From: an uncultured Sulfolobales archaeon
GTDB lineage: Archaea > Thermoproteota > Thermoprotei_A > Sulfolobales > NBVN01
Assembly: GCA_938017505.1 (NCBI GenBank)
Contig: CALIKV010000004.1
Coordinates: 1-46,847 of the forward strand
Direction of reading: 5' to 3'
Length of the DNA stretch: 46,847 nt
The translations under genes were made by a program, and so were the position numbers. Shown piece after piece: positions 1-46,847 of this stretch; position 1 is the stretch's first letter; every line of letters starts with the position of its first letter. The notes below the pieces were generated by a model that was not told the origin of the DNA, searched no databases, and was given only the letters and a program-made list of their open reading frames with translations.

Positions 1-1128
1 AGTAAAGCCTTTCATTTTAGTTGGTGCAGTGCAGTGAGCATATATAACGGAGCTATCTCTAAAGTCCATTACCGGGTCAGAGATCCATGCAGGTCTCCCA
101 GTCAGATACTTAAACACTACCTGAATTAATAAGGAGCTTAAGTCAGCTTCACACGCTGCGGGAATTCCTTCATCGTTTAGAAGCGAAACAGCAACACATG
201 GTGTTACAGGTAATAGATTCAGGCTCTTAAGCATTATAGTGAAGCAATTCACTGCCAATGCTTCAGCATCGTATTTATTCAATAGTTTTCTGAGCGCGAT
301 GTAGATCTTAACGGCCTTAATTAAGTCTTCTAAGCTAACGCCCTCCCTAACCCAATAACAGTCTCTTAAGATATCATTAGCTATAACCTTAGCTTCCTCA
401 TCACTAACGCTGGAATAGGCACTCATCAACTCCTCGTAGCTTACGAAAATTAAATCAAGAAACTCTCTAATCCTTAAGTAGTATGTGTTCGAGTAAACCC
501 TATCGCCTGAGTATATTTCGTGCTTGTGAAGTGATTCTAGAGAGGCTTCCTCAGGTACTGTGACAACTAGAGTCTTTATTTTCTGTTTTAACTTGATGTA
601 TGTATATAGAACCCTCACTCCTTTAATTACGTCTTCTTTATCACTAGATGACACACCTACTACTGGACGACCTTCTCTCATAAGCTCCGCTATCTCAGGC
701 CATGCGAGAGAGTAATACGGCTCAGTTAAGAGTAGGGTAGGCTTATCCAACGTTCGAATTACTTCGTAGAATAAACCGTAATTAATACTTGTTGTGAGAA
801 TGTATATAACAATACCGTCAATCTCAGGAGATTTAGATAAGACATCCTCGAAATCTCCTCTCGTCTTAATCCATTTCTTGATAAGAAATTCGCACCTACC
901 TTCACACCAAGCATTGCTCTCATTAATTAATTCACTAATTTTCTTTTCAACGTCGTAATTGTGTAACGGCCAAGCCATTAAGGGCGCTCCTTCCCTGCCG
1001 AAAAACAATAGAGCTAGACGGGCCCTGTCACTCAACGTGTATCCCTCGTGTAGTAAGCTCTCACTTATTTTAAGCACGTAATATAAAATGTTAGAAGGTC
1101 CTTGAGAGGAATACTTAGGCGGTAACAT
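1..1128 (-). CDS. L-fucose isomerase-like sugar isomerase (3' end cut by window edge)
   Basis: The minus strand is open from an ATG at 1128 to the window edge (376 codons, no stop), so the C-terminus lies outside. The last ~70 visible residues (PCVAVSLLNDEGIPAACEAD, then LTGRP, then YAHCTAP) match the L-fucose/L-arabinose isomerase C-terminal domain, which in the family carries metal- and substrate-binding residues. The N-terminal part fits the Rossmann-like domains of that family only loosely. A TTAAGTAAT box about 22 bp upstream suggests a leaderless start at the ATG. Divergent from the radical SAM gene at 1618. The substrate cannot be named; many archaeal members are uncharacterised. The gene is AT-richer than the rest of the window. 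Confidence 0.7.
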   Translation of the reverse strand, partial: MLPPKYSSQGPSNILYYVLKISESLLHEGYTLSDRARLALLFFGREGAPLMAWPLHNYDVEKKISELINESNAWCEGRCEFLIKKWIKTRGDFEDVLSKSPEIDGIVIYILTTSINYGLFYEVIRTLDKPTLLLTEPYYSLAWPEIAELMREGRPVVGVSSSDKEDVIKGVRVLYTYIKLKQKIKTLVVTVPEEASLESLHKHEIYSGDRVYSNTYYLRIREFLDLIFVSYEELMSAYSSVSDEEAKVIANDILRDCYWVREGVSLEDLIKAVKIYIALRKLLNKYDAEALAVNCFTIMLKSLNLLPVTPCVAVSLLNDEGIPAACEADLSSLLIQVVFKYLTGRPAWISDPVMDFRDSSVIYAHCTAPTKMKGFT

Positions 1129-1617
1129 AGTTATTAGCTTATCCGTGATTACTTAACCGCGATTCTTTAGAGGCTAGGTCTCAGGTCCTTCACAGAGTTT
1201 GAGTCCATAATTACTTAATAGTAAGTGGTTGTAGCGATGTTGCTCTCACCGCGTCTCTACCTCTGTAGGTGATAGCTTAATCTACCCGCTATGTCTCGCA
1301 GAGTTAGTGCCTCGAAGGAGCATAACGCTCTCATAGCATCCCTGAATAATTCTTTTTACCCAACCACCAATCTAAGACGATCTCTCCGTTGTTGCGAGGT
1401 AGGTGCACGGACACGTCATCTAGAGTTTCATGCGTACTACTATGATGTGCTTGGTCTCTCTAAAATTTTGGGGGGCTCTAGAAGGCCGTCAACCCCTGCG
1501 TGGCTTGAGAAATCAAACTACTGAGACATTAAATACGATCATAAAAGTGGTTCTAAAGTGCCTTTTTAGTAACGTATAGTGTAGAACTACTGAGATCGTC
1601 AGGAGGTCGTGGCTTGA
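1129..1617. other. Intergenic region, no gene recognised
   Basis: 489 bp between divergent genes. The one longer open frame (1291-1524, plus strand) has an unlikely composition and no recognisable domain. A 7-bp inverted repeat (TCTAGAG/CTCTAGA) flanks an AAAATTTTGGGGGG run near 1460-1480. The right end holds the likely promoter of the radical SAM gene (CTTTTTAGT near 1562-1570). Otherwise I see nothing in it. Confidence 0.5.
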
Positions 1618-2736
1618 ATGGGAATATACATGCAGAAGGTCGGTGAATGGCTTCTTGAGTACGCTGGCGATAGTAATCCAAGGGAGATGATGGTTGAAGT
1701 AACTACCTCCTGTAATTATGACTGTATTCACTGTTTTAGAAATACTATGTTAAATCAAGGTCTTAACGAGTTCATGAGTTTCGAGTTTTTCAAGACGCTA
1801 CTTAGAGAAGCCTCAGCTTCCGGAGTGGAGAAAATTTCTTTCTCTGGTTGGGGAGAACCGCTTACACACCCGGAAATACTTAACTTCATATCAGAAGCTA
1901 AGAAGGGAGGATTTAAAGTACTACTTAATACTAACGGATACCTGTTATTGGACTATGTTGACGAACTATTCCGGGTTGGCGTTGACGAACTATACGTGAG
2001 TATTGACGGAGTTAGTGAGGAAGTTTATAAGCTGATAAGGCGTGGCGGAACTCTCTCAAGAGTCACTGAAGGGCTCATCAGACTAAAGGAGCTTAAGCTA
2101 GCTAATAATTCCTTTAAGCCCGAGGTCTACCTTCAATTCACATTAACTAAACTTAATATTCATGAGTTGCTTGAGTTGCCTGAGTATGTGATGAGAGTCA
2201 ACGCACACCAAGCAGTAGTCTCAAATGTTATTCCACTAAGTAAGGAGCTTGAGAAAAAACTCTCGTGCTATGGTGATATCGAGTACATGAACGTGATTAA
2301 TGAGATTGGTGACGAGTTAGCAAAACGAATCTTCGCTACCGGAGGGAAGATCTCACTACCCAACTTCAGTCATACCTCGGAAAGAAACTGCCCCTTCATA
2401 TCAAAGAGTGCCTGCTTCATAAGATTTGACGGTGCGGTAGCTCCATGCATACAGTACGCACATTCATGGACATCCAACTTCGCATCAGTGACTAGAACTA
2501 TTAAGGAGGTGATCTTCGGTAACATAACTAAAGAACACTTACTAGATATATGGAGGAAGCCTGAGTATGTTAGGTTCAGGATGAACGCATATTTCTTCAG
2601 AATGCCTTCATGCTTTGAATGCAACTTACGAGAATACTGCCATATAACACTAAGTAACGAGTCTGACTGCTGGGGTAATATACCGACATGTGCTTCATGT
2701 CCATATTCTTACGACGTCACTAGATGCCCTCTCTAA
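1618..2736 (+). CDS. Radical SAM/SPASM domain enzyme (maturase-like)
   Basis: 372 aa. The radical SAM CxxxCxxC motif is in SCNYDCIHCFR (around residue 31-39), followed by the GEP-type motif SGWGEPLTHP and LNTNGY. The C-terminal ~130 residues hold at least ten Cys, including CPF..CFIRFDG..APC and CFEC..YC..CASCPY, a SPASM-type domain binding extra 4Fe-4S clusters. In this family such proteins modify peptides or help mature metal cofactors. The layout resembles the radical SAM maturases found beside tungsten aldehyde oxidoreductases, but no such oxidoreductase lies in this window, so that assignment is inference. The start is set by GGAGGT at 1602-1607, 10 nt before the ATG. It stands alone, divergent from the isomerase-like gene. 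Confidence 0.8.
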   Translation: MGIYMQKVGEWLLEYAGDSNPREMMVEVTTSCNYDCIHCFRNTMLNQGLNEFMSFEFFKTLLREASASGVEKISFSGWGEPLTHPEILNFISEAKKGGFKVLLNTNGYLLLDYVDELFRVGVDELYVSIDGVSEEVYKLIRRGGTLSRVTEGLIRLKELKLANNSFKPEVYLQFTLTKLNIHELLELPEYVMRVNAHQAVVSNVIPLSKELEKKLSCYGDIEYMNVINEIGDELAKRIFATGGKISLPNFSHTSERNCPFISKSACFIRFDGAVAPCIQYAHSWTSNFASVTRTIKEVIFGNITKEHLLDIWRKPEYVRFRMNAYFFRMPSCFECNLREYCHITLSNESDCWGNIPTCASCPYSYDVTRCPL

Positions 2737-2939
2737 GTCTACGCATCATACACACATCACCTAAAATGAATTAGGAACTCCCTAATCTGACGAAAGAACA
2801 ACGCAAGGAACACCTTGAAAATTGTACTAACTAAGCAACTAAAACCGAAGAAGAGCAAGCTAGATAGTGCTTGGAGAGATTCCTGAAGGACTACTTCACT
2901 AAAATATTATCACCTTGCCCTCCTCTATTGAATCCTCGC
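2737..2939. other. Gene-poor stretch after the radical SAM gene
   Basis: No gene recognised. Contains a short hairpin (TTAGG AACTC CCTAA, about 2771-2785) that could act in transcript ending. It leads into the decayed genes at 2940-3312. Confidence 0.35.
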
Positions 2940-3190
2940 TTAATTCCTTGCGGGCAGTATTGATGCGTCTTTAGTTATGAAGACTCCGTCGTAAACTCTT
3001 ACCTCATCATCTAGTATGACTCCAGTAGATATGCGGGCCCACCTGCCTATACGTGAGCCTGCGCCAACCATGACTCCCTTCAGGTAGCACGCGGCCTCCG
3101 CGACTACGTTGTCTAATAGTGAATTCAGCTATTCTCCACTATAATCGATGCCTTCCCTATCAGGGTGCAGGATCCGATAACAGAGTACTT
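2940..3190 (-). pseudogene. C-terminal remnant of a left-handed beta-helix sugar nucleotidyltransferase
   Basis: On the minus strand two adjacent frames encode hexapeptide-repeat (LbH) sequence. The first, ending near 3126, reads VIGSCTLIGKASIIVENS and then meets a TGA. The second continues with LLDNVV...YLKGVMVGAGSRIGRW then ISTGVILDDEVRVYDGVFIT, and stops at 2942. This is the usual C-terminal end of archaeal glucose-1-phosphate thymidylyl-/mannose-1-phosphate guanylyltransferase-type proteins. The catalytic N-terminal domain is absent and a frameshift sits near 3125, so the gene is dead. Its 5' end abuts the TnpB remnant, suggesting that the insertion removed the rest. Confidence 0.65.
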
Positions 3191-3312
3191 ACTGCGCTAA
3201 ATGTGGGTATGTTGGAGATAGAGACATAACAGCATGCTTAGACTTGCTCATAAAGTACTCAAGGCAGGGGATGCAGGGGGAACGAAATGAAGTAATGAAA
3301 CAGACAATTTAA
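3181..3312 (+). pseudogene. TnpB (IS200/IS605 family) C-terminal remnant
   Basis: A 43-codon open stretch between an in-frame TAA (3178) and TAA (3310) encodes YCAKCGYVGDRDITACLDLL. This matches the end of the TnpB zinc ribbon (CxxCG...DRD) and the final RuvC aspartate region. The rest of the transposase is missing, including the first CxxC of the ribbon. It probably marks an old IS200/IS605 insertion. No matching TnpA or clear ends were found. Confidence 0.6.
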
Positions 3313-3375
3313 ACCAACATAAGAGCCGAACCCCTCAGCACTGCGGCTACGTTTGTGTCGGTCTCTAGCACTAAC

Positions 3376-4071
3376 TCACCTCGACGTTAGAGAGGAAGCC
3401 ATTATGTAGGCGTTTAGCACCTTCTTCAGCGCTTTCCTCAAGTGTTCGGCGGCCGTCGCCTTTGAGACCCCTATCTTGGAAGCCAGCTCCTCTAACTTCA
3501 CTCTCCTGGGCCACTCGAAGTAACCCTCCTCGAGCGCCATACGGAGGATCTGCGACTCATACCCTGACAGTGACACTGTCGTGCTGATATTTCCATATAT
3601 TGCGCGCGACTCTAGGAGCTTAGCGCTGACATCGCAGGGTGAGAAGATCTCCACGTACTTGAGCAGTTTGGACTTACTGTAGCGCGGTATGAGGACGGGG
3701 AAGTACTTGAACCCGCGCTCCACCGTAACAGGTCCTGTCCTAACACCCCCTACTTTATGGACTGCCTTAAGCACGCCGTAGTTCCTCTTAGTGAGAAGTA
3801 TGATTTGCGGCAGTCCGGGGATGTTCAAGGCTTCCATGCGCTTGACATCCGTGTAGCTCTTGCTCGCCTCGAGAAACTCATCGATCCTGTCCTTCTTGGA
3901 GGGTATCATCTGTAGAGTTATGTGGCTATAGCCGTCAATGAGGCTGAGCTGATGGAGCAGGAGGATTGCGTTATGCCTACTAGTGAAGTCGGTGAGTATG
4001 TCACCGTAATGAGCCACTTTGATGGTGGCGTAGCTCAACGACTCCTTATATCTGCTCAAAACACTTCCCAA
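3376..4071 (-). CDS. HTH_10 (bacterio-opsin activator-like) transcription regulator
   Basis: 231 aa. The C-terminal ~55 residues (LSGYESQILRMALEEGYFEW, PRR, EELASKIGVSKATAAEHLRK) are a typical archaeal HTH_10 DNA-binding domain. The N-terminal ~160 residues form a sensor-like domain without a recognisable ligand motif. Start taken as TTG at 4071; an internal TTG near 4059 is possible. It is divergent from the lyase operon, with an 83-bp shared promoter region holding the operator candidate at 4100-4118. That position makes it the likely regulator of the lyase/hydratase operon and, through a second motif copy, of the transporter at 7357. Ligand and sign of control are unknown. Confidence 0.8.
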   Translation of the reverse strand: MGSVLSRYKESLSYATIKVAHYGDILTDFTSRHNAILLLHQLSLIDGYSHITLQMIPSKKDRIDEFLEASKSYTDVKRMEALNIPGLPQIILLTKRNYGVLKAVHKVGGVRTGPVTVERGFKYFPVLIPRYSKSKLLKYVEIFSPCDVSAKLLESRAIYGNISTTVSLSGYESQILRMALEEGYFEWPRRVKLEELASKIGVSKATAAEHLRKALKKVLNAYIMASSLTSR

Positions 4072-4099
4072 GCTCCGCTGAGTTACTGGGCTAATAAAT

Positions 4100-4134
4100 T
4101 CAGGCTAAACAAGTTAGGAGCTATTTTTAATAAC
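4100..4134 (+). promoter_or_regulatory. Operator candidate plus TATA box of the lyase operon
   Basis: CAGGCTAAACAAGTTAGG (4101-4118) is followed at once by an AT-rich TATA box (about 4122-4134). Its core CTAA-ACAAG-TTAG is an imperfect inverted repeat. The same motif with one change recurs at 7292-7309, again just upstream of a TATA box. A start site near 4155 is predicted, giving a leaderless or very short-leader transcript. Confidence 0.6.
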
Positions 4135-4154
4135 ATGGTTAAATCTCCTAATAT

Positions 4155-5081
4155 GTGGTTCGTATGAAGAAGTCAACAATACTTAGGGGAATGCTCAACG
4201 AGCCTGGAGTCATAGTTGTACCGGGCGCTTACGACGCGTTAAGCGCTAAGATAATAGAGATGGTTGGATTTAAAGCTATAATACATACAGGGTACGGTAC
4301 TGCGGCGTCGCTGCTAGGGATGCCCGACATAGGTCTGGTGAGTTTTGGGGAGATGGTGAGCAGGGTTGCCTCAATAGCCAGAGCGGTGAGTGTGCCGGTC
4401 ATAGGAGATGCCGACACAGGCTACGGGAACCCCATCAACGCGTACAGGACCGTTAAGGAGTACATATGGGCAGGTGCTGCAGGACTCTTCATAGAGGACC
4501 AGGTATGGCCTAAGAGGTGTGGACACATGTTCGGGAAGCGCGTAGTCGACAGGGAGGAGATGATGGGTAAGGTCGCTGCCGCCAGCGATGCTAGGAAGGA
4601 GGAGGACCCAGACTTCGTGATCGGCGCCAGGACGGACGCGATAGCGGTGGCCGGGATAGATGAGGCCATAGAGAGGGCTGAGGAGTTCAGGAAGGCTGGG
4701 GCTGATTTCATATTCATTGAGGCCTTCGAGGATCTGGATCAGATGAGGAGGGCTGTTAACGAGGTTAAAGCACCCCTAATGCTGAACCTGATCGAAGGCG
4801 GCAGAACCCCGCTGGTCTCCGTTAAGGAGGCTGAGGAGCTTGGGTTCAAGATAGTCATATTCCCGCTGACGGCCCTGTACTCCGCCGCTAAGGCAATGCT
4901 TGACACGTTAACGATACTTAAGGAGAAAGGCATGGCCCAGGAGTATCTAGACAGGCTGATAACGTTCCCCGAGTTCGCTAAGATCGTTGAGGTAAGCAAG
5001 TTCAGGGAGATGGAGGAAAGATACCTCCCGGAGAAGATGTTGGAGCTGATGTACAGGGGAGGTCCCCGGAAGATGGTGTAG
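4155..5081 (+). CDS. PEP mutase/isocitrate lyase family C-C lyase (2-methylisocitrate or alkylmalate lyase type)
   Basis: 308 aa, normal for the family. Seen: GDADTGYGNP (about 84-93, Mg-binding aspartates), PKRCGH (119-124, the family KKCGH loop with the catalytic Cys122), and NLIEGGRTPL (211-220). The family cleaves 2-hydroxy acids such as 2-methylisocitrate or 2,3-dimethylmalate to pyruvate and a second acid. The EGG motif differs from the EFG I recall in bacterial PrpB and resembles dimethylmalate lyase/petal death protein, so an alkylmalate substrate is possible. GTG at 4155 sits at the predicted transcription start; ATG at 4164 is the alternative. First gene of a tight operon with the two hydratase subunits (7-bp gap). 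Confidence 0.85.
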   Translation: MVRMKKSTILRGMLNEPGVIVVPGAYDALSAKIIEMVGFKAIIHTGYGTAASLLGMPDIGLVSFGEMVSRVASIARAVSVPVIGDADTGYGNPINAYRTVKEYIWAGAAGLFIEDQVWPKRCGHMFGKRVVDREEMMGKVAAASDARKEEDPDFVIGARTDAIAVAGIDEAIERAEEFRKAGADFIFIEAFEDLDQMRRAVNEVKAPLMLNLIEGGRTPLVSVKEAEELGFKIVIFPLTALYSAAKAMLDTLTILKEKGMAQEYLDRLITFPEFAKIVEVSKFREMEERYLPEKMLELMYRGGPRKMV

Positions 5082-5088
5082 GAAGGAC

Positions 5089-6363
5089 TTGGTGAATGTG
5101 GCCATGGACTCACTGACTGCGAAAATACTGGCGAGAGCGTCCGGCAGGGATCGTGTCGAGGTCGGCGAAACTGTGGTCGCTACGGTCGATAAGGTCATGA
5201 TTCACGACGTTACAGGACCTATAACTCTGGATCTCATAGATAATCTGAATGCGCGGATCCCAAAGCCCGAAAGCCTCTACATTTTTCTAGACCACTACAG
5301 CCCCTCCCCATCAATCCCTGCATCAGGCATACACAGGAGGTTCAGGATATTCGCCAGAACTAACGGGGTCATAAACTTCTTCGACGTGGGCGAGGGCGTG
5401 TGTCACCAGGTGATGGTTGAGGGGATAGTCAAGCCTGGAGAGGTGGTGGTGGGCGCGGACTCCCACACGACCACGTACGGCGCTCTGGCAGCTTTCTCGA
5501 CGGGCATAGGCTCTTCAGAAGCCGCGTACGCGATACTCACAGGTAGGCTGTGGTTTAAAGTCCCCGAACCACTGTACGTAAGACTTGACGGAGCTTTACC
5601 TAGTTACGCCAGCGGCAAGGACATCATATTAAGCGTGCTGGGGATCCTGGGTCAGGAGGGGGCGAACTACAAGGCCCTGGAGTTCGCTGGACCAGGTCTC
5701 AGGACGTTGAGCATGAGCGACAGACTCACAGTCGCTAACATGAGCGTTGAGTGCGGTGCTAAGAACGCTATATTCCCTCTCGACGAGGTTACATTAGATT
5801 ACGTGAGGGAATTCAACACACCCATAGACTTAAGCAGTTTAAGCTACTTGAGAACTGCCAAGGTAGAGAGCCCGCACCTCACACTAGATCTGAGCACTCT
5901 AGAGCCGATGGTCGCTAAGCCCCACAGCCCGGCGAACGTTGCCCCAGTGCCAAGTGTTGAAGGGGTGAGTATTGACGCAGCCTTCATAGGCTCGTGTACC
6001 AACGGGAGGTACGAAGACCTTCTAGCAGCTGCGAGGATCCTTAAGGGGAGGAGGGTGTCAAAGGATGTCAGGCTCATAGTGACTCCAGCCTCTAAGAGGG
6101 TGCTTATGAGAGCTCTTCAAGACGGTCTGATCAAGATGCTGCTGGATGCCGGAGCCGTCGTGACGCCACCCAGTTGCGGGGCGTGTTTCGGCGGGCACTT
6201 AGGTGTGGTTGGTGACGATGAGGTGATCATATCAAGCTCTAACAGGAATTTCGTAGGTAGGATGGGATCTCCTAAAGCTAAGATCTACTTAGCCTCGCCA
6301 GTCACGGTAGCTGCCTCCGCCCTGGAGGGGTGCGTGACCGACCCCAGGCGTTATTTAGGGTGA
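5089..6363 (+). CDS. Aconitase-family dehydratase large subunit (LeuC/homoaconitase-like)
   Basis: 424 aa, the length of archaeal two-subunit isopropylmalate/homoaconitate dehydratases. The three 4Fe-4S cysteines are Cys303 (GSCTNG), Cys363 and Cys366 (PSCGACFGG); VGADSHTTTYGALAAFSTGIGSSE is also conserved, shown here only as a family mark (GADSHTTTYGA). The enzyme isomerises or hydrates a 2-alkylmalate/maleate or tricarboxylate together with the small subunit. The start is uncertain: TTG 5089 lies very close to the GGAAGGA site, so GTG 5092, GTG 5098 or ATG 5104 may be used. Co-operonic with a lyase rather than leucine genes, which argues for catabolism rather than leucine or lysine synthesis. 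Confidence 0.85.
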   Translation: MVNVAMDSLTAKILARASGRDRVEVGETVVATVDKVMIHDVTGPITLDLIDNLNARIPKPESLYIFLDHYSPSPSIPASGIHRRFRIFARTNGVINFFDVGEGVCHQVMVEGIVKPGEVVVGADSHTTTYGALAAFSTGIGSSEAAYAILTGRLWFKVPEPLYVRLDGALPSYASGKDIILSVLGILGQEGANYKALEFAGPGLRTLSMSDRLTVANMSVECGAKNAIFPLDEVTLDYVREFNTPIDLSSLSYLRTAKVESPHLTLDLSTLEPMVAKPHSPANVAPVPSVEGVSIDAAFIGSCTNGRYEDLLAAARILKGRRVSKDVRLIVTPASKRVLMRALQDGLIKMLLDAGAVVTPPSCGACFGGHLGVVGDDEVIISSSNRNFVGRMGSPKAKIYLASPVTVAASALEGCVTDPRRYLG

Positions 6364-6367
6364 GAAC

Positions 6368-6877
6368 ATGTGTTTGAAGAGCGTTGAGGGTATAGTTCTG
6401 GTCGTAGGGGATAACGTGGATACGGACGCGATAGTGCCTGGTCGATACCTCACCTTAACGGATACGAGGGAGTTAGGGAAGCATGCTCTCGAGGGCTTGG
6501 ATCCAAGCATACCTGGCAAGCTTAAGGAGAGGAACTTGATCGTGGCGGGAAGGAACTTCGGCTGCGGATCAAGCAGGGAGCACGCCGTGCTCGCGCTCTT
6601 GGGCGCCGGCGTTAAGGCGGTGGTGGCGGAGTCCTTCGCCAGGATATTCTACAGGAACGCAATAAACAGAGGCCTCTTAGTGGTTGAGGCCCCGGGCGTG
6701 AGTCAGAAAGTATCCGACGGCGACAGACTTGTGATAGATCTGGAGAGCGGTGTGGTCGTACTGGCTTCAGGCGAGACCCTGCCGTTCAAACCCATCGCGA
6801 GGGAGGTCCTGGAGATAATTGAAGCTGGGGGTCTAATAGAGAGGCTTAGGAAGGAGCTCCAGTATGGAAGGGGATAG
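6368..6877 (+). CDS. Aconitase-family dehydratase small subunit (LeuD-like)
   Basis: 169 aa swivel-domain subunit. GDNVDTDAIVPGRYL near the N-terminus and GRNFGCGSSREHA are the family hallmarks. The substrate-selecting loop after YL reads TLTD (residues 29-32). In Methanocaldococcus the homoaconitase small subunit has YLRT and the isopropylmalate one YLVY, so this protein matches neither and lacks the Arg that contacts the distal carboxylate. Starts 4 bp after the large subunit and overlaps the next gene by 14 bp. Partner of the large subunit at 5089; substrate inferred to be a smaller or more hydrophobic dicarboxylate. Confidence 0.85.
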   Translation: MCLKSVEGIVLVVGDNVDTDAIVPGRYLTLTDTRELGKHALEGLDPSIPGKLKERNLIVAGRNFGCGSSREHAVLALLGAGVKAVVAESFARIFYRNAINRGLLVVEAPGVSQKVSDGDRLVIDLESGVVVLASGETLPFKPIAREVLEIIEAGGLIERLRKELQYGRG

Positions 6878-7247
6878 CGACTACAGGAAGCTTGATAATG
6901 AACTCCTGAACATCAGGAGGTACTGCTATCCAGATGCCCCTACCGAGTACATAGTGATCTCTAAAAACACGTTGCCACATAAGAGGTATGAGAATCCATT
7001 AATGGCGAAGCTCTACGGACAGTCCAAGTCCGGCGTGAAGGTCTCCATCAAGACCTTGATAAACAGTAGAGAGGTGGAGCTGATTAAGGATCCAATTCTA
7101 GAGGACAAGCTTGAGGTCGTGGTTAGGAGACGACCGCGGAACACGACATTGACTTTCAAGGAAGTCTTTGAAATCCTACATAAGGTAGAAGAACTCCTAG
7201 GGGTCAAGATAGAGTGGAGGAGGCCCTTCCCCAGGGGCTCCTGCTAG
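6864..7247 (+). CDS. Uncharacterised protein of the lyase-hydratase operon
   Basis: 127 aa, no family recognised. It overlaps the hydratase small-subunit gene by 14 bp, so it is surely translated with it. Features: no membrane segment or signal, many Lys/Arg/Glu, a basic patch VVRRRPRN near residue 86-93, Cys21 near the N-terminus and a Cys at the very end. Mixed alpha/beta pattern with a helical stretch in the last third (FKEVFEILHKVEELLG). Possible roles are a small accessory or regulatory subunit of the hydratase or lyase; nothing in the sequence decides this. Confidence 0.7.
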   Translation: MEGDSDYRKLDNELLNIRRYCYPDAPTEYIVISKNTLPHKRYENPLMAKLYGQSKSGVKVSIKTLINSREVELIKDPILEDKLEVVVRRRPRNTTLTFKEVFEILHKVEELLGVKIEWRRPFPRGSC

Positions 7248-7290
7248 TCGCTTCTGCTTAACATATGCTTTTTAGAATATTTTAATATCT

Positions 7291-7322
7291 TCAGGCTAAA
7301 CATGTTAGGGTCTATATTTATA
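7291..7322 (+). promoter_or_regulatory. Second operator copy plus TATA box before the transporter genes
   Basis: CAGGCTAAACATGTTAGG (7292-7309) differs from the motif at 4101-4118 by one base. It is followed by CTATATTTATA (7312-7322), the likely TATA box, with start near 7340-7345. Core CTAA-A-CATG-TTAG is a near-perfect inverted repeat. A second near-palindrome (TACCTTAGCTTAGGTA, 7321-7336) overlaps the expected start point. Confidence 0.6.
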
Positions 7323-7356
7323 CCTTAGCTTAGGTAACCGTTCTTGGTGTCTGTCT

Positions 7357-7569
7357 TTGGCAAGTGGTCCAGCTAGAGAGCCCGCCAAAAGCCCTGTATT
7401 CTGGGTTGTATGGCTGCTACTTATATTGTTCAGTGTGCCTTGGTACTTCCCGTCAGGCACCTACGAACCTGTAGTGGCTGGTCTGCCTCTCTGGGTGTTA
7501 ACTATAATGATTGTCAGCGTCCTTTATGCAATCTTCATAACTGTAAGCGCTCACAAGTTCTGGAGGTGA
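7357..7569 (+). CDS. Small membrane protein (DUF3311-like), SSS transporter partner
   Basis: 70 aa with two predicted membrane helices (about 14-30 and 43-64) joined by VPWYFPSGTYEPVVAGLPLW. The order helix, VP-W/Y, P..aGLP, helix is the DUF3311 pattern of tiny proteins encoded directly before sodium:solute symporters. TTG start at 7357; no other start in frame downstream of the promoter. Its stop lies 5 bp before the predicted transporter start. Probably a small subunit or stabiliser of the symporter in the cytoplasmic membrane. Confidence 0.7.
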   Translation: MASGPAREPAKSPVFWVVWLLLILFSVPWYFPSGTYEPVVAGLPLWVLTIMIVSVLYAIFITVSAHKFWR

Positions 7570-7574
7570 TTGCC

Positions 7575-9092
7575 TTGGCCGATCAACAACCTGCGTTCGG
7601 TATTGAGGCCCCTATAGCGGCAGTGTTGTTCGTGGTTTTCCTGATACTGATAGGTTACTACTCCTACAGGAAGCGTATCGGCACAAGTGTATACGACTTC
7701 TTCCTAGCCAGCAGGGTACTGGGTTACGTCGTGCTAGGCTTGAGTCTCTACGCAGCACAGTACAGCGGCAACTCCTTCATAGGTTATGCGGCACGTAGCT
7801 ACAGATCAGGCTTCGTATTCCTCATGTACCCGACGTTCATGATAACCATCCTCCCCTTCACGATAATCCTGGCGGCCAGATTCATACCAATCTCAACAGC
7901 CAGGAAGCTCACGTCCCCGATGGACTTCATCAGACTCAGGTACGGTTATGAGAAGAAGTGGATGCTCAACGTCCTGGCTGTACTGACACTAGTGTTCCTA
8001 GTGTGGGGCACTTTCGTTCAGTTCTTTGAACAGGCAATAGCCATGGGTTACCTGGGTGAGGTGGTTTCGGCTGGCATGATCCCATATATGTATATGGTTG
8101 TGCTGTTCGTGGTTGGTGTGATAATCTTCACCATCATGGGAGGGTTTAGAGGTACTGCGCTGGCGAACACCATCATGGGGCTCATGATGCTCGTAGGCCT
8201 TATAGGAGTCCTTATCCTAGTGACTAAGGACTTCGGCAGTATAGGGGACGCTGTAACCACCCTAGCTAGCAAGAAGCCTACCCTAATATCGACCCCTACA
8301 AGCTTAACGACGATAGTCAACTGGTTCAGCACTATATTCCTGGTCGGGGCGGGGGCCCCGCTCTACATACACATCCTCCAACACCTGCTGGCAACCAAAG
8401 ACCCCTCCACGTACAAGAGGACCCTCTTCTTCACACCGTACTTCTACCTGCTAACAGCCATGTCGCTGGTTCTAATAGGGGTCTGCGGGGCGGCTATAAT
8501 ACCAGGCCTCGGGACTATGGAGAGTGAGAGGATAGTGCCTCTGCTCGTGGTCAAGGCCGCACCAGTAGATCCCACCGCCAGAACCTTAGGATTGTTGTGG
8601 ATGCTCGCACTACTGTCAGCAACCCTCTCCACCGCAGCAACCACTACCATAGCGATAAGCGTGACGGTGTTGAAGGAGGCCTTCAGAGCGTTCAAGCCTA
8701 AAGCAAGCGAGAGAGAGATCGTGCTGGCGAGCAGGGTGCTCCTAGCGCTGATAGCCTTGCTGGCCATACCGATAGTCATAGAGCCCAGAGCCACTATATG
8801 GAGGTGGACTGAGATAAAGTTTGAGGGGCTGATTCAAGCCTTCCCAGCCATAGTGCTGGGCCTCTACATACCTTGGGTTAACGTAAAGGGTCTCTTAAGC
8901 GGCATGATCGTGGGGGCTATCGTCGGCATAACGCTCTCACTCACAGGCTACACAACCTACCAAGGCCTGCACGCAGGCATGATAGGACTCATCGTAAACG
9001 TCTTGATATGTCTCACCGTCAGCAGACTCACTGTAAAGCCGGATGAGGTGAACTACGCCAAGGACGTTCTAAGCGTGAAGCAAACCACCTAG
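7575..9092 (+). CDS. Sodium:solute symporter family (SSS) transporter
   Basis: 505 aa, 13-14 hydrophobic segments. FFLASRVLGYVVLGLSLYAA, QYSGNSFIGYA and the IMGGFRGTALAN region are typical of SSS/panthothenate-proline-type symporters. Start chosen at TTG 7575, 4 nt after the strong ribosome site GGAGGTGAT (7562-7570), which overlaps the end of the small partner gene; the open frame itself reaches much further upstream. Imports an organic solute with Na+. Its place between the hydratase operon and the fumarase genes, and the shared operator, suggest a di- or tricarboxylate. Ends in a T-run terminator. Confidence 0.85.
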   Translation: MADQQPAFGIEAPIAAVLFVVFLILIGYYSYRKRIGTSVYDFFLASRVLGYVVLGLSLYAAQYSGNSFIGYAARSYRSGFVFLMYPTFMITILPFTIILAARFIPISTARKLTSPMDFIRLRYGYEKKWMLNVLAVLTLVFLVWGTFVQFFEQAIAMGYLGEVVSAGMIPYMYMVVLFVVGVIIFTIMGGFRGTALANTIMGLMMLVGLIGVLILVTKDFGSIGDAVTTLASKKPTLISTPTSLTTIVNWFSTIFLVGAGAPLYIHILQHLLATKDPSTYKRTLFFTPYFYLLTAMSLVLIGVCGAAIIPGLGTMESERIVPLLVVKAAPVDPTARTLGLLWMLALLSATLSTAATTTIAISVTVLKEAFRAFKPKASEREIVLASRVLLALIALLAIPIVIEPRATIWRWTEIKFEGLIQAFPAIVLGLYIPWVNVKGLLSGMIVGAIVGITLSLTGYTTYQGLHAGMIGLIVNVLICLTVSRLTVKPDEVNYAKDVLSVKQTT

Positions 9093-9097
9093 TTTTT
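9093..9097 (+). terminator. T-run terminator after the SSS transporter
   Basis: TTTTT directly after the TAG, the usual archaeal oligo-T termination signal; a new promoter-like AT-rich stretch (about 9121-9136) follows before the hydratase genes. Confidence 0.45.
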
Positions 9098-9164
9098 CCC
9101 ACGTTAAATCACGAACTCTAATTCATATATCTTAATACACCTGTCCGTTAATTGTGCTTCGGAG

Positions 9165-10079
9165 GTGGTGCTTCTGGGTTCCTCTCAGTCCGTTCGTGAG
9201 GGGTTCGTCGACTTGATCTCTAGGTTCATATCCCTTGTTGCCGTCAGGCTGCCCGATGACGTGCTCCCCGCCCTGGCGAGCGCCTCCAAGATTGAGAGCT
9301 CCCCACACGCCAGACTAGTTTACGAGGCGATGTTCAGGAACCTGGAGATCGCCATCCGCAGGAATGTTCCTCTCTGCCAGGACACTGGCGTGCTGGAGTT
9401 CTTCGTCGGGTTGGGTGAGGGCTTCCCACATGCAGGCGACCTTCTTGAAGCCGTTAGGGAGGCTGTGGTAAGGGCTACGGACGAGGGTTTCCTGAGACCT
9501 AACGTGGTCGACCCGGTCACGGGCAGGAACACCGGGGATAACACGGGGCTCGGACATCCGTGGGTGGAGATAGAACTGCTTCCAGGTGTCAACCACGCTG
9601 ACCTCCGGCTCTACATGGCGGGGGGAGGCTCAAGCAGACCCGGTTCGGCGAGGGTTTTAGACCCTGCTTTAGGTCTGGAGGGCGTCGCCGAATTCGTGTT
9701 AAACACCGTTGCGGAGTACGGCCCGCCAGCATGTCCACCACTAGTAGTGGGGGTTGGCTTAGGCCCTACCGTGGAGATCGCCGCCCTCCTCTCTAAGAAG
9801 GCACTCCTCAGGACCCTAGGGTCGAGGAATCCCAACCCCAAGATAGCACTGCTCGAAGAGAGGCTTGCGGATGCTATTAACGGATTGGGGGTTGGTCCGC
9901 AAGGCCTCGGCGGCAGGATCACTGTCCTCGCGGTTCATGTGGAGTACGCTGGGAGACATCCAGCCACTCTAGCGGTCGGGGTGAGCACTGCATGCTGGGC
10001 CCTCAGGAAGGGGTGGTTGAGAGTGTTCCCGGACTTGAGCTACCAGGTACTAACTCACGGGGGTGCGGTCCTTGAGTAG
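9165..10079 (+). CDS. Class I fumarase/tartrate dehydratase-type hydratase, alpha subunit
   Basis: 304 aa. PLCQDTGVLEFFVGLG, NTGDNTGLGHPWVEIE, MAGGGSSRPG, ACPPLVVGVGLG and PQGLGGR are the family's conserved blocks. They hold the Cys residues that coordinate the labile 4Fe-4S cluster. With the beta subunit it should reversibly hydrate fumarate, or the related mesaconate or tartrate. The start is unclear: GTG 9165 and GTG 9168 both overlap the GGAGGTG site. The beta gene starts 17 bp before this stop. Sits in a carboxylic-acid gene region, so fumarate released by the upstream pathway is a plausible substrate. Confidence 0.85.
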   Translation: MVLLGSSQSVREGFVDLISRFISLVAVRLPDDVLPALASASKIESSPHARLVYEAMFRNLEIAIRRNVPLCQDTGVLEFFVGLGEGFPHAGDLLEAVREAVVRATDEGFLRPNVVDPVTGRNTGDNTGLGHPWVEIELLPGVNHADLRLYMAGGGSSRPGSARVLDPALGLEGVAEFVLNTVAEYGPPACPPLVVGVGLGPTVEIAALLSKKALLRTLGSRNPNPKIALLEERLADAINGLGVGPQGLGGRITVLAVHVEYAGRHPATLAVGVSTACWALRKGWLRVFPDLSYQVLTHGGAVLE

Positions 10080-10671
10080 AGTTGTGAATCTCCCAGTAAC
10101 CGACGACGTTGTGTCTGAACTGAAGGTAGGCGACGTCATCTATGTCAGCGGCGTCGTAGTGACCGCGAGAGACGCGGTTCACAGGAGGTTCCTTGTGGAG
10201 GGGGTCCCGTTGCCTGTGGATCTGAGGGGCTTGGCAATACTTCACGCCGGCCCTATCATGGCTAGGTTGGGGGACAGGTGGGTCTGTCAATCCATAGGTC
10301 CTACCACGAGCATGAGGATGGAGTACTACGAGAGCGAATTCATTGAGAGGACAGGGGTTAAGGTGATCATAGGTAAGGGGGGTATGGGTAACAGGACTGC
10401 TGAGGCCTGCAGGAGGTTCAAGACGGTGTACGTGATATTCCCCGGAGGTTGCGGGGCTCTCGGCGCCTTCGCTGTGGAGGAGGTGCTGGGAGTTGAGTGG
10501 CTTGACCTAGGAATTCCGGAAGCGCTCTGGCTGCTGAGGGTGAAGGAGTTCGGACCCCTGATAGTCGCCATAGATCTTCAAGGAAGTAACCTAACGGATG
10601 AGGTGACCAACACAGCTAAGTCGAGAGTAGCTACTCAACTGCAGTCAAAAATAAGACAGTGCTTGCTCTAG
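10063..10671 (+). CDS. Class I fumarase/tartrate dehydratase-type hydratase, beta subunit
   Basis: 202 aa, matching the beta domain: VYVSGVVVTARDAVHRR (catalytic TARD-H block), HAGPI, SIGPTTSMRMEYY, VIIGKGGMGNRTAEA and PGGCGALG. Overlaps the alpha gene by 17 bp (GTG 10063; TTG 10072 is an alternative), so translation is probably coupled. Together with alpha it replaces the single-chain bacterial enzyme. Substrate among fumarate, mesaconate and tartrate cannot be told from sequence alone. Converges on the Lrp-like gene. Confidence 0.85.
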   Translation: MRSLSRVVNLPVTDDVVSELKVGDVIYVSGVVVTARDAVHRRFLVEGVPLPVDLRGLAILHAGPIMARLGDRWVCQSIGPTTSMRMEYYESEFIERTGVKVIIGKGGMGNRTAEACRRFKTVYVIFPGGCGALGAFAVEEVLGVEWLDLGIPEALWLLRVKEFGPLIVAIDLQGSNLTDEVTNTAKSRVATQLQSKIRQCLL

Positions 10672-10695
10672 ACATCCTCTCAAGCCTCAGGGAAC

Positions 10696-11022
10696 TCATA
10701 TGTTCAGGTGGAAATCCTCTTTAATGACTTTCGCAACGACGATGGTCGAGCTCCTCTCAATGAACGATGAGTTGATTAACTCCTCCAAGAACTCCATGTA
10801 CTTCTCCTTACAAGGGAACTTCCCAACAATTATAAAGTCCACGTCACCGAACATTCTATACCCCTCAATTACGTCCGCTTTCTCTAACTCCCTCAACCTG
10901 TAGTAAATGGTTGATTTAGGCACACTGAGCTTCTCGGCTAGATCCCTAATACGCATCTTCGGGTTCTCCTGGAGAGTCCTCAATATATTCATGTCTAGAT
11001 CATCTAACCTCGTCTTTTCCAA
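10696..11022 (-). CDS. Short Lrp/AsnC-like regulator with half a RAM domain
   Basis: 108 aa against ~150 for the family. Residues 1-55 are a clear AsnC-type winged helix (LDMNILRTLQENPKMRIRDL, then KLSVPKSTIYYRLREL). The next part goes directly to GDVDFIIVGKF and FIERSSTIVVAKVI, the last half of the RAM ligand-binding fold, so about 40 residues (first beta-alpha-beta) are missing. No frameshift is seen, so it looks like a stable shortened form rather than a pseudogene. TTG start 11022. Divergent from the M20 operon, with a mirrored promoter between, so control of that operon is likely. Confidence 0.75.
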   Translation of the reverse strand: MEKTRLDDLDMNILRTLQENPKMRIRDLAEKLSVPKSTIYYRLRELEKADVIEGYRMFGDVDFIIVGKFPCKEKYMEFLEELINSSFIERSSTIVVAKVIKEDFHLNI

Positions 11023-11140
11023 GATATCACCAACTAAAAACCTGTTCCAAACTTAAAAATCGATCAACCAGCTCATCATTAAATAGTTAACTTTGTTCAT
11101 TTCACTTGCGTTCTTTCTTCACTGTCCAACTAGCTAGTAA

Positions 11141-11191
11141 ATTTTTATACATTTGGACATTTTCCACATCCATAAATAAATGTATAAAAAT
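11141..11191. promoter_or_regulatory. Perfect 14-bp inverted repeat carrying mirrored TATA boxes
   Basis: ATTTTTATACATTT (11141-11154) and its exact complement AAATGTATAAAAAT (11178-11191) are 23 bp apart. The right arm is a good TATA box for the M20 operon; the left arm is the same on the other strand, towards the Lrp-like gene. It may serve as a divergent promoter, as a regulator site covering TATA, or both. Confidence 0.6.
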
Positions 11192-11199
11192 ACTTTCTA

Positions 11200-11220
11200 A
11201 TCCCCTAGGAAAGAGGGGAT
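11200..11220 (+). promoter_or_regulatory. Hairpin/inverted repeat at the predicted start of the M20 transcript
   Basis: ATCCCCT (11200-11206) and AGGGGAT (11214-11220) pair perfectly around a 7-nt loop. This lies about 20 bp after the TATA box, so it is either an operator at the start site or the first stem of the leader RNA. Confidence 0.4.
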
Positions 11221-11254
11221 CTTTACGGATTGGAAGGAGGAAATTCTTAAAGAA

Positions 11255-12505
11255 GTGGATGATTTAGAAGACGAATTAGTGAGGTTTCTAGTTGGCCTTA
11301 TAAGAATACCTACTGAGAACCCGCCAGGACTCAATTACCCTGAGATAACCGAGTTCCTAGGGAGGAGGATGAGCGACCTAGGTTACGAGGTAGAGTACGT
11401 TGAAGTACCGACTGAGAGATTCCCCGAGCTAGCTCCGTTCGCAGATCCTAAGTATAGGAGGGTCAACATGTTGGCTAGACTTACAGGGGTTGAGAGGAAG
11501 CCAGTGCTTCACTTCAACGGGCACGTGGACGTAGTGCCTGCAGGTAGTGGCTGGAGTGTGCCTCCGTACGAGGGGGTAGTGAAGGATGGAAAAGTTTACG
11601 GGCGCGGTGCCTGCGATATGAAGAGCGGGTTAGCGGCTATGATATACGCTGTTGAAGCTATACGTAGGGCCGGGTTCAGACTTAGGGGCAGTGTTGAACA
11701 CAGCTTCGTCGTCGATGAGGAGACTGCCGGGGTTAAGAACGCCGGGACTTACTACCTGATCGAGCAGGGGTACGTGAGTAAGGAGAAAGTGGATTACGTG
11801 ATAGTCACAGAGCCCTTAGACGTTGATAAGATATGTATAGGCAACAGAGGTGCTGTATGGTGGAAGCTGAACATATACGGTAAGCAAGCCCACGGCGGGG
11901 CTCCTCAGCTAGGCGTGAACGCAGCATACAAAGCTGCGGATCTAGTGCATTTAATGACGCATTTCCTACTACCTAGACTCAAAGAAAGGGTGAGTAAGTA
12001 TAACATTTACCCGGAGACGGGCAAGGCATCCTCTATAAGTTTAGGAGTGGTGAGCTGCGGTGCGAAAGTAAACGTCGTACCTGAGAAGTGCATCCTTGAA
12101 ATCGACCGTAGATTCATCCCGGAGGAAAGCCTTGATGAAGTAAGAAGGGAGTTCATGGACTTGCTTGAAGCCTTAAAGAAGGTGGATCCGCAGTTCAAAT
12201 ACGACTTAGGAGAGACGTACTACACAGACGCTGTAGTAGTTCCGGAGGAGCAACCCCTAGTGAGGGTTCTTGAGGAGTCTATGAGGGAGGTGTTGGGTAT
12301 CACGCCGCCGAAAATCCTGGATGCAGCTACTGATGATAATAGATTCTTCATCAAGAACGCGGGCATCAACTCAACGGTAATCTACGGTCCTGGAAGGGCG
12401 GAGATACCTCATACGGTAGACGAGTACATCGAGGTAGAGGATTTGATGAATGGAACTAAGGTTCTAGCGCTTACCACTGCGAAACTGCTTGGTTTAGTCA
12501 CATAG
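11255..12505 (+). CDS. M20 family metallo-deacylase/peptidase (ArgE/DapE/Acy1 type)
   Basis: 416 aa, usual length. FNGHVDVVPAGSGW, GRGACDMKSGLAA, DEETAG and IPHTVDEY supply the two-zinc ligands and catalytic Glu; GKQAHGGAPQLGVNA marks the dimerisation lid. The enzyme hydrolyses N-acyl-amino acids, succinyl-diaminopimelate or dipeptides; the exact substrate is open. GTG 11255 with GGAAGGAGG upstream (11232-11240). First gene of an operon with an amino-acid permease (14-bp gap) and an N-acyl-D-amino-acid deacylase, which argues for N-acyl-amino-acid breakdown. Confidence 0.85.
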   Translation: MDDLEDELVRFLVGLIRIPTENPPGLNYPEITEFLGRRMSDLGYEVEYVEVPTERFPELAPFADPKYRRVNMLARLTGVERKPVLHFNGHVDVVPAGSGWSVPPYEGVVKDGKVYGRGACDMKSGLAAMIYAVEAIRRAGFRLRGSVEHSFVVDEETAGVKNAGTYYLIEQGYVSKEKVDYVIVTEPLDVDKICIGNRGAVWWKLNIYGKQAHGGAPQLGVNAAYKAADLVHLMTHFLLPRLKERVSKYNIYPETGKASSISLGVVSCGAKVNVVPEKCILEIDRRFIPEESLDEVRREFMDLLEALKKVDPQFKYDLGETYYTDAVVVPEEQPLVRVLEESMREVLGITPPKILDAATDDNRFFIKNAGINSTVIYGPGRAEIPHTVDEYIEVEDLMNGTKVLALTTAKLLGLVT

Positions 12506-12519
12506 TTTGAGGTGGGAAA

Positions 12520-13950
12520 ATGTCGTTAAAGAGGGTATTGGTTTGGTATGAGCTCCTCGCCATAGGCGTTGCTGGGATTATAGGCAGTAGCTGGGCTTAC
12601 TTAAACACTACGTTCTACGGGGATTACGGTCCCGGCGCTACCGTTTTGGGATTCGCCATAGCAACGTTAATAGCCTTCCTAGTGGCTTTATGCTTCGCTG
12701 AGATGGGCACCGCTATAAGTAGGGAGGGTGGTGAGGTCGCATTCGTGCTTCCAACTTTAGGCATTAAGGGATCCTTCATCGTTGGATGGATGTTCATCCT
12801 AGCTTGGTTGGTTGCGACATGTTCGTTCTACGTGGCGGCTTTCGGCTACTTATTAAGTTGGGTGATACCGCAACTCCACACCATACCTATCTATGAGGTG
12901 GCTGGATGGCCTGTCTACCTCCCAGCATTGCTAATCGGCATCCTCATGAACGTGGCAGTCTTCACTCTAAACTACGTGGGCGCTAAGTTCGCTGCCAGAA
13001 CTCAGTTCCTAATGTTCGTACTCCTTATGATCTGTGGGGGGATCATAGCTGTGACAGCACTTACTAGGGGCTCCGTCTCGAACTTCTACCCTCCATTCCC
13101 GGAGGGTGCGAACCCGTTGATGAACAGCATTAGGTTCGCGCTTCTAAGCTTAACCTACATAACTGGGGCTGAACTACTCACCACGTTAGCGGAGGAGACG
13201 AAGGTTAAGATAATGACTTTCGGCTATCTTATAGCGAGTTGCGCCGTCATCGCCGGCGGCTTCTACATGACCATGATGTTTGCTGGGAGCCTCTTTATGC
13301 CCTGGAGTGAGGCTGCGAAGGTAGCCCCTAGGGGGACTATAGATTTGCTCACAATGGTAAATCCAGGGCTGGGCTTCATAGCTTGGCTAGCGTCAACACT
13401 GGGTATGATTACCTCCTGGATACCGGGCATGATGTCAATGTCTCGGACGGTTTTCGCTCTCGCTAGAGCAGGTCTCCTGCCGGAGACGTTCGAGCGTCTC
13501 CATCCGAAATACGGAACCCCGACCGTTGCCTTGACGTTCGTCTTAATAGTCTCAACGATCCTCGGGCTTCTAGGGAGGAGGGCGATGATATGGTTCCTGG
13601 ATGTAGGTGGCGTGTCCATAGGTGTATACTGGCTTTTAGCGGCTCTCTCACTCATCCTGACTAGGAGGAAGTACCCTGAACTACCGAGGTACTTCAAGGC
13701 ACCAGCACCTTACGCCGTAGGTGGTATGGCCATTATATTGACTTTGGCGTTGATATTGTCTGGGATTATACCTGGCACGGACATCAGCCTTGTATGGCCT
13801 TACGAGTACTTAATATTGATAGGCTGGGTTGTGTTAGGCATCATCATATACCCAATCACGTCTAAGAGAGTTAAGAAACTAGGGTTTGAAAGGGTAGCTA
13901 GGAACCTCTTGGGCGAGTACTACGACCTCATATATCGTAAGAAAGCTTAA
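12520..13950 (+). CDS. APC superfamily amino-acid permease
   Basis: 476 aa, about 12 membrane segments. The first helix carries IGVAGIIGSSW, the unwound-helix glycine motif of APC transporters; AEMGTAISREGGEVAFV matches helix 2-3. Follows the M20 gene by 14 bp with GAGGTGGG before the ATG. Likely imports the amino acid, acylated amino acid or peptide handled by the two flanking deacylases. Substrate unknown. Confidence 0.85.
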   Translation: MSLKRVLVWYELLAIGVAGIIGSSWAYLNTTFYGDYGPGATVLGFAIATLIAFLVALCFAEMGTAISREGGEVAFVLPTLGIKGSFIVGWMFILAWLVATCSFYVAAFGYLLSWVIPQLHTIPIYEVAGWPVYLPALLIGILMNVAVFTLNYVGAKFAARTQFLMFVLLMICGGIIAVTALTRGSVSNFYPPFPEGANPLMNSIRFALLSLTYITGAELLTTLAEETKVKIMTFGYLIASCAVIAGGFYMTMMFAGSLFMPWSEAAKVAPRGTIDLLTMVNPGLGFIAWLASTLGMITSWIPGMMSMSRTVFALARAGLLPETFERLHPKYGTPTVALTFVLIVSTILGLLGRRAMIWFLDVGGVSIGVYWLLAALSLILTRRKYPELPRYFKAPAPYAVGGMAIILTLALILSGIIPGTDISLVWPYEYLILIGWVVLGIIIYPITSKRVKKLGFERVARNLLGEYYDLIYRKKA

Positions 13951-13984
13951 CGTCGTTCCCACAATAAATCGCGGGTCCTAGAGA

Positions 13985-15583
13985 ATGACCAGCTACGACA
14001 TTTTGATCAGGAACGGCAAGGTCGTCTCCGGCGACGGAGGTCCTTGGGTTTACGCTGATGTAGGCGTTAAGGACGGTAAGATAGCTAAAGTAGGGTATAT
14101 TAAAGGGGGTCAAGCGGACGTAGTCGTGGATGCTGACGGGAGGTTCGTGGCGCCGGGCTTCATAGATATACACAACCACTCGGACTTGAACATAATGGCC
14201 TACCCAGACGCTGCCGGGACGTTGCTACAGGGCGTCACAACCATCGTTGTAGGTAACTGCGGTGAGTCCGTAACTCCGGTATTAAGGGATACTAAACACC
14301 TCCTAGAGAGATACTGGTCAGCCTCCTACGGGTCCCTGCCAGTGGAGATGACCTGGAGCACCTTCAGGGGATACCTTGAGCATTTAGAGAAGGCTCATCC
14401 GGCCGTTAACGTAGCTCCTCTCGTTGGTCAGGGGGCGTTACGCATCGCTGTTACGGGTTTCGATGCCAGAAACCCTACCGTCGGGGAACTGAATCTTATG
14501 AGAGAGCTGTTGAGGGAGGCTATGGAGGACGGCGCTTTCGGCTTGTCTACAGGCTTAATATACCCACCAGGGAGCTTCACCACCACAGATGAGATTGTCG
14601 AACTAGTTAAGGTGGTCGCTGGATACGGAGGCATATACGCAACGCACGTCAGAGGGGAGTCCTACTCGTTAATAGAGGCTGTTGAAGAGGCTATTGAGAT
14701 CGGTGAGAAGGCAGGCGTCCCTGTTCAGGTAAGTCACCATAAAGCAGCTGGGAAAGATAACTGGGGCAAAGTTAAGGAGACGCTTAAGCTAATGGCTGAG
14801 GCGAGGGGGAGAGGGGTTGAGATAACCTGCGACGCGTACCCGTACACAGCAGCCATGACCATGTTAGCAGCGACTCTTCCTAGGTGGGCTCAGGAAGGCG
14901 GTGTCGACGCGTTGATTGAGAGGATAAAGAACCCGATCTCGAGAAGGAAGGTAACGGAGTATATTGAAACGGAGGTGATTACTTGGGAGAACTTCATAAA
15001 GCTAGCTGGGTGGGACGGCATAGTGATCTCCTTTTCAGAGAAATGCAAGGAATGCGAGGGGAGAAGCATCGCTGAGATAAGCAAGACGTGGGGAATGGAT
15101 CCGTACGAAACCCTGTTCAATATCCTGCTTGAGGACGAGGCTAAGTCCACGATGATAATGCATCTAATGCGGGAGGATGATGTTATGGAGGTGCTGAAAC
15201 ACCCGCTAACGATGATAGGCTCGGATTCCTGGGTCGTACCCCTAGAGGGCAAACCCCACCCGAGGTTCTTCGGCACTTTCCCCAGGGTTTTAGGGAGGTA
15301 TGCGAGGGATTTAGCAGCTCTCAGGCTGGAGGAGGCTGTGATGAAGATGACTTCCATGCCTGCTAGGAAGCTCGGGTTGGGAGATCGTGGACTCATAGCC
15401 CCAGGTTTCAGAGCGGATATGGTGATCTTTGACATGAAGAGAATCGCTGATAAAGCGACGTTTCAAAAACCAACGCAACTGCCTGAAGGAATAGATTACG
15501 TGCTCGTCAACGGAATGATGGCCGTTGAAGAAGGCAAGATCACAGGGGTTAGAGCGGGTATGGTTCTTCGTAAAACACCGTAG
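13985..15583 (+). CDS. N-acyl-D-amino-acid deacylase-type amidohydrolase
   Basis: 532 aa, amidohydrolase superfamily. IDIHNHSD (61-67 region), GNCGES (Cys91), ATHVRGES, QVSHHKA and MIGSDSW are the metal-site blocks of D-aminoacylases; Cys91 matches the metal-bridging Cys of that family. The enzyme would release D-amino acids from N-acyl-D-amino acids, though some relatives act on dihydropyrimidine- or isoaspartyl-like amides. Third gene of the M20-permease operon (34-bp gap) and ends in a T-run. The pairing of two deacylases with different expected stereochemistry in one operon is notable. Confidence 0.8.
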   Translation: MTSYDILIRNGKVVSGDGGPWVYADVGVKDGKIAKVGYIKGGQADVVVDADGRFVAPGFIDIHNHSDLNIMAYPDAAGTLLQGVTTIVVGNCGESVTPVLRDTKHLLERYWSASYGSLPVEMTWSTFRGYLEHLEKAHPAVNVAPLVGQGALRIAVTGFDARNPTVGELNLMRELLREAMEDGAFGLSTGLIYPPGSFTTTDEIVELVKVVAGYGGIYATHVRGESYSLIEAVEEAIEIGEKAGVPVQVSHHKAAGKDNWGKVKETLKLMAEARGRGVEITCDAYPYTAAMTMLAATLPRWAQEGGVDALIERIKNPISRRKVTEYIETEVITWENFIKLAGWDGIVISFSEKCKECEGRSIAEISKTWGMDPYETLFNILLEDEAKSTMIMHLMREDDVMEVLKHPLTMIGSDSWVVPLEGKPHPRFFGTFPRVLGRYARDLAALRLEEAVMKMTSMPARKLGLGDRGLIAPGFRADMVIFDMKRIADKATFQKPTQLPEGIDYVLVNGMMAVEEGKITGVRAGMVLRKTP

Positions 15584-15589
15584 TTTTTT
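15584..15589 (+). terminator. T-run terminator after the deacylase operon
   Basis: TTTTTT directly after the TAG at 15581-15583, in the 19-bp gap before the convergent gene's stop. Confidence 0.5.
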
Positions 15590-15602
15590 ATTACAGGTCT
15601 GC

Positions 15603-15899
15603 TTATCTGAGGTGAATTATTAAGTTCTTTTTACAGATATCCCTCCCCTCTTCCTTCAGACGTGCCTCGATCTCCAGGAACTCGTAGTATTTATCAGTCA
15701 CGACCTCAATCCCTTGCCTCCCTGAGGCAGGTATCTTCACCCCTGACTTATATAGGGTCTCTTTAGATGGTGTGAGCACGCTGACTTCAACGGCGATGAC
15801 GTGTTCACAGGTGTTGAGTATCTCGAGAGGGACGTGCTCCTGATCCACCGTGTCCAGCCAAGGAACTCCCTTCATTATCTCCACGCACCCGCAATTCAT
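15603..15899 (-). CDS. Uncharacterised small protein
   Basis: 98 aa, not recognised. The N-terminus has two Cys (MNCGC) followed by alternating hydrophobic residues that suggest a small beta sandwich (HVPLEILNTCEHVIAVEVSV), and it ends in a basic tail. No signal peptide or membrane segment. GGTGAG lies 3 bp before the ATG. It converges on the deacylase operon and is divergent from the aminotransferase gene. Coding is supported by the ribosome site and codon pattern only. Confidence 0.5.
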   Translation of the reverse strand: MNCGCVEIMKGVPWLDTVDQEHVPLEILNTCEHVIAVEVSVLTPSKETLYKSGVKIPASGRQGIEVVTDKYYEFLEIEARLKEEGRDICKKNLIIHLR

Positions 15900-16057
15900 T
15901 GTCTCACCGTGATTTACCTTGTTAGGCGTTTATTAAATTCCTCACCAGGTTTTTGCACGTGTTTCGAGTTAAGCGTGGATTTAATCCCCAAGCATACCGG
16001 TCTCGCCTGTCTCCGTTACCGTAGTTTGACATTTGTTCATACATACACGGTCATTTC

Positions 16058-16066
16058 TTATAAATA
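16058..16066 (+). promoter_or_regulatory. TATA box of the aminotransferase-dehydrogenase operon
   Basis: TTATAAATA; predicted start near 16088, giving a ~40-nt leader. TTTGTTCAT at 16032-16040 just upstream also occurs at 11092-11100 before the M20 operon. Confidence 0.5.
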
Positions 16067-16128
16067 TTTCAATTCTTCACTGAACACAGGATATTAATGT
16101 TTAAACACAAAATCACTTGGTGTTAATA

Positions 16129-17439
16129 ATGAGCCTGGATCCCTACATAGATATGCGTGGTAAGTACGTTATGAGGGGCATCGCCCTATATCACCCGATA
16201 ACTGTGGAGAGAGGTGAGAACGCAGTACTTTACGACGTTAACGGTAGGAGGTACGTGGACTTCACGAGCGGTGTAGGAGTTACCACGTTAGGCCACGCTA
16301 ACCCGGAGTTGGTTAGGGCTGCTGAGGAGCAGTTGAGGAGGTTGTGGCACATCTGCTTCATGGTCGCGAATTACAGACCTTACGTAGAGCTTGCTGAGAG
16401 GCTTGCCAAGATAGCTCCGGGTCCCTCTGAGAAGCAGGTCCTCCTGCAGAACAGCGGTTCTGAAGCCACTGAGAACGCTATAAAGATAGCTAGGCAGGTG
16501 ACTGGTAAGACCGTCGTAGTCTCTTACGAGAACTCCTTCCACGGTAGGGGGACCTACGGCTTTGCCCTGGCGGCTACCGGGAAGTATAAGCCTTATAAGG
16601 TCGGTCTAGAGCCTATGATGCCCGGCATTGAGTTCATCCCGTATCCGTACTGCTACAGATGTCCCTTCAAACACGAGTACCCGCAGTGCAGTCTCGCCTG
16701 CCTCGACTACGTTAGGAAGTGGTTCACTTATACCAGGGTTCCCCCGGAGAGGATAGCGGCCTTCATAATGGAGATGATACAGGGTGAGGGGGGTTTCGTA
16801 GTTGCACCAGTTGACTACGTCAGGGAGCTTAAGAAGTTCCTGGACGAGCACGGGATACTGCTGATAGACGACGAGGTTCAGTCAGGCTGGGCGAGGACTG
16901 GTAGGATGTGGGCTGTAGAACATTACGGGGTTGAGCCGGATGTAATGATCACGGCTAAGGCCATAGCTAATGGGCTGCCGCTCTCAGCCATAGTAAGTAA
17001 GAAGGAGATCGTGGATAAGACGTATCCGGGGAGCTTCGGAGGGACTTACGGGGGTAATCCAGTATCCTGCGCCGTGGCGTTGAAGGTAATAGAGATTATG
17101 TTGAGGGACAAGCTGCCTGAGAGAGCTATGAGTTTAGGTCAGGTTGTAAGGAAGAGGTTGAACGAGATGTTCGAGAGGCATGAGTTGGTGGGTGATGTGA
17201 GGGGTCTGGGGGTTATGCAGGCTATAGAGCTCGTTAAAGACCGTAAAACTAAGGAGCCTGCCACCGATGAGGCGTCTAAGGTGCTCAGTAAGGCGAGGGA
17301 GAAGGGCTTACTACTCCTGAGGGCCGGCATCCACCTGAACGTGGTTAGGTTGCTCCCGCCGTTAACTATTGAGGAGGAGTTACTGAATGAGGGCCTAGAC
17401 ATCTTAGAGGAATCATTAAAGGAGGTTGAGGTGAAGTAG
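16129..17439 (+). CDS. Class III PLP aminotransferase (4-aminobutyrate/beta-amino acid type) or amino-acid racemase
   Basis: 436 aa from the ATG at 16129. QNSGSEATENAIKIAR binds the PLP phosphate, LIDDEVQSGWARTG holds the ring-stacking Asp, and TAKAIANGLP holds the Schiff-base Lys. A four-Cys segment, YPYCYRCPFKHEYPQCSLAC, is typical of the archaeal subgroup that includes 4-aminobutyrate aminotransferases and the broad-substrate amino-acid racemases of Pyrococcus. It is followed 2 bp later by a semialdehyde dehydrogenase, which favours an omega- or beta-amino-acid transaminase. The D-amino-acid deacylase upstream keeps racemase activity open. Confidence 0.85.
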   Translation: MSLDPYIDMRGKYVMRGIALYHPITVERGENAVLYDVNGRRYVDFTSGVGVTTLGHANPELVRAAEEQLRRLWHICFMVANYRPYVELAERLAKIAPGPSEKQVLLQNSGSEATENAIKIARQVTGKTVVVSYENSFHGRGTYGFALAATGKYKPYKVGLEPMMPGIEFIPYPYCYRCPFKHEYPQCSLACLDYVRKWFTYTRVPPERIAAFIMEMIQGEGGFVVAPVDYVRELKKFLDEHGILLIDDEVQSGWARTGRMWAVEHYGVEPDVMITAKAIANGLPLSAIVSKKEIVDKTYPGSFGGTYGGNPVSCAVALKVIEIMLRDKLPERAMSLGQVVRKRLNEMFERHELVGDVRGLGVMQAIELVKDRKTKEPATDEASKVLSKAREKGLLLLRAGIHLNVVRLLPPLTIEEELLNEGLDILEESLKEVEVK

Positions 17440-17441
17440 TC

Positions 17442-18923
17442 ATGTCCGTCTTACAGCCTCCTAAAACCAGCTATGGCAGAATGAAGCTATTTATAAACGG
17501 TAGGTGGGTTGAGTCCGCAAGTGAGAAGTACTCGCCGGTCTACGACCCCGGGAGAGGTGAGGTAATAGCTGAGATGCCTCTAGCAACTAAGGAGGAAGTC
17601 GACGCTGCTGTTGAGGCAGCGTACGAAGCGTTTAAGTCGTGGAGCACTATGCCCGTGCCTGACAGGCTACAGTACCTCTTCAGAATGAAGTACTTGCTTG
17701 AGGAGAATAAGGAGCTTCTTGCTCGAGTAAACACGCAGAACCACGGTAAGGTTATTAGAGAGTCTCGAGGTGATTTGAGGAGAAGCATAGAGAACGTCGA
17801 AGCTGCCATAGCCGCGGCTTACACGCTGGCTAAGGGTGAGTACCAGCAGGACGTCGCAAAGGGGGTTGACGAGATCCTCATTAGAGAGCCTTTAGGTGTG
17901 TTCACCGCGGTAGGTCCTTATAACTTCCCTATAATGATCCCCTTCTGGTTCATACCGCACGCACTAGCATTAGGCGACACTCTGGTGGTTAAGGCCAGCG
18001 GCACGACCCCTCTACCGACGATGGCTTCCCTCGAGACATTGGCTGAGGCTCTGCCGCCGGGGGTGCTCAACCTAGTCTACACAGATCACGTGATCGGCGA
18101 GTACATGGTGACACATCCTAGGGTCGTGGGGACCGCTTTCGTGGGGACTAGTTCTGCGGCGTTGAGGCTGTATGAGTTATCAGCTAAGTATGGTAAGAGG
18201 TTCTTGGGAGGCGGCAGCGCTTCTAACTACGCTGTAGTCATGCCTGACGCAGACCTCGAGAGGACTGTCCATAACCTCAGAGACTCTAAGTTCGGTAATA
18301 CTGGACAGAGGTGCTTAGCTATACAGAACATAGTTGTAGTGGGTGACAACGACTTCTACGGTAAATTCAAGAACGCTTTCGTAGAGCTGGCTAAGAAGAT
18401 CAGGATTGGCTACGGGCTGGTCGAGACGTCTGAGATGGGGCCTATGGCAAGTGTTAGGTATAGGGAGAACGTGGTTAAGTGGGTTGAGGTAGGTCTAGAG
18501 GAGGGCGCTAAGCTGGTCCTTGACGGGAGGGACTATAAAAACCCTGAATACCCGAACGGCTTCTACATAGGGCCAACGATACTTGAGGGCGTGACCCCTG
18601 ATATGAAGGTGGCTCGTGAGGAGATATTCGGTCCCGTAGCCAACCTGCTGAGGGCTGAGAGTCTTGACGAAGCTGTGGAGTGGGTTAATAACAACAAATA
18701 CCACCACTCAGCTTCGATATTCACCAGAAGCGGTAAGTGGGCTAGGGAGTTCATGCACAGAGCGTACGTCGGTAATGTGGGGGTTAATATAGGTATAGCC
18801 GCGCCGGTAGGTTGGTTCTCGTTTGGAGGGAAGAAGCTGGCGGGTCTTGGGAGTCACCACCCTCAAATGGACGCAGTAGACTTCTTCACTGACAGGAAGG
18901 TCGCTATAGTGAGATGGTGGTAG
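17442..18923 (+). CDS. Aldehyde dehydrogenase, methylmalonate-semialdehyde dehydrogenase-like
   Basis: 493 aa. Catalytic Cys in FGNTGQRCLAIQ; cofactor-side PYNFPIMIPFWF. The ELGGK motif with the general-base Glu is replaced by FLGGGSASNYAVVMPDADL, and the C-terminus reads FFTDRKVAIVRWW. Both features fit the CoA-acylating MmsA group, which lacks that Glu. It would turn a semialdehyde (malonate or methylmalonate semialdehyde) into acetyl- or propionyl-CoA with NAD. Starts 2 bp after the aminotransferase, so the two form one pathway from beta-alanine, beta-aminoisobutyrate or a similar amine. Confidence 0.85.
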   Translation: MSVLQPPKTSYGRMKLFINGRWVESASEKYSPVYDPGRGEVIAEMPLATKEEVDAAVEAAYEAFKSWSTMPVPDRLQYLFRMKYLLEENKELLARVNTQNHGKVIRESRGDLRRSIENVEAAIAAAYTLAKGEYQQDVAKGVDEILIREPLGVFTAVGPYNFPIMIPFWFIPHALALGDTLVVKASGTTPLPTMASLETLAEALPPGVLNLVYTDHVIGEYMVTHPRVVGTAFVGTSSAALRLYELSAKYGKRFLGGGSASNYAVVMPDADLERTVHNLRDSKFGNTGQRCLAIQNIVVVGDNDFYGKFKNAFVELAKKIRIGYGLVETSEMGPMASVRYRENVVKWVEVGLEEGAKLVLDGRDYKNPEYPNGFYIGPTILEGVTPDMKVAREEIFGPVANLLRAESLDEAVEWVNNNKYHHSASIFTRSGKWAREFMHRAYVGNVGVNIGIAAPVGWFSFGGKKLAGLGSHHPQMDAVDFFTDRKVAIVRWW

Positions 18924-18935
18924 GAACTGAGTTCG

Positions 18936-18953
18936 TTTTTCCCCTTCATGGGG
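18936..18953 (+). terminator. T-run with following hairpin after the aldehyde dehydrogenase
   Basis: TTTTT (18936-18940) then CCCC-TTCAT-GGGG (18941-18953), 12 bp after the stop codon. Confidence 0.45.
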
Positions 18954-19579
18954 AACCTTACGTCAGGTTAATGAGTTAAAGTTTTTATAATTCTACACAT
19001 TTTTAACGCTTTATGTTTTCCCTCTCAATTTTTGATAATCAGTAAGCTCGTAGCCTTGTAATATGGTTGCTTCGATTATGCACTCCTTTGCGTTAGATAG
19101 CGCTTAGGGTTTCTGGTGTCAGATAGTCTATTGGAGCACCCATAGTTCTCTTTGGAACCTCGAAACATTCGTATCCATAGTTTAGCCAGTCTTTCAATTC
19201 ATTCTTTGCTGATACGTACGTGACAGGGTTGGGTTCTGAACCACATAGTCCTTGGGATTCATTAGCCTAGACCCTCCCTCGAGTTCATCGGGGCCCTCAC
19301 ACCCTTCGAAGAGCCTAGGGGGAGGAGGGACCTCCTCCAATTGAAGGCAGCTTAGGGTGCTCCCTCCAAGACATTCTAATCTTTAGACTCCGAAACTGCC
19401 GGCAACGGTAGTATAACACTGTTCAGAAACTACGAGCTCCTCAGCCTCCTCATTACAAGCCCTGGAAACGATGATTAAGTGAGCTACCCTCTGAACTCTT
19501 TTAGTACGTGAGGCTTATGTATCTCGATGAGAGTGGGAAGAAACTCGCCTACGTGGGCCCGTGCGGTAAGCCGGGAGGG
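18954..19579. other. Gene-poor region with decayed frames and a strong hairpin
   Basis: No intact gene. On the minus strand a frame ending in LKDWLNYGYECFEVPKRTMG and IDYLTPETLSAI (stop at 19093-19095) is joined by a frame shift to a short ATG frame starting at 19262, so it looks like a decayed small gene of unknown family. GGAGGAGG-GA-CCTCCTCC (19321-19338) is a perfect 8-bp inverted repeat. Near 19518 a plus-strand stretch (MYLDESGKKLAYVGPCGKP) looks like a gene tail but has no supported start. Confidence 0.35.
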
Positions 19580-19657
19580 TGGTGGGCCCGCGGGGACTCG
19601 AACCCCGGACCTCCGCCGTGTGAGGGCGGCGTCCTAACCAGGCTAGACGACGGGCCC
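19580..19657 (-). tRNA. tRNA-Val (anticodon CAC)
   Basis: Cloverleaf on the minus strand: acceptor GGGCCCG/CGGGCCC, D arm GTCT...GGAC with GG in the loop, anticodon stem CCGCC/GGCGG around CTCACAC (anticodon CAC), variable AGGTC, T arm CGGGG-TTCGAGT-CCCCG. The 75-nt body is followed by an encoded CCA. No intron. Reads GUG valine codons. Confidence 0.95.
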
Positions 19658-19974
19658 CCAAACCACTAAAACATAGAACAAAACCTAATAAATCTTCTTC
19701 GTAAGGAAGCCGGAACTACACTGCTAACAGCTTATGGCATAGAAGGCGGCCGGTAGTTGAAAATGTGGAGTCTCTTTAATTGACGTAGTGGTAGCCCCAT
19801 AGTAGGTGCTTTTATGGCGGTGTTTACAAGAATAGTGAACAGTGCAGTGACCCTTACACTCGTAACTAAACCACCAACTACGCACTCGCACGTCCATCGA
19901 GTTAGAGCTCTAAGGCTAGAATTTCAGCTTTACGGCTGAAAGCCTCCACTCTTCAGGTCAGGTGCGAGGTCAGG
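19658..19974. other. Gene-poor stretch with a 7-bp hairpin
   Basis: No gene recognised. TTTCAGC-TTTACG-GCTGAAA (19922-19941) is a perfect hairpin, followed by AGCCTCCACTCTTCAGGTCA. That arrangement (hairpin, then AGCC..TTCAGG) resembles right ends of IS200/IS605 TnpB elements, but no transposase codons were found beside it. It could equally serve as the GH57 gene's terminator. Confidence 0.35.
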
Positions 19975-21861
19975 CTAGCTAATGGACAAGGTTACTCTGA
20001 AGTAGTCTTTAGTCATGTTCGTTAGTTTGAGTTCTATAGCAGTTATTAGCCCCTGCAACGACTCTTTAATGCCCTTCTCGGTTCTTGAGAGAGTTACTTG
20101 CTTCCAGCTCCACAGCCCTGCAGTTTCGCTTAGTCTTACATCAACTCTATTGCTTTCCGAAGCCAGTGTGAATGAATCGCTCTCCACGTAAGATCCTACT
20201 TCGACATTCCCACCACCTACCTCTATCCTCAGCTTGTGCAGCGAGTACGGTGAGTAGGGTATCTCGATAACGAGCAGTTTATACGTGTTAAGTAAGTCGC
20301 TTAGATAGTAAGTCACAGCGATCGAATCGCCGTTAAGGTGAAGTCCCTTAGTTAATCCCCGGTTTTCAAGCGTGCTGAACATAACCACATCACCGGGCTC
20401 CTCAAGGTCGACGACTCGATATCTTGTCGGGCTGAGTATGCGCCCTGAGGAATAGCCACCACCCCTGCTTAACCACTCGTTCAACTCACCGAGCTCTCTA
20501 AACAGGAATTCTCTGAATGCAGCTCTCCTATACGTATCCGGCGTGTAGTAAGTTAAATCACTTAAGTAAGTCTCCGGGTATCTGGACATTATGTTGAGTA
20601 TGTTGCTTTCGTGACCTGCCCTCCTAACGTCCAGCTCGAATAAAATGCCGCCGTCTGAGGGCTTCACGTACGCGTTAAGCTGCTCACCCTCAATTACCAC
20701 CTCGTCATCTCCGTCGAAATCGAAATCCAGCTTCCTAACCCCACGACCTTTTAAGAGCCTGTCCGCCTGGTTCTCAGCCATGATTAAATGCCTGTAATTC
20801 TCCGACCTTATGTGATGTACGTACGTGCCGCCGAAGAGCCCGTGCCAGTACGCGTCGTTGCACTCCGCTAGATGTATGTGGTCCCGGGCGTCCTCAAGCC
20901 TGAAACCGCTCATAGATTCTGCGTTGGCGACCTTCCTCCTGACGTATATTAGCTTCTTATGCATGTTATTAGACTCGCTGTATTTAACTAGAAAATTCCA
21001 GATCAAGCCCCCACTCCATTCCATCATCTTGTCGTAGCTCCCGTGAGGTAGATAAGTCAATCCCTTAACCTCAGCTACGGTCACGTAATCCCTCGGCCTC
21101 ATCATGATGAATCCCTCGCCTGCCAGCGCTTCATTGAGGAACTCCTCCAGCCACCTACCTGTAACATCCCAAGGCCTCCACTCACCGAACTTCTCCGCGT
21201 CGCTACCCCATAAGATGTAGGGGCGTTCACTCAGCTCTGAGGCCTTAACCACATACTGAATGACTTCAGGCACGGGCGACCAAGGTAGCTTATACCTCAC
21301 CTCAGTATCTATGAAGAACAGCTTGACTGCGTTGCCTGAGTCCTCAGTAAGCCATAAGTACTTACTGTCACTCCATTTAAGGCCTTTCAGGTAGAGGAGT
21401 TGGTCGTCCACGAAGACGTACTCATAACCGAACTTACTTACGATTGAAGGTATCATTTGATCCCAAAACCTCTCAGGAAGCCAGAACCCCTTCAACGCGT
21501 AATCGCCGACAAGCCTTCGAAAAAGATCGTTATACTTCCTCACCTGCTCCACTCGATCCTCGGCAGGTATTAACGGGAGTATGGCCTCAGAGTACGTCCC
21601 TCCAACAAACTCCAGGAAGCCCTTATCACCAGCCTTCTTAATCATCTCAAGGAAGTCCGGGTAATAGTCCCTAGCGTAAATCAGCAGAGGACCTGAGAAA
21701 TGCAGTGCTATCGGAGGTTCGTACCTGAGCAGGGTCTCCATCAGCGGTCCGTAGCTGTTCTCGAACAACCTGTCAAGAACCTCTCTTAACTGGCCTACTG
21801 GTTGGTGGAAGTGGACAACGAAGATGAACGCCGGCTTACTCTTCTTAGCTTCAGGCCCCAT
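19975..21861 (-). CDS. GH57 glycoside hydrolase (4-alpha-glucanotransferase/alpha-amylase type)
   Basis: 628 aa. GH57 regions in order: HFHQP (17-21), GGTY (87-90), WLPERFWD with nucleophile Glu130, and WGSDAEKFGEW with acid/base Asp221. The 91-residue spacing between these equals Glu123-Asp214 of the Thermococcus litoralis glucanotransferase. The C-terminal ~300 residues correspond to the beta-sandwich domains of that subgroup. No signal peptide, so intracellular: it would act on maltodextrin or glycogen. Divergent from the maltokinase-like gene, sharing a 273-bp region, which suggests common control in alpha-glucan metabolism. Confidence 0.9.
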   Translation of the reverse strand: MGPEAKKSKPAFIFVVHFHQPVGQLREVLDRLFENSYGPLMETLLRYEPPIALHFSGPLLIYARDYYPDFLEMIKKAGDKGFLEFVGGTYSEAILPLIPAEDRVEQVRKYNDLFRRLVGDYALKGFWLPERFWDQMIPSIVSKFGYEYVFVDDQLLYLKGLKWSDSKYLWLTEDSGNAVKLFFIDTEVRYKLPWSPVPEVIQYVVKASELSERPYILWGSDAEKFGEWRPWDVTGRWLEEFLNEALAGEGFIMMRPRDYVTVAEVKGLTYLPHGSYDKMMEWSGGLIWNFLVKYSESNNMHKKLIYVRRKVANAESMSGFRLEDARDHIHLAECNDAYWHGLFGGTYVHHIRSENYRHLIMAENQADRLLKGRGVRKLDFDFDGDDEVVIEGEQLNAYVKPSDGGILFELDVRRAGHESNILNIMSRYPETYLSDLTYYTPDTYRRAAFREFLFRELGELNEWLSRGGGYSSGRILSPTRYRVVDLEEPGDVVMFSTLENRGLTKGLHLNGDSIAVTYYLSDLLNTYKLLVIEIPYSPYSLHKLRIEVGGGNVEVGSYVESDSFTLASESNRVDVRLSETAGLWSWKQVTLSRTEKGIKESLQGLITAIELKLTNMTKDYFRVTLSIS

Positions 21862-21927
21862 ATAAACTCACACCAGGTTTGCTCAGCGATGAGGGTCTTC
21901 CCAGAGTGAAGTACCTTAGAGGTCTAG

Positions 21928-22084
21928 ACGGTGAACTCGGTGAGTGAGGGTGGAGGAGAAGCTCTTTAAGGGGCCTCAACCCGTCTGGGAGGGGTTGGCC
22001 CCTGGCAGGTGGGTTGAGGGGAACGTAAACGCGTGAATCAGAGAATAAGCCCTCTGAACGTCGAATCACCGCCGAACTCACCGT
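21928..22084 (+). ncRNA. Candidate structured RNA between the GH57 and maltokinase genes
   Basis: Outer helix ACGGTGA (21928-21934) with TCACCGT (22078-22084), extended past a 2x2 loop. Inside lie a perfect 9-bp stem CCTCAACCC (21974-21982)/GGGTTGAGG (22011-22019) capped by AGGGG-TTGG-CCCCT (21990-22003), and a 5-bp hairpin CAGAG/CTCTG (22039-22056). A TATA-like ATATAAA (about 21861-21867) precedes it on the plus strand. No RNA family recognised; the strand is inferred from that box. It could also be a relic of an IS605-type guide RNA, or a leader of one of the two genes. Confidence 0.4.
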
Positions 22085-22103
22085 GAGTAGTAGGTCAGGA
22101 GCG

Positions 22104-22111
22104 TTAATTAA
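22104..22111 (+). promoter_or_regulatory. TATA box of the maltokinase-like gene
   Basis: TTAATTAA, 24 bp before the GTG at 22135, placing the transcript start about at the start codon (leaderless). Confidence 0.45.
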
Positions 22112-22134
22112 CTCACATCCCTACTCATAACTCG

Positions 22135-23463
22135 GTGCTCAAGGGCTTGAGTTGCTGTGGTGATAGACTTGTCGAGTGGCTCATTAGGAGGAGATGGTAC
22201 CCGTCTAAAGGAACGCTGCCTGACGAGATGGCTACGTTCAGACTTAGCAAGAACGTGCTCGGAGTAGTTCTCAGAGTCAAGTCGCAGGAGGTCTTCGCCC
22301 CGGTTCTAGTGAACGGTGAGGAGTTTACTGAAGGCGAGCACTCTGTGGAGTACGTTAAGAGCTTGATGGAAGGGGGCACGCTGCTAAACACGGAGGTCGT
22401 CAAACCTATTCCTAGAGGTAGGATTAGAGTTAAGCCTCTCTCAAGCAGGTGGACTAACGTGTTGTCTATCGTTGAGGTAGGCAGTTCTAAGTACGTCCTT
22501 AAGGGCTATAGGACAGTCTCCGCAGACTCGAGCGAGCCCAGGTTCCTCAGACACTTAACCAAGGCAGGGTTCCCACACACACCTGAGTTAGTGATGGAGG
22601 TTAAGTTAGGTGATGTAACCGTGGCGGTGATGACTAGGTACATCAAGTCGGTGAGTGACGGTGGACTGCCTTTCTACGTAAGCGCGTCTAGACATTACAG
22701 GGGTGGTGAGTTAGACAACGTGCTTGAAAACGCTGTGAAGCTGGGCAACGTTGTCGCGTTATTCCACAACGTGATGAGCGCCTGTAGGGAGGAATGGTGC
22801 CTGCCTAAAATGGCTACGGAAGAGGACGTTAAGACTTGGTTAAATGATATAGAGCTTCAAGCAAGCATGAACGAAAAACTCTTGGGAGACTTAAGCAGTG
22901 AGGTAGGGATTGATGTCTGCAAGGTGATTAATAAAGCTCTAACTAAACTGAAGCGAGAGCTTAAGGACCTCAAGGGCTTAAAACTTATCAGAACCCACGG
23001 GGATCTACACCTAGCTCAGACACTCTATACCGGTAAGGATTTCATACTCATAGACTTCGAGGGGGAGCCGAACAGAACTCGAGGGAGGAGAGAAGTATTA
23101 GAAACCGCATCAAGGGATCTCGCCTGTATCGCTCGATCACTTCACTACATAGCCTTGACATCGTTAACTGAAGCTAAAGGGGTAACGGCGAAGGAATCGC
23201 TCAATTCCTTTGTTAGTGGGGTTACCGAGCTTGAAAGAGCGAATCAATGGCAGGACGCAGTCTTTAACTCCTTCCTAAAAGGATACTTAACACACGTCAA
23301 TCTAGAGGACGTGCAAGGCTCTCCAGATATAGAGGTGTTTATGAAGACGCTTAACACATGGACTCTTGAGAGAGCGCTCTACGAGCTCATCTACGAAATC
23401 AACTACAGGACGGGATACGCGTACGTGCCCCTAAAATATTTACTATCTGTGGTCCAATCTTAA
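22135..23463 (+). CDS. Maltokinase-like protein kinase-fold sugar kinase
   Basis: 442 aa, the size of actinobacterial maltokinase (Mak/Pep2). ATP-site Lys in KYVLKGYR (Lys123), catalytic loop THGDLHLAQTLY (287-298) and metal site LIDFEGEPNRTRGRRE (305-320) match the family blocks. RALYELIYEINYR near the end is also typical. The enzyme should phosphorylate maltose to maltose 1-phosphate. GTG start at 22135 fits the TATA box. Divergent from GH57, so both likely serve alpha-glucan turnover; no GlgE-type maltosyltransferase is present in the window. Confidence 0.8.
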   Translation: MLKGLSCCGDRLVEWLIRRRWYPSKGTLPDEMATFRLSKNVLGVVLRVKSQEVFAPVLVNGEEFTEGEHSVEYVKSLMEGGTLLNTEVVKPIPRGRIRVKPLSSRWTNVLSIVEVGSSKYVLKGYRTVSADSSEPRFLRHLTKAGFPHTPELVMEVKLGDVTVAVMTRYIKSVSDGGLPFYVSASRHYRGGELDNVLENAVKLGNVVALFHNVMSACREEWCLPKMATEEDVKTWLNDIELQASMNEKLLGDLSSEVGIDVCKVINKALTKLKRELKDLKGLKLIRTHGDLHLAQTLYTGKDFILIDFEGEPNRTRGRREVLETASRDLACIARSLHYIALTSLTEAKGVTAKESLNSFVSGVTELERANQWQDAVFNSFLKGYLTHVNLEDVQGSPDIEVFMKTLNTWTLERALYELIYEINYRTGYAYVPLKYLLSVVQS

Positions 23464-23570
23464 GCTGCTTAACGTTGGTCTAGCCTTAAACCTAAGCGGT
23501 GTGAACTATCAAGCGATAAGCACAAGTGAGGCACATCCTTAAGCGATTCCTCTCTTCCTTCTTGAAGCGA

Positions 23571-24161
23571 TTATGGATTAAGGGCTTGTGAGAGAAGTAG
23601 CTCGCTACTTACCCCAGGTATTTTTTCCTTCAGTTTAACGTAATGAGCTCTGCACATCCTGTAGTCCTTCACGTCCACCTCTGCTAAGGTATTACTGAAA
23701 CACATTACACACCTCCTATCTCTACAGTGCTCCAATCCGAACACATGTCCTAACTCGTGAATAACTTCCTTCTTAATTCTAGCCAGCAACTTGTCTTTAC
23801 TAGCTAACGTCTTGAGTCTAGTCACATAAACTGTAGCTGTGTTGAGGGTAGGTAGGGCGAGACCGAAGATGAAGTTCAGCGGCTCTACGTAGGCGTCTAC
23901 GTCAAGGACCCCTAGTGCCACGGAGTCTTCCTTCCTCCTCAACGTTGCAATCCATCTTGACACTAAGAACCCGTTATACTGATTCCTAATCACGTTAAGG
24001 TACTCCTTAGGAACCTCACTAACGTGTCTTAACTTAATGTCTTCAGGACTGAAGAGACGTACAGAGTTAATCACCTCGTTAACTAACTCAGGAGCTAGTC
24101 CGTAGGTAACTATCTCGAAGACCGGACCCACATGCCTACCTGAATCCTCACTTAACTTCAA
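23571..24161 (-). CDS. amzA: Archaemetzincin (AmzA-type zinc protease)
   Basis: 196 aa. HELGHVFGLEHC (135-146) is the metzincin HExxHxxGxxH site followed by the family Cys; CVMCF (151-155) supplies the Met-turn and further Cys for a structural second zinc. The last expected CxxC appears as CRAH (170-173), so the fourth ligand may be His. Archaemetzincins are cytoplasmic, probable aminopeptidase-like enzymes of unclear role. The gene is monocistronic and convergent with the maltokinase gene. Confidence 0.9.
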   Translation of the reverse strand: MKLSEDSGRHVGPVFEIVTYGLAPELVNEVINSVRLFSPEDIKLRHVSEVPKEYLNVIRNQYNGFLVSRWIATLRRKEDSVALGVLDVDAYVEPLNFIFGLALPTLNTATVYVTRLKTLASKDKLLARIKKEVIHELGHVFGLEHCRDRRCVMCFSNTLAEVDVKDYRMCRAHYVKLKEKIPGVSSELLLSQALNP

Positions 24162-24304
24162 GCTCTCACAACTGGACCGAAATTAACCCTCGGAGACTCA
24201 AGCAGTGTAAGATCTCATCTCCATGACATCCCTTTAACAAAAGAGCTTATAAGTCGATGTCCCCCACCTTAAAAGACTGCCAGACTAGGAAGAAGCTCCT
24301 CCAC

Positions 24305-24310
24305 TTATAA
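24305..24310 (+). promoter_or_regulatory. TATA box of the DMT transporter
   Basis: TTATAA. An ATG at 24319 lies too close to be transcribed, so the ATG at 24343 is the likely start. Confidence 0.5.
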
Positions 24311-24342
24311 CGCCCACCATGTTTATCACTTGGCGGCTTCAA

Positions 24343-25188
24343 ATGACAGGGAAGTTAGGGACTCTGTACGTTGCGCTAGCGGCTGTTCTATGGGGAACTA
24401 CAGGCGTCTCAGTCGCGTTCTCTAGGGCTTCAGGCTTAACATACCTTCAGGTCTCCCACCTTATGATCCTATTCAGCTCACTCTTCCTAATACTAGCGCT
24501 CAGGAACGGGTTAAGGGTCTTCAGGCCTTATCTGATTGCCTACGGTGTGTTAGCGGTAGCGTCATTCAGGGTGTTGTACGTAACGTCAATATCTCTGAAC
24601 GGCGTTAGTTTGACTTCATCCCTAATATACATGGCCCCCCTCATAGTCACGATGATTACCTCAGCACGCTGTAGGACGTACCCTAACTTGAGGGATCTCG
24701 CGGCCTCGATTATAGGGTTCGTAGGAGCCTACGTAGCTACCAACCCTACACTCAGGCTTACCTCCCTAACAGGCTTCACCGTCGGATTCCTACTAGCGCT
24801 CACTTACTCAGCGACTTTGATAATTCCGAAGCTGCTCTACGCGCGAGGCTACAGCAGGGATGAGGTGGTGGTTCAATCAACGCTCTCAGCAACCCTCGCA
24901 CTTACGCTAGTCGTGTTAGCCCTGGACGGGGTCTCTGTGACTGTTGATTCACTCCCATACGTTACGTACGGCGGAGTTATTTGCATGGGCGTGGCCGTGA
25001 TCCTGTTCTACGAAGGACTTAAATCGGTGAGTCCAGTGCACGCCGGCCTCATAACAACGCTTGAACCCGTCGTCTCTTTGATCATCTCACGTGTAGTGAT
25101 AAACGAGGTTTTACAGCCTATTCAATACGTAGGTGTTGGGACGATAATAGCCGTAGCAACGATAACCACAGTGAAATCACAGCAATGA
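24343..25188 (+). CDS. EamA/DMT family transporter (RhaT-like permease)
   Basis: 281 aa from the chosen start, about ten membrane helices in two EamA halves. The first helix AALAAVLWGTTG-like segment (YVALAAVLWGTTGVSVAF) and the second-half motif VSPVHAGLITTLEPVVSLII are typical. Proteins of this kind export amino acids, purines or other metabolites. Start chosen from TATA spacing. Monocistronic; substrate unknown. Confidence 0.85.
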   Translation: MTGKLGTLYVALAAVLWGTTGVSVAFSRASGLTYLQVSHLMILFSSLFLILALRNGLRVFRPYLIAYGVLAVASFRVLYVTSISLNGVSLTSSLIYMAPLIVTMITSARCRTYPNLRDLAASIIGFVGAYVATNPTLRLTSLTGFTVGFLLALTYSATLIIPKLLYARGYSRDEVVVQSTLSATLALTLVVLALDGVSVTVDSLPYVTYGGVICMGVAVILFYEGLKSVSPVHAGLITTLEPVVSLIISRVVINEVLQPIQYVGVGTIIAVATITTVKSQQ

Positions 25189-25459
25189 CTCGCTCCGCAA
25201 CGAGCACACCTCATTCCAGCGCTACTACCCAGAAGCGTTAACCCTGTCATCTTCCATCCTTTTAACGCCGGTCAACAATCGTGAGGTTCTACGACACGCT
25301 TGCCTAACTGTAGGCTCCTCGTCTAGGATTGCGTATTTCATCATCGCGTGGGGCTTTCCTTGCTTTACGTTAGGGAGCTCTTACTATGTGTTTATTGCGT
25401 CGACGCTTCCAAGCTACTGACGTCCAGCACGTAGCTTATTCTTACTTGGGCAGTAGTTA
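25189..25459. other. Intergenic, nothing recognised
   Basis: 271 bp between the DMT gene and the broken HEPN gene. I see no open frame, tRNA or repeat in it. Confidence 0.4.
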
Positions 25460-25835
25460 TTGCTTGACGAGAGCGAGTTCGTGAGATGGGTTAAAAGCGT
25501 GTTAAGAACTCTTGAATCAGCTAGAACAGACCGTGTTCATGTTTTACGGCTGGGCGTGTTTCAAGGCGCGTCAGGCAATAGGGAAGGCGCTTAAAGCGCT
25601 GTTATGGGGATTGGGAAGCCCACGCATAGGTCATTCGTTGCCAGCCCTCCTCTCGGGATTGGATGATGTATTAGGTGAGGTGCCTGAAGGTGTTAGAGAG
25701 CCCTGCATAAGGCTGAACAAATACTATACACCGACCAGGTACCCGGACGTCTGAAGTGAGAGCATGCCTGAAGAGCAGTACCCGGAGAAGGGGTCTCTGG
25801 AAGCCATATCCATGGCTGAAGAAATGGTGAAGTGA
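25460..25835 (+). pseudogene. Broken HEPN-domain protein (toxin-antitoxin type)
   Basis: Frame 1 (TTG 25460) gives LDESEFVRWVKSVLRTLESA. A shift near 25555 is needed to reach ACFKARQAIGKALKALLWGL, then GHSLPALLSGL and LNKYYTPTRYPDV, all classic HEPN. A TGA at 25752-25754 follows, after which the same frame continues as MPEEQYPEKGSLEAISMAEE to the old stop at 25833-25835. One frameshift and one stop mean that it is inactive. HEPN proteins of this type are RNases paired with an MNT nucleotidyltransferase, whose remains lie directly downstream. Confidence 0.75.
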
Positions 25836-25867
25836 GTGTAAGGCGCTTGGGAGTCATTAAGTAGAGA

Positions 25868-26244
25868 ATGAGGAGACGCGACTTATACACCAAGAATACA
25901 CGCATCCGCCGAGTGTGTGACACGCAGGCTAGCAACTCAGCAATACCAATCTACGGCAGTGTGCCGAGAGTGGACTTCAACGAATGGAGCGACATAGACG
26001 TCCTCATAATAACACGAGAGGGGTCCCTCAAAAAACCAACCGAGAGACTTGACGTGATGCACAAAGTACATGAAGGGAACCCGTTGGTAGAGCCGGTGAT
26101 TATAGCTCTGACGAATTCCGCAAACTCCTCCTCAAGAAGAACCCGCTAGCAATTGAGGCGCTAGAAAAAGGAATAGTTCTAGTAGATAGAATGGATCTGA
26201 GAGGCTTTCATCGCCCGGCCACGTCACCGGCCTCGTCTACTTAA
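25868..26244 (+). pseudogene. Broken MNT-type nucleotidyltransferase (antitoxin partner)
   Basis: PIYGSVPRVDFNEWSDIDVL holds the polymerase-beta GS...D.D motif, although the usual GSRARGD has become GSVPRVD, and LVEPVIIA follows. At about 26105 the frame shifts, and the true C-terminus DEFRKLLLKKNPLAIEALEK, then GIVLVDRMD, is read from another frame to the stop at 26242-26244. The N-terminal end is also unlike normal family members. Together with the HEPN relic it is a dead toxin-antitoxin module. Confidence 0.7.
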
Positions 26245-26274
26245 GACCCTGCCACACCACCAGCCCATGAAAAC

Positions 26275-27408
26275 TCAAACAGCCTCACGAAGCTTAATCG
26301 AGATTGGGGACCTGACCCTCTCCCTGGCGTCAACGGGGATTAAAGCTTCAACTTCGCCTCTCCTATGACCTATTAGGTAGCTGGCGTTGTTAGCGACCAT
26401 GCATGCATGAGTGGGTATAATTTCTATTTTATCCCCCACATTAACACCTGTTCGGCCCTCGACTTCGATCTTCCCCACCTCCTCCGACAGGCTTGTCACG
26501 TTGAGTTCTGGGTGTTCTTTCACGATGCCGTAACCCCTTAAGATGGGCATGTTGTGAGCGCTCCTGTCAGCACTGAGGGTTTTGCTTCCCGCGTCTATGA
26601 TGAGTCTGTTCGGTGCGGGGCGTGAGATCACGGTGGTCAGGACTGTGAGCGCGCAATTCCCTACGGTCGTTGTTCCCAGTGCTACCTGCATCGCGTCGTA
26701 GAAGACGTAGCTACCTGGCCTCATAACGTTCACGACCTCGGATCTAACGACATATCTCGCCGTGGGCGTGCATCCAGTGGCGACTATGCTCACTTCATAC
26801 CCTTCGTCCTTCAGGAAGTCTGCAGCCGTCCTCAACGCTTTCACCTCATCCTCCGCGGCCTGACGCACTTCCTCGGCACTCCTGGCGTTGTAAGCGTGTC
26901 CTGAGTGGGTGCAAATCCCTCTCAGCTTGAGGTACGTGAACTCTCGCAACTTCTCAGCCAACCTCACGACCTTCCCGGGTTCCACGCCGAGACGGCGTCC
27001 CCCACTGTCCACTTTAATCAAGTACTCCATGCTCACGCCGCGTTCTCTCAACGCCTTGTTGATCAGAGACGCTGCCTCCACACTGTCCAGCGTTAACACA
27101 ACGCGTGCCTCCTTCGTCAGGTCTATAACGCGCTTCAAGTTCTCAGGACTTACTACTGGGTAAGCCACCATGATGTTGGTGAATCCATTAAGCACTAACA
27201 CCTCAGCCTCCTCTATAGTGCCGACTAGAAAGCCCTTAGCACCGGCTTCATACTGCATTCTAGCGATGACGGAGCTTTTATGCGTTTTAACCATTGGCCA
27301 TAGCTCCTTGTTATTCGCCTTGCAGAGATCGGCCATCCCTCTTATATTAGCTTCCAAAACGTCGAGGTCAACTAATATGCTTGGTGTCGGCAACTCAAAC
27401 ACGTTCAC
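26275..27408 (-). CDS. D-serine dehydratase/D-threonine aldolase-like PLP enzyme (alanine racemase fold)
   Basis: 377 aa. PMVKTHKS carries the PLP Lys41 as in fold-type III D-threonine aldolases/D-serine dehydratases. GCTPTARY and RPGSYVFYD match the PLP-phosphate and product-site blocks. THAC (His334, Cys336) matches the HxC zinc pair of eukaryotic-type D-serine dehydratase. Expected reaction: deamination or retro-aldol cleavage of a D-beta-hydroxy amino acid. GTG start with GGTGAT upstream. Followed upstream by the M24 gene in the same direction (60-bp gap). Confidence 0.85.
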   Translation of the reverse strand: MNVFELPTPSILVDLDVLEANIRGMADLCKANNKELWPMVKTHKSSVIARMQYEAGAKGFLVGTIEEAEVLVLNGFTNIMVAYPVVSPENLKRVIDLTKEARVVLTLDSVEAASLINKALRERGVSMEYLIKVDSGGRRLGVEPGKVVRLAEKLREFTYLKLRGICTHSGHAYNARSAEEVRQAAEDEVKALRTAADFLKDEGYEVSIVATGCTPTARYVVRSEVVNVMRPGSYVFYDAMQVALGTTTVGNCALTVLTTVISRPAPNRLIIDAGSKTLSADRSAHNMPILRGYGIVKEHPELNVTSLSEEVGKIEVEGRTGVNVGDKIEIIPTHACMVANNASYLIGHRRGEVEALIPVDARERVRSPISIKLREAV

Positions 27409-27468
27409 CCTACATCACCGTATAGCATTGCTTCCCAAGCTTAAATCATCGGATGGAAGTAACCCTTC

Positions 27469-28590
27469 CTAAGGGAGATCACTTATTAGTTTATTAGCTT
27501 TGGTCACTTCCTCAAGCCCTTCCTTCGTGACTATGAAGGTGTCCTCAAGCTTGAGACTCCCGTAGCCCTTTAGCATCAGCGGCGTGTGGACTGAAGCTAA
27601 GACCATCCCTTCCCTAACCCTGCCCGCTTGAGGCGCTGAGGCAGTGGTGATCACGGGATACTCCTCAGACCGTAAGCCCACGCCGTGGACGTATTCGGTA
27701 AGTCTCCCCTCCAGGAGGCCGTACCTCCCGTAGACCTCGTCGACGCTCTTAATCAATTCGTGGAACTCCCTACCAGCTCTCATTAACTCGTAGGCTTTAA
27801 TGTAGGCTTCCTTCACGCATTTAAGGCCCTTCTTCACGCCCTCCGGGGGTGAGCCCCCCACAAATATCGACGCTGACGTGTTCGCGTAATAACCTCCGTG
27901 ATCGGAGGCCACGACCACGGTAACTAAGACCCCCTTCTTAACCACGACATCATTCATAGGCTCGGCATGAGCTCTTGGGTGAGGCCCCACGTTGACGTAG
28001 ATGAGCGGTTCCTCGGAGCCGAGCTTGAACGCCTTACGGTAGGCCTCAGCGGCTATGTCTGTCTCAGACAAGCCCTCCGTAGCCGTTGAGACAGCCTCCT
28101 CAAGAACCATGCTTGAGATCTCGCCGGCCTTTCTAATCAGCTCGATTTCATGAGAGTCTTTCAGAGCCCTGAGCTCCGAGAGCACGGGACCTATGTCGAC
28201 CACCTCAACACCTCTTTCAACCTTCTTGAACATCTCGTGATATGACACGTATGAATCCCTCTCAGCACGGAAAGCCATGCCAACCCTGCGTGCCCCTAAC
28301 GTTCTAATAGCTAATGAGACCTTACTCATTAAGTCACTCCCGTCGGTATAAGTAATCAAAGCCAGATCCTTGACCTTAGACCTCTCAAGGAAGCCGTCCT
28401 CCTCGCCACGAGCAACGAAGGCTGTCAGGGGCCCGTCAGCTGGGATGAGTAGCATCGGCCTAAGCCACTTAAACCCCATCAGGTACTTGAAGTCCGATAG
28501 GGTTCTAATCACAGCACACTCCAGGTCTAATTCCATGATCTTCTCCTGAAGCACGGATACCCTGCTTAAGTAAGCTTGGTGTGAGGTCAA
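27469..28590 (-). CDS. M24 family (Xaa-Pro peptidase/creatinase-fold) protein with degenerate metal site
   Basis: 373 aa with the creatinase N-domain and the pita-bread fold: HPRAHAEP, YVHGVGLRSEEYP (His302) and LKLEDTFIVT (Glu349) align with the family. Of the five usual metal ligands, the first Asp is Val226, the second is Asn237 (YYANTSAS for Y.sDitRt) and the first Glu is Val/His334-335. Two of five remain, so the normal dinuclear peptidase site is lost. Creatinase-type members also lack metals but use other residues. Likely a hydrolase of another kind or a non-enzymatic protein. TTG start. Gene order suggests co-transcription with the D-serine-dehydratase-like gene. Confidence 0.8.
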   Translation of the reverse strand: MTSHQAYLSRVSVLQEKIMELDLECAVIRTLSDFKYLMGFKWLRPMLLIPADGPLTAFVARGEEDGFLERSKVKDLALITYTDGSDLMSKVSLAIRTLGARRVGMAFRAERDSYVSYHEMFKKVERGVEVVDIGPVLSELRALKDSHEIELIRKAGEISSMVLEEAVSTATEGLSETDIAAEAYRKAFKLGSEEPLIYVNVGPHPRAHAEPMNDVVVKKGVLVTVVVASDHGGYYANTSASIFVGGSPPEGVKKGLKCVKEAYIKAYELMRAGREFHELIKSVDEVYGRYGLLEGRLTEYVHGVGLRSEEYPVITTASAPQAGRVREGMVLASVHTPLMLKGYGSLKLEDTFIVTKEGLEEVTKANKLISDLP

Positions 28591-28825
28591 GCATTAACAC
28601 CAGGTATGTGTTCACCATGATTAAATATAGGGCTTCGAACCCCTCCAGGATCGATAGACATACTTCATACAGGGTTATGAGGCTTCTGTAATACCTTAAG
28701 GAATCTCGTCTACCTAAACACATTCGTATTACACTCGATCACGCTTTAAGGAGGTAATACTTACTTGTATTTAATCGCGGTAATATTATCTACTTAAATG
28801 CCAGAGAATTTATAGGGTCACGCTT

Positions 28826-29023
28826 ATGCCTATCATATATAGATGTGGTTCTTGCGGTGAGACCCTCTTCATGTTCAGGACCGTCGGTCAGGATAGCTTC
28901 GGAGTGCCAACGCCTGACGAGCTTTTCACCAAGATAGGCCCTAAGTGCCCTAAGTGTGGGAAGCGGTTGACAAGGCCGACTCTGAACAGGGTAAAGGTTA
29001 TTGGTAGGGTGGGCAATAAATAG
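28826..29023 (+). CDS. Small zinc-ribbon protein
   Basis: 65 aa with two CxxC pairs (YRCGSCGE at 6-13 and KCPKCGKR at 40-47) separated by ~30 residues, a zinc ribbon. Conserved-looking small archaeal protein, possibly nucleic-acid associated. No operon partner in the same direction nearby. Function unknown. Confidence 0.7.
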   Translation: MPIIYRCGSCGETLFMFRTVGQDSFGVPTPDELFTKIGPKCPKCGKRLTRPTLNRVKVIGRVGNK

Positions 29024-29372
29024 CTTAAGGTCCTCCTCAGAGCGTGTAATCGTCTTCAGAGACTGTCGGCGTGAATGTTTATTAAGTTTTTAGGGAAACC
29101 TTCTTGGCAATGGGGAGGGTGTCAACCCTGTGGTTGACTCTGAGCTAATCAGTGGTTCCGAGCAGGAACTTAAAATCACGACGCCCTCTGAATGAGGGGC
29201 GTGGCCTAGGCGTCTCGAAGAACCCCTTTGGAGGGCTCCTCCGTCTCTTAAGGAGGCTTAACGGGTGATGAAGGTTGAAAGCGATGATAGGTGATTGGAG
29301 GCTGGGGACTGAGTTAAAGTTAATTTACACGCCCCTCATCTCTCTAGGGGTTGAGGACTGGGAAGCGCTATA
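29024..29372. other. Intergenic region with several hairpins
   Basis: 349 bp without a gene. A TATA-like TTTATTAAG lies near 29078. The middle holds the hairpin series described separately. A second AT box (AAAGTTAATTTA, about 29316-29327) precedes the AK6-like gene. Confidence 0.4.
29121..29256 (+). ncRNA. Candidate structured RNA (four hairpins)
   Basis: GTCAACC (29121-29127)/GGTTGAC (29132-29138); GTTCC (29155-29159)/GGAAC (29165-29169); ACGCCCTC (29181-29188)/GAGGGGCGT (29194-29202, one bulge); CCTCC (29238-29242)/GGAGG (29252-29256). A TATA-like box ~30 bp before 29105 would direct plus-strand transcription. No RNA family recognised. A GTGATGA at 29264 hints at a C/D-type sRNA, but no proper D' box fits. 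Confidence 0.35.
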
Positions 29373-29936
29373 GTGATTTCAGGGACGCCAGGAGTTGGGA
29401 AGACTTCCGTGGCTCTTGAGTTAGCGAGTAGGTTAGGCGTTACATACGTGAATCTATCCGACCTCGTTATCGGCGAGGGCCTATACATTGAGAGAGACGT
29501 TGTGAGGGATACCTACGTAGTCGATGAGGATAGGCTGGTTAACAGGATCGTTGGGTTGCTGAAGGAAGGCGATTTAATCGTGGACAGCCATTACGGCGAG
29601 ATAGTTCCCGACTACCTAGTTAGGTTTATCTTTGTGCTTAGGTTGAATCCCGTTTCGCTTTACAGGAAACTCGTTGAGAGGGGTTGGGGGGAGTCGAAGA
29701 TCCTTGAGAACGTTGAGGCGGAGATGCTTGGGGTATGTACCTACAACGCCCTGAGCGAGCACCCCGTAGGCAAGGTGTGCGAGGTCGACGTAAGCGGTAA
29801 AGAGACTAGCGACGTGGTTAATGAGATCGTGGAGGTCCTTAACGGGTTAAGGGAGTGCCATGTAGGTGTTGACTGGCTCTCACAGGAACTGCCGGAGGAA
29901 CTTCTGATCAAGCTCCTCAGAAGGCAAGAGTTTTAA
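29373..29936 (+). CDS. AK6/Fap7-type adenylate kinase-like P-loop NTPase
   Basis: 187 aa. Walker A GTPGVGKTS at residues 4-12, a short NMP-binding segment (NLSDLVIGEGLY), and DSHYGEIVP in place of the Fap7 DTH/CH motif. Last ~70 residues NALSEHPVG...ID-like pattern as in AK6. In archaea and eukaryotes Fap7 is an ATPase/adenylate kinase that works in small ribosomal subunit maturation with uS11. GTG start forced by an upstream in-frame stop. Downstream gene follows by 33 bp. Confidence 0.8.
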   Translation: MISGTPGVGKTSVALELASRLGVTYVNLSDLVIGEGLYIERDVVRDTYVVDEDRLVNRIVGLLKEGDLIVDSHYGEIVPDYLVRFIFVLRLNPVSLYRKLVERGWGESKILENVEAEMLGVCTYNALSEHPVGKVCEVDVSGKETSDVVNEIVEVLNGLRECHVGVDWLSQELPEELLIKLLRRQEF

Positions 29937-29969
29937 AGCGCCTACACCATTATTTGATGGTGCTTTCAA

Positions 29970-30392
29970 GTGGAGTTAAGCGAGGGTTCGCTACGTGACG
30001 TGTGCGTTGTAGTCGGAATTCGTAAGTCGCTAATATCAAGTGTAGTCCTTCTGTCCCTTCAGTGCCAGGATAGCAAGGTCGAGTTAGACCTCCTGAAGGA
30101 GTTGCTAACAGTATCGGAAGGCGGTAGAGCAGAGTACCTTCTAAGCAGAGAGAAGCCCGAGTATGATGAGAAGAGGGACTTCGTGGCTTGGGGTTACGTG
30201 ATCAGTAAGAAGGAGGTGGAGTCGAGTGGTCCTTCACCTCAGGAGAAAATACAGAAACTCATCATATCGCTCTGGGGTTATGTTGTGATGATCGAGTCAA
30301 GGGAGAGGATAAACGAGTACTTTAACGTCATGGATAAAGTGTACTTTAAGTTGAAGCCTCTCAGTAGCGAGACGTCGGCCACCACGGGTTAA
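29970..30392 (+). CDS. Uncharacterised protein between two P-loop kinase genes
   Basis: 140 aa, no family recognised. Hydrophobic N-terminal strand-rich half (CVVVGIRKSLISSVVLLSLQ) and an acidic, polar middle (SREKPEYDEKRDF). GTG start, with the ribosome site GGTG 5 bp upstream. Same direction and close spacing (33 bp before, 39 bp after) put it in a probable operon with the AK6-like and UPF0200 genes. Confidence 0.6.
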   Translation: MELSEGSLRDVCVVVGIRKSLISSVVLLSLQCQDSKVELDLLKELLTVSEGGRAEYLLSREKPEYDEKRDFVAWGYVISKKEVESSGPSPQEKIQKLIISLWGYVVMIESRERINEYFNVMDKVYFKLKPLSSETSATTG

Positions 30393-30431
30393 GCCCTCCC
30401 TTATTAACGCTGGCTACCTTATGTTTCGGGA

Positions 30432-30998
30432 ATGAGAATGTTTATCTGCGTAACCGGAATGCCCGGCGCTGGCAAGACAGAGATTGCTAGGAGACTCGCG
30501 GTACGTCTTAAGGCCGTGTTACTCAGTATGGGCGACTTTGTGAGGCGGGAGGCGTTGAGAAGGGGGCTCGACTCTAGCATGGAGAACTTGATTAGGTTGG
30601 GTAATGAGTTGAGGGAGAAGATGGGTCCTGACGCCGTAGCTAAGTTAATCCTCAGTCAAGTTAGTGGCGACGGGCTGTACGTCATAGACGGTGTCAGGAG
30701 CCTCGAGGAGGTCGAGACCTTTAAGAACAGAGGTAATGTGGTGCTTATCGCCGTTCACTCATCCCCTAGGGAGAGGTTCAGGAGGCTGTCCAGCAGGGGG
30801 AGAGCTGACGACCCTAAGTCCTACCATGAATTCCTGGAGAGGGATATTAAGGAACTGAGGCTGGGTCTTGGGAACGTCATAGCCATGGCCGACGTCATCG
30901 TAACTAATGAAGGTAAAGACATAGATTCAGTAACCGCTGAGGCCTTAGAGCTCATTCGGGGGTTCCTGAGCGATGTTCCTACTGACAGTGACTTGTGA
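30432..30998 (+). CDS. UPF0200 family P-loop kinase-like protein
   Basis: 188 aa. Walker A GMPGAGKTE (9-17), then DGVRSLEEVETF and the lid-type RGRADDP, the UPF0200 (CMP/dephospho-CoA-kinase-like) pattern. The enzymatic substrate is not firmly established for this family. Overlaps the following UPF0201 gene by 26 bp, a gene pair often seen in archaea. Confidence 0.85.
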   Translation: MRMFICVTGMPGAGKTEIARRLAVRLKAVLLSMGDFVRREALRRGLDSSMENLIRLGNELREKMGPDAVAKLILSQVSGDGLYVIDGVRSLEEVETFKNRGNVVLIAVHSSPRERFRRLSSRGRADDPKSYHEFLERDIKELRLGLGNVIAMADVIVTNEGKDIDSVTAEALELIRGFLSDVPTDSDL

Positions 30999-31407
30999 GC
31001 TGAGGCCTACTGAAGATAAGGGCAAAGTAATTAAAGCCCTCTCAAACCTCTTCGACTTGGATACCGTTGAAGTGGTTGAGGGGTTCCCATACAGCAGGGT
31101 TGTTGGCGAGAGCCGAAGGGTTGATTCCTTAGCGAGACTGCATCGACTCTTCAGGCAGGAGAGGATTCTCGACACTGTGAGAAGCGTGTTAATCGGTAAC
31201 AGGGTGGGAAACTCCGTTGAGTTTAAGCTGCATAAGCAGAGCGCTTATGCAGGACGTGCGAACATAGTCACGTTAGACAGTGAATCACCGTTAGGCCCTG
31301 TGGTAGTGAGGATTGTGAGCGATAAAATTGACGATGTCATAGAATGGCTAGCTCCGAGGACCGCTGGCGGACACCCTACACACGAGAGACCTATGCCTAA
31401 GGTTTAA
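30973..31407 (+). CDS. UPF0201 (DUF54) family protein
   Basis: 144 aa, full family length. VTCELRPTEDKGKVIKALSN at the start and FKLHKQSAYAGRANIV, SPLGPV..I toward the end are typical; the fold is related to RNA-binding L5-like proteins. Starts inside the UPF0200 gene (26-bp overlap), so translation is coupled. Role unknown. Confidence 0.85.
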   Translation: MFLLTVTCELRPTEDKGKVIKALSNLFDLDTVEVVEGFPYSRVVGESRRVDSLARLHRLFRQERILDTVRSVLIGNRVGNSVEFKLHKQSAYAGRANIVTLDSESPLGPVVVRIVSDKIDDVIEWLAPRTAGGHPTHERPMPKV

Positions 31408-31481
31408 TAAGCCCTAGACCGATGATCGCTAAGCAAGTTGGTAGAGGGTGAGGCGCCTCAGGACGTGCCTCAACGCTTGGA

Positions 31482-32348
31482 CTATCTGCTGGGGGTTAAG
31501 TAGAGCTTTGTGAACTTCTCAGCTAGGTAGGAGTTTCTGAAGACTTTCCTTGCCTCACTGAGCAATTCCCCCAGTTCTTTATATCTAGGTGACATGTGAT
31601 ACAGTATTAGGATCTCAGCACCGCACTTTAAGGCTGTTTCAGCAGCTTGGAGCGCTGTTGAATGCATGTATTCACGTGCTTTATTGCTTAACTCGCTTCC
31701 GAAGGTTGCGTCGTGTATCAAGACCCTCACACCCCTGCAGGCCTCCACCACCTCCTCCGAGGAGGTCACGTCTGAGGCGTAGCAGATACTTGTTGATCCA
31801 GCCAGGTTTAGACGATAGGATAAAGTAGGTATTGAGTGTTTGACCCAGAAGGACCTTATCTCGAAGGGGTTCTTCAGAATCACCTTATCACACGGGATCC
31901 TGAGTAGTTTTACGCCTCCTGCAGAGGTTCTCAATACCTCTTTAAGAGGCTCCACCACATCCCTCCAATCAACACAACCAGCGGATTCAACGACCTCAAC
32001 CACTACTAGATCGTAACCTGCATCGAAGTAGAGGTGACTGAAGGAGTCTCTCAGGTACCCACCCAACCCGCTCGGGCCTACCAAGAGGAGGGGAGTCGTT
32101 ATCCCTGCTAGAGACCTTGACTGAAGGAACGGGATAAGCCCGAGGACGTGATCCCCGTGCATGTGGGTGATTAAGACTGAATCTACGGATGCCACACTCT
32201 TACCAACCTCGAGAAGTCTGTGTTGCGTTCCCTCCCCGATGTCTAGGAGGATGTTCCTGCCTCCATAACTCACCAGTACTGAGGGCAATTCATCACTGCC
32301 CGGGTAAGGCCCTCTGGAACCGAGGAAGGTTATGATGACTGGATTCAC
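31482..32348 (-). CDS. rnz: Ribonuclease Z (tRNA 3'-processing)
   Basis: 288 aa metallo-beta-lactamase enzyme. FLGSRGPYPG at the N-terminus, HMHGDHVLGL (zinc site), SIPTLSYRL, YASDVT, IHDATF and HMSPRY are the RNase Z ligands and motifs in order. It cleaves 3' trailers from pre-tRNA. GTG start overlaps the stop of the upstream methyltransferase gene (GTGA), so both are translated together. Confidence 0.9.
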   Translation of the reverse strand: MNPVIITFLGSRGPYPGSDELPSVLVSYGGRNILLDIGEGTQHRLLEVGKSVASVDSVLITHMHGDHVLGLIPFLQSRSLAGITTPLLLVGPSGLGGYLRDSFSHLYFDAGYDLVVVEVVESAGCVDWRDVVEPLKEVLRTSAGGVKLLRIPCDKVILKNPFEIRSFWVKHSIPTLSYRLNLAGSTSICYASDVTSSEEVVEACRGVRVLIHDATFGSELSNKAREYMHSTALQAAETALKCGAEILILYHMSPRYKELGELLSEARKVFRNSYLAEKFTKLYLTPSR

Positions 32349-33358
32349 TCCTTCATCACCACTAGGATATCCCTCGTCAACGAGCCGTGAACCCAGTTAG
32401 GGATCCTTTCGACGAGCTTAAACCCGACCTGCTCGATCATCTCATCCAACGGGATATCTATCTTCTGAGCGAAGGTCATGTAACCCCCTCTCCTCAAGAC
32501 ACAGTAACTCTCCTCCAGGAAGCACCTCATAAGTTCCGCGAGCTCCTTTTGCGATGGTTTAGTCATCCTCCCGTACGGCGGGTCTGTGGCTATCGAATCA
32601 GCTTTATCGACGGGGATGCTGCACGCGTCTCCACTCACCACGTTAGGGACGCAACCGTAATGTATTAGGTTCCTACATGCACCCTCGCTTAACGTGTAAT
32701 TGATCTCCACGCCAACGTAACTCAAACCCATAGAGCACGCCTCAAGGAGGAACCCGCCAGCCCCGCAGAAAGGGTCGAGTACGTTATGTTTCCTCTTAAC
32801 GCTGGCTCTACTCAAGTTTATGAAGACCCTAGCTATGGAGGGCGCCATCGCGCCTGGTGCGTAGAAAGGTCTCGCGACTGGTTCCCGCCCTCTGTAAGAA
32901 CTTAAGTCTCTCTCGTAAACCCTTAAACCGACCACAACACACCCCTCGGAAACGACGACGTCCAATCTCCTCCCCCTCTCACTCCTACACAGGGAGCTTG
33001 ACAATTCATTAACAGCGTTTACCAGGCTCTCGTAACTTAAATTAGCTCCGTATCTCTTGACCCTCCTGAAGTTCACGTGGTCGTATCCTCCGTAAGGACA
33101 TATATCTGAGTCCTTAAGAACCCTTCTAACCCCTTGAATCCCCTCAGAGACTTCGGAGACCCCTAACAAGATCCCTGCATACTTGACTAACGCAGTCCTC
33201 CTGAGGGCCTGGTAGGGGTCTTCATCGCTTTCAATCAACACCACTTGATCAAGTTGTGCTAACACCCTGTGTCTTACTTCCTCCGACTCCATAACAGCCT
33301 TGAACTCCAGGAGCGGTAACTCCCTGTGCTCTCCGGAAAGGTGGACGTAGTGAAGCAT
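32345..33358 (-). CDS. tRNA (guanine10-N2)-methyltransferase Trm-G10
   Basis: 337 aa. N-terminal THUMP-like half, then the Rossmann methyltransferase with NVLDPFCGAGGFLLEA (SAM site) and ATDPPYGR (catalytic DPPY motif). Matches archaeal Trm-G10/Trm11, which forms m2G/m2,2G at position 10 of tRNA. Sits 1 bp after PRPP synthase and overlaps RNase Z, an operon of tRNA maturation and nucleotide supply. Confidence 0.85.
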   Translation of the reverse strand: MLHYVHLSGEHRELPLLEFKAVMESEEVRHRVLAQLDQVVLIESDEDPYQALRRTALVKYAGILLGVSEVSEGIQGVRRVLKDSDICPYGGYDHVNFRRVKRYGANLSYESLVNAVNELSSSLCRSERGRRLDVVVSEGCVVVGLRVYERDLSSYRGREPVARPFYAPGAMAPSIARVFINLSRASVKRKHNVLDPFCGAGGFLLEACSMGLSYVGVEINYTLSEGACRNLIHYGCVPNVVSGDACSIPVDKADSIATDPPYGRMTKPSQKELAELMRCFLEESYCVLRRGGYMTFAQKIDIPLDEMIEQVGFKLVERIPNWVHGSLTRDILVVMKE

Positions 33359-33359
33359 C

Positions 33360-34274
33360 TTACTTCTCTAAAGTGTTCCTAATGGACTCTAATATTTCTT
33401 CCGTCGCATCTAGGTACTCCACTAAGTCGCTTGGCGCCCTGTAGTTAACCGTGTTTAAGACTACGACCCTGCTTACGCCTGAAGAACTCAGCCTCTTCAA
33501 GGCGTCGCCGACGAAGAGCCCGTGGGACGCGATGACGTAAACGTCGCCAGCACCCCGCTCAACCAAGCACTTCGCTAGGTTGACTATGGTGCCGCCCGTG
33601 CTTATTATGTCGTCAATTATCACTACGTTAACCCCCTTCATGTTCACTTCCTCCGGTATCTGGTGTGTCACCTCCCCAGTCACTCTGTCCCTGAACTTAC
33701 TCACAACTACGTGATTGCATTCAAGCAGTTTAGCTACAGCCTCAACCCTTTTAGAGGCTCCCATGTCGGGTGCTAGGAGGACGTAAGGAGGTCTCACAGC
33801 CCTCCTCACGTAATCAGCAAACGTCCTGGCTGGGACCACGTTAACCACTAAGTTGCTGAACTCCTCCTTCAACCTATCGCTATGTATGTCCACCACGAAT
33901 AACTTCCGCACCCCTAGACCAGTAAGTATCCTCAGGAGGGCTCTTCCGCTTACCACCTCACCCTCAAGGAACTCCTTGTCCTGCCTGCTGTAAGCTAAGT
34001 ACGGTGCTACGATGTATAATTCCTTAAAGCCCTTAAAGTTGAAGTACTCAACGGCGAAGAGCAACTCCATGAGTGAGCGGTTCTGCTCCGGGTACGTCGT
34101 CAGCGTGAGGATGATGGGCTCGCTGACCCGACTCGGGAGTCTCATGTAGAGCTCCCCGTCAGGGAATGCCTTATACCACGCGCTAGTGTGAGCGCATCTC
34201 ATGACAGAGGCAAGTCTTTCTCCAATACCTGGGTCTGAGGGTAGTGAGATCACGTGCACGCGACTACACCACAT
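33360..34274 (-). CDS. prs: Ribose-phosphate pyrophosphokinase (PRPP synthase)
   Basis: 304 aa. Seen: AYSRQDKEF (ATP loop), the ribose-5-phosphate-binding VVIIDDIISTGG (PRPP signature) and DIHSD. Makes PRPP from ribose 5-phosphate and ATP for nucleotide and amino-acid synthesis. Short archaeal form. First gene of the prs-trm-rnz operon; divergent from a radical SAM gene. Confidence 0.9.
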   Translation of the reverse strand: MWCSRVHVISLPSDPGIGERLASVMRCAHTSAWYKAFPDGELYMRLPSRVSEPIILTLTTYPEQNRSLMELLFAVEYFNFKGFKELYIVAPYLAYSRQDKEFLEGEVVSGRALLRILTGLGVRKLFVVDIHSDRLKEEFSNLVVNVVPARTFADYVRRAVRPPYVLLAPDMGASKRVEAVAKLLECNHVVVSKFRDRVTGEVTHQIPEEVNMKGVNVVIIDDIISTGGTIVNLAKCLVERGAGDVYVIASHGLFVGDALKRLSSSGVSRVVVLNTVNYRAPSDLVEYLDATEEILESIRNTLEK

Positions 34275-34418
34275 AGATCTTTATTCACCGCACTAAATAA
34301 CTACAGTCACTACACCGTATCAAAGTTAAATTAAGTGAAACCGTTAGCAATAGGGCAGGGGCGGATTCCGAAGAACCCGCGACTGAAGCCCCGTCTAAAG
34401 TGTGGGAGGAGGTCAGTA

Positions 34419-35444
34419 ATGCGTGAGGGCAGACTGTACAGTAAGCGGCCTAACAGCGCTAAGGTTGATTGCATGGTGTGTGAGAGGGGGTGTGTTATAG
34501 GTCCGGGGATGACCGGTATCTGCGGGAATTACGTGAACCTCAACGGGAGGCTCTACTCCGTCGGATACGGTAGGTTAAGCGCCTTCGAGAGCAGGCCGAT
34601 AGAGATCAAGCCATTATACCACTACTGGCCTAACAGCACCGCCCTAACATTCTCTACATGGGGATGTAATTTCTATTGCCCGTGGTGTCAGAATCACTAC
34701 CTGAGCTTCACCCGCCCAAGACTAGAGGACCCTGTAATAGGGCCAGATCACCTGGTCGAGTTAGCTGTGGCGTCAGGTGATGAAGGTCTCTCGGCAAGCT
34801 TTAACGAGCCCACGGTCAACTACGAGTACCTGCTGGACGTAGCCCAGGTAGCGAGGGCCAGCGGACTATACCTCTCAATAGTGACTAACGGCTACCAATC
34901 GTTGAGTGCGCTAACCGAGTTGGTCGAGGCGGGTTTTGACGGCTGGTGTGTAGATATAAAGGGATGCCCGGGGATAAAGAAAGCCCTAGTCAACATAGAT
35001 CACTCGAAGGTCTTCAGAAACGCGAGAAAGATCCTGGACTTAGGAGGGCATGTGGAGATGGTATACCTAGTTGTAACGAACACCAACGATTATGAAGAGT
35101 GCTTCAAGTGGATAATCAACACACACCTCTCCGAACTAGGACCTGAGACGCCGCTTCACATAAACAGGTACTATCCAGCGCATAAATGGGGAGAGAGACA
35201 AACCCCTCTGGAGGAGTTACTTGACATGTACGATAAGTCCTTGAGAGAGGGGATAGAGTACGTATACGTGGGGAATCTAGGAGACCCCGACCTGGAGACA
35301 ACTAGATGCCCTAAATGTGGTAAGACCCTCATACAACGACAGAGCTATAGAGTAAAGTTCTTCAACCTAAGTAGCGAGGGAGGACATTACAGATGCCCCC
35401 GATGTGGTAACAAGATACCTATTAGGGGGAGGTACGTAGCCTAG
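34419..35444 (+). CDS. Radical SAM protein of the pyruvate formate-lyase activase-like type with C-terminal zinc ribbon
   Basis: 341 aa from the chosen ATG 34419, which has GGGAGGAGG (34404-34412) 6 bp upstream; the GTG at 34335 lies only ~10 bp from the TATA-like box and is unlikely. N-terminal C..C....C motif (DCMVCERGCVIG...GICGN), radical SAM CNFYCPWC, then NEPT and a C-terminal CPKCG...CPRCG ribbon. Same architecture as the AmmeMemoRadiSam protein at 39610, so it is a paralogue. Substrate unknown. Confidence 0.85.
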   Translation: MREGRLYSKRPNSAKVDCMVCERGCVIGPGMTGICGNYVNLNGRLYSVGYGRLSAFESRPIEIKPLYHYWPNSTALTFSTWGCNFYCPWCQNHYLSFTRPRLEDPVIGPDHLVELAVASGDEGLSASFNEPTVNYEYLLDVAQVARASGLYLSIVTNGYQSLSALTELVEAGFDGWCVDIKGCPGIKKALVNIDHSKVFRNARKILDLGGHVEMVYLVVTNTNDYEECFKWIINTHLSELGPETPLHINRYYPAHKWGERQTPLEELLDMYDKSLREGIEYVYVGNLGDPDLETTRCPKCGKTLIQRQSYRVKFFNLSSEGGHYRCPRCGNKIPIRGRYVA

Positions 35445-35454
35445 CTCTCGGACC

Positions 35455-36120
35455 TCAGCCGTAGCCAAGCATGTTGTATATTCTATGGAGGTAGCCAAGT
35501 ATTATGGCGTCTTTCACGCCTAGAGGCGGGTCTATGAATAAATATATTCTTTCCTCCCCCTTGATCTCCCTAACTAGCCTCTCGGTTATCAGGGCGGCTG
35601 GGTCAGGTATTTTAATTCTATTCTGGATATCTTGGAAGGACTCGAAGGGCTTCTTCCTCTCTTCTAGAATTATCCACATAGTTTTCTTTCCTATACCCGG
35701 TATTAGTTCTAGTGAGTGTAGCTTAATGGTAACTGGGGCTGCTATGTTGAAGAACATTATGAAGACTTTCTCCAGATCCTTAACAGCTGCCTTGACGGCC
35801 TCAGGAAGATATGATTTAGCTACCGTGGTTAACTCATTGTAAAGGATCGGTTCACCCCAAACATACCCAACCTTATCCCTCAACTCTCTAAATTTGAAGC
35901 TAACACATACTTTCTCCCCCTGCGAGACTGCAACTCCTGGCTTAGGATGGAACTCTATTAATGTGAAGTGAGTGCATCCCACGGCTTGTGCAAGGGGTTT
36001 GTTCTTATGTGACGGGTGATGTGCGTCAAGCGGGTTGCCTCCAGGCATAAAATCGAGGACTATAGCGAAGTCCTCTCTAGTCACTCTCTTCTCACCACTA
36101 GAGGGTCCTCTGATGCCCAT
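35455..36120 (-). CDS. DUF655 (OB-fold plus helix-hairpin-helix) protein
   Basis: 221 aa. N-terminal half strand-rich (OB-like), then LIPGIGKKTMW, a helix-hairpin-helix DNA/RNA-binding motif, matching DUF655. In archaea this gene follows rpl21e and rpoF, as here, which suggests a role linked to ribosome or RNA handling. Function not established. Confidence 0.9.
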   Translation of the reverse strand: MGIRGPSSGEKRVTREDFAIVLDFMPGGNPLDAHHPSHKNKPLAQAVGCTHFTLIEFHPKPGVAVSQGEKVCVSFKFRELRDKVGYVWGEPILYNELTTVAKSYLPEAVKAAVKDLEKVFIMFFNIAAPVTIKLHSLELIPGIGKKTMWIILEERKKPFESFQDIQNRIKIPDPAALITERLVREIKGEERIYLFIDPPLGVKDAIILGYLHRIYNMLGYG

Positions 36121-36143
36121 AGAATATCCTCCTTCAGCAAGAG

Positions 36144-36470
36144 TTATTCGGCACAGTACGCGTTAACCGTGCTGAGCACGTTGTTTAGGAACTCGTTCTC
36201 GAACGTCTTGCTCTCGAAAATTAGCAGGATTCTTAAGGTGTCTAGGTCTCTAGGAACTATATTAGCTATCATCACCGCGGTGATTTCGCTCAACCCCATC
36301 TTACCGAGTTCCTCGGCTAGCTCATCGCCGCGCCCACACTTAGTGAACCTACGTATATAATCAAGAACGCGCATCTCTATGCTCTCGAGCTCAACCCCTC
36401 TCTCACTTAACCCTTCTAGGATTCTCCGAACTTCAGCATACGTTGCGTTCCTCGCCGCGATAACCTTCAT
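36144..36470 (-). CDS. rpoF: RNA polymerase subunit F (Rpb4)
   Basis: 108 aa, full length for archaeal RpoF. The N-terminal MKVIAARNATYAEVRRIL and the LSEITAVMIANIVPRDLDTL helix-hairpin region fit. It pairs with RpoE (Rpb7) to form the polymerase stalk. 23 bp upstream of DUF655 and 5 bp downstream of L21e, the usual archaeal order. Confidence 0.9.
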   Translation of the reverse strand: MKVIAARNATYAEVRRILEGLSERGVELESIEMRVLDYIRRFTKCGRGDELAEELGKMGLSEITAVMIANIVPRDLDTLRILLIFESKTFENEFLNNVLSTVNAYCAE

Positions 36471-36475
36471 TTACC

Positions 36476-36775
36476 TCACGCACTGGCAGGTCTTAAATGT
36501 TCAGGGTAAGTTACGACGGTTTTCTTCTTATCACCTAAGTAAAGCTCGACTAAGTACGCTCTACCCCTCCTACCCGCAACGATTCCTACCCTGCCTATAT
36601 ACCTCCTGTGCGGGAGTGCGTCGTGGATCGCTGGGTTAGGTATTATGTACACCTTATCGCCTACGTTGTACTCCCTTAAGACCTGGCTCAGAGGAGGGAT
36701 CGCACCCCTCTCCCTGACCCTCTTCTTCAGGAGTTTCCTTGTCCTGTGTCTATAGCCATGAGACGTCTTCACCAT
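36476..36775 (-). CDS. rpl21e: Ribosomal protein L21e
   Basis: 99 aa. KTSHGYRHRTRKLLKK at the start, then YNVGDKVYIIPNPAIHDALP and RVGIVAGRRGRAYLV, all characteristic. The ATG at 36775 is chosen over the GTG at 36784 because AGGTG precedes it at the right distance and homologues start with MVK. Heads the rpl21e-rpoF-DUF655 operon. Confidence 0.95.
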   Translation of the reverse strand: MVKTSHGYRHRTRKLLKKRVRERGAIPPLSQVLREYNVGDKVYIIPNPAIHDALPHRRYIGRVGIVAGRRGRAYLVELYLGDKKKTVVTYPEHLRPASA

Positions 36776-36858
36776 CAACCACACCTGGTTAATATTAACG
36801 GATATTCCTTAATAAAGCTAATCACCTGAACACGTTGAACCTCATTTGATCTAAGCAA

Positions 36859-37746
36859 CTAACCCCGGGCGCTCTCCGATCCCTCAGCATCTAACTCGCC
36901 ATAGTATATCTTCAGGTCCTCCAGAGTTAGCCTTTTGAAGTCTTTGATCTTCTTTTCGACCTCCTGCCTCTTCCTATCTAAAACCGCTTCCTCTTCGCTC
37001 CTCCTCTGAGCGGCTTTACGCCTTCTGTACTCCTCCTGCAGGTTGCGAAGCTCCCCGATCTTAGATGCGATCTCATTGGTTAGTTGATCCAGCCTCGTTC
37101 TAATTCCCTCAGAAGCCTTAACCAGCTCCTCTAGATCCTTCTTAGCCTCATCCCGTGCTTCCTTCAGCCTAAGCTCCCTCTCCCTCAGCGCGGTTATTTT
37201 ATCTGTTAACTCTGATATTTTCTTGTTTAGGTCCTCCAGAATTATTCTAAGGCTCTGATGCTCGGCTTTAATCGCTCTGTACTCCTCCTTCAGCCTCCTG
37301 CCTTCAACGAGCTTCTCTAGCTCTCCCTCAAGCCTCGATATCTCCTTAACGAGCTTGTTCTCAAGTTCTATCGGAAGCGACTCCGTTATTATCCTCCACT
37401 CTAGCCTCTCTATCTCCTCCTTGATCCTACTCAGGGAGTAGGGACCGCCCTCCCTGAAGTTATTCATGCTCTCCCTTACGTTAGTTAGCCTGCTCCTAGC
37501 CTCCCTCAGCTTACTCACTACCTCCCTCCTCCTTGTTATTAGGGAGTCTCTCTCCGCTCTAAGCCTGTTCTTAATCTCCCTCGTCTTCTCTAGTTCGTTC
37601 CTAGCATTACTTAGCTTGCTCCTCAACCCCGCTTTCTTATTACTTAACTCCCTGAGCTTCTCTATTAACTCGAAACTCTCGCTCTTAAGGGACTTAATCT
37701 CTTCCCTTACTTCATCCAGTCTCCTGAGCAGCTCCTCAACGCTCAA
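36859..37746 (-). CDS. Coiled-coil protein
   Basis: 295 aa, almost entirely heptad coiled coil rich in Glu/Lys/Arg/Leu (residues ~1-270), ending FKRLTLEDLKIYYGELDAEG. Related archaeal coiled-coil proteins lie near ribosomal genes. No enzymatic motif. Ends 83 bp before the L21e start, same strand; 6 bp after the AcdB gene, so likely co-transcribed with it. Confidence 0.7.
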   Translation of the reverse strand: MSVEELLRRLDEVREEIKSLKSESFELIEKLRELSNKKAGLRSKLSNARNELEKTREIKNRLRAERDSLITRRREVVSKLREARSRLTNVRESMNNFREGGPYSLSRIKEEIERLEWRIITESLPIELENKLVKEISRLEGELEKLVEGRRLKEEYRAIKAEHQSLRIILEDLNKKISELTDKITALRERELRLKEARDEAKKDLEELVKASEGIRTRLDQLTNEIASKIGELRNLQEEYRRRKAAQRRSEEEAVLDRKRQEVEKKIKDFKRLTLEDLKIYYGELDAEGSESARG

Positions 37747-37752
37747 CTAAGA

Positions 37753-38466
37753 CTACCTTACGAGGATCCTTGCGTCAGCCACCTTAGCTCCCTTGCCCTC
37801 CTCGAATACCATCACCGGGTTAAGGTCCACGTCGGTGACTGACTCCTGCTCCTCCATAAACCTGGCGAGCTTCATTATAATATCGACTATCGCCTCCTTA
37901 TCCCTCGGCGGAGTTCCTCTATAACCGTCAAGTATCTTAGCAGCCCTTATCTCGGTTAGCATGGTCTCGGCGTCGTGTCTAGTGAGTGGGGTTATCCTGA
38001 AGCTGACGTCCTTAAGAACCTCTACGAAAATCCCGCCCAGACCGAATATAAGCACAGGTCCGAACGTTGAGTCCCTCGTAGCGCCGACAATGACCTCGAG
38101 ACTTGAGGGTATCATCTCCTGGACCAGAACCCCGGCAACCTTGGCTTCAGGCGCCATCACCTTAACGCTCCTCATTATCTCGTCGAAAGCCCTGAGGACA
38201 TCCCCCCCTGAGGATAGGTTCAGCTTAACACCGCCCACGTCAGACTTATGAACTATGTCTGGACTCACAATCTTCAGGACGACCGGGTAACCTATCTCCT
38301 CAGCTAGCCTGAGGGCCTCCTCACCTGAGCTAGCTAGCCCGAACTTAGGGGCTGGGAATCCGTACTGAGTCAAGACCTCGTAGGCCTCATGCTCCAATAA
38401 CTTAGTTCTCCCCTCACTCCTCGCTTTACCGATCAAGGCCTCAACACGATCCTTAACACTATTCAT
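37753..38466 (-). CDS. acdB: ADP-forming acyl-CoA synthetase, beta (ATP-grasp) subunit
   Basis: 237 aa ATP-grasp_5 protein, the size of Pyrococcus AcdB. GYPVVLKIVSPDIVHKSDVG and the SSLEVIVGATRD..FGPVLIFGLGG block are typical nucleotide-grasp segments. With an alpha subunit (absent here) it converts acyl-CoA, ADP and Pi to acid, CoA and ATP, the main energy step of peptide fermentation. It would fit with the acyl-CoA output of the amino-acid module. Confidence 0.85.
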   Translation of the reverse strand: MNSVKDRVEALIGKARSEGRTKLLEHEAYEVLTQYGFPAPKFGLASSGEEALRLAEEIGYPVVLKIVSPDIVHKSDVGGVKLNLSSGGDVLRAFDEIMRSVKVMAPEAKVAGVLVQEMIPSSLEVIVGATRDSTFGPVLIFGLGGIFVEVLKDVSFRITPLTRHDAETMLTEIRAAKILDGYRGTPPRDKEAIVDIIMKLARFMEEQESVTDVDLNPVMVFEEGKGAKVADARILVR

Positions 38467-38538
38467 ACTGGTAAACCCCAGATATTAGTTGAACCGAATT
38501 TAAAAGCTATACGGAAGTCCCCTACCGTTGTCGGATAG

Positions 38539-38685
38539 TTAACTTATGACTACCCGTTCCACCTCTGCTTTAAACGCTTCATGAGCGGCTTTCGCCGCCA
38601 ACGGTGAAGGACTGTATATCGGGAGCCTAGAGCCACGCCCCATAACCATCGCGTGCCCATTCGGCTTACCCAGTCCGCCAAACAT
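38539..38685 (-). CDS. Possible short protein or gene remnant
   Basis: 48 codons from ATG 38685 to TAA at 38539-38541, with FGGLGKPNGHAMVMGRG, IYSPSP, then a helical end AAKAAHEAFKAEVERVVI. Codon pattern looks real, but no family is recognised and no clear ribosome site is visible. It lies alone in a 276-bp gap; it may be a gene tail whose front was lost. Confidence 0.3.
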   Translation of the reverse strand: MFGGLGKPNGHAMVMGRGSRLPIYSPSPLAAKAAHEAFKAEVERVVIS

Positions 38686-38742
38686 CGAGCACGCAATAGT
38701 AAAATGGATGAGAGTTAACTATATTGTTTCAGAACCCAGATT

Positions 38743-39561
38743 TTAGTCACTCCGCTGAGGCCCTCCGCTGTACTCCTCCGTCAGGAAATCCTCACCCCCG
38801 GCCAGAACTCTCTGAAACAACGCGTAGGCCTCATCAACGCCCCACAGTTCCTTTGACGACACTAGGACGACGTCCTTGAACACCTCCCTGAACACGTTAC
38901 AGAGTTCCTCGTTAACCTCCGGACTCAGGAAGAAGACGTCACTGCCAGAAGCCACACAACTGTAATACTCGCTGAGAAGCTGGAGCATGAACGGCTTAAC
39001 CCGTACCTCACTTGATTCGCCAGACATCTGCGGGCTGGCTATCAAATCAGCCTTATTAAGTATTAAAACCATTGGCAAGTTTAGTCTATACATCGTTGAG
39101 AGCGCAAGGAGTAACGCGGAGTAGCTTGAGTGAGGGCTTGAGGCGAAGTGTGAATCGATCATGAAAGCAACAACGGACTTACACCCCTTGGCAAGCTCCT
39201 TCAACACTATAGGCCCCAGTCTCCTGAAAGCAACTACCTCAAGCTGCCCTGGCAGGTCTATTAACGCGTAATTACCCCCTGCCTCATCGATCTCCTTCCT
39301 CAAGTCACCGACATAGTTAATCAGGTAGTCAACGCTGAGAACCAGAGCCCCGTTAGGACCTAAGCCGTACTTGACCATGAAGTCACGCGCGGTTATGTAG
39401 TTCCTCACGTCTACGTCAGGGACGTACGGCAGAACCTCCGCAGCCGGGTCTAGATTAACTTTAACCACGTCCAGCCCACTACCCTCCATCCACTGAGATA
39501 TGGCTGAGACGAACGTGGACTTACCGGACCCAGCTGGACCAGCTACCACCACGAAATACAT
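38743..39561 (-). CDS. GPN-loop GTPase
   Basis: 272 aa from ATG 39561, which is preceded by GGAGTGG and removes a non-conserved N-terminal extension. GPAGSGKST (G1), LGPNGALVL (GPN motif), DLPGQLE (G3) and LNKADL (G4) are present. Archaeal GPN proteins act as homodimers; eukaryotic relatives help assemble RNA polymerase II. Upstream rSAM gene is 48 bp away on the same strand. Confidence 0.9.
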   Translation of the reverse strand: MYFVVVAGPAGSGKSTFVSAISQWMEGSGLDVVKVNLDPAAEVLPYVPDVDVRNYITARDFMVKYGLGPNGALVLSVDYLINYVGDLRKEIDEAGGNYALIDLPGQLEVVAFRRLGPIVLKELAKGCKSVVAFMIDSHFASSPHSSYSALLLALSTMYRLNLPMVLILNKADLIASPQMSGESSEVRVKPFMLQLLSEYYSCVASGSDVFFLSPEVNEELCNVFREVFKDVVLVSSKELWGVDEAYALFQRVLAGGEDFLTEEYSGGPQRSD

Positions 39562-39609
39562 CGCAACCACTCCCTGACTTAAGAACCTCGTAATCAACTC
39601 TTAAATAGT

Positions 39610-40692
39610 TCATAGCCAGTGCCTGGAAGGTCTCCCACGCTTCAAATCACCGATGAGATTGATGCGGTAACCGCACTTCGGGCACACGCCACCCTCCTTA
39701 ACCCTCCACTCAGCGACGTAAAAACCATACCTACGTATGAGTAACTCACCGCAGTTAGGGCAGTACGTGTTCTCAAACGGATGTCCCGGTACATTACCTA
39801 CGTAGACGTACTGGAGGCCTTCACTCTTGGCCACCTCGGCAAGCCTCTCGAGAACCTTGACCGGAGTCTCCGGGAGGTCGTTCATTTTGTAGTTAGGGTA
39901 GAATCTGAGGAGGTGGAAAGGCACGTCGACCCCTAGGACGTCAATCAACCTCCTGACAAGTCTCCTCAAGTCCTCAACCCCCTCACCATATCTGGGGACG
40001 ACTAGATCCGTCACCTCTACGAAGACCCCCTTCCTCCTCATATCCGCCAGCGTGTCGAAAATAGGCTCTGGATCCGGGACCCCCATGAACTTCCTGTAGA
40101 AATCCTTGTTCGCGTTGCCCTTGAAATCCACCGTGGCAGCGTCCAGGAACTTCGAGAGCTCGTCGAAAGCCTCAGTGGTCATGTAGCCGTTAGTCACCAT
40201 CGTGTTGAATAAGCCGTTCTTCTCAGCTAAGGAAGCCACGTCAACCATGTACTCAAAGAAGATCGTTGGTTCGTTGTAGGTATAGCTAATCCCGTCAGCG
40301 CCCTCCCTCACAGCCTCCTCGACAACCGCCTCCGGAGGCGTGAAATCCCCGAAAACCTCCTCCCTCCTCGACTGGCTTAACGTCCAGTTCTGACAGAACA
40401 TACACATGAAGTTACATCCAGCCGTGGAGATTGAGAAGACATACGACCCGGGATGGAAGTGGGTCAGCGGCTTCTTCTCGATAGGATCTACGTTGGCTGC
40501 AGTGAGCAGGCCATAGACCAGAGTATATAGGGTCCCGCCTTTATTGAACCTGACACCGCAAGCGCCGAAACCGCCGTCGCTTATAGGGCATCTCTTATAG
40601 CATAGGTTGCAACGCACTTTGCCGTCGCTAACCCTCACCCAGTGCTTAGCCTCCTTAACCCAGGGCCTACTTAAATCAGGCGCTTTACCCAT
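39610..40692 (-). CDS. amrS: AmmeMemoRadiSam system radical SAM enzyme
   Basis: 360 aa. N-terminal RCNLCYKRCPI, GFGACGVRFN; radical SAM CNFMCMFC (Cys-x3-Cys-x2-Cys), YNEPTIFFEY, then VYVGNVPGHPFENTYCPNCG and a C-terminal zinc ribbon. This is the AmrS family, usually linked with AMMECR1 (AmrB) and Memo proteins; neither is in the window. Reaction not known. Paralogue at 34419. Confidence 0.9.
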   Translation of the reverse strand: MGKAPDLSRPWVKEAKHWVRVSDGKVRCNLCYKRCPISDGGFGACGVRFNKGGTLYTLVYGLLTAANVDPIEKKPLTHFHPGSYVFSISTAGCNFMCMFCQNWTLSQSRREEVFGDFTPPEAVVEEAVREGADGISYTYNEPTIFFEYMVDVASLAEKNGLFNTMVTNGYMTTEAFDELSKFLDAATVDFKGNANKDFYRKFMGVPDPEPIFDTLADMRRKGVFVEVTDLVVPRYGEGVEDLRRLVRRLIDVLGVDVPFHLLRFYPNYKMNDLPETPVKVLERLAEVAKSEGLQYVYVGNVPGHPFENTYCPNCGELLIRRYGFYVAEWRVKEGGVCPKCGYRINLIGDLKRGRPSRHWL

Positions 40693-40836
40693 AAAACATC
40701 ACCTGAACTGACTTCCTCCAATCCCCTACTCATAGATTAGGGTTTCATAACTAATAAGAGATGATCCAAGCGTTCACTCAACACTTAAGAAGGTCGTTAA
40801 TATAGAGCAGTGAAGTAGTGTCTATGGGTTACTAGC

Positions 40837-41553
40837 ATGGGTCAGCAGGGTTTGAGGCTGGTGTTGGTAGGGCCTGAGGGGAGGGTGAACATGGGTTTTG
40901 TCTTAAGGCTTGCAAGGAATTTCGGCATTGAGGATCTCTGCGTAGCGGACCCTCAATTCAACCTGGACGACGTTGAGGTCAGGGAGTTTGCCGCTAGAGG
41001 CGCTGAGCTGCTGGATAGAGTGGCCGTCAAGGCCAGCCTCGACGAGTGTCTTTCAGGCGTGAGGCTGTCCATATGTACTACATCTATAGGGTTTTTAGAA
41101 TCAGATGTTCTAAGGCAGTCACTACCACCGCATCTATTGAAATACGTCCTGCCTAGGTCAGGCACCGTGGCCCTGGTCTTCGGTAGGGAGAGCGTGGGGC
41201 TCAGGAGGGAGGAGTTAGAGAAGTGCGATCTAGTCTCCTCCCTGGATACAGGGACTGACTACAACGTTCTCAACCTCTCGCACGCGGTCGGCATATACCT
41301 CTACGAGCTACGTAGGGGAGAGGTCTCGGAAGCCTACGAGAGGAACGAGTGTGCTGAGGACGTCTTGAAGGCCTTGAGGAGAGAGTTGGAAGAGCTTAAG
41401 ACCCTGAGCGATGATGAGAAAGGGATTAGGGCGCTTAAGAACCTAGTGTTCAGGGCTAACCCTAGGAACCCTGAGTGTGGAGCCCTCTACAGATTGTTGA
41501 AGAAGATCATATTTAAGCTGAAGAGGCCTGAGTGCGGGGACGTTCACGCTTAA
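40837..41553 (+). CDS. SpoU-family tRNA/rRNA 2'-O-methyltransferase (TrmJ-like)
   Basis: 238 aa. VLVGPEGRVNMGFVLRLARN, ALVFGRESVGLRREEL and YNVLNLSHAVGIYLYEL are the three SPOUT (SpoU) motifs forming the knot and SAM site. The closest functional group is archaeal TrmJ (Cm32), with a helical C-terminal part. Downstream of it is the L10e gene with its own TATA-like box inside the end region. Confidence 0.85.
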   Translation: MGQQGLRLVLVGPEGRVNMGFVLRLARNFGIEDLCVADPQFNLDDVEVREFAARGAELLDRVAVKASLDECLSGVRLSICTTSIGFLESDVLRQSLPPHLLKYVLPRSGTVALVFGRESVGLRREELEKCDLVSSLDTGTDYNVLNLSHAVGIYLYELRRGEVSEAYERNECAEDVLKALRRELEELKTLSDDEKGIRALKNLVFRANPRNPECGALYRLLKKIIFKLKRPECGDVHA

Positions 41554-41557
41554 ATAC
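41550..41557 (+). promoter_or_regulatory. TATA box before the L10e gene
   Basis: CTTAAATA, predicted start near 41580; SD-like GGTGA lies at 41581-41585 before TTG 41591. Confidence 0.45.
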
Positions 41558-41590
41558 CTTGGATTAACGTAGTGTTTAGTGGTGAGTGAG

Positions 41591-42130
41591 TTGCCTTTGA
41601 GGCCGGCGAAGTGCTATAAGGACATGCATAAACCCCCGTACACTAGGAGGGAGTACATCGACGGCATCCCTCAGTCGAAGATAGGTAAGTTCACGATGGG
41701 TAACCCGCGCGGGGATTACGACCTACTTATCGAGCTGGTCTCACTAGAGAACGTGGTGGTTAGGCATAACAGTCTTGAGGCCGCTAGAGTCATGGCTCAC
41801 AAGTACTTGAACAGGTACATCGGCGAGGATAAGTACTTCTTAGTGGTTAGGCAGTACCCGCATCACGTTCTCAGGGAGAATAAGATGATGGCCTTCGCCG
41901 GGGCTGATAGGCTTCAGGACGGTATGCGCAAGGCCTTCGGCAAGCCTATCGGGGTGGGCGCTAGAGTGTTCTACGGTAGCGTAATAGCTGAGGTCAGAAT
42001 CCCTGCTAAGCACCTGCCTCAAGCTAAGGAAGCACTGAGGCTCTTCAGAGATAAGATAGGGGTTAGAACAACGCTGGAGGTAAGGGAGCTGAAGCCTGGT
42101 CAAGCTAAGGCTCCTGAAGGAGGCACGTAA
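41591..42130 (+). CDS. rpl10e: Ribosomal protein L10e/uL16
   Basis: 179 aa from TTG 41591 (PLRPAKCYKDMHKPPYTRRE, the normal family start); GTG 41579 would add four residues. Contains IGKFTMGNP, KMMAFAGADRLQDGM and RVFYGSVIAEVRIPA, typical. Large-subunit protein near the peptidyl-transferase centre. Followed 8 bp later by dph2. Confidence 0.9.
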   Translation: MPLRPAKCYKDMHKPPYTRREYIDGIPQSKIGKFTMGNPRGDYDLLIELVSLENVVVRHNSLEAARVMAHKYLNRYIGEDKYFLVVRQYPHHVLRENKMMAFAGADRLQDGMRKAFGKPIGVGARVFYGSVIAEVRIPAKHLPQAKEALRLFRDKIGVRTTLEVRELKPGQAKAPEGGT

Positions 42131-42138
42131 ACGCAGCA

Positions 42139-43158
42139 ATGAAGCCGATTCACCGAGGGGGATTCCTCGAGCACTATGACCTAGATATTGATAAAATGCT
42201 CGAAATTATTAAGGATCGGGCAGCTTCTAAGGTCTTAATACAGATCCCAGAAGGCTTCAAACGTCATGCTTACGAGCTCGTGGATCGCTTAAGCCCGAGA
42301 ACGGGGAGTGGGGTTGAGATACACATCGACGCCAGCCCTGGCTTTGGGTCTTGCTTACTGGACTTGAGCGTTGTTGGAGATTATGACTTAGTCATTCACA
42401 TAGGTCATGAGCAATACCCATACTGGCTCCCACCAAAGAACGTCGTCTTCATAGACCTCCAGTCGAGGACACGTCTATCAAGCGACGTTACTGAATCACT
42501 CTTCACCGAGTTGAGGAGCCTGCATGCCAGGAGGTTAGCTATATACGCTACAGCGCAGCATAAGGATCTAGTCAACAATCTAATTGAATTAGCCAGGGCT
42601 GGGGGATTCGAGGTTCTGAACAAGGGTCAGAGAGTTATATTTGGATGTTGGTTTTCAGATTTAGACGCAATCAAGAACAGCGTCGATGCTGTGATGGTTA
42701 TTGCAGGAGGGAAGTTTCACGCGTTGGGGGTTGGGCTAAGGCTGGGAGGCGGTAAGGAAGTGGTTGCAGTAGATCCCTACATGAACGCCTACAAACTCCT
42801 TAAAGAACACGTTATTAAGGTTCTAAAGACTAGGCTTGGTAAGGTGGTGAGCTCCCTAGATGCCTCCTCCTGGCTCCTCATTGCCGGGTCAGCTGGTCAG
42901 TACAGGCCAGGGTTGATCAGGGAGATCTCAAGACTAATCACGAGTTCCGGGGGTAAATACTACGTAGCCACCGCTCCGTATCTCACAAGAGATCTCTTAA
43001 CAAACCTAGACTCGGATTATATCGACTCCATAGTGGTTACATCTTGTCCTAGGCTAGCCATTGAAGATCTTCACGACTACATTAAACCCGTGTTAACGCC
43101 CGGCGAGGCCTTCATGTCCTTGAGGAGGAGGCTGGATCCTTACGTCTTTCCCTGGTAA
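42139..43158 (+). CDS. dph2: Diphthamide biosynthesis enzyme Dph2 (archaeal)
   Basis: 339 aa. The three cysteines that hold the 4Fe-4S cluster are Cys72 (GFGSCLLD), Cys170 (IFGCWFSD) and Cys303 (VVTSCPRLAIED), as in Pyrococcus Dph2. This non-classical radical SAM enzyme transfers the aminocarboxypropyl group of SAM to His of EF-2, the first diphthamide step. The usual GACD around the first Cys is GSCLLD here. Operon with L10e. Confidence 0.9.
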   Translation: MKPIHRGGFLEHYDLDIDKMLEIIKDRAASKVLIQIPEGFKRHAYELVDRLSPRTGSGVEIHIDASPGFGSCLLDLSVVGDYDLVIHIGHEQYPYWLPPKNVVFIDLQSRTRLSSDVTESLFTELRSLHARRLAIYATAQHKDLVNNLIELARAGGFEVLNKGQRVIFGCWFSDLDAIKNSVDAVMVIAGGKFHALGVGLRLGGGKEVVAVDPYMNAYKLLKEHVIKVLKTRLGKVVSSLDASSWLLIAGSAGQYRPGLIREISRLITSSGGKYYVATAPYLTRDLLTNLDSDYIDSIVVTSCPRLAIEDLHDYIKPVLTPGEAFMSLRRRLDPYVFPW

Positions 43159-43180
43159 CTCACGTCCTACCTGGCTTCGC

Positions 43181-43843
43181 CTACGCTAGTCTACCCTTAA
43201 CGTAGTTCATTATTATTTCAGCCTCACTCACTGATAAGGGCTTGCCTTTGCTGATTAACTCGTTTATAGCAGTGGTTAACGCCTCCTCAGGGCCTCTCCC
43301 CTCAAGAGCTATCTTAACCTTCTCAACCTTGGTCGGCTCTGGTGTTAAGAACACACCTACCTTAATGTAGAGGAACTCTTCGTCTATCTGTAGCACCTCA
43401 ATAACTCCCTCCTCCCGTCCATCAGTCCTGACCACATAGATATGGTCACCGTCGCTAGTCTCACCCATGTACTCAACAGCGTGCTCAACAGGTGCTGATA
43501 TTATTTTCTCAGCTTCAGGCACTAGCTTAGTTACCACATTATTAATCTCCTCGTCAGGCATCCTTCGAAAGACCTCAACCCTCAACGTGCCAAACCTCCA
43601 CAGGATCTTGCCTTCAGAGACCTCGTACTCAATGCTTAGTCTGACGGCATCGCCCTTACTTACTTTCAGCCTGTCGACCAGTAGGAAGTACAGGAACTTG
43701 TTTAATTGTGCCACGTGGAACGCGACTGTCCTGTTCTCTATTCTTTTCTCCCTCAGATCCCCGGCGAGCTGGGCGAAGATAACCCTTCTCACTTTATATG
43801 CAAACCTCCCTGCCGTGATTAAACCTGTTCTCATGATCGGCAT
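43181..43843 (-). CDS. DUF2258 family protein
   Basis: 220 aa. RTGLITAGRFAYKVRRVIFA, AQLNKFLYFLLVDRLKVSKGDAVRL and LRVEVFRRMPDEEI match DUF2258, a crenarchaeal family of unknown function. No signal or membrane region. Convergent with dph2 and divergent from the Trm5 gene (a 67-bp gap). Confidence 0.8.
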   Translation of the reverse strand: MPIMRTGLITAGRFAYKVRRVIFAQLAGDLREKRIENRTVAFHVAQLNKFLYFLLVDRLKVSKGDAVRLSIEYEVSEGKILWRFGTLRVEVFRRMPDEEINNVVTKLVPEAEKIISAPVEHAVEYMGETSDGDHIYVVRTDGREEGVIEVLQIDEEFLYIKVGVFLTPEPTKVEKVKIALEGRGPEEALTTAINELISKGKPLSVSEAEIIMNYVKGRLA

Positions 43844-43910
43844 AATTACCGCCAGTTAATTATTAGCTTAGAGGGTTTAAAATGTCGATGTGACGTTGGT
43901 GTGGGTCTCA

Positions 43911-44771
43911 ATGAGTAGGGGTAAGCTGTTAAGGGAGGTGGTTAAGAAGATCTTAGGTAGGGAGTACGCAGATAGGGTCTGGAGCAGGATAGAGATGGTC
44001 GGCGATATAGCTGTGATCAGGAAACCCCCAGATCTCGCCCCAGAGCTCTTCATACCTGTTGGGGAAGAGATCCTAAGGACCCTGCCCTACGTTAAGTCAG
44101 TATGGCTTGCCATCACCCCTATAAAATCGCAGTACAGGGTTAGGGAGCACGTCTTCCTGGCTGGCGAGAGGAGGAGTGTTACGACCTACAGAGAGCACGG
44201 CTGCGTCTTCAAGATAGATATCAACAACGTTTACGCGTCCCCTGCCCTGAACTACGAACACAGGAGGGTTGCCGAGCTCGTCAGTCCCGGAGAGTTCGTC
44301 ATAAACATGTTCGCCGGTGCCGGGCTCTTCTCCATAATAATAGCTAAGAAGGCGAGGCCTAAGCAGGTGATCTCCATAGACGTCAATCCCCGGGCATACG
44401 AGTTGATGCTTGAGAATATCTCCTTGAATAAGGTGGAGGGGGTTGTTACGGCTAGGCTGGGTGACGCCGCTCAAGTGATTAAGGACTATGTCAACAGCGC
44501 TGACAGGGTTCTCATGCCATTACCTGAGTACTCACGTACCTACCTGCCTGAAGCGATCTCAGCGCTGGACAGGCGTGGCGTCATCCACGTCTACGACTTT
44601 GTAAGCGCTGAGAGTAGGGAAGAAGCCCTCGTAAAGGGGAGGGGGGTCTTCGAGAGAGAGCTGAGGGGGTTAGGGGTTATGTATGAGTTCCTCTTCAGCA
44701 GGGTTGTCAGGAGCGTTGGACCTCGCTACTATCAGGTGGTGCTGGACATACACGTTACCAGGAAGCAATGA
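43911..44771 (+). CDS. tRNA (guanine37-N1)-methyltransferase Trm5-like
   Basis: 286 aa from ATG 43911 (GTTTAAAAT box at 43875-43883 places the transcript start near 43905, so upstream GTG/TTG codons are unlikely). NMFAGAGLFSIIIAKK (SAM site), VISIDVNPRAYELMLENI and VLMPLPEYSRTYLPEA (catalytic motif) fit Trm5. Forms m1G37, and in some archaea further wyosine steps. The MPLPEY motif differs from the NLPH of Methanocaldococcus Trm5. Taw3 lies just beyond. Confidence 0.85.
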   Translation: MSRGKLLREVVKKILGREYADRVWSRIEMVGDIAVIRKPPDLAPELFIPVGEEILRTLPYVKSVWLAITPIKSQYRVREHVFLAGERRSVTTYREHGCVFKIDINNVYASPALNYEHRRVAELVSPGEFVINMFAGAGLFSIIIAKKARPKQVISIDVNPRAYELMLENISLNKVEGVVTARLGDAAQVIKDYVNSADRVLMPLPEYSRTYLPEAISALDRRGVIHVYDFVSAESREEALVKGRGVFERELRGLGVMYEFLFSRVVRSVGPRYYQVVLDIHVTRKQ

Positions 44772-44824
44772 TCTGACTCCCCCCTACTCCTTAGGACGAG
44801 GCCGTCGGCTGTAAGAACCAGCCC

Positions 44825-46012
44825 TTATTCCTCGCGTTTCCTCTTACTTCCCACGTTACGTGACTTACCTTGTGAGGGCTCCTTCACCCTACCTTCCACA
44901 GGCGTTATTTTAATCCCTATACCGAAGAGCTCTCTAGCTATCACGTCAAGGAATCTGATGTACGAGCCTCTCTGCCCTACGAAGGCTCCGAAAACCCCCT
45001 CCTCAATCTCAACCGATACATGGGCTCCTTTAAAATCCACGTTGAGAACTCTCTTCCACACCCAGGAGACGGGGTGAACAGCCCTTATTATGTCCGTTAT
45101 GTCTATGTCTAGTTCAACGCCTCTTATCCTAGCGTTAAGCTCCTTCTCGATCAAGGATATTCTCTCGCCACCCCTGCCAACCAACCTGCCTAGGTGTCCC
45201 TTCTTAACAACGATCAGGAAGTGAGGTATGTGTTCCGAGGGTATGTTGTGGCTGCTTGCGACTCTAAGTATGTCCAGGATCGTTATCACGTCTGAGTCGG
45301 GGGATTTCAGTTTAACTATCTCAAGTGTTTTCTGCTCGGATTCGGAGAGCTTCCTCGTTCTGAGGAGGTACTCTATAAGTAGTCTTAAACCCATCTTAGC
45401 CCCCTCCCTAACTATGTCCTTGACTCCTAAGTCAACTACCACGGCTCTAGCCTCACCGGCGAGGATTTCCCTCATAACGGTTGTTGGATCTTGATGCCTA
45501 CCTCTTAACGCCTGAAATATTGGGTCGGCAGCCACTATCAACCTGCTGTTCCTGCCCACCCTCACTATGGCCTCAATAAGGGATTCCATCCTCAATGATT
45601 GAGCGTCGTCAATGAATATTATCGACGAGTCAAAGGTCCTCCCCTTCAAGTAGTGACTATCAGCAAAAACCACCCTACCGTCGTTAACCAGCTTCTCCAC
45701 GTCCTCCCAAGACATTAAACCGCTTAAAACGTCCGTAACGTACTGTTTGGATAGCTCCATGAATTGAGGTCCGGCCTCAGCCATAGTCACCTCCTTACCT
45801 GTGGTCACGTCTATCACAGGTCTTATCACGATTAATCTCCTGTACTTACCCGAGTTCACGGCTCCTATCCCGTAAGCGAGGGCGAAGAGCGATTTACCGA
45901 CTCCCGTAGGTCCAAAAATACCTACTATCGTGTAGGCATCGTCCTCTAGAGCCTTCTTCAACCTCTCCTGCCCTGGCGTCAGCGCGTTTATCTCGTCCAA
46001 CACCTCCCGCAC
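44825..46012 (-). CDS. PhoH-like ATPase with two C-terminal KH domains
   Basis: 395 aa. Walker A GPTGVGKS (34-41), VIRPVID (PhoH block), Walker B IIFIDDAQ (131-138), QALRGRHQDP sensor. A helical linker is followed by two KH domains with GxxG in GRLVGRGGE (about 275-283) and FVGQRGSY (about 344-351), then a basic tail. Likely RNA-binding ATPase or helicase. No PIN domain, unlike the PIN-ATPase-KH proteins of some archaea. GTG start. Divergent from taw3. Confidence 0.85.
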   Translation of the reverse strand: MREVLDEINALTPGQERLKKALEDDAYTIVGIFGPTGVGKSLFALAYGIGAVNSGKYRRLIVIRPVIDVTTGKEVTMAEAGPQFMELSKQYVTDVLSGLMSWEDVEKLVNDGRVVFADSHYLKGRTFDSSIIFIDDAQSLRMESLIEAIVRVGRNSRLIVAADPIFQALRGRHQDPTTVMREILAGEARAVVVDLGVKDIVREGAKMGLRLLIEYLLRTRKLSESEQKTLEIVKLKSPDSDVITILDILRVASSHNIPSEHIPHFLIVVKKGHLGRLVGRGGERISLIEKELNARIRGVELDIDITDIIRAVHPVSWVWKRVLNVDFKGAHVSVEIEEGVFGAFVGQRGSYIRFLDVIARELFGIGIKITPVEGRVKEPSQGKSRNVGSKRKREE

Positions 46013-46073
46013 CAGTTTTAATTGATGTTAAGATCTTAAAAATGAGTGAAATATTTTCCAAAGGAGACAAGCG

Positions 46074-46673
46074 TTGCCTCTAGTCGACACGGTGAAGTGG
46101 CGCGCCCGGAAGGAGGCGCTACGCAGAAGACTTAGAGAGGATCTCGAAATAGGCTACCTAGACGAAGACATCGTTGATATTCTCCTTAAAATATTCGATT
46201 TTGAGGGCCTCTACACTATAAGCTCGTGCAGCGGTAGGATCACGTTGATAGACGGCCGCCTGCCATGGCGGAGGAGGAACTCGACGATAGTGTTTAAGAA
46301 GCACTACCCAATGACCGTTGATGAGTTAATAAGGAACCTGGAGATGCCTACGGCGGATAGATTGTGGCTAGTCGTGACCGGACCAATAATACACGTCTCA
46401 GCCGCTGATTTAAGGTCATCCTACGAACTCCTTAAGATAGCCCGGGACTCCGGGATGAAGCACTCGGGAATCCTTTCCATTAACAGAGAGAAGGGGATCA
46501 TCATAGAGTTAAGAACTGGAGTCAGACTCACTCACCTCCTTAAAATCAAGAACCAAGTCCTGATAGACCCCTCAAAGGCGGGGGAGCTCGTCAATGTGGC
46601 TAACGAGGCGTTGCTGGACGGCAAGGAGAGACTTGAGAGGCTTAGGAGGTTCTTAGGGATAGCGCGTCCGTGA
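46074..46673 (+). CDS. taw3: Wybutosine-pathway methyltransferase Taw3 (Tyw3 family)
   Basis: 199 aa, the archaeal length. YTISSCSGRITL, STIVFKKHYP and VSAADLRSSYELLKIARDSGMKHSGI are the Tyw3 blocks. Methylates N4 of the tricyclic wyosine base at position 37 of tRNA-Phe. TTG start with AAAGGAG 10 bp upstream. Near Trm5, which supplies the m1G37 precursor. Confidence 0.85.
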   Translation: MPLVDTVKWRARKEALRRRLREDLEIGYLDEDIVDILLKIFDFEGLYTISSCSGRITLIDGRLPWRRRNSTIVFKKHYPMTVDELIRNLEMPTADRLWLVVTGPIIHVSAADLRSSYELLKIARDSGMKHSGILSINREKGIIIELRTGVRLTHLLKIKNQVLIDPSKAGELVNVANEALLDGKERLERLRRFLGIARP

Positions 46674-46847
46674 TTCAGCATGTCAAACACCCCCATCGCC
46701 TTAGCTGTTTTCGGGTGGTCGAGGTTCTAACCATCCATTCCCCTCGCGAGGGGTTTCGAGGACGCGGTGAAGAACGGCGCGTCAGGGTTTTAAGGAGTGC
46801 CCGTTCAGCCCGCCTAACCCGCCACGCGTCGAGCACGCCATAAATCG
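46674..46847. other. Window end without a recognised gene
   Basis: 174 bp. CCCCTCGCGAGGGG (46740-46753) is a perfect 14-bp palindrome. A TTTATGG near the right end on the minus strand could be a promoter for a minus-strand transcript. No RNA family recognised. Confidence 0.3.

Follow-up and report, generated by a model that had tools for sequence, protein, structure and literature searches.

A lineage-specific folded element upstream of a GH57 gene in a hot-spring Sulfolobales archaeon is a candidate structured mRNA leader

MITEs have terminal inverted repeats of about 4–30 bp and a flanking target-site duplication that is lost in old copies, and they are recognized by the presence of several copies or of a parent transposon with matching ends. 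The guide (omega) RNA of IS605/TnpB elements is found next to the 3′ end of tnpB or overlapping it. Riboswitches and other structured leaders resemble the element described here in that a structured leader lies between the start of transcription (predicted in our case) and the start codon, and in that one strand is common to two helices, the second of which borders a sequence like a ribosome site; unlike riboswitches, our element belongs to no Rfam family, had no relatives that we could find and does not switch robustly in silico. For the autoregulatory L7Ae k-turn leaders of archaea, the published account indicates that the structure of an mRNA leader can change translation (PMC6298567), but the gene is a different one and neither TGATGA nor TGAnGA occurs on either strand of positions 21850–22150 here. 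In the bidirectional promoters of Pyrococcus furiosus, one symmetric TATA serves two starts, one to each side of it, at a spacing of about 50 bp, which is 49 bp at PF1918 (PMC6640164). The locus examined here is similar, with predicted starts at 22082 and 22134 that are 52 bp apart, but its predicted leftward product would be the leader of a gene, not an antisense RNA. Lastly, of 24 Crenarchaeal genomes, 21 have leaderless genes, with a predicted mean share of 49.5% in those 21 (PMC3160421), so that it would be notable for one lineage to have gained a long structured leader.

The window, i.e., the whole stretch of DNA that was analyzed, comprises 46,847 nt of contig CALIKV010000004.1 (GCA_938017505.1) from an uncultured Sulfolobales archaeon of lineage NBVN01, a hot-spring organism whose genome (G000; 1.46 Mb) is 82% complete. 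A preliminary description placed a 157-bp folded element in a non-coding gap between alpha-glucan genes, and this placement was confirmed, as the gap at 21862–22134 separates a GH57 gene from a maltokinase-like gene transcribed in the opposite direction (Table 1). The match of the latter's product to the putative-maltokinase profile is under the curated cut-off of the model. The N-terminus of the GH57 protein lies shortly ahead of its first conserved residues; by eye, the GH57 proteins of three congeners (L022, L023, and L024) may begin about 15–20 in-frame codons further upstream. Elsewhere in the window, aconitase is encoded by two adjacent genes, as is fumarase (5089–6877 and 9165–10671, respectively), and a PEP-mutase/isocitrate-lyase-like gene (4155–5081) adjoins the aconitase gene pair.

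Table 1. Features of the GH57/maltokinase-like locus (positions are those of the window).
Feature	Position	Strand	Remarks
GH57 alpha-amylase/4-alpha-glucanotransferase-like gene	19975–21861	-	Pfam Glyco_hydro_57 and alpha-amylase/4-alpha-glucanotransferase domains
76-codon open frame	21851–22081	-	GTG 22081 at predicted start; overlaps GH57 start codon; codon usage not gene-like
Divergent intergenic gap, GH57 gene (-)/maltokinase-like gene (+)	21862–22134		273 bp
Predicted GH57 mRNA 5′ leader, ~220 nt	21862–22082	-	Inferred from promoter prediction and folding
Direct repeat, imperfect 11 bp (10/11), left copy	21862–21872	+	Possible target-site duplication
Shine-Dalgarno-like GGTG, 9 nt before GH57 ATG	21871–21874	-	Read from the sequence; presumed motif
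Extra DNA relative to congeners	~21873–22106 (approximate ends)		Net 202–206 bp between conserved codons
Strand B, alternative partner of C	21876–21892	-	-24.2 kcal/mol; one base from GGTG
Folded domain of the preliminary description	21928–22084	-	157 bp; fold z-scores
Long-range closing helix	21928–21947 with 22066–22084		Seen on both strands
Strand A, closing-helix partner of C	21928–21947	-	-22.5 kcal/mol
Central hairpin	21974–22019	-	9-bp perfect stem (21974–21982/22011–22019) with nested 5-bp hairpin
Second hairpin, 6–7 bp	22038–22057	-	22038–22043/22052–22057
Strand C, leader 5′ strand	22066–22082	-	Common to two alternative helices
Best TATA-like site of the gap	22104–22113	-	Palindromic core TTAATTAA that can be read in either direction; starts predicted at 22082 (-) and 22134 (+)
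Direct repeat, imperfect 11 bp, right copy	22107–22117	+	Possible target-site duplication
Putative maltokinase-like gene	22135–23463	+	APH domain; GTG start at 22135

Folding and repeat searches recovered all of the helices claimed previously, that is, the long-range helix, the 9-bp perfect stem with its nested 5-bp hairpin and the further hairpin. The claim of strong folding was also borne out: the MFE z-score of 21928–22084 was -4.0 on the plus and -5.2 on the minus strand, with none of 200 shuffles per strand as good, and after correction for GC the element ranked first among the 3736 strand-windows of the whole window, by a narrow margin (z of -2.74 versus -2.68 for the next). In a genome fold scan of 227 kb (1192 strand-windows labeled as gap, 30 shuffles each), it scored -4.95 on the minus and -3.56 on the plus strand. 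The other windows in the scan below -4.5 were one that overlaps the element and three at L065:18921–19001, which lie inside a Peripla_BP_6 gene that the gene caller had dropped at the end of a stretch; setting this mislabeled coding place aside, the minus strand of the element is the most folded of the non-coding windows sampled in the 227 kb. Its fold exceeds chance, but similar values are reachable by coding DNA. A coding stretch of the periplasmic-binding-protein gene (L065:18880–19220) has a fold z-score of about -5, and thus z-scores alone do not mark RNA genes. Elsewhere in the window, an AT-rich inverted repeat, TTTTTATACATTT ... AAATGTATAAAAA, is situated at 11142–11190, upstream of an M20 peptidase gene (start 11255), and the 157 nt from 11101 that hold it fold with a z-score of -4.3.

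One reading of such a fold is a free-standing small RNA encoded on either strand. The closing helix gives a compact domain, and the fold z-score goes beyond the -3.45 scored in the same scan by a window that overlaps this genome's SRP RNA (L059:9485–9790). Even so, we regard this reading as improbable, based on the lack of an oligo-T run after the structure on either strand (by eye), the lack of the TGATGA box noted above, and the lack of homologues in the order or class genomes and of an Rfam match at the gathering score. The latter result agrees with the preliminary description, whose author recognized no known family; an Rfam search at permissive thresholds gave four matches with E of 1 to 8.3, all far below gathering scores. 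RNase P RNA and SRP RNA were also considered as candidates, and neither gave an Rfam match at the element, both being situated on other contigs of the genome.

No second copy of the element was found in its own genome (82% complete), and blastn against 60 genomes, the own one included, found no homologue and just two matches of 19–26 bp. A covariance model was built from the single sequence (effective sequence number of 0.59); with an E limit of 10, its only matches in the genome of origin were the element and the reverse strand of the element itself. Among 214 genomes of the order (own included) it gave one weak match, in another family, with an E of 0.07 per genome, which is expected by chance, and among 229 genomes of the class (own included) it gave none but the own at E of 0.05; these two genome sets overlap, and the stricter filters of both searches lose weak matches. 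Searches of phages and plasmids returned nothing beyond chance, the plasmids giving one chance-level match of 31 bp. In viral contigs, the central-stem pattern had five exact matches, none of them supported by the covariance model, the outer-helix pattern and an 18-mer had no match, and a 17-mer had one that we take as chance.

These results bear on a suggestion of the preliminary description, that the element might be a relic of an IS605-type guide RNA. It is folded non-coding DNA in an archaeon, as such a relic would be, but nothing similar was found elsewhere in the genome, in the order or class genomes or in phages, the plasmids contributed only the chance-level match, and no TnpB or transposase domain was detected in the 29 window proteins that were scanned (the window has 67 ORFs of at least 90 aa). 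We consider this origin unsupported and extremely unlikely. The element does not adjoin a tnpB gene, its neighbors being the GH57 and maltokinase-like genes.

Comparison with congeners showed that the element has a restricted distribution. Three of the four congeners available for comparison retain the GH57 and kinase genes as a divergent pair; a search of the fourth (G002) with the chosen thresholds detected neither gene. The distance from the HFHQP codons of the GH57 gene to the RWYP codons of the kinase gene is 378 bp here versus 175, 176, and 172 bp in the three congeners, which argues that, judged by the spacing of conserved codons, the extra DNA of about 200 bp is a lineage-specific gain; congener alignments, which were misplaced by the length difference, were left out of this measurement. 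Since these congeners have the gene pair without the element, it is not essential, and as their GH57 and kinase protein matches lie only 88–101 bp apart, they have no room for a leader of the kind described below. Among 17 GH57 loci checked for a kinase neighbor, a close divergent pair was present in L025 only, L027 and L031 having a distant relative farther away.

The gain in one species, with 202–206 bp less in three congeners, is what would be expected from the main rival to the reading that we prefer: the element may be an inert, functionless leftover of inserted DNA, whether a small mobile sequence, a MITE-like one or some other kind, maybe transcribed, and its inverted repeats would be transposon ends or accidental palindromes. 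We take this to be a real, if doubtful, possibility. Consistent with it are a 13-bp imperfect inverted repeat that spans the 157 bp with arms that are 85% complementary, and an imperfect 11-bp direct repeat that brackets the extra DNA. The element is also like MITEs in its size, its short imperfect inverted repeats, its intergenic location, its predicted folding transcript and its possible direct repeats, and transcripts with stable folds are among the features described for MITEs in the review consulted, as are copy numbers that range from 1 upwards (PMC10969869). However, it is a single copy in the 82% complete genome, no parent was found, and no transposon end in the genus matched beyond the control level, the best other match having two mismatches. 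The inverted repeats neither abut the direct repeats nor sit at the edges of the extra DNA, and the direct repeat is itself weakly significant, as repeats of this quality whose starts lie 150 or more apart turned up in 8 of 200 shuffles. With a GC content of about 58.6% the element is also GC-rich, unlike MITEs, which that same review describes as typically AT-rich (PMC10969869).

The direction in which the element might be transcribed was approached with a TATA-like matrix learned from 116 upstream regions of this genome, which is weak and without a sharp position peak, and whose training set includes the kinase's own upstream region, which holds the 22104–22113 site read rightwards. Starts were predicted with an assumed TATA-to-start spacing of 26 nt. 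The minus-strand sequence AGTTAATTAA at 22113–22104 scores 8.6 bits, which is in the top 0.04% of window positions and above the 75th percentile of gene upstream regions, and its predicted start, ~22082, is the foot of the folded structure. Read rightwards, the same site scores 7.1 bits, with a predicted start one base before the kinase GTG. The preliminary description had proposed a cis-regulatory leader for either gene. The GH57 alternative fits best, because the strongest TATA-like site is on the minus strand with its start at the structure's foot, while a maltokinase leader is less likely, since the nearest predicted start for that gene (22134) is 3′ of the element. On this prediction, the element would lie upstream of the kinase transcript and, should the start on the left be the one in use, would form the 5′ part of the GH57 mRNA, this promoter prediction being what places the leader in the GH57 5′ UTR. 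The element could also be transcribed rightwards from a weaker plus-strand site at 21858, which overlies the start codon of the GH57 gene and scores 6.6 bits (start predicted at 21889).

The promoter region could also be viewed at the level of DNA, as an array of palindromic ACTCAC/GTGAGT operator sites for a regulator of both sugar genes, with the RNA fold as a by-product. ACTCA/TGAGT occurs six times in the gap versus 0.84 expected, which makes the gap the window's densest place for this motif, a perfect ACTCAC-n-GTGAGT palindrome at 22076–22088 lies over the predicted start, and CTACTC/GAGTAG arms flank the TATA region both here and in one congener (G003). Yet the motif was picked after looking, and the one palindrome supplies, with its two arms, two of the six sites. 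Furthermore, the one-mismatch palindrome exceeds its reversed control in only two of five genus genomes (5 versus 2 in this genome, its own site included, and 6 versus 2 in G001) and falls below it in three, and CTACTC/GAGTAG pairs are found at two other places of the sample as well. On balance we consider an operator array improbable. As to the arrangement of the arms, TGAGTAG ... CTACTCA (22084–22127) flank the TATA-like site here, and in G003 the order is the opposite, CTACTC ... GAGTAG.

When the predicted GH57 leader was folded at 60–80°C, its first 17 nt (strand C, 22082–22066), which pair with 21930–21947 of strand A, proved to have another possible partner, namely strand B, which is beside the GGTG that we take to be Shine-Dalgarno-like. 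As modeled, helices A and B are mutually exclusive, share strand C and have similar energies. Of 2000 shuffles of the region of strand B, 0.05% matched the B helix, as did 0.4% of 2000 in which the 20 nt at the 5′ end were shuffled. Relative to 1362 genomic 66-mers, it was matched by 0.44% and the A helix by 1.2%, and among 2998 genomic 221-nt stretches none had two partners as strong and one had a second partner as strong. At the level of DNA, strand B has alignment scores of 14–15 versus a background 99th percentile of 18, i.e., no excess, and it is significant only with G-U pairs allowed. Since it uses G-U pairs, helix B forms only in minus-strand RNA (-24.2 kcal/mol versus -10.5 kcal/mol on the plus strand), which agrees with the direction of the promoter. 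For the A helix the two strands do not differ (-22.2 and -22.5), and the central hairpin is more stable in plus-strand RNA (-31.8 versus -29.3 for the minus).

Which of the two helices is preferred depends on how long a stretch is folded. In a 242-nt fold, the values for strand C with A versus B were 0.90 versus 0.01 at 37°C, and on heating became 0.40 versus 0.25 at 70°C and 0.24 versus 0.21 at 80°C, with B opening the ribosome site. In a 282-nt fold, by contrast, B was preferred already at 37°C, and between 60 and 85°C the ribosome site was more hidden in B than in A. The modeled state preference and the effect on the ribosome site thus vary with the folded length, and the extrapolated energies prove no switch.

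A protein-coding role for the same strand, in which a leaderless upstream frame of 76 codons is coupled to, or read into, the GH57 gene, was also weighed. Its GTG at the predicted start and its overlap with the GH57 ATG are suggestive, although 104 of 5000 shuffles do as well. The codon score of the frame, -0.20, is as low in one of 591 real gene pieces, and 24.5% of 1773 wrong-frame pieces score as high. A Pfam search gave no match, and the best non-self match in 98 genomes (own included) had an E of 8.1e-4 per genome and three internal stops. Such a gene is therefore very unlikely; on the plus strand, stops occur across the element in all three frames.

Our preferred, though tentative, explanation is that the element gives the GH57 mRNA of this lineage a structured 5′ leader that is specific to it, about 220 nt long and with two alternative closures. 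Counted against this are the lack of any homologue in our searches, the better pairing of the central hairpin as plus strand and the weak promoter matrix. From what was computed, namely the fold, its absence from the congeners, the site resembling a promoter and the competition between two helices, we infer transcription, its strand, an effect on translation and any signal as follows. The gap with the divergent promoters would have grown by about 200 bp, so that a strongly folded segment came to lie between promoter and GH57 start. Leftward transcription from the two-way TATA-like site would then begin at ~22082 and yield the leader of about 220 nt, whose first 17 nt could close the whole domain either with 21928–21947 (state A) or with 21876–21892 (state B), the helix of state B being predicted to sit beside the Shine-Dalgarno-like sequence. 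The most likely effect would be to set, and perhaps to regulate, GH57 translation. The leader may regulate translation of the GH57 gene, or it may simply fold inserted sequence out of the way.

A more far-reaching version of this explanation, which we consider unlikely, is that in this one Sulfolobales lineage the GH57 leader is a bistable RNA switch, recently derived from inserted palindromic sequence, whose 5′ end would pick either the distal helix or the one on the side of the ribosome site and so tune alpha-glucan breakdown to temperature or a sugar signal. If switching were true, the element would be a case of RNA-based control that arose de novo in an archaeon; an inert element would instead illustrate how, in scans of a single genome, palindromes that were inserted can look like regulatory RNA.
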